Assembly: GCF_001904615.1 (NCBI RefSeq)
Contig: NZ_MRBY01000030.1
Location: 1 to 47,406 of the forward strand
Origin: [Limnothrix rosea] IAM M-220
Lineage (GTDB): Bacteria; Cyanobacteriota; Cyanobacteriia; Cyanobacteriales; MRBY01
Direction of reading: 5' to 3'
Length of the DNA: 47,406 bases
Part shown: piece after piece, positions 1 through 47,406 of the stretch
Layout of the letters: each line of letters opens with the position of its first letter
Position numbering within the stretch: the first letter of the stretch is position 1
The notes under the pieces: model-generated
What the model saw: only the letters and a program-made list of their open reading frames with translations
The model's database searches: none
What the model was told of the DNA's origin: nothing
Position numbers and translations under genes: made by a program

Positions 1-69
1 TAATTTCTATCAAACCCTCTCCTCCTACTTTTTTCCAGTTTTGTCCTGTACTGAGTTCAAGGATACTCA

Positions 70-2625
70 ATGATTTTATCTATGCAGATCCATGACACAC
101 TTTCAGAAGATTGGGCAAGAATCCAAAATTATTTGGGTAACGCTTATTTTGACCGTATCGTTGGCGATCATATAGAAAATATTGAAATAGCTATTTCTGC
201 TCATAAAAAGTCTCTCAGTATTTTTACTCATAAAACATCTCCAGAAGATTGGGCAATTGGGCAGATGAATTTAGCAAATGCTTACAGAATTCGTCTTAAG
301 GGTGATTATTCAGAAAACATTGAACAGGCAATAGTGACTTATAAAAAAGCTCTTAAAGTATTTACCTATAAAACATTTCCAGAAAAGTGGGCTGCGACTC
401 AGAATAATTTAGCTGCTGCCTACAATAACCGAATTGATGGTGATCGTGAGAAGAATATTGAACAGGCAATAGTGACTTATAAAAAAGCTCTTAAAGTATT
501 TACCTATAAAACATTTCCAGAGAGGTGGGCGATGACACGACATAATCTAGGCATTGCTTACCATTTTCGTATTCAAGGCAATCGCACTGATAACTTAAGA
601 CTGGCAGCGACTAATTATTTTCAAGCTCTTGAAGTTTATACCAGTGAAGAATTTCCTCAGCAATGGGCAAGTTCCCAGTTTCATCTAGTTAATGTGTGCT
701 CCGAGTTCTATGCAGATAATCCTGCATTTAAGGAATTTACTATATCAGGCTATCTTCGTGTCCTTGAAACTTACACTCGTGAGGCATTACCTGAACATTG
801 GGCAATGACCCAGCATAATTTGGCGACTACTTACACGAAATATAACAATGTCGAACAAGCAATCAGCTGTTATCAAAAGGCTTTAGAAATTTACACTAAA
901 GATAATTTCCCATTAGACTGCTTGAAATCTGCAAGTAATCTTGGAAATCTTTATTTCTTCACAAAACAATGGTTCAAGACTATTAGTTCATATCGGCTTG
1001 CAATAGATGTAATTGAAAATTCTCGTAATGTTGTAATTAGCGATCGCCGCCGCCAAGAAATTATTGCTGAGTCTATTCAAGTATTTGCAAATATTACTCA
1101 GAGTCATATTGAACTAAATCAAATTGATCAAGCTTTAATCTATGCTGAGCGCAGTAAAGCCCGTAATGTAACTGAACTGCTCGCTAGTCGTGAGCTTTAT
1201 CCAAAAGGTGATGTTGATCCAGAAGATATCGAAAAGCTAAAAGAACTTCGTCGCCGAATTCCAACCCTAGATCGTCAGTTACAAGTCCTCGAACAATCCA
1301 ATCGCAACGATACTAATCCTTTGACTCAGCAAGCCCGTGAACAGATTTCTGCTGAACTCAAACAAGCCCGAATCGAACTCGACAAAGTACTCGAAAAAAT
1401 CAAGCCTATCGACCCGACTTTTACACTTACCCAGACCGTTCAACCCATCACCTTTGGTGATATTCAGGATTTACTGGATGACCAGACTGCCATTGTGGAG
1501 TGGTACATCACTTCAGAAAAAACCTTCGCTTTCCTCATCACAAAAAATCAAACTCAACCCATTCTCCACACCGTTAAAACTGAAACTATAGCAGGTGCTG
1601 TTCAACAATATTTAGAGCTGTATGACCAAACAAAACGTTTTACCGATTCGTCCGCAAAGGAAGAATTAGAAGCAGTCTGGATCAACCTCCGTGAAGCCCT
1701 TCAACTCGACCAAATCCTTGAACAACTCCAACAATTTAATCTCACCAAACTAATCCTCATTCCCCATCGCTCCCTGCATTTTCTGCCGCTCCATGCGTTG
1801 CCCCTAGTCGATGATAGTTGCTTACTGGATAAATTTCCTGCTGGGGTTAGCTACGCTCCCAGTTGTCAGCTCCTGCAAGTTCTTGAACGCCAAGAAAAAC
1901 CCACCAACAAAGATCACTTTTTTGCGATTAAAAATCCCACCGAAGATCTACTCTTCTCAGAGTTGGAAGTAGAAGCTGTCAGTGACTATTTCCAAGAAGT
2001 CGATATCCTTGACCGCGATAACGCCTCAGAAACGAACTTCCGCACCCATACCAACTTAGAAAAAATAAGCCATCTCCATTTCTCCTGCCACGGCACATTT
2101 AATTTTCAGTCACCCCTCAACTCTGCCCTTCTCCTCAACAAAACCGCGAATGAAGAAGATAACCGCCTGACCCTTGCAGAAATTTTTGAGCTAAATTTGC
2201 CCAACTGTCGTCTTGTAACTCTCTCCGCCTGCGAAACCGGAATTACTGACTTAAGCTCTCTCGGTGATGAATATATTGGTTTACCCAGTGGCTTTATCTA
2301 TGCCGGAGCCTCCGCTGTCATCAGTAGTCTTTGGCCAGTAAACGACCTAGCCACAGCAATTTTGCTTATTAAAACCTACCAAAACCTCAAACAAGATTCC
2401 CTTCATGTCGCCGTCGCCCTTAACCAAGCTCAACAGTGGATGCGTACCCTGACCCCAGAAAAAGGACAAGCATTTATCGATAGCATCACACCCATTGTGC
2501 AGCGAAGATTGCCAGAGAAAAAAGTCCAACTTTTCCTAATTTCACTCAAGGGCGTACTTCTCAAACCAGAGTCTGATTATCGACATCCTTATTACTGGGC
2601 AGCCTTTACCGTCGTGGGAATCTAA
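70..2625 (+). CDS. TPR-repeat CHAT domain (caspase-like) protein
   Basis: 851-aa protein. Residues about 1-370 are tetratricopeptide-like repeats of about 46 residues, each with a TFPExWA-type element. A charged coiled-coil-like stretch follows (about 385-450), then a C-terminal CHAT domain (about 450-850). The CHAT catalytic dyad is visible: His674 in FSCHG and Cys721 in LSACETG. CHAT proteins are caspase/separase-clan peptidases, and TPRs usually act as sensor or partner-binding scaffolds; cyanobacterial HetF is a relative. The substrate here is unknown. In-frame stops lie at 1-3 and 52-54, so the gene cannot extend further left. The N-terminus starts almost directly inside a repeat and has no clear Shine-Dalgarno site, so a 5' truncation is possible. 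No signal peptide is seen, so it is probably cytoplasmic. It ends in overlapping convergent stops with the next gene. Confidence 0.9.
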   Translation: MILSMQIHDTLSEDWARIQNYLGNAYFDRIVGDHIENIEIAISAHKKSLSIFTHKTSPEDWAIGQMNLANAYRIRLKGDYSENIEQAIVTYKKALKVFTYKTFPEKWAATQNNLAAAYNNRIDGDREKNIEQAIVTYKKALKVFTYKTFPERWAMTRHNLGIAYHFRIQGNRTDNLRLAATNYFQALEVYTSEEFPQQWASSQFHLVNVCSEFYADNPAFKEFTISGYLRVLETYTREALPEHWAMTQHNLATTYTKYNNVEQAISCYQKALEIYTKDNFPLDCLKSASNLGNLYFFTKQWFKTISSYRLAIDVIENSRNVVISDRRRQEIIAESIQVFANITQSHIELNQIDQALIYAERSKARNVTELLASRELYPKGDVDPEDIEKLKELRRRIPTLDRQLQVLEQSNRNDTNPLTQQAREQISAELKQARIELDKVLEKIKPIDPTFTLTQTVQPITFGDIQDLLDDQTAIVEWYITSEKTFAFLITKNQTQPILHTVKTETIAGAVQQYLELYDQTKRFTDSSAKEELEAVWINLREALQLDQILEQLQQFNLTKLILIPHRSLHFLPLHALPLVDDSCLLDKFPAGVSYAPSCQLLQVLERQEKPTNKDHFFAIKNPTEDLLFSELEVEAVSDYFQEVDILDRDNASETNFRTHTNLEKISHLHFSCHGTFNFQSPLNSALLLNKTANEEDNRLTLAEIFELNLPNCRLVTLSACETGITDLSSLGDEYIGLPSGFIYAGASAVISSLWPVNDLATAILLIKTYQNLKQDSLHVAVALNQAQQWMRTLTPEKGQAFIDSITPIVQRRLPEKKVQLFLISLKGVLLKPESDYRHPYYWAAFTVVGI
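319..521 (+). repeat. 65-bp perfect internal repeat within TPR region
   Basis: Positions 319-383 and 457-521 are identical over 65 bp with a 138-bp (46-codon) period. They encode the same TPR helix pair (IEQAIVTYKKALKVFTYKTF). Identity at the nucleotide level, including third codon positions, points to recent duplication or gene conversion of one repeat unit. Confidence 0.85.
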
Positions 2626-2993
2626 GTCCGAGTCGAGCACCATTTTTTTACACCTTTTTTTGCGACATACAGCACAATCGGTGTGGCGATCGCCGTCGGA
2701 ATTTGACCAGCCGTAGCTAGACCCGCCACTGCCGCAGTCAGTAAACCTCCCATGAGGTCATCCATAAAATCCTCGTCGCAAATGATGTGACTAAAACCCT
2801 GAATATATTTATCTATTGGTCTCTCGTCAGCCCGCGTAATATTTATGCCGAACTGCGGAGCAAGAGCGCTGATCGCCTGCTCGATATTGCCATCACACAG
2901 TTCAATTACGTCTAATGTTGATAAACTCTCAGGAACTTGATCGAAAGATCCACGCAATTCAGCAATCTCTTCGGTAGTAAGGACTGTAGCCAT
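2622..2993 (-). CDS. Small hypothetical protein with hydrophobic C-terminal segment
   Basis: 123 aa, no named family recognised. The N-terminal half (about 1-50) looks helical, with a TTEEIAELR start and a DVIELCDGNIEQAISALA segment reminiscent of small helical bundles. Residues about 78-115 contain acidic CDEDFMDDL followed by a long Gly/Ala/Ile-rich hydrophobic stretch and a basic KKGVKKW end, which could be a membrane helix or a buried helix. Its TAG stop overlaps the TAA stop of the convergent CHAT gene (2622-2625). No strong ribosome site precedes ATG 2993. The pairing with a CHAT gene makes a shared function possible, but this is inference. Confidence 0.65.
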   Translation of the reverse strand: MATVLTTEEIAELRGSFDQVPESLSTLDVIELCDGNIEQAISALAPQFGINITRADERPIDKYIQGFSHIICDEDFMDDLMGGLLTAAVAGLATAGQIPTAIATPIVLYVAKKGVKKWCSTRT

Positions 2994-3083
2994 AGATTAA
3001 TGTTTAACCCTATTTTTTCTCAGGTTATCACCACTCACTCAACACGAAAAAAAGATATGGTGGCGATCGCCCAATTACGCTAG

Positions 3084-3677
3084 CTAATCCAGTTTTAGAG
3101 AAAGCTGTTTGAGTTCTTTGATTTTGAAAGATTGGCGATGTTCCGACGTTAAACCATACTGCAAAATTGCTTGGCGATGTTTCTTTGTCCCGTAGCCTTT
3201 ATTGCTGGCTAAATCGTATTGAGGATAGGTCTCAGCTAACGCGATAATTTCTTGGTCTCGGGCTACTTTTGCCAAAATACTTGCGGCGGCGATCGCCCCG
3301 GATTTAGCATCACCCTTCACCAACGCTTCTTGGGAATAGGCAAAATTGGGAATCAGTTTATTGCCGTCAATCAGACAGTGGTCGGGTTTGATTTTTAAAT
3401 TTTCTACGGCTCGACCCATTGCTAAAAATGTGGCTTGCAGGATATTAATCTCGTCAATTTCTGCTACAGAAGCTGAGGCGATCGCCCAATCAGTCACGAT
3501 GTCTTTAATGTGCGGAACCAGTAATTCTCGTTTTTTTTCAGAGAGCTTTTTACTGTCCTTAACGCCAACATCCCACAATTGTCGTTCTTGCTCTGGCGAA
3601 ATCACGACAACCGCAGCAAAAACGGAGCCGAATAAACAGCCCCGTCCCACTTCATCGACACCTGCAATTAATGGCAT
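3084..3677 (-). CDS. rnhB: Ribonuclease HII
   Basis: 197 aa, the usual length for RNase HII, which nicks the RNA strand of RNA-DNA hybrids and removes misincorporated ribonucleotides. The N-terminus carries the diagnostic IAGVDEVGRG motif with the metal-binding pair Asp8-Glu9, followed by VKDSKKLSEKKRE, CLIDGNK and a SILAKVARD segment typical of the family. The start ATG (3677-3675) overlaps the TAA stop of the upstream TPR gene by one base (TAATG), so translational coupling is likely. Confident call. Confidence 0.96.
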   Translation of the reverse strand: MPLIAGVDEVGRGCLFGSVFAAVVVISPEQERQLWDVGVKDSKKLSEKKRELLVPHIKDIVTDWAIASASVAEIDEINILQATFLAMGRAVENLKIKPDHCLIDGNKLIPNFAYSQEALVKGDAKSGAIAAASILAKVARDQEIIALAETYPQYDLASNKGYGTKKHRQAILQYGLTSEHRQSFKIKELKQLSLKLD

Positions 3678-4558
3678 TAATCAATATGCAACGCATCGTA
3701 TAGATCGTTTAAATCGTCCCAACGAGACATTTTCCAGAGGGGCGCAAAGCAGATTTCGTCTTCTGCTTGGGGGAAAAAAACTTCTGGGTCAAGCTGAATC
3801 GCCGCTTCTAGGCTATTAAAAGCCTCATGGAAATCACCGATTTTCGCGAAGCAATAGGCCTGTTCGTACCAAGTATCTGCATCTGCGGGAATATCAACAA
3901 GGGCTTGTTCAAAACATTCAATTGCGTCGTTGTACTGTTCTAATTCTTCTAAGATGCGACCCCGTTGATACCAAGCCCAAAAGTCACTGGATTTCGCTTC
4001 GAGGGCTCGGTCATAGCTTGTCAGGGCAACTTCCGGTTGTCCCCATTCCCGCAAGGCATCTCCGCGGCGATACCAACACCAATAGTCGTGAGGACGTAGC
4101 TCTAGAGCTTGGTCATAATGGGCGATCGCCCGGGAATAACGACCTAATAACCGCCAACATTCACCCAGACGGTAGTTGCACCAATAGTCCTCTGGATGGG
4201 CTTTAATTGCTTCCTCAAAACAGGCGATCGCCTGATCATAATTTGCAAGTTTTTCCATGTAGAGGCAACCCTGATCGTACCAAGACCAATAATTTTCAGG
4301 GGAAATGTCACAGGCGCGCGCATAACTGTCAATCGCCTCGTGGGGCAAGCCTAATTTTTCATAGGCCATTGCCTGCTTGTACCAAGCCCAATAGTCGCCG
4401 GGATGATATTCAATGGCACGGCTAAAACACAATAGAGCTTCATCAATATGCCCTGATTGCCAACGAATATTACCCTGTTGATACCAGCCTTGATAGCTAT
4501 CAGGACGGCACTCAAGGGGTCGGTAGGTGGTGCGTTTCGCCGTCAATAAGTTATCCAT
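3677..4558 (-). CDS. Tryptophan-rich TPR protein
   Basis: 293 aa built almost entirely of about seven TPR units of 34 residues. Nearly every unit has an unusual aromatic cluster of the form (D/N)(Y/F)WxWY followed by Arg/Gln, for example DYWAWYKQ, NYWSWYDQ, DYWCWYRR and DFWAWYQR. The C-terminal end is acidic (LYDALHID). No signal peptide or membrane segment is seen, so it is likely a cytoplasmic protein-protein interaction scaffold. It precedes rnhB with a one-base TAATG overlap, so the two are probably cotranscribed, although no functional link is known to me. Confidence 0.85.
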   Translation of the reverse strand: MDNLLTAKRTTYRPLECRPDSYQGWYQQGNIRWQSGHIDEALLCFSRAIEYHPGDYWAWYKQAMAYEKLGLPHEAIDSYARACDISPENYWSWYDQGCLYMEKLANYDQAIACFEEAIKAHPEDYWCNYRLGECWRLLGRYSRAIAHYDQALELRPHDYWCWYRRGDALREWGQPEVALTSYDRALEAKSSDFWAWYQRGRILEELEQYNDAIECFEQALVDIPADADTWYEQAYCFAKIGDFHEAFNSLEAAIQLDPEVFFPQAEDEICFAPLWKMSRWDDLNDLYDALHID

Positions 4559-4730
4559 CGAAGATCTTTTTAGCCAGCGCTCTAATTTATATTAATAATG
4601 TTTATGTTAACGGATTTACATCTTGGGATAGAAGCTCAAAATCTTAGCTTCGTCGGAAATAAATCAGCGAAATTTAACATTAACCTCTCAAAATACTGGG
4701 TCTCTATTTTGGTAACAAAAGTTACAAATT
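4559..4730. promoter_or_regulatory. Divergent promoter region with NtcA-like palindrome
   Basis: 172-bp AT-rich spacer between the divergent TPR-rnhB operon and the DUF790 gene. At 4712-4725 it contains GTAACAAAAGTTAC, a perfect match to the NtcA consensus GTA-N8-TAC with extended GTAAC/GTTAC arms. The site ends five bases before the DUF790 ATG. That is too close for class II activation of that gene, so if functional it would more likely act as a repressor site or serve the opposite strand. Binding is inference. Confidence 0.45.
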
Positions 4731-5966
4731 ATGCTACCTTCTGATCTGCTATTACATCGTCGCCAAGGGGAGTCTCTCGTCCCAAAACATTTATCCCTCT
4801 CAAAGTCGGCGATCGCCCTTGCAGCGGAACTCATTCAATGTTTTGAAGATTGTCGCGGGGAGCCAAAAAAAATCCTACAGGAGCGATTATTGGAGATTGA
4901 GGGGGAAAGTACGGATTTTAAAGTGAAACGGGGTTTAGCCCATCTCCTCAAAAATCATTTTTCAACGTTTGAAATTGTTAGTCCCCTCGAACCAAGTTTA
5001 TTGCGAGAGAAAGTTTTTACGGCATCCTGTGGGGGCTTGCCTATCCCAGATCGAAAAATGCAGGTATTAGAGGCGATCGCCACCGAATTAAGTAAAGCTC
5101 ACGAACGGGAAATTTTTCCCCATGATGTCGCAGAAGGATTGTACGCAGACTTACCGGAAAATCACATTCTCACTGAATTCGATGCACCGGAACCTAAGGC
5201 ACTAATTCATCGCTACAACCTTTCCCAAACCCAAGGCATTTTTTATAAAGCAAATTATTTGATAATCCATGCCCACCGCAACGATCCGGGTGAATATAAA
5301 CTGCTCTTTCGCTATCTCAAACTCTTTCAACTAATGACCTATATCGAAGGCGAGGCAGAGACAGGTTTTACGATCACCATTGATGGTCCCACCAGTTTGT
5401 TTAAGCCCAGTACTCGCTACGGTTTGGCGATCGCCAAAATGCTGCCAGCCTTGCTGCACGTGAGTAAATGGCAGCTCGAAGCCCAACTGCAATACAAAGA
5501 TAATTACGCCAATACCATTCGCAACAGTAAATTCACCCTCGACGACGACTGTGGCTTGGTCAGTCATTATCCACCGGGCAAACCCTACGATAGTATGCTC
5601 GAAGCGTCCTTTGTGAAAAGCTGGCAAAAACTCCAAACCGAGTGGCGACTAGAGCGAGAAGTCGACTTGATTCCGTTGCCCGGTAGTGTGATGATTCCAG
5701 ATTTTCGCTTGGTGCATCCCGATGGGCAGGAGTTTCTGCTCGAAATTGTGGGCTACTGGCGACCAGAATATCTCCAGAAAAAATTCTCTAAAATTCGCCG
5801 TGCCGACTACCCAAACTTGATTGTCGCTATATCAGAACGCCTCAATCTCCAAAAAGCAGGTGTCAATTTCAAAGAACTACCCAATCACCTTATTTGGTTT
5901 AAACAAAAATTGGCTGCCCGCGAAGTCCTCAAAATACTCGATGGGCGATCGCCGTTCAAGGAATAA
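4731..5966 (+). CDS. DUF790 family protein (Bax1-like nuclease)
   Basis: 411 aa, full length for the DUF790 family of archaea and cyanobacteria. The archaeal member Bax1 is a structure-specific nuclease that partners the XPB helicase. The N-terminus (MLPSDLLLHRRQGESLVPKHL) and the long helical middle match the family layout. The C-terminal third has a PD-(D/E)xK-like core: Pro323-Asp324 in IPDFRLVHPDG, then Glu338 in LLEIVGYW, followed by YLQKKFSKI. No XPB-like helicase lies in this window. The start ATG has a weak ribosome site and directly follows an NtcA-like palindrome. Family assignment is from recalled motifs; the nuclease role is by analogy to Bax1. Confidence 0.72.
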   Translation: MLPSDLLLHRRQGESLVPKHLSLSKSAIALAAELIQCFEDCRGEPKKILQERLLEIEGESTDFKVKRGLAHLLKNHFSTFEIVSPLEPSLLREKVFTASCGGLPIPDRKMQVLEAIATELSKAHEREIFPHDVAEGLYADLPENHILTEFDAPEPKALIHRYNLSQTQGIFYKANYLIIHAHRNDPGEYKLLFRYLKLFQLMTYIEGEAETGFTITIDGPTSLFKPSTRYGLAIAKMLPALLHVSKWQLEAQLQYKDNYANTIRNSKFTLDDDCGLVSHYPPGKPYDSMLEASFVKSWQKLQTEWRLEREVDLIPLPGSVMIPDFRLVHPDGQEFLLEIVGYWRPEYLQKKFSKIRRADYPNLIVAISERLNLQKAGVNFKELPNHLIWFKQKLAAREVLKILDGRSPFKE

Positions 5967-5987
5967 AGCTCGCTTCAAGCTAGTTCA

Positions 5988-6581
5988 CTAAATCCAGTTA
6001 ATTTCAACTTCCTGCTTTGGCTGTTGCGATGGTGCCGTTTGATATTGTGGCTGAGTGCTGCTGCCTAGGGTGTCTTTTGCTGTCAAGGTTTGTTCTTGAG
6101 GCGTTGTTTGGCGATAGTTTTGGGCAAGGGTCTTTTTCGCTGCATCAAGTTGCGAACTCCCTTGGAAATAATGATCACTGCTCGTCGAGCCAGACCCAGT
6201 ATGTTTGAGAAAAAAGTCAAGGGTGCGCTGGGAAATATAGCCTTTCAAAACGGCTAAAGAGCCAAAACGCAAATGATTGACCCGCTGCTCTTCGAGAATC
6301 TGCTGGATCTGTTCTTCGTCAATAAGTGCCGCTTCTGCTAAGCATTCTCCAAGGAGGGGGCGTTTATTGTGCATCGGTGCACCGTTCTGAAAAACATTGC
6401 AGAAAAAATCAACTGTTTGCTTCGAGAGCCACCCGCGCGTCGCTAAAATGTCGCCAAAGCGCATATCTTGGTAAACCTGCTGGTCGTAGAGTGCTGTTTG
6501 CAGTTGACCTTCAGAAATGAGTCCTGCTGAGGTGAGAAGTTCGCCGATGGGAGCTGGGTTGTTGTTGGTCATGGTGTGCAT
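5988..6581 (-). CDS. Tandem MshEN/T2SSE_N-like domain protein
   Basis: 197 aa with two copies of a roughly 55-residue module at about 11-62 and 74-128: IGELLTSAGLISEGQLQTAL ... RFGDILATRGWLSKQTVDFF, then LGECLAEAALIDEEQIQQIL ... RFGSLAVLKGYISQRTLDFF. These resemble the N-terminal domain of PilB/GspE-type ATPases; its MshEN form binds c-di-GMP. No ATPase domain follows, only a Gln/Thr/Ser-rich disordered tail (130-197). It could be a stand-alone c-di-GMP or pilus-related adaptor. MTNNN at codon 4 is an alternative start. Confidence 0.6.
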   Translation of the reverse strand: MHTMTNNNPAPIGELLTSAGLISEGQLQTALYDQQVYQDMRFGDILATRGWLSKQTVDFFCNVFQNGAPMHNKRPLLGECLAEAALIDEEQIQQILEEQRVNHLRFGSLAVLKGYISQRTLDFFLKHTGSGSTSSDHYFQGSSQLDAAKKTLAQNYRQTTPQEQTLTAKDTLGSSTQPQYQTAPSQQPKQEVEINWI

Positions 6582-7165
6582 CTACCTGTTTGAGAAAGTT
6601 GTTGGAGAAAAAAACGGTTTGGGGGCTAGAGCTCGTCGCTACGATGGGGAGGCGATCGCCTTTGAGCCTTGCGGGGAATTTTCTAAACTTAAAACTTCGT
6701 CTTAATCCAGTTATCCGATTAATCCAGTTATCCGAGGTTTTTTTGAAGTATTTGTAAAGCCCATGTGTCACTTTACTAAAAAAAAATGACCTAAATCAGA
6801 AAATCTTTACAGAAAATTCATGAAGCTTTCGTAATTATAACAATTGTCCTTACTACAGTTCTCTCTACATTTTTAGGTATTTCCCTGAAATATGCGGTAG
6901 TCCGCTGTACAGAAATCAGCGATTTTTTGATGGCTACTAGGGTTTTCGTGCTTTAGGGGTAGCTGCTCGCTGTGTTTTTTTTTCAAAAGTTTTGTTGTCA
7001 AGGCGAGGGTTTCTCTTTCCTTATTATCGGATTTCGTTTTGCTTATTTATGGGGTTGATGGGCTGCCATGCCAGATTTTTTATGACAGGAGTGTGAAGCA
7101 TATTGTGCTGTTGGAGAGGAAGTTGAGATACACTGCTTTGAGAAATTTGGCTCATGTAGGAAAGA
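6582..7165. promoter_or_regulatory. Intergenic region upstream of menA
   Basis: 584 bp between divergent genes with no convincing ORF. It holds a 17-bp perfect tandem duplication at 6702-6735 and AT-rich sequence at about 6770-6850 that could carry promoters. An AGGAAAG ribosome site lies just before the menA ATG. I see no recognisable RNA gene or riboswitch. Confidence 0.5.
6702..6735. repeat. 17-bp perfect tandem duplication
   Basis: TTAATCCAGTTATCCGA occurs twice in direct succession (6702-6718 and 6719-6735), about 120 bp upstream of the MshEN-like gene start on its own strand. It could be a slippage duplication or a doubled protein-binding site. Confidence 0.85.
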
Positions 7166-8113
7166 ATGCTCACTGATAAAACAGCTTCCCCAGCAGTACC
7201 TGCTCAAAGGTTATGGCTAGCGGCAATAAAACCGCCGATCTATACGGTGGCTATTACACCGATTATTGTGGCGACGGCTGCTGCCTATGGTGAACTGGGA
7301 GTTTTTAATGGGTTGCGCTTTGGGCTATTTCTGTTTGCTGCGGTTTGTCTAATTGCTTGGATGAATTTGAGTAATGATGTCTTTGATTCTGATACGGGTA
7401 TCGACATTAATAAAGCGTCTTCTTTTGTAAATATCACTGGCGATCGCCAACTGATTTTTTGGCTAGCCAATGGTTTCCTCGCACTGGGGTTAGGCAATGT
7501 TGCGCTCATTAGTTATCTCCAGCAGGATTGGACAACGCTAGGTTTGCTTGGTCTTGCGTCGGCGATCGCCTACACCTATCAAGGGCCACCCTTTCGACTG
7601 GGCTATTTAGGCATCGGCGAATTAGTCTGTTTTATTGCCTATGTGATCACCGGTTTAGGCGTGTTTTATAGCCAAGCTGAAACCCTTACGCCCAATGCTT
7701 GTCTTGCCTCGATTTGGGTTGCCCTCACCACGAGCATTATTTTATTTTGCTCCCACTTTCACCAAGCAGAAGATGATCTCGCAGCGGGCAAAAGATCTCC
7801 CATTGTGCGCCTTGGTACGGCTCGTGGTGCAGAAGTTTTAACCTACAGTCTTGTTATGGTTCTCCTGTTTACTTGTGGTCTAATCGCCCTCGGCATTTGG
7901 TCGCCTTGGATGCTCATTAGCTTCGGTAGCGCGCCCTTTGCCCTGCAACTGATCAACCATGTCCGTACCAATCACGCTGACCCGGAAAAAGTAAAAAACG
8001 CCAAATTCTTCGCCGTAAAATTTCACTTCACCAGCGGCATACTCTTGGCGATCGCCTACATTTTGTCCTACTACGATCTCAGCTTTCTCAGCGTGACCGG
8101 CTTAACCTATTAA
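7166..8113 (+). CDS. menA: 1,4-dihydroxy-2-naphthoate phytyltransferase
   Basis: 315-aa UbiA-family integral membrane prenyltransferase with about eight hydrophobic helices. The Mg-prenyl-diphosphate motif is visible as NLSNDVFDSDTG (about residues 69-80), with a second aspartate-containing motif (HFHQAEDDLAAGK, about 194-206). In cyanobacteria MenA attaches the phytyl chain to 1,4-dihydroxy-2-naphthoate in phylloquinone synthesis, supplying the photosystem I A1 cofactor. The AGGAAAG ribosome site precedes ATG 7166. It appears to be monocistronic. UbiA membership is certain; MenA rather than another UbiA paralogue is likely from the N-terminal KPPIYTVAITPI motif. Confidence 0.88.
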   Translation: MLTDKTASPAVPAQRLWLAAIKPPIYTVAITPIIVATAAAYGELGVFNGLRFGLFLFAAVCLIAWMNLSNDVFDSDTGIDINKASSFVNITGDRQLIFWLANGFLALGLGNVALISYLQQDWTTLGLLGLASAIAYTYQGPPFRLGYLGIGELVCFIAYVITGLGVFYSQAETLTPNACLASIWVALTTSIILFCSHFHQAEDDLAAGKRSPIVRLGTARGAEVLTYSLVMVLLFTCGLIALGIWSPWMLISFGSAPFALQLINHVRTNHADPEKVKNAKFFAVKFHFTSGILLAIAYILSYYDLSFLSVTGLTY

Positions 8114-8155
8114 CAGTGACCAGTAATCCGTAAAATCAAATTTCGAAACCGATAT

Positions 8156-8182
8156 CTGATAACTGATAACTGATAACTGATT
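8156..8182. repeat. Heptamer tandem repeat CTGATAA x3.9
   Basis: Four successive copies (the last partial) of CTGATAA lie between menA and the convergent yajQ gene, ending at the yajQ stop region. Short tandem repeats of this kind are common in cyanobacterial spacers. Confidence 0.8.
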
Positions 8183-8673
8183 CATCGGTAATTATTAAAT
8201 TGAATGGGCATCGGAAAATCGAGGTCGCGGATGGCCTGCATCACTGCCTGCAAATCATCTTTGGATTTACTCGAAACCCGTACCGAATCCCCTTGAATGG
8301 AAGCCTGTACCTTTTTAAAATCAGTTTTCACCATTTTGGTGATTTTTTTTGCGTCATCCTTAGAAATACCACGGCGCAGGGTAATCACCTGACGAATTCT
8401 GCCACCGCTCGCCGATTCCGGATCGCCATAATCGAATAGCTTCGGCGATAGACTGCGCTTAACAGCCTTTGTCACCAAAATTGTTTGCACCGCATCCAAC
8501 GTAAAATCACTCGCCGTGTTAATGGTGATCGTGTCTTCGCCTAGCTCAATGGTTGTTTTTGTATCCTTCAGATCGTAGCGAGTTTTCACATCACGCAGGG
8601 CCTGATCGATAGTATTGACTAACTCTTGGCGGTCAAAGTCACTCACAACATCAAAGGAATTTGTAGAAGCCAT
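8182..8673 (-). CDS. yajQ: YajQ family nucleotide-binding protein
   Basis: 163 aa, exactly the family size (UPF0234). It has the conserved N-terminus [20 protein letters not shown], the central [17 protein letters not shown] region, [21 protein letters not shown] and the C-terminal [14 protein letters not shown] ending. Members have two ferredoxin-like domains; some bind c-di-GMP. It is the last gene of a minus-strand trio, 43 bp after the MAPEG gene, and probably belongs to the same transcription unit. The cellular role in cyanobacteria is unclear. Confidence 0.95.
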
Positions 8674-8716
8674 AGACGAATAACGAGGTTAAATAGATTT
8701 ACGTTGGATTTTGATT

Positions 8717-9157
8717 TTACAGGTTTTGGACAGCTGCGACGCTGAGGGAAAATAAAACGATGTTACAGAGATTCGCGACACCAAACATCATCGAACGCAG
8801 CGGGGCAATATTTGCAATATAAAACACTGAAAATAAAGCACGCGCAACACAAAAGGCGATCGCCGCATAGATTGCTAAGGGAGAATCAACCCCTGTAGCC
8901 ACTGCAGCGAGGGAAGAAGCACAGTAAACAATTAACGCTTCAAAACCATTTTGGTGAGCCCAATTAGCTCGTTTCGCATAGTCCGGTAAAGACTCTGTAT
9001 AAGCACGGGGTTTCTTAAACATTTCCATGCTATTTTCCATTTCTTTCGCCATTTTGACACGGGCGATCGCCGTGACGACATAGGGGGCATAAGCTAAAAC
9101 CACTGCCCCAATTAACGAATAAATCAATACCGTGGTAACCGATAAACCCACAAGCAA
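8717..9157 (-). CDS. MAPEG family membrane protein
   Basis: 146 aa with four predicted membrane helices (about 5-27, 66-88, 92-113 and 121-143). The MAPEG-type segment RANWAHQNGFEALIVY follows the first loop and ARALFSVFYIANIAPLRS lies near helices three and four. MAPEG proteins include microsomal glutathione transferases; many bacterial members are uncharacterised. It sits between the DprA/SLOG-like gene (34 bp upstream) and yajQ on the same strand, in a likely operon. Confidence 0.85.
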   Translation of the reverse strand: MLVGLSVTTVLIYSLIGAVVLAYAPYVVTAIARVKMAKEMENSMEMFKKPRAYTESLPDYAKRANWAHQNGFEALIVYCASSLAAVATGVDSPLAIYAAIAFCVARALFSVFYIANIAPLRSMMFGVANLCNIVLFSLSVAAVQNL

Positions 9158-9191
9158 AACCTCACAAAAATTCTTCGGTTAAAAGCTTAAC

Positions 9192-9695
9192 CTAATCAAA
9201 ATAGAAGAGGGTGACAAGTTTCCGTTGTTCTTCCGCTTCCTTACAAGTTTGCAGCAACGTATCGCTATCGTGAAACGCAAAACAAATAAGCTGTTGGCAG
9301 CGGGAAACAATTTCACTATTGCAAAGGGCGCTCGCTTCCCCAAGGCTCAAACTATCATTCTCAGAATGCTCAACGAGATGAACAACCTTTTCCAGCTGTA
9401 CCCGCGATTCGCGGGGTTGACGAGCCAAGCTCTGGGGCAAAATAACAGTTAAAAGACTAGAGTCCGCCCGCATCACGCCTTTAATTGCTGCCGAATTGGT
9501 GCCTGTTGCACCCGATGTAATAATCCGATTTCCCCCAAGGGCAAGGGCATAGCTCATCATCTCAATCAGATGTTGATGGGTGATGGGGACATGGCGCGTA
9601 CCGAGAAGAGCAATACGTTTGGAGCCCGTTTGCTGAATCGCAGCAAGCTCTTGCGCCAAGGTATCAAGGGTCGGAATATCTAGGGATTGACTCAA
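9192..9695 (-). CDS. DprA/SLOG-like recombination-mediator family protein
   Basis: 167 aa with a Rossmann-like fold: KRIALLGTRHVPITHQHLIEMMSYALALGGNRIITSGATGTNSAAIKG resembles the nucleotide-binding part of the DprA/Smf/SLOG superfamily, with the RIALLGTRH and TSGATGTN turns. It is much shorter than true DprA (about 300-370 aa) and lacks the C-terminal winged helix, so a role in transformation should not be assumed. In cyanobacterial genomes such proteins are commonly labelled DNA recombination-mediator protein A. First gene of the minus-strand trio with MAPEG and yajQ. Confidence 0.72.
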   Translation of the reverse strand: MSQSLDIPTLDTLAQELAAIQQTGSKRIALLGTRHVPITHQHLIEMMSYALALGGNRIITSGATGTNSAAIKGVMRADSSLLTVILPQSLARQPRESRVQLEKVVHLVEHSENDSLSLGEASALCNSEIVSRCQQLICFAFHDSDTLLQTCKEAEEQRKLVTLFYFD

Positions 9696-9839
9696 AGATC
9701 GTAGGGGACTTGGTAGCCTGAATAACCGATGTCATTCTAATCAAACATTCATCATAAAGCAATCCTTAATTTTTTATTTGCTTAAATATCTTGCCAATTT
9801 ATCTTAGTCACTGCTATATTTAAATCTTGTTTGCGACCC

Positions 9840-9913
9840 GGACGTATAGCTCAGTTGGTTAGAGTACATCGTTGACATCGATGGGGTCACTGGTTCGAAT
9901 CCAGTTACGTCCA
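9840..9913 (+). tRNA. trnV-GAC: tRNA-Val (GAC)
   Basis: A full cloverleaf can be drawn by hand. Acceptor GGACGTA (9840-9846) pairs with TACGTCC (9906-9912), with discriminator A9913. The D stem is GCTC/GAGT. Anticodon stem CATCG/CGATG flanks loop TTGACAT, with anticodon GAC at 9874-9876. The T arm is ACTGG/CCAGT with loop TTCGAAT. The CCA end is not encoded. 74 nt, no intron. Confidence 0.96.
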
Positions 9914-10080
9914 TTTTACTTATTACAAAACATTTAGGCGATTGATTGCGCTGGCTCCAGATTGGTGCTTGTATCTTTACTCATCGGCAGAGCAGAAGTA
10001 GGTTGGCACATCGCCAACTAATGTATTTGATATTCTGCAGGGGATGGGTCTTTATTTTATGTTAAAAGGTGGTGCAGCTG

Positions 10081-10884
10081 ATGATGCTATATAAGAATAC
10101 ATATCGCATTGCATCAGCACGTTTAAAGGGCTGGGATTATCGATCTAATGGATTTTATTTCATCACTATTTGCACCTATGACCGTCAACATTTTTTCGGG
10201 GAGGTGGTTAATGGCGAAATGCAATTATCGGCGATCGGTGAAATTGTTGCTCAGGAATGGATCAAAACCCCACAAATTCGACCATATGTAATACCAGATG
10301 AATGGGTGGTGATGCCTAATCATTTTCATGGGATCGTCGCCATTAATAACGGATTCTCTGCTGATGTACAGACGTTCCGGCGGAACGTCTCTACTCATCC
10401 AACCCGCCGGAACGTCTCTATTCATCCGACCTGCCGGAACGTCTCTACTCATCCAACCCGCCGGAACGTCTCTATTCATCCAACCCGTCGGAACGTCTCT
10501 ATTCATCCGCCCCTTATCCGTAGCCGATCGCCATCCCATTCCAAAAAATTTATTAATCCCCATCCCTCTATATCGCCATATATCCGGCGATCGCCCCCCA
10601 AAATTTTCAAACCTGCATCTCCCTCTGTACAGACGACCCAACAACATACCCATAACGCAACGGGATTAAAATCCAAATCATTGGGCGCAATTATCGGACA
10701 ATTTAAATCTGTATGTACTAAACAAATTTGGCAATTAGGATATTCTGATTTTCGATGGCAATCGCGGTTTTATGACCACATTATTCGCGACGAAATTGCA
10801 TTACATCGCATTCGCCAATATATCGCTGATAATCCTCAAAAATGGCATCAAGATCGTGAAAATACCGCAAATTTATATATGTAA
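10081..10884 (+). CDS. REP-associated tyrosine transposase (RAYT, IS200-like Y1)
   Basis: About 267 aa from ATG 10081, which has an AAAAGGTGG ribosome site at 10064-10072; in-frame GTG codons at 10069 and 10072 are alternatives. The N-terminus has the RAYT-type DYRSNGFYFITICTYDRQ. The HUH metal motif is MPNHFHG (His85/His87 counted from GTG 10069). The likely catalytic tyrosine is Tyr235 in SRFYDHIIRDE, followed by a typical HRIRQYIADNPQKW end. Such enzymes process REP palindromes rather than moving a flanking IS. Residues about 102-150 are an in-frame insertion of five 9-residue repeats (RRNVS(T/I)HPT) plus low-complexity Pro/Ser sequence, encoded by a 27-bp minisatellite. The gene follows tRNA-Val by 167 bp. 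Confidence 0.88.
   Translation: MMLYKNTYRIASARLKGWDYRSNGFYFITICTYDRQHFFGEVVNGEMQLSAIGEIVAQEWIKTPQIRPYVIPDEWVVMPNHFHGIVAINNGFSADVQTFRRNVSTHPTRRNVSIHPTCRNVSTHPTRRNVSIHPTRRNVSIHPPLIRSRSPSHSKKFINPHPSISPYIRRSPPKIFKPASPSVQTTQQHTHNATGLKSKSLGAIIGQFKSVCTKQIWQLGYSDFRWQSRFYDHIIRDEIALHRIRQYIADNPQKWHQDRENTANLYM
10371..10515 (+). repeat. 27-bp minisatellite with REP-like palindrome inside the RAYT gene
   Basis: Five direct copies of a 27-bp unit beginning CGGAACGTCTCTAYTCATCC start at 10381, 10408, 10435, 10462 and 10489. The array opens with a 19-bp perfect palindrome, GACGTTCCGGCGGAACGTC (10371-10389). The Y position alternates C,T,C,T,T. The array keeps the reading frame. The sequence resembles the dispersed AGACGTTCC/GGAACGTCT palindromes found in many cyanobacterial genomes (general knowledge, not checked here). 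Confidence 0.9.
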
Positions 10885-11302
10885 TAGTCAGGGGAATACA
10901 TGGTGAAATTCACTACGCCCATCTCTACGGTACAAGGAAAGATAAATATCAATTCTTCTCAAAAAAATATCGCCAAAAATACAGGCTTTATGGAAATCAA
11001 AAGCCAATTATTTTTTATGTATTAATCCCTCAAGATCTTGATTTACTTAATAAGTATGAGTAATGCTTTAAAATCACTAATGCATGCTTATTAATGTTTT
11101 AGGTTTCCCAACTCGTAAAGACTAGTTTATTATTGATCTGGATAGGGAAAGTTTATGTACGTGTAATGGATAAAATGAAGATCTTTGTCACTCCATCAAT
11201 ATGTCTTATCAACGGCGATCGCCTTATTTTTTCACCGAAAATATCAACACTTTGCTATTGATTTTTAGCATCGGACACAACCGGAATGTTCAGCGGAAAA
11301 TA
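10885..11302. other. Intergenic spacer, no gene seen
   Basis: 418 bp between the RAYT gene and the convergent ecfT gene. One HIP1 site lies near 11217. No convincing ORF, RNA gene or strong terminator was recognised. Confidence 0.5.
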
Positions 11303-12178
11303 TTAAAGTAAACGCATCCCGAACAAAATACGACAGTACCAAAAAGGAACGAGACAAAACAAAAAGATCCAATCCCATATGTGAAGACGCAGTTGATGCC
11401 ATTGCACTTGATGTCGACTAGGCGTTGTGAAGCCACGAATGTCCATTGCTGTCGAGATTTGTTCGGCACGCATGAGCAAATTTTCGAGAAGTTTTTCGGA
11501 AACCATTAACCATAATTGAAAGCCTTGTTTTAAACCTAGTTTTTTCCAGTTAATTGCACGGGTTCGCACAGAGCGAATCAGGTTTTGGATTTCTTCTAAA
11601 ACTAAAGGAATGAATCGCAGTGAAAGGGTCAGGGTTAAAAGCGTCTCGGTAACGGGTAATTTAAATCGTTTCAGCGGCGCAAAAATATATTCTAAGCCTG
11701 CTGTAATCTCTTCTGAAGCGGTAGTGAGTAGATATAGATTTGTGCTGTAGAGTAAGGTGAAAATTTGGCTACTGAGACGAATCCCTAGATCTAATTTGAG
11801 ACGGGTGACTTTAATAAAGTTGAATTGCCACATGACATATTCGTAGGGCTGGGCGATCGCCACATCTTCAGCAGGCAAACGAGGCTGATGATCTAACACT
11901 AATCCATCCGGCGCAACCAACGTCATTACAAAAAGAACGACGCAAAAAAGTAAGAGTAATCCCATTTGCTGTTTCCAGACTCGCAGTGGAATCCGTGCCG
12001 TGAGCGTAATGAAGATCAATAATCCAACCAGTCCTAAACGCCAAGGGTTGTTCGCCAAAATTGGGGCAATGAGAAATGTCATCAACCAAACCAACTTGGT
12101 ACGGGGGTCGAGACGATGAAGCCAAGTGCGAGGCTGCTCCAAATACAACCCAATCGGTAGCGACCGCATTAAATCCAT
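11303..12178 (-). CDS. ecfT: Energy-coupling factor transporter transmembrane protein EcfT
   Basis: 291-aa membrane protein of the CbiQ/EcfT family. The N-terminus HRLDPRTKLVWLMTFLIA is the classic EcfT opening, with hydrophobic helices at about 28-42, 47-62 and 72-88. A cytoplasmic stretch has the coupling-helix signatures (SVRTRAINWKK and AMDIRGF) that contact the ECF ATPases. A final hydrophobic segment lies near 268-285. EcfT is the shared scaffold of ECF vitamin or metal importers; no ATPase or substrate-binding S component lies nearby, so the substrate cannot be told. No riboswitch was recognised upstream. Confidence 0.9.
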   Translation of the reverse strand: MDLMRSLPIGLYLEQPRTWLHRLDPRTKLVWLMTFLIAPILANNPWRLGLVGLLIFITLTARIPLRVWKQQMGLLLLFCVVLFVMTLVAPDGLVLDHQPRLPAEDVAIAQPYEYVMWQFNFIKVTRLKLDLGIRLSSQIFTLLYSTNLYLLTTASEEITAGLEYIFAPLKRFKLPVTETLLTLTLSLRFIPLVLEEIQNLIRSVRTRAINWKKLGLKQGFQLWLMVSEKLLENLLMRAEQISTAMDIRGFTTPSRHQVQWHQLRLHIWDWIFLFCLVPFWYCRILFGMRLL

Positions 12179-12304
12179 CGCAAATAAAATCCCTTAAAAA
12201 GACCGTTTCTATTATGTAATATCCTTTAAAATTTCCAACCGACAGAACGGAGTATGCTGGATCTAAAGCATATAAAAGCCATTAAGAAATATAAACATCG
12301 TTCC

Positions 12305-13159
12305 ATGATTAGAAAAATTCTTTTTGCAGATTCTGGTACGGGGCAAGTCCAAGACATGCTCAAAAACCTCCTCAAGTTGCCAGCGTTTCGTGACACTAGT
12401 GTCAACATTTTGCACGTTGTCAAGAAAAGTCTCACGCCAGACTCTGAACAGAGCGGCTATGAAGAAGGGGGCAAACTACTGGCCCAAGCTATCCAAGATC
12501 TCAAGCTCAACCCTGAAAATGTCAACACCATTTTGAGGCAAGGTGATCCAAAGGATGTTGTGCGTGCTGTGGCTGAAGAAATTGACGCAGACTTAATTTT
12601 GATGGGGTCACGCGGTCTCAAGCGCCTCCAATCAATTTTGTCGAACTCTGTTAGTCAGTATGTTTTCCAGCTTACAAATCGTCCGATGCTTCTCGTGAAG
12701 GATGATATTTATGTCCGCACTCTAAAAAAAGTGATGGTGGCGATCGATAAGTCTGATGCAGCGATGTATGGTCTAAACCTTGCTCTACAAATGGTGCGAG
12801 ATTATCCGGGCTGTGAAGTTGTTTTGTTGCGGGTGAACCCGGATTTGCCTCCTAATTTAGCGCTTTCCCAAGCAGATATGGATGCTAACCCCACCCTTGA
12901 ACCGGCGATTAAGCTCGCGAAGCAAATGGGTGCAAAGTATCGCACCCTTGTTGTTGGTGGCCGCCCTGGGGCCACAATTTGTACTGTTGCTGGAGAACAG
13001 GATGTGGATCTTCTCGTGCTTGGTTCTCCCGATCGCCGTCCTTCGATTGCCAAAACGTTGCCGGACTTGGATCGTCTACTCGGGACTTCTCTGTCGGACT
13101 ATGTGCGGGTAAATTCGCCTTGCCCAGTGTTGCTGGCACGTACTGAAACATCTCAGTAG
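12305..13159 (+). CDS. Tandem-domain universal stress protein
   Basis: About 284 aa from ATG 12305 (MIRKILFADSGTG), which fits the usual USP beginning; an upstream in-frame ATG at 12254 would add 17 residues (MLDLKHIKA...). Two USP domains are present at about 1-138 and 139-284. The first has LILMGSRGLKRLQSILSNSVS near the nucleotide-binding loop. The second has LLVLGSPDRR ... LGTSLSDYVRVNSPCPVLLAR, a more diverged ATP loop. USPs are soluble stress-response proteins that bind ATP or sense metabolites. Divergent from ecfT. Confidence 0.9.
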   Translation: MIRKILFADSGTGQVQDMLKNLLKLPAFRDTSVNILHVVKKSLTPDSEQSGYEEGGKLLAQAIQDLKLNPENVNTILRQGDPKDVVRAVAEEIDADLILMGSRGLKRLQSILSNSVSQYVFQLTNRPMLLVKDDIYVRTLKKVMVAIDKSDAAMYGLNLALQMVRDYPGCEVVLLRVNPDLPPNLALSQADMDANPTLEPAIKLAKQMGAKYRTLVVGGRPGATICTVAGEQDVDLLVLGSPDRRPSIAKTLPDLDRLLGTSLSDYVRVNSPCPVLLARTETSQ

Positions 13160-13722
13160 TTTGAGAGTTTGAGTCGTTGCTTGATTTTTTAGCTATCCAT
13201 TGAGGCGATCGCCCCAACGGATAGCTATCTAAAATGGCAATTACATATGCCCCTTCCGGAAGCAAGGCTGTTCTAAAATCCCTGAATCACAACAGATAGG
13301 AAGGGTTAAAGATGGCTTCTCGGCGCAGGATAGAGTCTATGGGAATCCCTTGCCTGTTAGAGGGATAAATTATTTTTAAAATCCATTCAAAATATTTGAA
13401 ATTATGATGCGTAGATATTTCTAGGAAAGCTTTTGCAACAGGCCAAGATAATTCGAAATCAAAAAAACATGGGTGAAATTGGGTCATCATCAGCGTTGTA
13501 AGCTTTGCAAAATTGATTTTTTGGATTGAAATGCCAGCAAAAAAAGTGGGGTTTACGCCGGAAATGTTGCCTTAATCCATAAAGACCCCTCAAATTTCAT
13601 GCTAAGTTTGTCCGATACATAAAAAAATTGTGGAACAAATAGAGAGAGAATTGAATCTCAAAAGTACACATTAGGTGCATAAAACTTGATTGCTACATTC
13701 CCTGTTGATTTCTATTGTGTTT
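13160..13722. other. Intergenic region upstream of the SpoIID gene
   Basis: 563 bp. It holds the HIP1-centred inverted repeat near its left end and AT-rich sequence (13560-13720) likely to contain the promoter of the SpoIID/LytB gene. A 67-codon minus-strand ORF at 13287-13490 lacks a ribosome site and family similarity and is not called. Confidence 0.4.
13190..13227. repeat. HIP1-centred inverted repeat
   Basis: A 38-bp near-palindrome: outer arms TAGCTATCC (13190-13198) and GGATAGCTA (13219-13227) flank inner pairs and a central GGCGATCGCC, with only two mismatches. It lies 30 bp after the USP stop codon. There is no T-run on the plus-strand exit, so it may be a structured 3' end or HIP1 island rather than a classical terminator. 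Confidence 0.75.
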
Positions 13723-14838
13723 ATGTTTAGACCCTTGCAAAGGTTGGGCGGATATCCTTGGTTGGTATCGGGTTTATTATGGCTGGCAATGCTAGCTCCG
13801 GCTCAAGCGGCGGTGGATATGCGTATTGCTGTGACGAAAGCTGCTTCAAGAGTGCAAGTCGGTAGCTCAACGAACGCTTTAGTTAAAGATGGGCGTGGCC
13901 AAGTTCTTGGTGAAATTTCTGCGATGAGTGCTTTCAATGTTGGTAAGCAAGGAAATCAACTTGCTTTTGAGCGTTGGCAAGCTGGTGAACTGTGGATTGA
14001 ACCGAAAAATGGTGGCTACGTCTGGATCGGCGATCGCTGGTATCGCGGTAAATCACAAATCAGCATCAAAGACGGCGGTGTTTTAGCCATTAACCACGTT
14101 GATCTAGAAGAATATTTATATAGCGTAGTCGGCGCAGAAGCTATTCCCAGTTGGCCACAGGAAGCCTTAAAAGCCCAAGCCGTTGCAGCTCGCACCTATG
14201 CCCTGAAAAAACGTACGGAAAATGCTCGTAATCTGTATGATCTCGACACAACCACGGCGACACAAGTTTATAAGGGTCTAAATACGGAGTACAGCACAAC
14301 CCATGAAGCCGTAAAAGCAACAACAAATCAGGTCATGACCTACAATGGCGACGTGATTTTGGCAGTTTTCCATGCCTCTTCTGGTGGCCATACAGAAAAT
14401 GTTGAAGATGTTTGGAGTCGTCCTCTACCTTATTTACGTGGTGTTGTGGACTACGACCAATCTGCTCCTGTTTATCAATGGGGTAAAAATATTTCCGCTA
14501 GCCGTTTAGGTCAGCTTGTTGGTGGTGTTGGTACAGTTCGACAAATTATTCCCCAGCGTAAAACCCCTCAAGGCCGGACGGTCTCTGTCAAAATTGTCGG
14601 CGATCGCGGCTCAAAAAACATTAGCGGTGACCAACTCCGTAAACTACTAGACCTTCGTAGCACACTGATCAGCGCAACAATTCAAGGCGGTAACGTTTAC
14701 ATTTACGGCAAAGGTTTTGGACACGGCGTTGGCCTAAGCCAATGGGGAGCAAATGGTTTAGCTCAAAAAGGTATGAACTACCAAAGTATTCTTCAACATT
14801 ACTATCAGGATGCCAGCATATCCCGCTTATCTAAATAA
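13723..14838 (+). CDS. Exported SpoIID/LytB domain protein
   Basis: About 371 aa from ATG 13723 (MFRPLQRLGGYPWLVSGLLW), with a Sec signal peptide ending near APAQA-AVD; an in-frame TTG at 13690 is a less likely start. The mature protein has an N-terminal SH3-like stretch, then the SpoIID/LytB domain with AEAIPSWPQEALKAQAVAARTYALKK and, near the end, the hallmark GFGHGVGLSQWGANGLAQKG. SpoIID is a peptidoglycan lytic transglycosylase in sporulating Firmicutes. Cyanobacterial homologues are non-sporulation cell-wall proteins of uncertain target. Confident family call. Confidence 0.92.
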   Translation: MFRPLQRLGGYPWLVSGLLWLAMLAPAQAAVDMRIAVTKAASRVQVGSSTNALVKDGRGQVLGEISAMSAFNVGKQGNQLAFERWQAGELWIEPKNGGYVWIGDRWYRGKSQISIKDGGVLAINHVDLEEYLYSVVGAEAIPSWPQEALKAQAVAARTYALKKRTENARNLYDLDTTTATQVYKGLNTEYSTTHEAVKATTNQVMTYNGDVILAVFHASSGGHTENVEDVWSRPLPYLRGVVDYDQSAPVYQWGKNISASRLGQLVGGVGTVRQIIPQRKTPQGRTVSVKIVGDRGSKNISGDQLRKLLDLRSTLISATIQGGNVYIYGKGFGHGVGLSQWGANGLAQKGMNYQSILQHYYQDASISRLSK

Positions 14839-15054
14839 GATAACAACTTGCGCCATGTGTCATTAATTGAGTGTCATTAATTCAAGGGTAATCCGATCAT
14901 CAAGGCCGGCAAGATGACTACAAATGCCTTGGGTGTTAAGGGTCGGGGTTTGTCAAAAGGCTTCGTTTACTTCGCCACAATTGTATAAATCCCCGACTTT
15001 CTGGTTTTAAGCTTACTCGCTTTGACTGTAGAGCTGTAATTTAATGGTCGAGAA

Positions 15055-16596
15055 TTAATGATCTAGCTCAGTAGCGACTTTGTGGGCGCAGGCAAAGCCA
15101 GAGAAAGCGACGGCATTGAGGCCTTGGCCGGGGAAGGTACTGTCACCAACGCAATACAGGCCATCTATTTCTGTTTTGTTGATCTTTGGCCATAGATTAT
15201 TGAGGTTAAACATGCCGAGCAGACCCAATAGTTTTTTCTGGGGGATCGGGCCATAGGAACCGTCAACACGTCCAAGAAATTTACGGTGAGTGCGGGGCGT
15301 ACCGATTTCTTGATAGTCAAGTTTTTCGGTAATACCGGGAAAAATAGCTTCTAAACGATAGATTAATTTACTGGCGGCTTCGTCTTTTTTTGCTTTGTAT
15401 TCTTGGGGTGATAAGCCTTTCCACTCGTCAATAAAACTAGGGGTAAAGGTATGGATAATGTGGTGATCTTTCGGGGCAAGGCTGGGGTCAAGGAGGGTGG
15501 GAATGGAGACAAAAATTGTGCCTTGCTCGTCTTCTAGGTTTTGCCAGTCCTCTAGGAGGATGTGGTGACAATCGGTATCTTTGGGGAGTAAATCCGCTTT
15601 GACACCGAGGTGGAGACTAATAAAGCTGGGGGATTTTTTGTAGTTTTGCTCCCATTTTTTCTCGAATTTTGGTTTGTTGTCACTGGGCAGTAGTTTTTCA
15701 AAGGTGTCCCAGCGGGTGGCATTGGAAATGATTTTTTTTGCTCGGAATGTTTTGCCATTAACGGTTTCAACGCCTACGACTTTATTGTCTTCCATCAGGA
15801 TTTTGTAAACATTGGTGGAGTATTCGATTTTACCGCCGTGATTTTCTAATCCTTCAACGAGTTTTAGGGCAATTTGACCGACCCCGCCTTCTGGGTAATT
15901 AATGCCGCCGTAGTGGCGATCGCTGAAGACCATACCGGCATTGATCATTGGTGTGAGTTCTGCGGGAACGACTGACCAGCAATAGCATTCCATGTCGATA
16001 AACTTTAATAGCTCTTCGTCTTTGATATGGCGACGGGCGACATCGCCAGCATTTTGGGGTAAATATTTGAGGAGACCAAGGCAGGATAAAGGCTCTTGGG
16101 TAAAGACTCGCAGTAAGTATTTAATTTCCTCAAGGGAGAGGAGTTCCATGCTGTTCAGGCAATTAAATACATTCCAACATTCGCCATAAAATTTGCGGAT
16201 GCCTTGTTCTTCGTGGGGGAAACGGGTGATTAATTCTTGGAGAAATGCTCCGTAGTCACGGTGGACACGGATGTTGAGATCGTTGGGCAAATGGTAATTA
16301 ATTTGCACAGGGTCGGGAATGGTCTTGATTTTCATGTCTACTGCGTCGAGGGCACGGGTTAAAAGGTTAGTTGTGCCCTGTTCGCCAAATCCAAAAATCA
16401 TGGAGGCACCGACATCAAAGCGATAGCCTTCCCGCTCGAAATAGCCGGCGCTGCCTCCGGGAATTAGATATTTTTCGAGGACAAGAACCTTGATGCCTTT
16501 GGCTGCGAGTTGTGTCGCTGTCACTAATCCTCCAATGCCGGAGCCAATCACAATCACATCGTATTCTGGAGAGGAAATTTCAGCGGTGGCAGTCAT
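15055..16596 (-). CDS. crtH: Carotenoid isomerase CrtH (CRTISO)
   Basis: 513 aa from ATG 16596 (MTATAEISSPEYDVIVIGSG); an upstream TTG at 16626 is less likely. FAD-dependent, with the dinucleotide-binding IGSGIGGLVTATQLAAKG and a second cofactor motif near the C-terminus (DGLYCVGDSTFPGQGLNAVAF). The PGGSAGYFEREGYRFDVGAS segment is typical of the CrtI/CRTISO group, and the length and the GTPRTHRKFLGRVDGSYGPIP segment favour CrtH. The enzyme converts poly-cis-lycopene to all-trans-lycopene after CrtQ. It lies 98 bp downstream of the Ap4A phosphorylase gene on the same strand and could be transcribed with it or alone. Confidence 0.93.
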   Translation of the reverse strand: MTATAEISSPEYDVIVIGSGIGGLVTATQLAAKGIKVLVLEKYLIPGGSAGYFEREGYRFDVGASMIFGFGEQGTTNLLTRALDAVDMKIKTIPDPVQINYHLPNDLNIRVHRDYGAFLQELITRFPHEEQGIRKFYGECWNVFNCLNSMELLSLEEIKYLLRVFTQEPLSCLGLLKYLPQNAGDVARRHIKDEELLKFIDMECYCWSVVPAELTPMINAGMVFSDRHYGGINYPEGGVGQIALKLVEGLENHGGKIEYSTNVYKILMEDNKVVGVETVNGKTFRAKKIISNATRWDTFEKLLPSDNKPKFEKKWEQNYKKSPSFISLHLGVKADLLPKDTDCHHILLEDWQNLEDEQGTIFVSIPTLLDPSLAPKDHHIIHTFTPSFIDEWKGLSPQEYKAKKDEAASKLIYRLEAIFPGITEKLDYQEIGTPRTHRKFLGRVDGSYGPIPQKKLLGLLGMFNLNNLWPKINKTEIDGLYCVGDSTFPGQGLNAVAFSGFACAHKVATELDH

Positions 16597-16694
16597 TTTT
16601 AGGTTAATGTCCGAGCTAGTTAACAATTCTCAATGATTGATAGTTTACCGCTATTCATTTTCAGAAAGGAAGATCGCTTGCTAAAATTCGTGCT

Positions 16695-17549
16695 TTATTG
16701 AGGCTGGGTAACTTGGGCGAGTAGTTGAATTGGGGTGATTTTTTTCAGGAATTCGAGTTGATGGCGATCGCGCACGAGTAAGGCTCCGGCAAATCCGAGG
16801 GAGTTTATGGAGATCTGTTGGTAACAATCTTGGGTACGGTGAATGAGCATCATCCAGCGCCGGGTGGCCAATAGGTTATAGGGTTGGGTTTGTTGGCCGG
16901 GGGCTAGGGGCTGATCGATAAAATTTAGATATTCCAGCAGGCTTTTGTATATTTCAAATAATGTTTGTCCGTCGTAATTTGTCGGGATTGGGGCGATGCC
17001 ATGATGGAAGGGAAAAATATTGAGGCTTGTGGGTTGGGATTCTGGAAAATCAAGGGCGGCGATCGCCGTTTCGATGGGCACAGAAAATTGATTCAGCGCA
17101 CCTGAAAACGGAATGAGCTGTAGATGTTTGTGGGGTTGACTTGCTCCCGCTGCTTTTCCCGCATTATAAAAAGCTAAGCCATCGAGTTCCCCCATACAGG
17201 TTGCGAGGGCTTCAAAGTCTGGCTGCGTGATCCAATGTTCTTGGGATTGAAAATCACGGGTAATAATCAAAATATGATGGTCAACCACATTAAATTTATT
17301 GAGTAGGCAGACATGGTGCGCCGATAGATCCGCCACGAATAAATCCTTTTCGTAGGGCAAAAAGGGATTTACTTTTTTTTTGACTTGCTTTTTTTGATAG
17401 GTTTCTTTTTTTTCGAGTTTTGCAAGGATTCTGACGACAAACGGAATATCTTGATCGACAACAATTTCTTGGGCAGTGGTTAGGGAAAGCAATGCACCCA
17501 GTTCTTTGGCGCGAGTCGTCGTTTGTTGGATTTGCTCGAAAAGAGACAT
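16695..17549 (-). CDS. ATP adenylyltransferase (Ap4A phosphorylase)
   Basis: 284-aa HIT-superfamily protein. The catalytic HxHxQ motif is His140-Lys-His142-Leu-Gln144 (QPHKHLQLIPF), preceded by HHILIITRDFQSQEHW, which is typical of Ap4A phosphorylases. The C-terminal half (PYNLLATRRWMMLIHR ... FAGALLVRD) matches the DUF4922/ATP-transferase C-terminal region. The enzyme splits diadenosine tetraphosphate with phosphate to ADP and ATP and so controls a stress alarmone. Same strand as the ABC ATPase gene (47 bp upstream). Confidence 0.9.
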   Translation of the reverse strand: MSLFEQIQQTTTRAKELGALLSLTTAQEIVVDQDIPFVVRILAKLEKKETYQKKQVKKKVNPFLPYEKDLFVADLSAHHVCLLNKFNVVDHHILIITRDFQSQEHWITQPDFEALATCMGELDGLAFYNAGKAAGASQPHKHLQLIPFSGALNQFSVPIETAIAALDFPESQPTSLNIFPFHHGIAPIPTNYDGQTLFEIYKSLLEYLNFIDQPLAPGQQTQPYNLLATRRWMMLIHRTQDCYQQISINSLGFAGALLVRDRHQLEFLKKITPIQLLAQVTQPQ

Positions 17550-17596
17550 TATTTTTGAAGGTTAAAAGTCGAATAATTGAAAAAGTAAGCTAAAAA

Positions 17597-18790
17597 CTAC
17601 ATCGCCAAAAGGGATAGCTCTGTGTCTGGATCGAAGAAATGCAGATTGTCTAAATCCAAAGATAGCCACAGTGATTGTTGGGGCTGGTAAATGTCCTGAG
17701 GCTCGGTGCGGATGCGAAAAGTGGTTGTGGAGATTTCTTTGAGGTGGGTGGTCAAAAATGTATCGTTCCCTAGTGCTTCGACCACATCCACAATCACTTC
17801 AATATTTTTGGTGGCGGCGGGACTGACCCGTAAATGTTCTGGACGAATGCCGAGGAGTAGCGATCGCCCTTCATAGGCTTGTAGAGGTTCCCGCCAAAAT
17901 TCAGACACAGTGCAGCGAAATTGGGGATGTTCAATGACACCATTCGGTAATACTGAAACTTCTAAAAAGTTCATGGGTGGCGAGCCGATAAACTCCGCCA
18001 CAAACCGATTCACGGGACGGTTGTAAACCTCTAGAGGCGGCGCAACTTGGAGAATCGTGCCCTTCTCCATCACGGCAATGCGATCGCCCATGGTCATGGC
18101 TTCGGTTTGGTCGTGGGTGACATAGATGGTTGTAATGCCCAGTTGTTCTTGTAGCTGGACGATCTGGGTGCGAGTTTCGCTGCGCAATGCGGCATCGAGG
18201 TTTGATAATGGCTCATCCATCAAAAAAACTTGGGGATTCCGCGCGATCGCCCGACCGAGGGCAACCCGTTGTTTTTGACCGCCTGATAGTTGTTTCGGCA
18301 AGCGGCTAAGTAAATGATCGATTTGTAGAAGACGGGCAACCTGTATAACTTTCTCGCGAATTACTTTTTCTTGGGGAGGCTGGTAACGTAAGGGTTTTGG
18401 GAAAATACCCGTTACGCCCCGCCAAACATTTTGCCAAACGTTGGTATTCGTCTCTGCCGTCGGCATCCGTCGTAACCCAAAGGCAATATTGTCATAGACA
18501 TTGAGGTGGGGATACAGGGCGTAATTTTGAAACACCATGGCAATATCCCGCGCCTTAGACGGTAAATCATTGACTGGGCGATCGCCGATACGAATGTCAC
18601 CAGCCGTTATCGTTTCTAAACCCGCAATTAACCGTAGCAAAGTGCTTTTGCCACAACCAGAGGCTCCCACAAGCACCACAAATTCACCATCTTGAATATT
18701 AAGATTAATCCCGCGCAAAACCTGAGTGATTTTACGAGTGGAGCGATCCGCAAAAGATTTCTGGATATGATTGAGCGCAACCTGTGCCAC
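17597..18790 (-). CDS. ABC transporter ATP-binding protein, MalK/UgpC type
   Basis: 397 aa with GTG start. Walker A GASGCGKST (42-50), Q-loop VFQNYALYPHL (86-96), signature LSGGQ (168-172), Walker B VFLMDEP (188-194) and switch His in VTHDQTEA. A C-terminal regulatory TOBE-type domain (about 245-397) has IGSPPMNFLEV and LGIRPEHLR, characteristic of carbohydrate/osmolyte importers (MalK, UgpC, GgtA). A roughly 34-residue insertion at about 108-141 (RRMPTAETNTNVWQNVWRGV...) precedes the signature helix. No permease or binding protein is adjacent, so it may serve several importers encoded elsewhere. Substrate not determinable. Confidence 0.9.
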   Translation of the reverse strand: MAQVALNHIQKSFADRSTRKITQVLRGINLNIQDGEFVVLVGASGCGKSTLLRLIAGLETITAGDIRIGDRPVNDLPSKARDIAMVFQNYALYPHLNVYDNIAFGLRRMPTAETNTNVWQNVWRGVTGIFPKPLRYQPPQEKVIREKVIQVARLLQIDHLLSRLPKQLSGGQKQRVALGRAIARNPQVFLMDEPLSNLDAALRSETRTQIVQLQEQLGITTIYVTHDQTEAMTMGDRIAVMEKGTILQVAPPLEVYNRPVNRFVAEFIGSPPMNFLEVSVLPNGVIEHPQFRCTVSEFWREPLQAYEGRSLLLGIRPEHLRVSPAATKNIEVIVDVVEALGNDTFLTTHLKEISTTTFRIRTEPQDIYQPQQSLWLSLDLDNLHFFDPDTELSLLAM

Positions 18791-18841
18791 GGTGATTTTT
18801 CCTGCGTCAGAAACGATGCTTATGGTATCGCACCATTGTCC

Positions 18842-19726
18842 CTAGGGCTCCATTTCTTCGGGTTGGAAGGCTCTTTCGGTCAACTCTTCAAAGACGGCTT
18901 TGAGTGACGGTGTCGCAAAAACTATTTCCGTTGCTTGGAGCAGATTTTCACCCCAGAGATTTTCGTCTAGAAATTCGATTTCACCGTAGCGCCCGTCTAA
19001 TTCTAAAGCTTCGCGGGCTAGCGTTAAACCTTCTTCTTGATTGCCCTGCATGTAGGTGGCCACCGCCACGGCTAGTTGCGGCTCTGCCATGGATGGGTCG
19101 ATTTCAATGGCCTGTTGCCATTTGTCTATGGCGGCATCGATTTTTCCTTGCTCGTAATAGATTAAGCCAATATTATTGAGTGCTGGCCAAAAATCATCTT
19201 GTAGGTCCAGGGAACGCTCATAGGTGGCGATCGCCGCCGCGTAATCTTTCAGTTTTAGTTGTGCATTACCGAGGTCAAAAAGTACTTCGATCGATTCATC
19301 ACCAAGGGCTAAAGCCGTTTCTAGTTCCGGAACTGCAAGCTCATATTGACCACTTTGGAAATAGGCCGCACCAAGAATACTGTAAATGCCGCTTTCACTA
19401 GACTCTATACTTTCTGCCCGTTTGAGAATGCGAATCCCTTCTGCAAACTCCCCTTCTTGCACCAATAACGTTCCGAGGATATACCAAGCTTCAAAGCGAT
19501 TGGGCACCAGCTGGGTGGCGAGTTTTGCCCGGGGAATTGCCCACTCGAACTGTTGAAAGCGAGACAGCTGAATGGCATCTTCAATGAGCCTGAGACCCTG
19601 TTCTTCTAGTTGTTCTTGGTTAAGATCTTGCGTCAGTGGTAACGTCGCCTGTGATCTCACAGGAGTCTCGGTCATTAAAACACTCGCACAAGCCCCAAGG
19701 GCAATTAACCAATGATGTCTAGGCAC
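18842..19726 (-). CDS. Exported TPR protein
   Basis: 294 aa with a probable signal peptide (MPRHHWLIALGACASVLMTE...PVRSQ-A) and GTG start. Five to six TPR units from about 45 to 235 include FEAWYILGTLLVQEGEFAEGI, SGIYSILGAAYFQSGQYELAV and WPALNNIGLIYYEQGKIDAAI. The C-terminus is acidic. Likely a periplasmic or thylakoid-lumen assembly or scaffold protein; partner unknown. It precedes the ABC ATPase by 51 bp on the same strand, so cotranscription is possible. Confidence 0.82.
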   Translation of the reverse strand: MPRHHWLIALGACASVLMTETPVRSQATLPLTQDLNQEQLEEQGLRLIEDAIQLSRFQQFEWAIPRAKLATQLVPNRFEAWYILGTLLVQEGEFAEGIRILKRAESIESSESGIYSILGAAYFQSGQYELAVPELETALALGDESIEVLFDLGNAQLKLKDYAAAIATYERSLDLQDDFWPALNNIGLIYYEQGKIDAAIDKWQQAIEIDPSMAEPQLAVAVATYMQGNQEEGLTLAREALELDGRYGEIEFLDENLWGENLLQATEIVFATPSLKAVFEELTERAFQPEEMEP

Positions 19727-19937
19727 AATTCAACTCTTCACAAAAAACGACTGGGATTTTTAGTCTAGCGACTCGTTAGGCAAAGTGACGAGAATTTTAC
19801 CGAATCGAGTTCCTTCTTAAGACATTAAGGGTTTCTATTCCTTTCCTTCTTCTTCAGGAAAAGAATCGCTAACTACAGCTTTGACGGCGATCGCCCTCAC
19901 CATCACCATGGACTTTCTCGTATTTTTTTAAATACCT

Positions 19938-21005
19938 TTAAAGACCAGATAATCGCACTTGGTAGGGAATTTCCTCGACCGAAATATTATCTAAATCCCA
20001 GTCAGCATAACGCAGCTGTAAACGCTTTTCTCCAGCGTATTCCACTAATTTGCCACCATACAAACGTGCATCTGTCCCTAAACTTTGAATTTTAATTTTG
20101 CCGTTAAACACAGTGGCACGGGCAAGGTAAATGACTAGATCATCCCGCGACGGACGATTAACCGTTGTACTGGCAGTCAGGTGAGCTACGCCCCGTTCGT
20201 CTAATTCTTGGGCGATCGCCATAGCCGTATTCCGGATCCCTCGAATCGCCACAATATGGGCAGCCACAGCCATCGTGATATCCACTTTTTTTGTATCAGT
20301 GAGGATGGCATTATTAGCGAGAAAGTGAAAATTTTCCTCACCAAGATCGTTGCGAACCCGGCGGTGAATGGGATTGTGAGGAGAATATTGGCGTAATGCC
20401 CCCACAATGGCACCACAGGCGTTACGGGGTTCTCGCCAGGGGGATTCACGGGTTTTGCCATAGACCTGTTTTTCATCTTGCCGCAAACGCCCCACATGGG
20501 TTTTTAGATCAATCCCCACAAGGGAAATGGATTCGGCATTACCTTCATAAACGCGCCGTTTTAAGTTTTCATCGAGTTCATGGGCAACGGTCACATGGGC
20601 TAAGGTTTCACCGTCATCGGTGCCGCCGCCCGCTGGGAAAAAAGCTTCTAGTTTTAATTCGCCAATCTCCGAGAGGGTCGCAAATCTGGAGGCAACGACA
20701 TCTCGATAACGTTTCGTGGCTTCTCCTTGGTGAATGCGATCGCCGCAGTTGGTATAGGCCAAAGTGGTGACAACACTCGGTAGGCTCAAATCCGCACCAC
20801 AAGCCTTCATATCAGTCATACTTGAAGCCGCAAATTGCAGTTCATCCCGTAGCAGTTGTAGGCCATTAATCAGGGCATAGCGATCGCTGACCAGCTCATT
20901 GAGGTAGTTATGGTAGGCATTCCGCTCCATGCCAAAGCTTGCCCCAAGTTGCCAAAATTTTTCAATCCTTGCCTCGGTCGGCGCAGCGTTAAACGGTAAA
21001 GTCAT
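19938..21005 (-). CDS. Conserved-looking 355-aa protein of unknown function
   Basis: I do not recognise a family. The protein has no signal peptide or membrane segment. It has several dense motifs that look conserved: MTDMKACGADLSLPSVVTTLAYTNCGDRIHQGE (about 62-94), FFPAGGGTDDGETLAHVTVAHELDENLK, CGAIVGALRQYSPHNPIHRRVRNDLGEENFHFLANNAIL and TKKVDITMAVAAHIVAIRGIRN. Two cysteines near 69 and 86, Gly-rich GGGTDDGET and many His/Asp residues would suit a metal- or nucleotide-dependent enzyme, but this is speculation. Isolated by 211 bp from the TPR gene and divergent from the Uma2 pair. Confidence 0.75.
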   Translation of the reverse strand: MTLPFNAAPTEARIEKFWQLGASFGMERNAYHNYLNELVSDRYALINGLQLLRDELQFAASSMTDMKACGADLSLPSVVTTLAYTNCGDRIHQGEATKRYRDVVASRFATLSEIGELKLEAFFPAGGGTDDGETLAHVTVAHELDENLKRRVYEGNAESISLVGIDLKTHVGRLRQDEKQVYGKTRESPWREPRNACGAIVGALRQYSPHNPIHRRVRNDLGEENFHFLANNAILTDTKKVDITMAVAAHIVAIRGIRNTAMAIAQELDERGVAHLTASTTVNRPSRDDLVIYLARATVFNGKIKIQSLGTDARLYGGKLVEYAGEKRLQLRYADWDLDNISVEEIPYQVRLSGL

Positions 21006-21206
21006 AAAGGTTCTGGGGGGAATTCGGTTGAAGTGATTCGAAAAGCGACTTCATGACTGATTTTAATGCAGCTCTTTTCATTGGAACTATTTAATTTCCT
21101 AAAGATAACAGGGCGATCGCCGTGGCGAGAAACGGCTAGGCTATGAATCTTCTGAGTGATTTTATGCCATGAATTAACATAGACAAGAGACGCTAGGGAA
21201 ATAGCC

Positions 21207-21839
21207 ATGACCGTTGCCACAATCCCATTGGAGTTGGAAGCTGGACAAAGAATTAGTCTCAATCCAGTATCTTGGTCGCGCTTTGAGCTGATCCTTGAAC
21301 AATTAGGTGACTCTCGCTCAACCCGCATTGCTTTTGCTGACGGAATTTTAGAGATTGTCGCTCCTTTCCCAGAACACGCACGGACAAAAGTTCTTTTAGC
21401 AGATTTAGTGAAAATTATGCTTAAGGAACAGGGGAAAGCATGGGAGCCTTTCGGGTCAACGACGCTCAGAAAATCTAGGATGGCTGCGGGTGTAGAGCCG
21501 GATGATTGTTTTTATATCGATAATTATGAAGCGGTTATTGGCAAAAGTAGAATTGACCTAGACATTGATCCGCCGCCAGATTTAGCTTTAGAAACTGATC
21601 TCACTTCAAAGACAACTGTTTCTGCCTATGAACAATTGGGTGTGCCGGAACTTTGGATTTACGAGAAGCATCAGCTGAGAATTTATCTCTTGGAAAATGG
21701 CAAATATTCTCCAAGTAACCACAGTAATATTTTCTCTGAGTTTCCTGTGACAGACTGGATATCGAATTTTATTCAACAAAGTTTATCGAAGGGAGTCAGT
21801 CAAGCTTTGGAAGATTTCTCTCAAATGTTTAACAGCTAA
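21207..21839 (+). CDS. Uma2 family (DUF820) endonuclease-like protein
   Basis: 210 aa, complete. Members have a PD-(D/E)xK restriction-endonuclease fold and are hugely expanded in cyanobacteria. Visible motifs are DGILEIVAPFPEH, VEPDDCFYIDN, IDLDIDPPPDLALETDLTSKT and the C-terminal LGVPELWIYEKHQLRIYLLENGKY. The acidic ALETD (for canonical VEI/VEV) and EPDDCF (PD) fit the active site. Role unknown; often linked to mobile DNA. Followed 29 bp later by a second family member. Confidence 0.88.
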   Translation: MTVATIPLELEAGQRISLNPVSWSRFELILEQLGDSRSTRIAFADGILEIVAPFPEHARTKVLLADLVKIMLKEQGKAWEPFGSTTLRKSRMAAGVEPDDCFYIDNYEAVIGKSRIDLDIDPPPDLALETDLTSKTTVSAYEQLGVPELWIYEKHQLRIYLLENGKYSPSNHSNIFSEFPVTDWISNFIQQSLSKGVSQALEDFSQMFNS

Positions 21840-21868
21840 AATTAGACTAACTAAATGGCGAGAAAATT

Positions 21869-22405
21869 ATGGTCGCAACACCGATTAAGTTATCTCTCAA
21901 AGAATTTTTAGCGGCTGATTATATTGAGGAGTCTCCGGCGTGGGAATATCTCAATAATGGTGCGGTACAAAAGCCAATACCCAAGTTTCGTCACTCTATT
22001 TCGCAAAAACGTTTATTGGCAGCTCTAGTGGCGGCGGAACCTGATTATCTTGCGTTACCGGAATTGCGTTGTACGTTTGGCGATCGCTCGGTTGTTCCTG
22101 ACATTTCAGTTATTGCTTTTGAGAAAATTCAGTTTGATGAGTTTGGGGAACCAGAAGAGAATTTTTTACTTGCTCCGGATTGGGCAATTGAGATTTTATC
22201 GCCATCTCAGAATATGAGTCGGGTAGTAGATAATCTGCTCTATTGTTTGCGTCACGGTACACAGCTAGGCTGGTTAATAGATCCCGGCGATCGTTCAATT
22301 CTTGTATTTCGTCCTCAACAAGAACCGCAAATTTTTCGCGGAGACGAACTCCTTCCTACTTTACCCACAATAAAGGTTACTTTTACTGCGCGGTCAATTT
22401 TTTAG
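21869..22405 (+). CDS. Uma2 family (DUF820) endonuclease-like protein, second copy
   Basis: 178 aa. It has the Uma2 pattern CTFGDRSVVPDISVIAFEKI (PD of the PD-(D/E)xK core), APDWAIEILSPSQN (ExxSP) and LGWLIDPGDRSILVFRPQQEP. It is only distantly similar to the preceding member, so the pair is not a recent duplication. Probably cotranscribed with it (29-bp gap). Confidence 0.9.
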   Translation: MVATPIKLSLKEFLAADYIEESPAWEYLNNGAVQKPIPKFRHSISQKRLLAALVAAEPDYLALPELRCTFGDRSVVPDISVIAFEKIQFDEFGEPEENFLLAPDWAIEILSPSQNMSRVVDNLLYCLRHGTQLGWLIDPGDRSILVFRPQQEPQIFRGDELLPTLPTIKVTFTARSIF

Positions 22406-22446
22406 TGGCTCCAAATCCGGCAGACTCATAAGGCGATCGCCTTCTT

Positions 22447-22869
22447 TTATGCAGCCTCTTTTAGAACTTCGGTAAGAGAAAATGGCATTTCTTGAGGAAA
22501 GGTGTTGATCAATTTTCCTGTTTCTTTTGCAGCATCACGACGAGCACGACGATAATACTTTTCCACCCACTCAGGATCTTCCAAAAATCTTTTGAGACTT
22601 GGCATATCTTCAAGGGCATCTTGAATTTTGTCACGGCAATTTGAAATGGTAATGTCCCAACTTTTTGTTCTTTTTTCTGGTTGATATTTGCACTTGAGTA
22701 GGTGCATCATCAAAACTTGCAAGTAACTGCCTAAAGCCCGTTGTTCACTCCGCCCCAAAGCCTCAATTTCCTCAACCAAATTTTCGAGATCTAGCTTTGT
22801 CCACTCTTGCCTTCTCAAATAACTAGCCTGCTGCTCTGACCATGCAACAATATCTTGCTCGTACAACAT
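22447..22869 (-). CDS. DUF29 family protein
   Basis: 140 aa, full length for DUF29. Characteristic N-terminus YEQDIVAWSEQQASYLRR, central LDLENLVEEIEALGRSEQRALGSYLQVLMMHLLKCKYQPE and a C-terminal ARRDAAKETG. Predicted to be helical and cytoplasmic. Function unknown; common in multicopy in cyanobacteria near other accessory genes, as here between Uma2 and ParDE genes. Confidence 0.93.
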   Translation of the reverse strand: MLYEQDIVAWSEQQASYLRRQEWTKLDLENLVEEIEALGRSEQRALGSYLQVLMMHLLKCKYQPEKRTKSWDITISNCRDKIQDALEDMPSLKRFLEDPEWVEKYYRRARRDAAKETGKLINTFPQEMPFSLTEVLKEAA

Positions 22870-23000
22870 CGTTTAGCTCCGGTCGCGATACAACAGGATC
22901 TTAGCTGCTTTTTAATAGCTCAGTAATAACATGCGGCGATCGCCTCAATAATGGCTTTCAAATATTTTCTATAATCAAATAAATTCTCTTCGGTAACGAC

Positions 23001-23267
23001 ATGGAAATTACCTTTCCACCAGAAATTCAGGCTTTTATGCAGCGTCAGGTCAAAAATGGTAAATATGCTGACACTCCGGCTTTGATTTTTGCGGCTCTAG
23101 AACTATTACAAAAGCAAGAAGACATTTATCAAGGACGTTTACTTGATCTGCAGCAAGAAGCTCTCATCGGTTGGGATGCGCTCCAAAAAGGTGAAGTAGT
23201 TGACGGAGAGGAAGGTCTAACTTCAATTCGTGATCGTCTACGGATTAAACATAGTCCAGAATCATGA
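23001..23267 (+). CDS. ParD-like antitoxin
   Basis: 88 aa. The N-terminal part (MEITFPPEIQAFMQRQVKNGKYADTPALIFAALELL) is a ribbon-helix-helix type DNA-binding domain as in ParD/CopG antitoxins. The C-terminal half is acidic and would wrap the toxin. ATGA overlap with the following toxin gene (23264-23267). Typical type II antitoxin; likely autoregulates its own promoter in the spacer 22870-23000. Confidence 0.88.
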   Translation: MEITFPPEIQAFMQRQVKNGKYADTPALIFAALELLQKQEDIYQGRLLDLQQEALIGWDALQKGEVVDGEEGLTSIRDRLRIKHSPES

Positions 23268-23575
23268 GCCAACGCTTCCGTCTGACAAAACCTGCTCTTC
23301 AGGATATTGAAGAAATAGCAGATTACTTGGCTCGTAATATTAACCTTACTCAAGCAGAAAATTTCTTAGATAAACTCAACCGAAAATTAAACAACATCGC
23401 TAAGTTTCCTCACTTAGGGCGTCAGCGAGACGAAATTCTGCCAAATATTCGTAGTCTACCTCTCAGTAATTATTTGATTCTTTATCTGCCAACCTCCGAA
23501 GGCATTGATGTTTTAAGAGTCGTGAGTGGATATCAGAATTTAACTAATTTGTTTGAAGACTCAAGCGATGGCTGA
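23264..23575 (+). CDS. ParE/RelE-like toxin
   Basis: 103 aa. ParE fold signature: FRLTKPALQDIEEIADYLARN at the N-terminus, KFPHLGRQRDEILPNIRSLPLSNYLILY in the core and VLRVVSGYQNL at the end. RelE/ParE toxins act on gyrase or on ribosome-bound mRNA; which applies here is unknown. Start overlaps the antitoxin stop (ATGA), so the two are translationally coupled. Confidence 0.9.
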   Translation: MSQRFRLTKPALQDIEEIADYLARNINLTQAENFLDKLNRKLNNIAKFPHLGRQRDEILPNIRSLPLSNYLILYLPTSEGIDVLRVVSGYQNLTNLFEDSSDG

Positions 23576-23612
23576 ACCAGCTTGATCCCGTGAAATGTCT
23601 ATAATGTAACCC

Positions 23613-26045
23613 TTGCAGTTTTTCCAATGGTTGCAGTTGACTCAGATCCAAACCGAAACGCTCAATCTCCTTGAATGGCAACGACTTTGCCAACATCTCT
23701 CGACCTTTGCCGCTACAAAACTTGGGGCGATCGCCGCGCGGAATTTGGTGTTTCCGGAGAGTCAGGCGGAGAGCGAAATTTTATTGGCGCAGACGGTGGA
23801 GATTAGCCGGTTAGATGCGGATACAGAGAACGGCATTTCCTTTGATGGCATCGGCAATATTAATGAGTCACTGGAACGGGCGACTATTGGCGGCGTGATT
23901 TCTGGGCAAGATTTACTGGCGATCGCCACTACCTTAGCGGGAATGCGGAAGCTACGGCGGTTAGTGGAAAATTCTGAGTTGGAATTACCACAACTGTTGC
24001 GATTGGTTGAACAGCTACGCACCTATCCAGAACTGGAAAAAGAAATTCACCATTGCATTGATGATCGCGGTGATGTGACCGACCGAGCTAGCCCAAAATT
24101 GGCAGGCATTCGCGAGAAAATTAAAGGGGCACGGGACGGTATTTACCAAACTCTCAATCGCATTATGCAGCGCTGTGGTGGCTCCCTTCAGGAAGCGGTG
24201 ATTACGCAGCGGGGCGATCGCTTTGTGCTGCCCGTGAAAGCGGGACAAAAAGAACAAATTCCCGGCATTGTTCACGATATTTCTAGTACTGGCTCGACCT
24301 TTTATGTGGAGCCGAAAGCGATTATTGACCTCGGCAATCGTCTGCGCCAAGCGACAAAACAAGAGCAGCGCGAAATCGAAATTGTTCTGCGGCAACTGAC
24401 CGAAAAAGTGGGAGAAGTTGTTGAGGATTTAGAAAAATTATTGGCGATCGCCACCACCTTAGATCTAGCGACAGCCCGTTCCCGCTATAGCCATTGGTTA
24501 GAAGCGAATCCACCAAAATTTATCCAGCCCGACCAGCCGACTCTGTTGCGCAAATTGCACCATCCATTGTTGGTGTGGCAGCAAAAAAATGAAGAAGGCG
24601 ATGACGTTGTACCAATTAATGTGCAAATTCGCCCTGATATTAAAGTGGTCGCAATCACTGGCCCAAACACTGGCGGCAAAACCGTCACTTTAAAAACTCT
24701 GGGCATGGCAACGTTAATGGCAAAAGTGGGTTTGTTTATTCCCGCTGAAGCTCCCGTCGAAGTGCCTTGGTTTAACCATGTCCTCGCCGATATTGGCGAT
24801 GAGCAATCTTTGCAACAGAGCCTTTCGACCTTTTCGGGACATATCCGCCGTGTCGGTCGCATTATTGATGCGCTACAAAACGAGAATGAAAATAATTTAG
24901 TCTTGCTCGATGAAGTGGGTGCAGGAACCGATCCCACCGAAGGCAGTGCCTTGGCGATCGCCCTTCTCAAGTACCTTGCAGACCATGCGGCTTTAACCGT
25001 TGCCACAACCCACTATGGCGAACTGAAAGCTTTAAAGTATGAAGATTCCCGCTTTGAAAATGCCTCGGTTGAGTTTGACGAATATTCTCTCCGTCCCACC
25101 TATAAATTGCTCTGGGGTATTCCCGGTCGGTCTAATGCATTGGCGATCGCCAAACGGTTAGGACTGGATGAAAGTGTGGTGGCATCGGCTCAAAGTTTAC
25201 TCGGCAATTCTAATACTGATGTGAATGAAGTGATTGCCGCCCTCGAAGCCCAACGGCGCGAACAGGAACAAAAATCCCAAGAAGCAGAAGCTCTCCTCAA
25301 ACAAACCGAGCGTTTTTACACCGAAGTTTCATCAAAGGCAGCCGATCTCCAACGACGTGAAGCAGAACTCAAACAAGCCCAAGATCAAGAAGTACAACAG
25401 GCGATCGCCGAAGCAAAATCAGAAATCGCGCAGGTGATTCGCACCCTCCAAAAAGGCAAACAAACCGCCCAAAAAGCTCAACAGGCAACCGATGCTCTGG
25501 GTAATATTGCCGAAGAAAAACTCGCCAAACCGAAGAAGAAAAAAGCAACTTACCAACCAAAACTAGGCGAAAAAATTCGTATTTCTAAACTCGGTCAAAC
25601 AGCCGAAGTGATTGAACTCAACGAAGAGAATAAAACCCTAGTGGCGCGTTTCGGCATTATGAAAATGTCGTTGGAATGGACAGAAATCGAATCGCTGCAA
25701 GGGCAAAAAGTTGAGGCAGAACCCAAGCCCAAAGCTAAACAAAAATTTCAAAAGAAGCAGCCAGCCAAACAATCCCAAGAAGTCGTCACCGTCCGTACCT
25801 CATCAAATACGATTGATATTCGTGGGCAGCGTATTCACCAAGCCGAAAGCTCTTTAGAGGGGGCGATCGCCAGAGCCACAGCCCAAGGCTCACAGGTTCT
25901 TTGGATTATCCATGGTAAAGGCACAGGCAAGCTACGCGAAGGAGTCCATGACTTTCTCAAGCACCATCCCCAGATCAAAAAATACAATATTGCCGAACAA
26001 AAAGAAGGCGGTTCCGGCGTAACGCTCGCCTATTTCTCGACTTAG
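23613..26045 (+). CDS. mutS2: Endonuclease MutS2
   Basis: 810 aa. A helical clamp/core region is followed by an ABC-type ATPase with Walker A GPNTGGKT (350-357), Walker B LVLLDEVGAGTDP (from 429) and downstream ATTHYGELKAL. A long coiled coil (about 520-640) and a KOW-like segment come next. A C-terminal Smr domain (about 730-808) has TIDIRGQR and WIIHGKGTGKLREGVHDFL. MutS2 acts on recombination intermediates or collided ribosomes depending on species, not in mismatch repair. Start is uncertain: TTG at 23613 is the furthest, with another TTG at 23631; no ATG fits the conserved N-terminus (TLNLLEWQRLCQHL). Confidence 0.94.
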   Translation: MQFFQWLQLTQIQTETLNLLEWQRLCQHLSTFAATKLGAIAARNLVFPESQAESEILLAQTVEISRLDADTENGISFDGIGNINESLERATIGGVISGQDLLAIATTLAGMRKLRRLVENSELELPQLLRLVEQLRTYPELEKEIHHCIDDRGDVTDRASPKLAGIREKIKGARDGIYQTLNRIMQRCGGSLQEAVITQRGDRFVLPVKAGQKEQIPGIVHDISSTGSTFYVEPKAIIDLGNRLRQATKQEQREIEIVLRQLTEKVGEVVEDLEKLLAIATTLDLATARSRYSHWLEANPPKFIQPDQPTLLRKLHHPLLVWQQKNEEGDDVVPINVQIRPDIKVVAITGPNTGGKTVTLKTLGMATLMAKVGLFIPAEAPVEVPWFNHVLADIGDEQSLQQSLSTFSGHIRRVGRIIDALQNENENNLVLLDEVGAGTDPTEGSALAIALLKYLADHAALTVATTHYGELKALKYEDSRFENASVEFDEYSLRPTYKLLWGIPGRSNALAIAKRLGLDESVVASAQSLLGNSNTDVNEVIAALEAQRREQEQKSQEAEALLKQTERFYTEVSSKAADLQRREAELKQAQDQEVQQAIAEAKSEIAQVIRTLQKGKQTAQKAQQATDALGNIAEEKLAKPKKKKATYQPKLGEKIRISKLGQTAEVIELNEENKTLVARFGIMKMSLEWTEIESLQGQKVEAEPKPKAKQKFQKKQPAKQSQEVVTVRTSSNTIDIRGQRIHQAESSLEGAIARATAQGSQVLWIIHGKGTGKLREGVHDFLKHHPQIKKYNIAEQKEGGSGVTLAYFST

Positions 26046-26088
26046 ATAGATATCGTAATTTCAAATGATTTTTAGAGTATTTTATTGT

Positions 26089-26124
26089 CCTTCCTTGGGG
26101 AAGGTGCCGAAGGCGGAAGGGGTT
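26089..26124. repeat. Dispersed-type G/C hairpin repeat
   Basis: CCTTCCTTGGGGAAGG forms a 6-bp stem with a 4-base loop, followed by TGCCGAAGGCGGAAGGGG with a second small GCC/GGC hairpin. Elements of this CCTTCC...GGAAGG-TGCCGAAGGC type recur in spacers of many cyanobacteria (general knowledge). It sits 44 bp after the mutS2 stop and may act as a structured 3' end. Confidence 0.6.
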
Positions 26125-26207
26125 TCAGTAGGTTACGCAAACTACGGATAACCAAACAATTAACCTTCTCAAGAAGAATATCTTGAATCCCTAATTGAAG
26201 AAACTAT

Positions 26208-26885
26208 ATGCTGCAACTCCATCACCAACATCCTTGGGATTTATCTACTACCGAGGCAAAAGTCGTTCAAGAAAAACTCAGTCAGTACGTAATTTGCCAA
26301 GATCAATTACCCGCAGAAATCAATCTGGTTGCAGGGGTTGATGCAGGCTTTGAAAATAAATTTGAGACTATTCGTGTCGCGGTTGCAGTTTTATCTTTTC
26401 CCGAACTAGAAGTCGTGGAAACAAAAGTCATTCGTCGTCCGACAACTTTTCCCTACGTACCTGGATTTTTATCCTTTCGAGAATTACCCGCCATTGTCGA
26501 TGCCCTCGGTGAAATCAAAAATTTTCCCGACCTAATTCTCTGTGACGGTCAAGGTTATGCTCATCCCCGCCGTTTTGGTCTAGCTTGTCACCTCGGTGTT
26601 TTACTTGATTGCCCCACCATTGGTGTCGCCAAATCCCGCTATATCGGCAAACACGATGAACTCTCGCCAGAAAAAGGTGAATGGGTTGATCTCATCGATA
26701 AAGACGAACGTATCGGTGCAGTTTTACGCACTCGAAAAAATGTCCGTCCCCTCTACATTTCTTGTGGACACCGCATTAGTCTTAAAACGGCGATCGCCTA
26801 CGTTTTAGCCTGCACCCCAAAATATCGCTTACCCGAAACCACCCGCATCGCAGATCATCTCGCCTCCCACGCGACAAATATTTAA
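26208..26885 (+). CDS. nfi: Endonuclease V
   Basis: 225 aa. Deoxyinosine 3' endonuclease acting on deaminated adenine. Active-site residues line up with characterised enzymes: Asp45 in AGVDAGF, Tyr83 wedge in PYVPGFLSFRE with Glu92, Asp113 in LCDGQGYAHPRR with His119, then FGLACHLGVLL and IGVAKSRYIG. Same strand as mutS2, 162 bp downstream. Confident call. Confidence 0.96.
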   Translation: MLQLHHQHPWDLSTTEAKVVQEKLSQYVICQDQLPAEINLVAGVDAGFENKFETIRVAVAVLSFPELEVVETKVIRRPTTFPYVPGFLSFRELPAIVDALGEIKNFPDLILCDGQGYAHPRRFGLACHLGVLLDCPTIGVAKSRYIGKHDELSPEKGEWVDLIDKDERIGAVLRTRKNVRPLYISCGHRISLKTAIAYVLACTPKYRLPETTRIADHLASHATNI

Positions 26886-27008
26886 CGTGAGTTTTGCTTA
26901 AGAATGCTCGGAAGTACGACGCGGTGACTAAGAGAGCGAGAGATAAAGAGACGTTTCTATCCAAACAACCCTAGCTTTCAAAAAATGCAAATTTTCATTG
27001 CTTCCCCA

Positions 27009-27061
27009 TGTCTCCTTTTCTCTAAAGAATTTTAGCTACATTCTTATCCATCACTGACGTT
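27009..27061 (+). repeat. 53-bp dispersed repeat, copy A
   Basis: TGTCTCCTTTTCTCTAAAGA at the start through CACTGACGTT at the end. It matches the reverse complement of 47353-47405 at 51 of 53 positions. It lies in the spacer between nfi and petF. The flanking AGAGAGCGAGAGATAAAGAG sequence (about 26931-26950) may belong to the same element. Confidence 0.85.
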
Positions 27062-27082
27062 GTTTAACCCAAAAAATTCCAC

Positions 27083-27118
27083 AAAAAAATAGAGACACCT
27101 TAATAAATAAAGTATCTC
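27083..27118 (-). terminator. Rho-independent terminator of petF
   Basis: Read on the minus strand: a hairpin with arms GAGATACTT and AAGGTGTCTC (7-base AT loop, two imperfect pairs) followed by TATTTTTTT. It lies about 50 bp after the petF stop codon. Confidence 0.7.
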
Positions 27119-27169
27119 CACAAAAGATTTCTCTTTAACTAAAAAATGTTGGTTTGAGCCAGCAACAAT

Positions 27170-27876
<707 letters not shown>

Positions 27877-28170
27877 TTAGTACAGTTCGTCTTCTTTGTG
27901 GGTTTCAATTTCGCAATTGGCGGTGGGGTACGCAACGCAAGTTAGGACATAGCCAGCGGCAACTTGATCTGGTGTAAGAAAATTTTGATCTCCTTGATCG
28001 ACACTGCCAGAAATTAGCTTGCCTGTGCAACTAGAACAAGCGCCTGCACGGCAAGAATAGGGAATGTCGATACCTTGATTTTCTGCTTCGTCAAGGATGT
28101 AAGTGTCTTCTGGTACGTCGAGAAGGTGTTTACCTTCGGGAGTGATAAGGGTGACTTGATAGGTTGCCAT
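27877..28170 (-). CDS. [2Fe-2S] ferredoxin, plant type (copy 2)
   Basis: 97 aa with the same architecture as the neighbouring petF: Cys40, Cys45, Cys48 in [10 protein letters not shown] and Cys78 in LTCVAYP, and an acidic HKEDELY end. It differs at many positions ([27 protein letters not shown]) and has an extra Cys in TANCEIE, so it is a diverged paralogue rather than a fresh copy. Likely a photosynthetic-type ferredoxin with different expression or partners. Confidence 0.93.
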
Positions 28171-28523
28171 GAAATAATTAGGTGAAATGTAACTGAAAAA
28201 GTTGATGGCGTTAGCACTTCGATGAGTCTAAGTGTATGGCTTAGGCTCTATGCAATCCGCTTACAAATTATTCTTGATTGGGTGACTGTGGGCAAAGGGA
28301 ACAGTCTTTGAGGCTTAATCATTGAGATAGATGAGCCGTCAAAATATTATAAAAATTTATGGCTCGATTGGGCGGAAAGTTTAATTAATGGTTTTTGTTG
28401 ATGGGTTGCATCGGTGATTTTCTATGGGTGTCTTGTGTTTGGATGTTGGGTCATATGCCATCAAGTAAGGTTGTGTTTTTGGGGGAAAATGGGGACTGAT
28501 CTTTGTCAAGGTTGGGGAAAGAC
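28171..28523. promoter_or_regulatory. Divergent spacer between ferredoxin 2 and bvdR
   Basis: 353 bp. No convincing gene; a short minus-strand ORF here overlaps the bvdR start and is rejected. Probably contains promoters for both flanking genes. A GGGGAAAG stretch precedes the bvdR ATG. Confidence 0.4.
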
Positions 28524-29483
28524 ATGTCGCAATTTCAGGTGGGTATTGTCGGGACAGGCTATGCTGCAAAATGTCGGGCGGATGCTTTTAGGCAGGATTC
28601 GCGCGGGTCTCTGAGGGTGGTGACTGGGTATCGTCGGTCTTCTCGTGAGAATTTTGCGGCGAAGTACCAATTAGAGCCGATCGCCACTTGGCAGGAGTTA
28701 GTGCAGCGCTCGGATCTTGATGTGGTGGTGATTTGTAATATTAATCGTGAGCATGGGGCGATCGCCAAGGCGGCCCTAGAAGCGGATAAGCATGTGGTGG
28801 TGGAGTATCCATTAGCTCTTGATCCAGTCGAAGCCGCAGCTTTAATTGACCTAGCGAAGACCAAACAAAAGCTATTGCACGTTGAGCACATTGAAATTTT
28901 GGGATCTTTGCACCAAACAATTCGTAGTTATTTGCCGAAGTTGGGTCAAGTGTTTTACGCGCGATATATCACTCTTGCTCCGAAGCGGCATCCTCTGCCC
29001 CATTGGACATTTCACTATGAAGATTATGGTTTTCCGTTGGTGGCGGCGCTGTCGCGGGTGAATCGGCTGATTGATTTATTTGGGGAGGTGCAAACGGTTC
29101 GAGGGGCAGCGGATTTTTTGCCTGCGGCACAGGCGGGCTATTATCAGGGTTGTCTTTGTTCTGCACAGTTTAAATTTCAAAGTGATGTTATTGCTCACCT
29201 CACCTATGGTAAGGGCTCCCAAGTGATGGCAGGCGATCGCCGGTTTACGATTTGTGGAGACCAAGGAACATTAGACTTTAACGGTAGTCAAGGAACATTA
29301 ACCCAAGGCGAAACGGTAACGCCCATCGAGCTCGGAAGCCGTCGCGGTGTATTTAAGCAAGATACGACGGCGGTGTTGGACTACCTTGCGGAGGGTAAGC
29401 CCCTTTATATTCAACCTGAGCAAAGTCTCTATGCCCTAGAAATAGCCGATCAAATTCGCCGCGATGCCTTATCGATATGTTAG
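28524..29483 (+). CDS. bvdR: Biliverdin reductase BvdR
   Basis: 319 aa from ATG 28524 (MSQFQVGIVGTGYAAK); the upstream in-frame TTG at 28503 is less likely. Gfo/Idh/MocA-type fold with NAD(P)-binding VGIVGTGYAA. It matches recalled cyanobacterial BvdR motifs: HGAIAKAALEADKHVVVEYPLAL, LLHVEHIEILG, GQVFYARY, GFPLVAALSRVNRL and GSRRGVFKQDTTAVLDYLAEGKPLY. BvdR reduces biliverdin to bilirubin and influences phycobiliprotein production. Stands alone, divergent from the ferredoxin pair. Confidence 0.9.
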   Translation: MSQFQVGIVGTGYAAKCRADAFRQDSRGSLRVVTGYRRSSRENFAAKYQLEPIATWQELVQRSDLDVVVICNINREHGAIAKAALEADKHVVVEYPLALDPVEAAALIDLAKTKQKLLHVEHIEILGSLHQTIRSYLPKLGQVFYARYITLAPKRHPLPHWTFHYEDYGFPLVAALSRVNRLIDLFGEVQTVRGAADFLPAAQAGYYQGCLCSAQFKFQSDVIAHLTYGKGSQVMAGDRRFTICGDQGTLDFNGSQGTLTQGETVTPIELGSRRGVFKQDTTAVLDYLAEGKPLYIQPEQSLYALEIADQIRRDALSIC

Positions 29484-29597
29484 TTAAATATGTTAGTTAA
29501 AAGGGTTAATCTTTTGTGAGCTTTAGCCGCAAAAAAAATTCCCCGTCGATAAGATAAAAAGGATACTAAAAAAATATTTAAAAAACCTGTAGAGGTA

Positions 29598-30560
29598 ATG
29601 TTTGTGAGGCTCAATTTTTCTTCTCGATTTAACGTCGTTTTTGTGACTCTCGTCACGGCGATCGCCCTCGCTAGTTGCGGCGGTTCGGAACCGGAAGAGA
29701 CATCGATCGAACCCGATTCCTCCGTCCCGACGGTACAGGGCGAACCCCTCGACAGTGAAGACAAAATCACCCTAGAAGCTGGTTCCTATTGCTACCGCAC
29801 TGAAGAAGAAACGATACAGGCGATCGCCGAATTTTTAGTTGAGCCAGACCAAAGTGTCACCGGCAGCCTCGAAGCCACCGTAACCGACGATGAAAACGCC
29901 TACTACACCTCCTACAACCAAAACTTTGCCGGCGCGCTCGAAGGCGACGAATTAACAGCTTCAGTAACCACCAAAATCGAAGACGACACACAGGAAAGTA
30001 CCGAAACTTGGACATTAAACAAAAATCAATTTAGTAGCGACAGCGCCGTCTTACTCAAACGCGTTGACTGCGAAGAAATTATTGCCCTCAAATCCGCCGA
30101 TAAAAACCCCGAAAAACCCGTTGCCGCCGCCCCGACCAGCACTCCAGCACCACCAAAACCGGCCCCAGTTACCGCTCCCACCCAATCCCAACCGACTAAT
30201 CCACAGCCACCTAACCCACAGCCCGCCAGTCCACAGCCTAAAGCCGTATCCACAGCGACATCGCCAGTGCGTATTCAGTTTAACGATGGCGCATCCCAAA
30301 CAGTTGTGAAAGGAAGTTTAGCGGCTAATCAAACACAGGTATATCTCATTAATGCCCAAGAAGGTCAGGACATGTATCTCGATATTACCAACGGTAGTGG
30401 CGCGGCTGTATTTGACGTTGAAGTCGACAATGGCGAAGTGATCCAAGAAGATTTGCCGGAATTTCTCGACTTTACCTTGCCCTTTAGTGGCGACTACATC
30501 GTGACGGTCAAGGCACAGGAAAATAATACGAGCTATGCCCTGAGCGTTACAGTGCAATAG
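29598..30560 (+). CDS. Predicted lipoprotein with Pro-rich linker and C-terminal beta domain
   Basis: 320 aa. Lipoprotein signal: hydrophobic VVFVTLVTAIALASC with Cys27 as lipidation site. GTG at 29604 (MRLNFSS) has better ribosome-site spacing to AGAGG (29591-29595) than ATG 29598. Residues about 50-165 are an acidic unknown domain, 170-215 a Pro/Ala/Thr/Gln linker (PTSTPAPPKPAPVTAPTQ...), and 220-320 a beta-rich domain (AANQTQVYLINAQEGQDMYLDI ... FSGDYIVTVKAQENNTSYAL) like bacterial pre-peptidase C-terminal/jelly-roll modules. Probably anchored in the plasma or outer membrane; function unknown. Confidence 0.75.
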   Translation: MFVRLNFSSRFNVVFVTLVTAIALASCGGSEPEETSIEPDSSVPTVQGEPLDSEDKITLEAGSYCYRTEEETIQAIAEFLVEPDQSVTGSLEATVTDDENAYYTSYNQNFAGALEGDELTASVTTKIEDDTQESTETWTLNKNQFSSDSAVLLKRVDCEEIIALKSADKNPEKPVAAAPTSTPAPPKPAPVTAPTQSQPTNPQPPNPQPASPQPKAVSTATSPVRIQFNDGASQTVVKGSLAANQTQVYLINAQEGQDMYLDITNGSGAAVFDVEVDNGEVIQEDLPEFLDFTLPFSGDYIVTVKAQENNTSYALSVTVQ

Positions 30561-30567
30561 GTGTCGA

Positions 30568-31269
30568 TTAGCCGAGATAGGCTGCTTTCACTTGATCATC
30601 ATTGAGTAATGTTTTGGCATCGCCTGTAATTTTGAGATAACCCGCTTCTAGGACATAACCGCGATCGCTGCATTCGAGGGCAAGATTGGCATTTTGTTCA
30701 ACTAGCAAAATCGTTGTGCCGTCAGCGTGCAGTTGTCGAATGACATTAAAAATATCTTTCACAATTTGCGGTGCTAACCCCAAACTTGGTTCGTCTAGCA
30801 GTAATAATTTTGGACGACTCATCACCGCTCTGGCGATCGCCAACATCTGTTGTTCACCGCCGCTCAATGTCCCTGCCACCTGATTTTTGCGCTCAGCGAG
30901 CCGCGGAAAGATCACAAATTGCTTTTCGATATCGGCTTGAATTCCGGCTTTATCATCGCGAATATAAGCACCCAACTCTAAATTTGTCAGTACCGTTTGC
31001 TGAGCAAGAATGCGGCGACCTTCCGGGCTATGGGCAATTCCCACACGAACAACCTCATGAGCCGCCATTTTCGTTAAGTCTTTGCCGTCATACAAGATTT
31101 TCCCCTTTATCGGATTCACCAAGCGGGAAATCGCTTTAAGAGTGGTGGTTTTGCCCGCCCCGTTCGCCCCGATAAGGGTGACAATTTCCCCTGCATTTAC
31201 CGTGAGATGAATATCCTTAAGCGCTTCAATGCCACCGTAATTCACCGATAAATCAATCAGTTCCAACAT
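30568..31269 (-). CDS. livF: Branched-chain/neutral amino-acid ABC transporter ATPase LivF (NatE-like)
   Basis: 233 aa. Walker A GANGAGKT (34-41), signature LSGGEQQ, Walker B LLLLDEPSLGLAP and switch LVEQNA, all typical of LivF. The sequence is closer to NatE/LivF than to the urea protein UrtE (YGGIEALKDIHL rather than YGESHIL-type). Its ATG overlaps the livG TAA stop by one base. Provides half of the ATPase dimer for a HAAT-family importer; permeases and binding protein are not adjacent. Confidence 0.93.
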   Translation of the reverse strand: MLELIDLSVNYGGIEALKDIHLTVNAGEIVTLIGANGAGKTTTLKAISRLVNPIKGKILYDGKDLTKMAAHEVVRVGIAHSPEGRRILAQQTVLTNLELGAYIRDDKAGIQADIEKQFVIFPRLAERKNQVAGTLSGGEQQMLAIARAVMSRPKLLLLDEPSLGLAPQIVKDIFNVIRQLHADGTTILLVEQNANLALECSDRGYVLEAGYLKITGDAKTLLNDDQVKAAYLG

Positions 31270-32060
31270 TATTCGTCTCCCAGATAGGCTTCGATTACTG
31301 CCGGATCATCTTTGACACTTTCCGGTGTACCGAGGGCAATTAATTCACCAAAATCCAGCACAGCGATGCGATCGCATAGCCCCATGACCAACGGAATATG
31401 ATGCTCAATCAACAGGACTGTTAAATCAAATTGCACCCGAATTTGCCGAATCAAATCACTTAATGCCCCTTTTTCGTTGGGGTTCATGCCTGCCGCTGGT
31501 TCATCCAGTAACAATAAATCTGGCTCTAGGGCGATCGCCCGCGCAATTTCCAGACGGCGCTGATCACCATAGGAAAAATTACAGGCTTGCTGCCGATATT
31601 TTCCCGTAAGACCCACTAAATCTAAAAGCATCTTCGCTCGGTCATAGGTTTCCTGCTCCGCTCTACGGGCATTGGGCAAACCTAAAATTCCCTCAATTAA
31701 ATTTGTCTTTTGGTGACGATGGCGGGCGATCGCCACATTTTCCAGCGCCGACAAATTACCAAACAAACGCAAATTTTGAAACGTCCGAGCAATCCCACAA
31801 CTCGCAATACGATGGGGCGCAAAACCCTGAATTTCCTGACCACGATAAACAACCTTACCGGCCGATGGCGGAATCATCCCCGTCAACATATTAAAAAAAG
31901 TTGTTTTCCCCGCACCATTAGGACCAATCAACCCAAAAATTTCCCCTTGATTGACCTGAAACGAAACATCATTAACCGCAACCAAACCACCAAAGCGCCG
32001 TGTTAGCCGCTTCACCTCAAGAATTGAGTCAGTCGGAGGGGAGGCAACAGAAGTCATCAC
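31269..32060 (-). CDS. livG: Branched-chain/neutral amino-acid ABC transporter ATPase LivG (NatA-like)
   Basis: 263 aa. LivG signatures: LTRRFGGLVAVNDVSFQV, Walker A GPNGAGKTT, GIARTFQNLRLF, signature YGDQRRLEIARA, Walker B LLLLDEPAAGMNP and LIEHH. Start is GTG 32060 or, more likely, ATG 32057 (MTSVASPP). Translationally coupled to livF through a TAATG overlap. In cyanobacteria the NatA/NatE pair serves neutral amino-acid uptake. Confidence 0.93.
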   Translation of the reverse strand: MMTSVASPPTDSILEVKRLTRRFGGLVAVNDVSFQVNQGEIFGLIGPNGAGKTTFFNMLTGMIPPSAGKVVYRGQEIQGFAPHRIASCGIARTFQNLRLFGNLSALENVAIARHRHQKTNLIEGILGLPNARRAEQETYDRAKMLLDLVGLTGKYRQQACNFSYGDQRRLEIARAIALEPDLLLLDEPAAGMNPNEKGALSDLIRQIRVQFDLTVLLIEHHIPLVMGLCDRIAVLDFGELIALGTPESVKDDPAVIEAYLGDE

Positions 32061-32199
32061 AAAAATACGTCCATACCAAAAACCAGACTAATTTTAGTTG
32101 TAAGCCGCACTTTAAAACAGCACAACCGCCCCAGCCCCTAAAATCTGCTAACAAAAAAAGATCAACTCACCACTAACTAATTCCAAAAGTCGGCGATCG

Positions 32200-32967
32200 C
32201 TAACCCCCTAAAATTTGCTTCAGAGAAGACAAACCCTTCTTCATGCGGCGAGACACCGTAATCACACTCACCCCCATAATTTCCGCCGCCTCCTTTTGCG
32301 TCAAATCCTGCAAGAATACAAACTCAAGCACCTTACGCGTACGCTCCTCCAGCTGAGCCAAGCCCTGCTGCAAACGAATTCGGTCTTCCATCGCTAACTG
32401 GAAACTCTTATATTCAGGATCCGGCACCAGATCCCCAAGACAAACAGACTCATTATCATCCGGCGAAATCGTGAGATCAAGACTCAAAGGATCACGATTT
32501 TGATAAGCCAAATTGACTTCCTGCCACTCCGCAAGAGAAATCTCTAGGCCTTCAGCAACCTCTGCAGGCGACGGTTGACGGTGATGTTCGGCACGAAAGG
32601 CTCGAATAAACTTGGCTGACTGGCGACGTAGCTGTAGGACACGGCGGGGAATGCGCACCGTTGTGCTTTTATCCCGTAAATAATGCTGAATTTCACCACG
32701 AATATAGGGACTGGCAAAGGAGCTAAAGGCATTACCTTTATCAAGGGTAAATCGCTCAATGGCTCGCAATAGGCCAATACTACCGACCTGCAACAAATCG
32801 TCAAAGCTTTCATTACATTGTTTTGTCCAATGATGCGCCTCTTTACGCACAAGACCAATGTTTAAGTTGACTATTTTATTGCGTAGGTTGACATCTCCAC
32901 TTTGTTGATATTGCTGCAATAGCTGAAGTGTTTGCTGCTTAATTGTGTCACCCATTACGGTCGTCAT
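32200..32967 (-). CDS. sigF: Group 3 RNA polymerase sigma factor SigF
   Basis: 255 aa. Region 2 includes NIGLVRKEAHHW, SFDDLLQVGSIGLLRAIERF and SSFASPYIRGEIQHYLRDK; region 3 has TVRIPRRVLQLRRQ; region 4 has LEERTRKVLEFVFLQDLTQKEAAEIMGVSVITVSRRMKKG. It agrees closely with the Synechocystis SigF sequence I recall. Cyanobacterial SigF controls type IV pilus and motility genes and cell-surface functions. No partner-switch genes (anti-sigma) lie next to it here. Confidence 0.92.
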   Translation of the reverse strand: MTTVMGDTIKQQTLQLLQQYQQSGDVNLRNKIVNLNIGLVRKEAHHWTKQCNESFDDLLQVGSIGLLRAIERFTLDKGNAFSSFASPYIRGEIQHYLRDKSTTVRIPRRVLQLRRQSAKFIRAFRAEHHRQPSPAEVAEGLEISLAEWQEVNLAYQNRDPLSLDLTISPDDNESVCLGDLVPDPEYKSFQLAMEDRIRLQQGLAQLEERTRKVLEFVFLQDLTQKEAAEIMGVSVITVSRRMKKGLSSLKQILGG

Positions 32968-33361
32968 ATTAGTACCTTGGCTTCTAAATTGAGGCTGTAG
33001 ATGCGACCTTCAAGCTGCCCTGATAAAAAATTAAAATTAAGATGCAATTTCAATATATTTGAGCTTGACTTGCTAAATAAATAGTGTAAATTTTGAGCCA
33101 AGCAATAATTTTCGAAATCAGTTGGGTAAGATTATTTCAACAAATATCTTGGCACATCTTTCGTGAAATCTCTAGATAATCAGTAATAAAATACGTACAT
33201 TTAATAAAGTTCAGTATAAATACGTAAGCAAGTAAACGGTATCTTTACTAAATCTATATAACTAGAGTTTTAGACTTAAGAGCCTCTCAGAAGATAATAG
33301 CCTGTGTTTGAATGCATAGGCTCGAAAATAATAAAGAATTCAAGATTCAAGGTCTCTTTAA
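32968..33361. promoter_or_regulatory. AT-rich spacer upstream of sigF
   Basis: 394 bp between sigF and the tilS stop, very AT-rich and without an ORF. It likely includes the sigF promoter and the 3' end of the KGK-tilS unit. No palindrome, repeat or RNA gene recognised. Confidence 0.4.
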
Positions 33362-34336
33362 CTATTGTAAATTAGAGGCGATAGGGATAATAAGTTCATT
33401 TTGTACTGCTAATCTAATAGCTCGAAAAAAACTTGAAGTTTGGCTGTGGTTAGGGGCTTGAATGAGTTGTCGTGATTCTTCAACTTGTTGAAATGTGGGT
33501 GTTTTTGACAGTATTAAGGCCAGATATTGCCAAAGAATACGTCGTTGTAATGCCGGATGAAGTTGCCTTAGTGGAAGCCTTTGTAATGATTGATCTTTGT
33601 TTAAGTATTGGCTTAGTTTATCTGAGGCGATCGCCTCTAAATATTCATTTTCTTCTTGGCAAATTGCTGCTGTTTGGGCGAGGTGTTGTTCTGTTTTTTT
33701 GTTAATTTGTTTTAATTCTGGAAAGACATTGTGACGTAGCCGATTACGGGAAAAATGAAGATTTTGATTATAAATATCCTCGTAAATAGGTAGGTTAAAT
33801 TCCTGACAAAAAGCGGCTGTTTCGGTGCGACTCACGGTGAGTAAAGGACGGGTAAGGGTGACGTGATCTGCGAGACATCGCTGTTCTGTTAAAGCGCCTA
33901 AGCCTTGTAAACCGGAGCCGCGCACGAGATTAAACAGTAAGGTTTCGGCACGGTCGGTAAGGGTATGTCCTGTGGCAATTGAGTTGAATTTTTTTGCTAG
34001 CGCCATAGCTGTTAATTGCTGATAACGCCATTGCCGGGCTGCTGCTTCTGTTTCTTTAATGGGGGTTGTGGCTTCGCGCGAAAAAAAAGGCCTGTGCCAT
34101 TGCTGTGCGATTTTACGAACATGGTCGGCGATCGCCGCGTCTCCAGACCAGCCGTGATTACAGTGGGCGATCGCCAACTGCCACTGCCAACGTGAGGAGA
34201 GATCGACGAGTAGTTGCCCCAGACAAAGAGAATCTTGGCCACCGGAAACAGCGACCAAGATTTTCTGTCCAGGAGCGAGTAACTGGGTGTCCTTTAAATG
34301 CCGATGAACACGAGCATGGAGTAACGACCAGTTCAC
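33362..34336 (-). CDS. tilS: tRNA(Ile)-lysidine synthase
   Basis: 324 aa with GTG start. PP-loop ATPase motif VAVSGGQDSLCL (SGGQDS at 31-36), then LAIAHCNHGW, ATGHTLTDRAET and LVRGSGLQGLGAL, all typical of TilS, which modifies C34 of tRNA-Ile(CAU) to lysidine so that AUA is read as Ile. The C-terminus is short, as in cyanobacterial forms lacking the last TilS domain. Six bases after the acidic KGK gene on the same strand, so likely cotranscribed. Essential function. Confidence 0.95.
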   Translation of the reverse strand: MNWSLLHARVHRHLKDTQLLAPGQKILVAVSGGQDSLCLGQLLVDLSSRWQWQLAIAHCNHGWSGDAAIADHVRKIAQQWHRPFFSREATTPIKETEAAARQWRYQQLTAMALAKKFNSIATGHTLTDRAETLLFNLVRGSGLQGLGALTEQRCLADHVTLTRPLLTVSRTETAAFCQEFNLPIYEDIYNQNLHFSRNRLRHNVFPELKQINKKTEQHLAQTAAICQEENEYLEAIASDKLSQYLNKDQSLQRLPLRQLHPALQRRILWQYLALILSKTPTFQQVEESRQLIQAPNHSQTSSFFRAIRLAVQNELIIPIASNLQ

Positions 34337-34342
34337 CGATAA

Positions 34343-36388
34343 CTATTCAAGCTCCCAAATATCGGCGGACACCTCTTCTTCGTCGCCAGTGACGGCATCT
34401 AGAGGGTCATCTCCATCATCTAAAGCATCAAAGTCGAAATCCTCGTCGTCATTACTTTCAAATAATTCACCGAGACTAATGTCTTCCTCGCCACTGTCCA
34501 TGACACCACTATTATCGCCGAGATCAAAGGGGGACTCCATTTGAGGAGCTGTATCGGCGGGAGACTCTGTTTCAATGGCAGAAGCAGGCGAAGCCATTTT
34601 CTTCTTCATAATTGAAACATCAATAAACTCTCCGAGATCCTCCGTTGAGCCGAAATCAATTTCAGGGGGCAACTCTTCTGCTGTTAAGTCGTCTTCGTCA
34701 CTGATCTCGTCTTCGTTGTCTAGCAATAAATTGGCGACCTCATCATCCATAGAGCCATCGAAATCAAGGTCACTTTGTTCGAAGGAAAAATCATTTTCTT
34801 CTTCGTTAAAGGTTGAGTTAAAGGTTGATTCCAAGGCATTTTCGGGGTTAGCACTATCACCCTGGGAAATTTCGGTATCTCCAGCCGCTTCAAAATCAGT
34901 GAGGAAGTCATCGTCACTAGCGGCTGCTGTATCCTCTGGGGCGATCGCCTCCTCAAAGGGATCATCAAACAGAGATTCTTCCGCGTCTGAGTCATCTTCG
35001 TCAAAAAGATTATCTAAACCAAGCTCTGCCCCATCATCGGTATCAGGTTCAGAGGATTCCTCGGTCAAAAACTCGCCAAAATCAGCAAAAGCTCCATCGT
35101 CACTACTGTCATCCTCTGGGAGTATTGAGTCTGAGTCATCGTCATCGAAGCTTAACTCCTCAAGGCTCGCATCAGCATCGTTGGCACTTTCACTAGATTC
35201 ATCCTCTCCAAAGAGATCTTCAGCATCAGCGAATAGGTCATCGCTATCTTCGTCCGCATCAAGCCCTAGTTCATCTAAAGTTTCTGCTGCTAAAGTTTCT
35301 GCTGCGGTGTCTGTCTCGGCTGGAGAACTATCTTCGGCATCCGCAAATAAATCATCCTCTGCATCACCAAACAAATCATCGTCACTATCGTCAGTGACAG
35401 ACTCCAGTTCAGCGCTAGAATCTGCTTCGAGATCACCATCACCAAAGTCAAAATCAAGGGAATCGTCGGCAGTGTCCTCGCCAATGGATTCTAGTTCTGT
35501 GTCTAAACCCGCTAGAACTCCTTCTTGATCTTCTATCGTTGTTTCAGTGCTACTGTCTTCGTCAAATAGACTGTCGTCACCAAATAGATCATTAAGTTCG
35601 TCTTCGTCGGCCTGTGGTGCAACGGCGGCATCTAATGCGGTATGGTCTTCTGTCTCGGCGATCGCCTCCGAGTCAGATTCCGAGTCAGCATCACCCAGTA
35701 AGTCAGCAAACTCACCCACGGCAGCATCAAAATCCCCTTCGTCAGAGCTGATGATACTATCATCCGCGCCAAGCTCTGTCGCTCCAGTTTCCTCTAAAGC
35801 GTCCTCTGCAAATAAATCATCTAAGCCCGTATCACCAGATTCTTCTGAGGTCTCCTCTAGTTCATCTGCCGCAAATAAATCATCAAAACTTTCGTCATCT
35901 TCCTGAACAAAAGTGTCCTTCGCATCAACCGTCGTTTCAGCACTAGATATGGGAGTTGCAGAATCTTCAGGAAAATCAAACTCATCATCAGCAAAATCTA
36001 AATCCAGATCGTCAATTTCAGACGCCGCAGATTCAGCGATTACGGATGTTGCGGCAGCTACCGGAGCGAAGGACTCGATAGCTGCCTCAGTTTTTGGGTC
36101 AGGACTTACCTCCGCATCAGAATCTTCCGAAAACTCTAGATGTAAACGAACTTTCCCTTTCACCCAGCCATCGGAGCCGAAGCGTAAAACATCACAGTCA
36201 ATACCCTCAGCAGTAAGCCAATCGATGGTTTCGGGGGTTACACCGCCAACACCATTTTCGAGCATGAGCTGTTTTAAAGCTGCTGTAAATTCACTCACTC
36301 GGAAGGTACTGTGTCCAATCACAATCTGGGATTCGTTCCCGACGGACAGAACCTCGCCGCTGCTCAGTGGTTGAAAGTTTTTGCTCAC
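34343..36388 (-). CDS. KGK-domain protein with long acidic repetitive tail
   Basis: 681 aa with GTG start. Residues about 1-90 are a KGK domain, a cyanobacterial family of unknown role: SSGEVLSVGNESQIVIGHSTF, TIDWLTAEGIDCDVLRFGSDGW and KGK itself at 77-79 in VKGKVRLHLEF. The remaining roughly 590 residues are extremely rich in Asp, Glu, Ser and Ala and almost without basic residues until a short KKK near 595. About eleven short LF motifs recur in the tail (for example DDLFAADELEET at 169, DDLFAEDALEET, NDLFGDD, DDLFGDAEDDLFADAED). No signal or membrane segment. Predicted disordered. Directly precedes tilS. Confidence 0.82.
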   Translation of the reverse strand: MSKNFQPLSSGEVLSVGNESQIVIGHSTFRVSEFTAALKQLMLENGVGGVTPETIDWLTAEGIDCDVLRFGSDGWVKGKVRLHLEFSEDSDAEVSPDPKTEAAIESFAPVAAATSVIAESAASEIDDLDLDFADDEFDFPEDSATPISSAETTVDAKDTFVQEDDESFDDLFAADELEETSEESGDTGLDDLFAEDALEETGATELGADDSIISSDEGDFDAAVGEFADLLGDADSESDSEAIAETEDHTALDAAVAPQADEDELNDLFGDDSLFDEDSSTETTIEDQEGVLAGLDTELESIGEDTADDSLDFDFGDGDLEADSSAELESVTDDSDDDLFGDAEDDLFADAEDSSPAETDTAAETLAAETLDELGLDADEDSDDLFADAEDLFGEDESSESANDADASLEELSFDDDDSDSILPEDDSSDDGAFADFGEFLTEESSEPDTDDGAELGLDNLFDEDDSDAEESLFDDPFEEAIAPEDTAAASDDDFLTDFEAAGDTEISQGDSANPENALESTFNSTFNEEENDFSFEQSDLDFDGSMDDEVANLLLDNEDEISDEDDLTAEELPPEIDFGSTEDLGEFIDVSIMKKKMASPASAIETESPADTAPQMESPFDLGDNSGVMDSGEEDISLGELFESNDDEDFDFDALDDGDDPLDAVTGDEEEVSADIWELE

Positions 36389-36527
36389 GGTCGTTTCCCC
36401 ACAATGTCGAATACTAGGTAATAAAGATTAAAGAGCGTTCTTAAATGATACGTGATGTACCCTGTGCACCATTCTAGTCGTGATTTTCCTGTCGGAATGG
36501 CTTTTTTTTGCCAAAATTAAAGTCTTT

Positions 36528-37541
36528 TTAGAAAAACCAGCCGTAGGAATGGAGTCCTTTGCCAAGAATATTAACGCCGAGATAGCAAATCCACACGACG
36601 ACAAATCCGGCTGCGGCTAGGAGGGCGGGTTGTCTACCTTGCCAGCCACGGGTAATACGAGCATGGAGGTAAGCGGCAAAAACAAGCCATGTAATCAATG
36701 CCCAAGTTTCTTTGGGATCCCAGCTCCAGTAAGAACCCCATGCTTCATTTGCCCAGACTCCCCCGGAAATAATGCCGATAGTTAGCAGGGGAAATCCAAG
36801 ACCAATGATGCGGTAACTAATGTTATCTAAAGTGTCGGCAAGACTCAACATTTGTGGGCTAAGACTGGGTGCTGCGGCAAGATTTTCTAGGGAGGGTTGG
36901 GTTAGGACCGCGGCATTCCCGTCAAAACTCGGTTGTTCTTTGGTGAAAGCAATGGCTGTTAAGGGGTCTTCGGATTCTGGTTGGTTATTGCGGAGACGAT
37001 AGGAACCGTTGCCGACGGAGCTGCCGCGTAATTCGATTTTTTGGCCTCTTGTCACAATCAAAAAGGCGATCGCCAATAAAGATCCCACTAACAAAGCTGA
37101 ATAGCTGATCATCATGACGCTAACGTGCATCATCAACCAATTAGATTTGAGGGCGGGTACGAGGGGAGCCGAATTTTGCATTTCTTCGGGTAAGGAGAGG
37201 GCGGCAAAGGCGGTAATGCCCATGGCGACAGGGGTGGTCACGGTGCCAACCCAACGACTACGGCTCATATTTTCTGCAATGAGATGCATGGTTGTCACGC
37301 CCCACGCGAGAAAAAAGAGGGATTCGTAGAGGTTACTGAGGGGGAAATATCCGGCTTCCAACCAGCGTGCGCCAAGTAGAGTCGCCATACATAGGTTGGC
37401 GATCGCCACACCGATAGTGCCCAGTTTTTGGAGCACAGTCAGGCTTGGAAACGCAGCACCACCCCAATAAACGAGCATGGTAATAAAGAGGACGAGAAAT
37501 GAGGTGTTATCTAAAAGGCTTTGGAGTGCAACCAAATCCAT
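36528..37541 (-). CDS. ccsA: Cytochrome c biogenesis protein CcsA (System II, CcsB/ResC family)
   Basis: 337 aa from ATG 37541 ([15 protein letters not shown]), chosen for its AGGAG ribosome site; the ORF extends 11 codons further. Multi-spanning membrane protein with the haem-handling WWD-type motif [20 protein letters not shown] near the C-terminus and flanking His residues ([26 protein letters not shown]). With Ccs1/ResB it carries haem to apocytochromes c on the lumenal side, as needed for cytochromes f and c6. Databases name this protein both CcsA (Ycf5) and CcsB. The soluble insertion at about 175-230 is variable. Confidence 0.92.
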
Positions 37542-37633
37542 TTTGGGTTCTCCTGAAAAATAAAAATTACGCAAAAAAAAAGTTGTTATTGATTAGTTTT
37601 ATAGTTTCAATAAAAATTGTGCCAATTGTTACT

Positions 37634-38794
37634 TTAACTGATCAGTAGCGGTAAATCTTGAACTGGTTTATCAAGCTTTTTATATAGGGTGGTTCGCTCA
37701 GCATAGGGTCTCCCAAGATTGGCGATCGCCTTTTGCAGTTGCTCGACAGTTAAACAAGTGCCCCCCTGGGCTCCAGCCATGGTTGTAATGTGCTCTTCCA
37801 TTAGTGTTCCCCCAAGGTCATTGCAACCCCACCGCAATGCTTCTGTTGCCCCAGCCAAACCCAGTTTGACCCAACTGGGCTGGTGATTCGTGATCCAGCG
37901 TCCGAGAAATAAACGGGATACAGCGGTGAGATGCAGAGTTTTGTTTAAATCTGGTTGATCGCGACCAACTTTTTTTCGCAATACCACAGGCGCATCTTGC
38001 CCCACAAAGGGCAGCAAAATAAATTCGCTAATTTTTGCGGAGTAATTTTTTTTAACGGCAATTTTCTGAAGGGATCGCACCTCTTCTAAATGCTTCACTT
38101 GCTGTTCGATGGTTTCGATATGACCGCACAGCATCGTACTCGTGGTCATCATGCCGAGGGCATGGGCAAGCCCGACAATTTTTAGCCATGTACTGGTATT
38201 GAGTTTTTCGGGGCAAATTTGACGACGAATTTGGTCATCTAAAACCTCCGCCGCAGTACCGGGTAAAGAACCAACGCCGACATTTTTTAGGGCAAGAATC
38301 ACATCTGCAAAACTAAGCTGATCTTCGCGGGCAATAAATTCAATTTCTTGGGGGGAAAAGGCATGGATATGTAACTGGGGAAATGCTTTTTTCAGGGATC
38401 GCACTAAATCGAGATAATAATCCAGTGATCGCCCGTTAATTTTCGCCTCAAGATTAAGACCGCCTTGCATACAAATCTCCGTTGCCCCACGGTGTACCGC
38501 ATCGGTTGCTTTTTCTAATAATTGGGCATTATCCAGCCAAAATGCGCCATCATCGCCCGCATCCCGCCGAAACGCGCAGAAATGACAATGTTGCTCACAA
38601 ATATTGGTGAAATTAAGATTACGATTCACCACATAGGTTACAGTCTCACCGCAAAGCGATCGCCGCATTTGCTCCGCAGCCTGTCGAATTGCTTCAATGG
38701 CACTGGATTGATCCTGCTCCAGCAGAAAAATCCCCTCTTCAACCGTGAGGTCATGGAGGGCGATCGCCTTATCTAAAACACCAGAGAGTTTCAT
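37634..38794 (-). CDS. cofH: FO synthase subunit 2 (CofH), radical SAM
   Basis: 386 aa. Radical SAM cluster Cys66, Cys70, Cys73 in [12 protein letters not shown], then EICMQGGLN and a C-terminal [19 protein letters not shown] typical of CofH. Together with CofG it makes the 5-deazaflavin FO from tyrosine and a ribityl-uracil; in cyanobacteria FO serves as a photolyase antenna chromophore. The start ATG overlaps the proC stop (ATGA), indicating translational coupling. CofG is not in the window. Confidence 0.93.
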
Positions 38795-39597
38795 TGACCT
38801 AATTCTTCAGAACGCTGTTTGGCCGCTTTAACCGCTTCAATCACGGCCGAACGAAAACCATTTGCCTCTAGGGTAGCAACACCAGCAATCGTTGTGCCGC
38901 CGGGACTCGTCACACGGTCTTTCAGTTGGGCGGGGTGTAAACCAGAATCCTGTAACAGCTCTGCTGTGCCCTTAACAGTTTGCAGGGCAAGCTGCTGGGC
39001 AATGGGGCGGGGCAAACCAGAGGCAACACCACCATCGGCTAAAGCTTCAATCATTAACGCCACAAATGCCGGACCCGATCCCGATAAACCCGTGACCGCA
39101 TCCATGAGATACTCTGGCACTTCAACCACTTCACCGACCGCCGCAAAAATTTGCTTTGCCAACTCCACCTGCTCTGGCAACACTAAATCACTGGGGGCGA
39201 TCGCCGTCATCCCTTGACCCACAATAGCCGGAGTATTAGGCATCACCCGCACCACCGGGTAACCCTCAAATCCAGCACTTAACTTATCCAAGGCAACCCC
39301 CGCCAAAATCGACAAAACAAGAGGACGCTCCATCAGCCCCTTTGACTGCAATTCAGCCGTTACCTTGTCAAAAATTTGCGGTTTAATCGCCAACATGAGC
39401 ACATCAGTGGCAGAGGCTGCATCTCCATTACTTGCCGTAACAGAAACACCATACTCCTGCTGTAAATAGTCCCGCCGCGCGGCGACAGGCTCACTAACCA
39501 CCACATCAGACGGTCTATATAAACCCTGCTTTAACAATCGAGATAGTAGAGCCTCCCCCATCACCCCGCCACCGATCATCCCAAATTTAACAGCCAT
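38791..39597 (-). CDS. proC: Pyrroline-5-carboxylate reductase
   Basis: 268 aa from ATG 39597 ([20 protein letters not shown]); the ORF runs 16 codons further upstream but the family begins here. Rossmann [30 protein letters not shown] and the C-terminal [38 protein letters not shown] are ProC hallmarks. Final step of proline synthesis. Four-base ATGA overlap with cofH. Confidence 0.96.
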
Positions 39598-39688
39598 AAT
39601 TTCCCGAAGATTTCGTCCAAGTTGTTGTACTACAGAGTTTTTCATTCCAAGATATCTTCACAGATCAGACGAAACGAAATCAACTCAC

Positions 39689-39715
39689 AAAAAAAAGAGA
39701 CGACCTTAGGCCGTC
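39689..39715 (-). terminator. Rho-independent terminator downstream of sepF
   Basis: On the minus strand, stem GACGGCC / GGTCGTC (39699-39715, TAA loop, one G-T pair) is followed by TCTTTTTTTT. It separates sepF from proC, so proC-cofH probably has its own promoter in the 90 bp that follow. Confidence 0.85.
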
Positions 39716-39808
39716 CTTTCTAATGATTAAAAATAATTAAATGGAAAATGTATAACTTATTTTTCTTAAATGCACCTATAGAAAAACGTATCGGAATAAG
39801 CCATCAAA

Positions 39809-40399
39809 TTACTGAGCCTGAGCAACAGGAGCCATTTCTTCATTCCAAGCGGGAGCAGGAGTCGCTGTGCGGGGAGCAGTAGGCTGAACAGGAGCTTCAT
39901 GAACAACGCCAGACTGATTCGTCACCTGAACACAGTTGGGGGTGAAGAGGAAGATACTATCGCCAATACGCTCTTGGTGACCATCGATCGCATAGGTGCC
40001 ACCAGCCACAAAATCGACGGCACGTTGCGCTTCGTCTGGATCCATCATATTGAGGTTGAGAACCACAGAACGACGCTCTCTCAAGGACTGAATCACCTGG
40101 GGCATCTCCTCAAAGGAGTGGGGCTCACAAACAACAACTTCGGACAAACCGTTGTTAACGCCGGGCATACCGATAACGTTACTGCGGGGAGCGGAATTAG
40201 AGTTCATGCCAAAATCAGAAGCTACAGTGGGGTTTTCACGGAGACGACGAGGACGGGACTTTTCTTCTTCGACTAGAGGAGCCGGAGTGTCAGCAGGATA
40301 AAGGGCTGCATAGTCAGTGCCATCAACCTCTTCTTCGTAATACTCCTCGAATTCCTCGGTCTCGTTAAAGCCCAAAAAATCACGTAACTTTGTAAACAT
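39809..40399 (-). CDS. sepF: Cell division protein SepF (Cdv2)
   Basis: 196 aa. The N-terminus [11 protein letters not shown] is the membrane-targeting amphipathic helix, followed by an acidic linker ([13 protein letters not shown]). The SepF core follows at about 88-160: [68 protein letters not shown] Pro/Ala-rich tail ends the protein. SepF anchors and bundles FtsZ at the division site. It follows pipX-pipY on the same strand, the same order as the yggS-sepF-proC neighbourhoods of many bacteria. Followed by a strong terminator. Confidence 0.94.
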
Positions 40400-40809
40400 A
40401 GTGCGAAATATCCTTGATATTGATTTTCAGTTTAATATGCTTGGTCTGGCATGAGAAATAGTTTTTTCTATAATTCCCATAAATGTCTAATTGCGAAAAG
40501 ACTCAAGGATAGGAGAGACCCCGCCTAGACTTAATGCTTTTTCAGCATATCTTATGTTTCTATTTTGTCTAGAGTTTAATCAGTTTTTTTCGGTTTTTTT
40601 GCTAAATTAAACCTAAATCTCTAAATTACGCTTCATTTTGCCCCACAATTCTCTGTTTGACGCAGCTACTTCTATAAATTTTTATTAATGAATTGCGGCT
40701 GATGAAACTCATCAACTAATCCGGGAATACTGGTAAGGTTTCTTGTTTTTTTGACATGGCCATGTCTAGGGGCGATCGCCAAAATTTGGGGATCACGAAT
40801 TTCATTGAA
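40400..40809. promoter_or_regulatory. Upstream region of sepF with a perfect 14-bp palindrome
   Basis: 410 bp between pipY and sepF, AT-rich, no ORF. Contains GACATGGCCATGTC (40753-40766), a perfect uninterrupted palindrome, next to a HIP1 site. The sepF promoter is expected here. Confidence 0.45.
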
Positions 40810-41478
40810 TTACTGCCGTTGCCCGAAAATAGCACTACCCACTCGAATCATTGTGCTGCCCGCCTCAATCGCTTGGGAATAATCACCGGACATGCCCATG
40901 GATAGTTCTTTAAGTTCAAAGGGAAATGCTGGATTTTGATTCAGTTGCTTTTGTAGGTTGTAAACGGTTTTAAAGGCTGCTGTCGCGCCATCGGGCGTTA
41001 AACCTAAAGGTAAAATTGTCATTAAACCTTGAATTTTTAGGCTCTGACATTTGGCGAGTTCGGGTAATTCTCTGGATAGTTGCTTAATGTCCCAACCGAA
41101 TTTATTGGGATCTGGCAAAGGTTTTACTTGCAAACAAAATTTGGGCGATCGCCCTAAAGCTTCGGCATAGCTATTGAGTTTTTGGGCGAGGGCTAAGCTA
41201 TCGATGGTATGGATCCAGTCAAAGTGGGCGATCGCCTTTTTCGCTTTATTTTTTTGCAGATGGCCGATGAAGTGCCAGCGAATATCGGAGAGATCAGCGA
41301 GTTCTTCCTGTTTTGCTAAAGCCTCTTGCAGACGATTTTCAGCAAAATCACGAATACCTGCATGGTAGGCTGCACGGATTTTTTCAATACTATGGGTCTT
41401 ACTAACGGCGATTAGCTTCGTTGATGGCGGGAGCTGCTGGGAGAGCGCTTCGATCTGGCGAGCAATAGAATCAGACAT
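40810..41478 (-). CDS. pipY: PLP homeostasis protein PipY (YggS family)
   Basis: 222 aa from ATG 41478 (MSDSIARQIEALSQQLPPST); the longer ORF overlaps pipX and is not needed. PLP-lysine in LIAVSKTHSIEKI, then FAENRLQEA, WHFIGHLQKNK, LQVKPLPDPNKFGWD, GLMTILPLG and the C-terminal SMGMSGDYSQAIEAGSTMIRVGSAIFG. YggS/PipY proteins buffer free pyridoxal phosphate. It starts 13 bases after the pipX stop, matching the conserved cyanobacterial pipX-pipY pair. Confidence 0.95.
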   Translation of the reverse strand: MSDSIARQIEALSQQLPPSTKLIAVSKTHSIEKIRAAYHAGIRDFAENRLQEALAKQEELADLSDIRWHFIGHLQKNKAKKAIAHFDWIHTIDSLALAQKLNSYAEALGRSPKFCLQVKPLPDPNKFGWDIKQLSRELPELAKCQSLKIQGLMTILPLGLTPDGATAAFKTVYNLQKQLNQNPAFPFELKELSMGMSGDYSQAIEAGSTMIRVGSAIFGQRQ

Positions 41479-41491
41479 ACAAACGGATAAT

Positions 41492-41761
41492 TTACTGGAA
41501 AGTTCGCTTGTATAGCGCTTGGAGTGATTGGATCTCCTCTGGGGATCCAAAACGACGAACCTTACGTAAACGCTGCTCTACCTTCATGCGAGCATCCATG
41601 CGCGTAATGGGTTCAAAGGTCATATTTGTTTTGCCGTGCTGCACTAGGAAAAATAATCGTTGAGCGTAGAGTGTGGTGAACAATTCTTCGTTATCTTCTA
41701 GCTCACAAATTAAAAAAAGCATCCCAAAAGTTGGGTGATTAAAATAAGATTCTGTATTCAT
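41492..41761 (-). CDS. pipX: NtcA coactivator / PII-binding protein PipX
   Basis: 89 aa, the exact PipX length. Matches recalled PipX sequences: MNTESYFNHPTFGMLF with Tyr6, then LFTTLYAQRLFFLVQ with Tyr32, Arg35, Leu36, Phe38, followed by FEPITRMDARMKVEQRLRKVRR. The N-terminal Tudor-like domain binds NtcA or PII alternately, linking 2-oxoglutarate and ADP levels to nitrogen-responsive transcription; two C-terminal helices complete it. First gene of the pipX-pipY unit. The upstream spacer has no perfect NtcA box that I can see. Confidence 0.96.
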   Translation of the reverse strand: MNTESYFNHPTFGMLFLICELEDNEELFTTLYAQRLFFLVQHGKTNMTFEPITRMDARMKVEQRLRKVRRFGSPEEIQSLQALYKRTFQ

Positions 41762-42167
41762 TCAAGTTTTTTGGGTTCTAAAAATATTAGTAACCGATAA
41801 CTGTCCCAAACTATAACGGTTTAAGGTCATGATGCAGATGGCTGATACCGATGAATCAGGTAAATAGTAGCTGAAGATACACAAACATCATCAACATAGT
41901 ATATAGATGATCTGCTAGGAATGGAAAGCTTCACCCAAACTCGTGAATGTCTTGATTATTTCTAAGCTCAATGGAAATTTTAATGAAAATAGAGCCTGTG
42001 ATGAGTCCAAGAAAATATTTTCAAGAAGAAAGCTGATGAGAGCGGCGATCGCCAAACCTAAAATAATGGTCTAGAAGCGAAAAAAAGCGATCGTAAAGAA
42101 ACACAACTTGGTAAAATCAGGAATTGCTCTTTTGCATATAGCTACAGAACATACTCCAAAAAAAACC
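41762..42167. promoter_or_regulatory. Divergent promoter region pipX / miaB
   Basis: 406 bp, AT-rich, no convincing ORF. A GTAACCGATAACTGT segment near 41791 is only a partial NtcA-like half site. Contains two HIP1-type sites. Expected to hold promoters for both directions. Confidence 0.4.
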
Positions 42168-43523
42168 ATGACTGAGCCTCGTCAATATCACATTACCACC
42201 TTCGGCTGCCAGATGAACAAAGCCGACTCCGAGCGTATGGCAGGCATTTTAGAAGATATGGGATATCAGTTCTCAGAGGATCCCAACGAGGCAGATCTAG
42301 TGCTCTACAACACCTGCACTATTCGCGATAATGCAGAACAAAAAGTTTATTCCTATCTTGGTCGTCAGGCAAAACGCAAGCATTCCAAGCCTGATTTGAA
42401 GTTAATTGTTGCGGGCTGTGTGGCTCAGCAAGAGGGCGAAAGTTTATTGCGTCGCGTGCCGGAAGTGGATCTGATTATGGGGCCCCAGCATGCTAATCGT
42501 CTCCAAGAACTTTTAGAGCAAGTAGATAATGGTAGCCAAATTGTTGCCACAGAACCGATTCATATTGTTGAAGACATTACCAAACCCCGCCGCGATAGCT
42601 CAGTAACTGCTTGGGTGAATGTGATTTATGGCTGTAATGAGCACTGTACTTATTGTGTAGTTCCCGGTGTGCGGGGCACAGAGCAATCCCGTTATCCTGA
42701 AGCGATTTACGCGGAAATGGAAGAGCTAGGCCGCCAGGGCTTTAAGGAAGTGACACTCCTTGGTCAAAATATTGATGCCTATGGTCGCGATTTACCGGGC
42801 ACAACGGCGGAAGGGCGCAATAAATATAATTTGACGGATCTTTTATATTTTGTGCATGATGTGCCGGGCATTGAGCGCATCCGTTTTGCCACTAGCCACC
42901 CCCGCTATTTCACGGAGCGTTTGATCAAAGCTTGTCATGAGCTACCGAAGATTTGTGAGCATTTTCATATTCCGTTCCAGTCTGGTGATAATGAGGTGTT
43001 GAAGGCAATGCGTCGCGGTTATACCCATGAAAAGTACCGTCGCATTATCGACAATGTGCGTAAATATATGCCGGATGCGTCCATTAGTGCCGATGCGATT
43101 GTGGCATTCCCCGGCGAGACAGAGGAGCAATTTGAAAATACCCTCAAGCTTGTTGAGGATATTGGTTTTGATCAGCTCAATACGGCGGCTTATTCCCCCC
43201 GTCCCGGTACGCCTGCGGCACTTTGGGATAATCAACTTTCTGAGGAAGTGAAGAGCGATCGCCTCCAACGACTCAATCGCCTAGTCAATCAAAAAGCAGC
43301 GGAACGTTCTGAGCGTTATGCGGGCAGGGTTGAGCAAGTTTTGGTGGAGGGTCAAAATCCTAAAGATCCCAGTCAGGTCATGGGGCGCACTAGTGGCAAC
43401 CGTCTGACATTCTTTGAGGGCGATATTAACGAACTTCAGGGGAAAATTGTTGCGGTGAAAATTACTGAGGTTCGACCCTTTAGTCTCACCGGTGAACCTG
43501 TTGATGCTTTAGTGACGGCTTAG
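42168..43523 (+). CDS. miaB: tRNA-2-methylthio-N6-dimethylallyladenosine synthase
   Basis: 451 aa from ATG 42168 ([20 protein letters not shown]); the upstream in-frame TTG at 42108 is unlikely. N-terminal MTTase domain with Cys14, Cys50 ([11 protein letters not shown]) and the third Cys in [10 protein letters not shown]. Radical SAM motif [17 protein letters not shown] and a C-terminal TRAM domain ([20 protein letters not shown]). Adds the 2-methylthio group to i6A37 of tRNAs reading U-starting codons. Followed seven bases later by the MEKHLA gene. Confidence 0.95.
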
Positions 43524-43530
43524 AGCGGCA

Positions 43531-44004
43531 ATGGAAGAACCTTGGCTACAACCTGAGGCGATCGCCCAAGTCCAGCTAATCCTAGACAATTACCGTCATT
43601 GGTTTAAAGAAGATTTGATCCCACGGGATGTTGTCCCCGCGGAGCAAGCTCGTATTTTGTTTCATGCACCTTTTGTGGTGTTGTCCCACAATACTCAGGC
43701 TGATCCGATTTATAACTATGGCAACAACACGGCATTGACCCTCTGGGAGCGGTCTTGGGACGAGCTATTAGTCATGCCTTCTAGTCAGTCAGCCGCGCCA
43801 ACGGCGGAAATCCAGAACGCTCGGAACCAACTCTTGCAAAATAGTCGTGAAATGGGCTACATCACTGATTATTCGGGGGTTCGCTATTCAAAAAGTGGTC
43901 GGCGCATCCGGATTGAAAATGTTAAGGTCTGGGACTTACTCGACACATCAGACCAATATCGGGGTCAAGCTGCGGTATTTTCTAAATGGACATTTTTAGA
44001 TTAG
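43531..44004 (+). CDS. MEKHLA domain protein
   Basis: 157 aa. PAS-related MEKHLA fold: LFHAPFVVLSHNTQADPIYNYGNNTALTLWERSWDELLVMPS, SGVRYSKSGRRIRIENVKVWDLLD and GQAAVFSKWTFLD. In plants the same fold ends class III HD-ZIP factors; free-standing bacterial forms are uncharacterised, possibly small-molecule or redox sensors. Seven bases after miaB and four before the next gene, so in an operon. Confidence 0.87.
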   Translation: MEEPWLQPEAIAQVQLILDNYRHWFKEDLIPRDVVPAEQARILFHAPFVVLSHNTQADPIYNYGNNTALTLWERSWDELLVMPSSQSAAPTAEIQNARNQLLQNSREMGYITDYSGVRYSKSGRRIRIENVKVWDLLDTSDQYRGQAAVFSKWTFLD

Positions 44005-44008
44005 GTGA

Positions 44009-44266
44009 ATGAAAGAGCAGTTTACGACTTGGTTAGACCGTTTCCTTGTGGCAGATGTGTTTGTGGTGCTGTTCGCGTTTTTCTGGTTTGCGATCGCCCT
44101 CATTGGTAAATCTTCTGGTGTTAATCTCGGCTGGGAAATCTGGTATTCGCTTTGGGAACCGGTCTTTACTCCGGCGATCGGCATTTTGATGTTGGGGGCA
44201 ATTTTAAGCTGGGTGATCAAAAAAATCGGTACATTTTTCCAAACAGAATCCGATAAGCTTGGTTAA
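44009..44266 (+). CDS. Small membrane protein, unknown
   Basis: 85 aa with two clear membrane helices at about 13-33 (VADVFVVLFAFFWFAIALIG) and 50-70 (PVFTPAIGILMLGAILSWVI), short charged termini and a Trp-rich loop. Family not recognised. Starts four bases after the MEKHLA stop, so translational coupling is likely. Confidence 0.75.
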   Translation: MKEQFTTWLDRFLVADVFVVLFAFFWFAIALIGKSSGVNLGWEIWYSLWEPVFTPAIGILMLGAILSWVIKKIGTFFQTESDKLG

Positions 44267-44329
44267 CGAATTTTGTTAGCGAACTCAGTTCAGTCGCTAG
44301 GATTGGGCTATTGAACTACGGCTGAAATA

Positions 44330-44905
44330 ATGGCATTATCCGACCGATTTTCTGAAGCGCTCGTTTTTGCGGAAAAGTTACACCGTAATCAAGCCCGTAA
44401 AGGTTCCGGTACTCCCTATGTTGCCCATTTGTTGGGTGTTGCGAGTACGGTTTTAGAGGCGGGTGGGAGTGAGGACGAGGCGATCGCCGCGCTATTGCAT
44501 GATGCTGTGGAAGATCAAGGCGGGTTGCAAACAAGGGATTTAATTCAAGAAAAATTTGGCGATCGCGTCACAGAGATTGTGATGGGCTGTTCCGATAGCG
44601 TCGAAGGGGAAATAAAATTGCCGTGGCGAGAGCGTAAAGTCGCTTATTTAAATCACCTCAAAACAGCGCCAAAATCTGTTCGACTCGTGTCCATGGCGGA
44701 CAAACTCTACAATCTCCAGTCCATTGTGCGGGATTATCGTTTAGTCGGGGAAGAATTATGGTCGCGATTTCGTGGAAAAAAAGAGGGCACTCTTTGGTAC
44801 TATCGCGAACTCAGTAAAATATTTGACCCAGACCATCCCCTCACTCAGGAATTTCAACGGGCGATCGCCACCCTCGAAGATCTCATTGCAACCAAGTCGC
44901 CATAG
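44330..44905 (+). CDS. HD-domain hydrolase, SpoT/Mesh1-like
   Basis: 191 aa with only a hydrolase-type HD domain. Metal ligands and catalytic positions are visible: His33 in PYVAHLLGV, His57-Asp58 and Glu61-Asp62 in LLHDAVED, and the later Asp in MADKLYNLQSI, the pattern of the (p)ppGpp hydrolase domain of SpoT and Mesh1. There is no synthetase domain, so it may be a small alarmone hydrolase or a related nucleotide phosphohydrolase. Overlaps the convergent metallopeptidase gene by 23 bp. Confidence 0.82.
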   Translation: MALSDRFSEALVFAEKLHRNQARKGSGTPYVAHLLGVASTVLEAGGSEDEAIAALLHDAVEDQGGLQTRDLIQEKFGDRVTEIVMGCSDSVEGEIKLPWRERKVAYLNHLKTAPKSVRLVSMADKLYNLQSIVRDYRLVGEELWSRFRGKKEGTLWYYRELSKIFDPDHPLTQEFQRAIATLEDLIATKSP

Positions 44906-45647
44906 CAGTTTGTTTGAGTGATGCTCGGCGCTCTTGCCAGTCAGACATACATTGCGTCACGAGGCTCCAAAAGCGCTTACTGTGATTCATCTCGCGGAAA
45001 TGACACAGCTCATGGACAATCACATAGTCCAGACAACTCATTGGCATTTGAATCAGTTGCAAATTGAGATTAATGCGACCAAGACTACTGCAACTGCCCC
45101 ACCGAGTTTTCATTGCCCGAATCCTGAGCGGAATGTTTTTTTGCTCTAACTCTAGAATCGGTTTTGTTTTTTCTGTCCAGTAATCTAACCGCTCTCGAAA
45201 TAAAGTTTTCGCTTGCCGCTGATACCAACGACGCATTAAAAACTGGATTTGGTGGCGATCGCCGAACTCTAAAATACAAACTCGAAAAACACTATTTTCT
45301 AAGTCGAAATAGAGGCGATCGCCGTACTCAAGTTTGAGGGGATATTGCTCCCCAAGATAAAAGTGCTTTTCCCCATCCACCCATTGCGGTACAAATCTTT
45401 TAACTGAAGATTCTGCAACTTTCTGAAGATTTTTTAGGAGCCAAGCCGTTCGCTTTTTTAAAAGATCTTCGATTTCAGCAATTTTAATTTGGCTGGGAGC
45501 ATGAACAATAATTTGCTGCTCTTGATTAATTGAAATCTGAATCGTTTTGCGGCGATCGCTCCATTTGAGAGTGACAACGTGTATTTCGCCATCCAAAGCA
45601 ATTTCAGTTGTTTGCGGAAGATGTTTAACAGAACCCCTAACCATCAA
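44883..45647 (-). CDS. YgjP-like (DUF45) zinc metallopeptidase
   Basis: 254 aa. Zinc motif HELCHFREMNHSKRFW (HExxH...H...FW), preceded by the family hallmark RWGSCSSLGRINLNLQLI. N-terminal part is a beta-rich region (IQISINQEQQIIVHAPSQI). YgjP family members belong to the SprT/M48-like gluzincins; substrates are unknown. The 3' end overlaps the convergent HD gene by 23 bp. Confidence 0.92.
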   Translation of the reverse strand: MMVRGSVKHLPQTTEIALDGEIHVVTLKWSDRRKTIQISINQEQQIIVHAPSQIKIAEIEDLLKKRTAWLLKNLQKVAESSVKRFVPQWVDGEKHFYLGEQYPLKLEYGDRLYFDLENSVFRVCILEFGDRHQIQFLMRRWYQRQAKTLFRERLDYWTEKTKPILELEQKNIPLRIRAMKTRWGSCSSLGRINLNLQLIQMPMSCLDYVIVHELCHFREMNHSKRFWSLVTQCMSDWQERRASLKQTAMATWLQ

Positions 45648-45715
45648 ACTCTCCCTCCAAGCCCCTCATAGTAATATTCTCTAATTCTCTTCGAGTCACA
45701 AACAGAACCTGTAGC

Positions 45716-45739
45716 GTGTGTTAGCGAAGCGTAACGCAC
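45716..45739. repeat. Dispersed-type palindromic repeat
   Basis: GTGTGTTAGCG ... GCGTAACGCAC imperfect palindrome at 45716-45739. The GCGTTACGCTTCGCTAAC(A/G)CAC type is a familiar short repeat in cyanobacterial spacers (general knowledge). It lies upstream of the HlyD-family gene. Confidence 0.7.
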
Positions 45740-45922
45740 AATTAAATAATCCAATCCAAGAACGAAAAAATACTTAGAGATCAAAATGGGAACTCAAAAC
45801 CTCTTCCAAGAGACTGATCTAAAAGATCAAGTAAAAATAGGCTGATCAAACCAAGTCAATATTGAGTTAATTACAGTAGACTACAAAACTGTTGATCCAT
45901 AAATCTGCCAGCACACATATCT

Positions 45923-47347
45923 ATGACTGAATCTGCCGTTAACCCCAAGAAAATCTTACTTCTACTCGCGGCATTGGCTGGTGGTATTTTTCTTGTAGGT
46001 TTACCTGTTCATAGAGTTTTAAGTAATCGCCCCGATAGCCTCGAAGAGCGCCTTGCAGATTTAACAGTGCCTGTCACCCTCAACAATTTGGCAGTACGCA
46101 TCGAAGCCAATGGCACAGTGGAACCCATTGAGAGCGTTAATATCAGTCCCAAAAACCCCGGCATTCTCGCCAAGCTTTTAGTAGAACAAGGTCAAGTGGT
46201 GGCGGCAGGACAAGAACTGGCCATTATGGATAATGAAGAATTATTTAACCAAGGTATTCAGGCAGAATCTCTGATCAAACAGCGCATCGCCGAATTTCGC
46301 GCCACCCAGAGTAATCTCCAGGCGGATATCAACCGAGCAGAAGCCGTCTTAAATCAGGCCACTGCACGCCTCGAACAAGCCCAAGAACGTATCCCCCAAG
46401 AAATTGCCCAAGCCCAAGCCCAGTTAGCGGCAGCTCAGTCAACTTTAGAAAATGCTACGGAGAAAGCACAACGCTTTGATAGACTCCTAGAAAGTGGCGC
46501 TATTGACGAAGATCGGCGGGATGATGTGGTGAGTGAGTTTCGCAGTGCCGAGGCACGTGTGGTGGAACTGCAACGGCGGGTAGAGCAGCTTAAGCAAACC
46601 GCCAATCCTGAGCTTGAAGTTTTAAGTGCCGCGGCGGTAGAGGCGCGTATTAATTTTGATCGGCAACAGCGTACTGCTGAACCGGAACTGACTCGCCTAA
46701 ACGCTTTGATCGAACAGGCTCAAGCTCAAAAGGAAATTGTGGCGGTGCAATATGATGACACGATTATTCGTGCACCGTTTGATGGGGTGATCACTCAAAA
46801 ATTTGCGTCGGAAGGTGCTTTCGTTACACCCACAACTTCGGCTTCAGCGACAGCTTCGGCGACCTCTTCGTCTATTTTGGCGATCGCCAAGGGATTAGAG
46901 GTGGTGGCGAGGGTTCCAGAGGTTGATATTGATCAGATTGTGCCGGGTCAAGATGTTGAAATTGTGGCTGATGCTTTTCCCGATAAGGTCTTCCAAGGGC
47001 GGGTTTTATTAGTTGCACCGGAAGCGATTATTGAAAATAATGTCACGTCTTTCGAGGTAAGAATTGCGTTGTTGTCAGGGCGAGATTTTCTACGCTCAAA
47101 GATGAATACTGATGTGACGTTTATCGGTGAGGATTTAACGAGTGTAATGACGGTTCCCACCGTGGCGATCGCCACCGAATCCGGTGATACAGGAGTTCTT
47201 GTACCGGATGACGAAGGCAAACCCGAATTTAAGCCTGTCGTTCTTGGTGCAACAGTCGGCGATCGCACCCAGATTATTAGTGGCGTGCAACCCAACGAAA
47301 AAGTCTTTATCGATCTCCCAGAAGAGCTTCAGCGGGACGAGGAATAA
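45923..47347 (+). CDS. HlyD/MacA-family efflux periplasmic adaptor
   Basis: 474 aa. One N-terminal membrane anchor (KILLLLAALAGGIFLVGLPV), then a lipoyl/barrel half (ANGTVEPIESVNISPKNPGILAKLLVEQGQVVAAGQELAI), a long helical hairpin (about 105-280, Ala/Gln/Glu-rich), the second lipoyl half (IIRAPFDGVITQKFASEGAFV) and beta-barrel/membrane-proximal domains. Residues TTSASATASATSSS form an unusual low-complexity loop (about 306-319). DevB/MacA-like adaptors pair with an ABC permease (MacB/DevC), expected just past the right edge. The ATG at 45923 is plausible though without a strong ribosome site. Confidence 0.9.
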   Translation: MTESAVNPKKILLLLAALAGGIFLVGLPVHRVLSNRPDSLEERLADLTVPVTLNNLAVRIEANGTVEPIESVNISPKNPGILAKLLVEQGQVVAAGQELAIMDNEELFNQGIQAESLIKQRIAEFRATQSNLQADINRAEAVLNQATARLEQAQERIPQEIAQAQAQLAAAQSTLENATEKAQRFDRLLESGAIDEDRRDDVVSEFRSAEARVVELQRRVEQLKQTANPELEVLSAAAVEARINFDRQQRTAEPELTRLNALIEQAQAQKEIVAVQYDDTIIRAPFDGVITQKFASEGAFVTPTTSASATASATSSSILAIAKGLEVVARVPEVDIDQIVPGQDVEIVADAFPDKVFQGRVLLVAPEAIIENNVTSFEVRIALLSGRDFLRSKMNTDVTFIGEDLTSVMTVPTVAIATESGDTGVLVPDDEGKPEFKPVVLGATVGDRTQIISGVQPNEKVFIDLPEELQRDEE

Positions 47348-47352
47348 TCACT

Positions 47353-47405
47353 AACGTCAGTTATGGATAAGAATGTAGCCAAAATTCTTTAGAGAAAAGG
47401 AGACA
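47353..47405 (-). repeat. 53-bp dispersed repeat, copy B
   Basis: Reverse complement matches 27009-27061 at 51 of 53 positions. It begins five bases after the HlyD-family stop codon and runs to the window edge, so it may be longer than can be seen. Confidence 0.85.
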
Positions 47406-47406
47406 C

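Follow-up and report, generated by a model that had tools for sequence, protein, structure and literature searches.

Locus and protein layout

The window analysed here, a 47,406-nt stretch of a [Limnothrix rosea] IAM M-220 contig, carries ccsB, a KGK gene and tilS in this order on one strand (Table 1). tilS is an essential tRNA gene, and only 6 bases separate the stop of the KGK gene from the called tilS start. The initial annotation had already placed the two genes side by side; we confirm the adjacency and amend it, since the KGK gene lies between ccsB and tilS. A promoter and terminator scan was uninformative (10 promoters versus 6.3 in shuffles, and 3 terminators versus 4.3). Two Ser-rich open frames run opposite the KGK gene; they are probably the mere complement of its acidic codons.

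Residues 30–92 of the protein match the Pfam KGK profile PF08872 over profile positions 35–98 of 119 (E 3.6e-7). The score of 31.1 bits exceeds the Pfam cut-off (25.6), which places the protein in the KGK family. It is the sole KGK match in this genome. The following 590 residues (92–681) hold 220 acidic residues (128 D and 92 E). Lysine occurs five times in this stretch, three of these at residues 595–597, H and W occur once each, and R is absent. The initial annotation's description of the gene as a KGK domain with a 590-residue acidic tail nearly free of basic residues and bearing about eleven LF motifs is therefore accurate.

Table 1. Positions of the features discussed. Entries without a locus prefix refer to the window.
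Feature	Position	Strand	Details or basis
KGK protein ORF	34343-36388	minus	681 aa, GTG start, KGK domain
KGK core, residues 1-91	36116..36388	minus	PF08872, AlphaFold pLDDT, 92% identity to L036
Acidic, predicted-disordered linker, residues 92-571	34676..36115	minus	composition, 44% identity to L036, pLDDT mostly <50
Conserved island, residues 572-600	34589..34675	minus	contains STEDLGEFIDV and KKK; conservation
C-terminal segment, residues 661-681, ending SADIWELE	34346..34408	minus	position table, end-motif comparison
Short tandem duplication, 24-bp unit	35330-35380		contains LF units
Short tandem duplication, 18-bp unit	35552-35588		contains LF units
tilS, tRNA(Ile) lysidine synthetase	33362..34336	minus	TIGR02432, E 7e-50; downstream of KGK gene
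ccsB, cytochrome c biogenesis	36528..37574	minus	TIGR03144, E 5.1e-108; upstream of KGK gene
Ser-rich open frame	34575-35528	plus	opposite KGK gene
Ser-rich open frame	35913-36374	plus	opposite KGK gene
HmpF	L057:6503-8257		NF038350
HmpF	L083:6391-8139		NF038350
HmpF	L041:1690-3444		NF038350
HmpF	L070:6907-8697		NF038350
HmpF	L039:7512-9269		NF038350
DUF3352 protein	L057:1301-3124		upstream of ccsB
DUF3352 protein	L083:1196-2923		upstream of ccsB
Group II intron reverse transcriptase fragment	L112:5097-5591		shortly downstream of KGK gene
KGK frame, 88 aa	L075:291-554		tilS-adjacent
KGK-matching frame, 501 aa	L040:4455-5957	reverse	genome G009; reverse-complement coordinates

L036 is the nearest relative, and identity to it is 92% over the core and only 44% over the linker (residues 92–571). 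The latter segment, which is 35% identical to L035, holds ten of the 11 LF dipeptides. It is followed by a conserved island (residues 572–600) with 93% identity to L036 and 83% to L035, and the proteins of L032–L034 terminate at the segment that corresponds to this island.

In the AlphaFold model of the window protein, block means of pLDDT were 71–90 for residues 11–90; 565 of the 681 residues, including nearly the whole linker and the C-terminal end (664–681), fell below 50. For a short orthologue, a C-terminal helix was predicted at residues 87–99 with a mean pLDDT of 76. The core profile had no relative among sequences of known structure at E up to 1, the full-length profile gave one insignificant match (MAK16, E 0.055), and Foldseek returned nothing at E 0.001 or better with either the full-length or the short-orthologue model (best E 0.76, full-length). 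Among the 50 matches shown in a further structure comparison of the full-length model, most were MDM2, MDMX or SWIB chains with weak scores (Z 3.5–4.6, rmsd 2.8–5.3, 53–71 residues aligned), and a Z under 8 may reflect just a common arrangement. The resemblance was not reproduced with the short-orthologue model, whose single match was ERH at Z 2.1. We treat a SWIB/MDM2-like fold of the KGK core, as suggested by the full-length model, as a lead only.

LF motifs are in excess in the window protein

The 11 LF dipeptides (residues 171, 192, 268, 274, 339, 347, 385, 392, 461, 473 and 642) compare with 3.27 expected from shuffles of the tail composition (P 0.0004), and DLF occurs seven times against 0.72 expected from shuffles. 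A few of these units lie inside short tandem duplications (Table 1). The residues flanking [LIVM]F in the window protein are also more acidic than expected (fraction 0.55 versus 0.38, P below 0.0005), and a similar enrichment was seen in nine of the 11 proteins tested, at P up to 0.04. Within the window protein itself, LF pairs lie no closer together than chance (P 0.20). The LF excess and the AlphaFold disorder together bear out the initial picture: the chain is acidic and predicted to be disordered, and its LF motifs are not random.

Distribution of KGK proteins at the ccsB–tilS locus

Eighty named loci (L052–L131) were the source of 23 complete long orthologues (at least 190 aa) and 54 short ones; L059, L062 and L069, truncated where their contigs end, were left out of the counts. 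Loci L032–L051 partly repeat the same genomes (for example L035/L052 and L048/L067), and L051, which had no match, is absent from the locus survey of orthologues. Alignments A2 and A3 consist of selected members, 44 and 30 rows respectively. Across the 80 loci, some of them contig-cut, the KGK gene is flanked by both ccsB and tilS in 41, by ccsB only in 25, by tilS only in six and by neither in eight. All 23 complete long orthologues adjoin ccsB, and 21 adjoin tilS.

Of 40 relatives, 36 have PF08872, and across the phylum 65 of 244 genomes do, mostly in short frames. A profile (A1) built from 12 long-type rows scored 137–150 bits in eight of 291 genomes, where every open frame measures 248–694 aa; six of the eight had contributed rows to the profile, so that the independent ones are G002 and G003 only. 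The next match reached 84 bits, and the weaker matches listed have frames of at most 202 aa.

In Nostocales the protein at the ccsB–tilS locus is about 100 aa long and almost without tail. Short locus proteins (97–129 aa) form a 39-row group in the CcsB tree with support 100/99, for which "Nostocales" is a reading of family names in that tree. The tree is rooted at its midpoint only, and the linker may have expanded in the window lineage or been shortened in Nostocales.

The surroundings of the locus vary. Beyond tilS, the pilus motility protein HmpF was found in five of the eight loci scanned for neighbours; at L054, L112 and L073 the scanned ORFs there are something else or unmatched, with no HmpF, and the window has a SigF-type sigma factor in this place. 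A DUF3352 protein lies upstream of ccsB at two loci, and a Nostoc MAG (L112) carries an intron-derived fragment close to its KGK gene (Table 1). The 88-aa KGK frame of L075 ends within the core; it comes from a MAG, and the copy is truncated or frameshifted. Genome G009 has, near a short KGK gene, a KGK-matching frame of 501 aa that is adjacent to neither ccsB nor tilS. This frame seems to repeat GKSWQKGTLKL-like stretches and, judged by these repeats, is possibly a multi-copy KGK relative; since it is not of the acidic type, a long frame alone is no marker of the acidic-linker form.

Short and long forms have similar C-terminal ends

An SPL[DE]- or FPL[DE]-type end was found in 49 of the 54 short proteins; in Nostocales it reads like SPLDEIFQKL and mostly comes soon after the core. 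Nearly all complete long orthologues (22 of 23) have [DES][VI]W within their last 30 residues, in ends that resemble SLLDDVWQDM or VFADIWQDI. The short form is typically SPLD[DE]I, a few residues, then L, and the long form SL[LF]xD[VI]WQD[MI]. A motif set derived from long proteins only was compared with 49 distinct short proteins, many of which are close Nostoc relatives. In 44 of these its best match, typically SPLDEIFQKL, fell within the final 40 residues, and in the other five it lay elsewhere; single matches had shuffle P values up to 0.32. The homology of the two end motifs rests on a comparison over 10 residues.

The profile matches end at different points in the two forms. Most short KGK matches reach Pfam position 115–119 (exceptions exist), and those in frames longer than 240 aa stop at 96–106. 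By our reading, the SPLDD-type end of the short members corresponds to PF08872 positions of about 99–119, a part of the profile that HMMER left unmatched in the long form; an SPLDD-like motif sits at the far end of the long orthologues and is degenerate in the window protein. On the basis of the shared ends and of the positions at which the profile stops, we read the acidic stretch as joining the core to the C-terminal end motif, which makes "linker" a more fitting word for it than "tail".

A set of 27 distinct proteins was picked for [DE][VI]W near the C-terminal end; it excludes L041 (SVWQDL) and the L032–L034 type. In 24 of them hydrophobic residues stand at both −4 and +3 relative to the tryptophan. 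The exceptions are L064 and two members of the window's genus, L035 and L036. The window protein, whose SADIWELE end also breaks this spacing, and L035 and L036 all end in SADIW[ED]LE, with polar or charged residues at −4 and +3; the window end is apparently a degenerate version of the long-orthologue motif. L032–L034 and L053 carry no W motif and end instead in an [ED]DLG[EQ]FINVxMFRKK segment that matches the window island 572–600. Judged from these ends, the motif is degenerate or missing within the window's own genus, which counts against a core–linker–end model.

Linker composition is steadier than its motifs

Eight of the 11 LF dipeptides are retained in L036, compared with 30 of 87 other hydrophobic-led dipeptides (P 0.018); the figures are four of 11 in L032 (P 0.013) and five of 11 in L035 (P 0.15), all P values being uncorrected for multiple tests. 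The excess was not significant in three further pairs. L033 and L034 keep none of the 11 by position, and each has seven LF of its own.

A broader set of 29 rows comprised the window protein, L032, L033, L036 and 25 of L052–L131, two of them contig-cut. In this set [DEN][LIVM]F was in excess in 12 rows (P up to 0.021), Spirulina and ESFC-1 included, absent from 13 and present in one or two copies in four. One group of the CcsB tree (support 94/72, not starred) has 12 rows, of which ten carry at least two such motifs, two of these ten being same-genome copies; L079 and L082, also in the group, have none. L065 and L066, in which the motif occurs four and five times, lie outside it. Other lineages carry FDL, DFD or LDL repeats.

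The acidic composition varied less. D+E makes up 25–43% and K+R at most 3.3% in 27 of the 29 rows, the linkers of L079 and L082 having only 13–15% D+E, and the aromatic content is 3.9–7.6% across the set. Linker dN/dS was 0.10–0.31 in eight pairs, a range biased low because only aligned columns were used, with dS up to 1.66 (window–L036); it exceeded the core value in five of the eight. The low dN/dS and the steady acidity argue against a purely neutral low-complexity expansion, which the initial annotation had named as the case that would overturn it and which is not supported here. These sequence comparisons point, not strongly, to constraint on linker composition rather than on exact motifs. 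The orthologue comparison that the initial annotation had proposed gave a mixed result. LF motifs are absent from 13 of the 23 complete long orthologues; with Nostocales almost tailless as well, LF itself is lineage-specific.

Comparison with known systems

In the available parts of two papers, KGK proteins are described as about 120 aa long and typically located downstream of a dynamin-like protein (PMC5827413, PMC10104851), a setting from which the window protein differs by its 681 residues and its place at the ccsB–tilS locus. Literature excerpts also call the function of the KGK domain enigmatic and list a KGK protein among the orthologues confined to filamentous cyanobacteria; the long-linker form does not appear in the excerpts on KGK domain or PF08872 proteins. 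The window protein shares with the known family the KGK core, with all 44 members of the chosen set A2 matching PF08872 at E up to 1. Many short members have an SPLDD-type C-terminal end that resembles the motif of the long orthologues, which is degenerate in the window protein. We rejected an association with dynamin-like proteins: the gene is flanked by ccsB and tilS, and the seven Dynamin_N matches of this genome (frames of 322–581 aa, candidates only) are all on other contigs.

Two repetitive disordered proteins invite comparison. The LFa pattern of FAM21 consists of LF, 3–10 acidic residues and LF again, and retromer is a eukaryotic complex. According to the text available on FAM21, its LFa repeats bind retromer, and it shares with the window protein a long unstructured chain with repeated LF amid acidic residues. 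The strict LF[DE]3-10LF pattern, however, occurred not once in the window protein and ten relatives, LF pairing in the window protein was at chance, and the motif type varies between orthologues. A FAM21-type LFa tail was therefore rejected, and the likeness is by analogy a resemblance of design only. Nothing in the analysis of the window protein points to a carboxysome link, and we know of no KGK core in the carboxysome scaffold CsoS2. CsoS2 is reported, in the portion of the source available, to bind multivalently and to phase separate (PMC11365436). It too is a repetitive scaffold of disordered nature whose repeats keep a few conserved residues, but these are VTG and Y rather than LF in the same portion of that source (PMC11365436).

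Discussion

The anatomy described above is well supported; the mechanism, with its binding and tethering, is what we infer from it. Our working interpretation, which we hold tentatively and a little short of calling probable, is that these KGK-family proteins consist of a core and an end motif joined by a linker that selection maintains as a tether and multivalent scaffold. One conserved element would be the folded KGK core, about 90 residues long, and the other a short amphipathic motif at the C-terminal end. The linker between them would be only a few residues long in Nostocales; elsewhere it would reach up to about 600 residues, acidic and disordered. Core and end motif may bind folded partners, or each other. 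Charge and hydrophobic stickers of the linker would be kept by selection, and the type of sticker (LF, IF, MF, FDL, LDL) would drift between lineages.

The LF stickers might, by analogy, themselves be the functional unit, each acidic-flanked LF binding a groove of a partner and the copy number setting the avidity. We consider this rather unlikely. The LF count is above chance, acid around [LIVM]F is raised in the window protein and in nine of 11 proteins, LF is preferentially retained in two of the three relatives from the window's genus that were compared, and the [DEN][LIVM]F excess in 12 of 29 rows reaches as far as Spirulina and ESFC-1; yet more than half of the complete long orthologues have no LF, the positions are lost in L033 and L034, and within the window protein the pairs are spaced at chance, form no LF[DE]3-10LF and in part arose as local duplications. 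A polyanionic linker in which charge matters and the hydrophobic residues do not, for example an entropic brush or a decoy that attracts basic proteins or those binding nucleic acids, is another reading. In its favour, acidity is the steadiest property of the linker and the neighbouring tilS, by its family, acts on tRNA. We regard it as no better than an outside candidate, because the aromatic content is steady too, LF is preferentially kept relative to both L036 and L032, two long rows have little acid and Nostocales have no acidic linker at all.

A largely neutral expansion, tolerated since the linker is disordered and soluble, would explain why its length varies so much at one locus, why its repeats are lineage-specific and often tandem-looking, and why identity between the window protein and L036 drops so steeply from core to linker. 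It is nevertheless improbable in the face of the low (though downward-biased) dN/dS, of an acidity that persists across poorly alignable sequences, and of the conservation of the island 572–600 and of the C-terminal end in the window protein, L035 and L036. Going beyond the tether interpretation, and far less likely, is a more specific model suggested by the weak structural match of the full-length model, which the short-orthologue model did not reproduce. In it the KGK core would offer a groove for an amphipathic helix, either its own C-terminal end or that of a partner. Growth of the link to hundreds of acidic residues, in one part of the cyanobacteria, would have made a small protein a scaffold of long reach or one that joins head to tail. 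The helix in the groove would place its hydrophobic residues at positions −4, −1, 0 (a W or an F) and +3, the same spacing as in the p53 helix bound by MDM2.

The window protein is a genuine and uncommon variant within a family already known, and the LF reading of the initial annotation is partly right at the level of the genus. KGK domains stand without an assigned function in the available excerpts of the literature. With a core, a variable linker and an end motif at a fixed locus, the protein offers three separable parts, and natural KGK variants range from about 100 to about 700 aa. It also provides a case of a bacterial disordered region in which composition is kept and motifs turn over.
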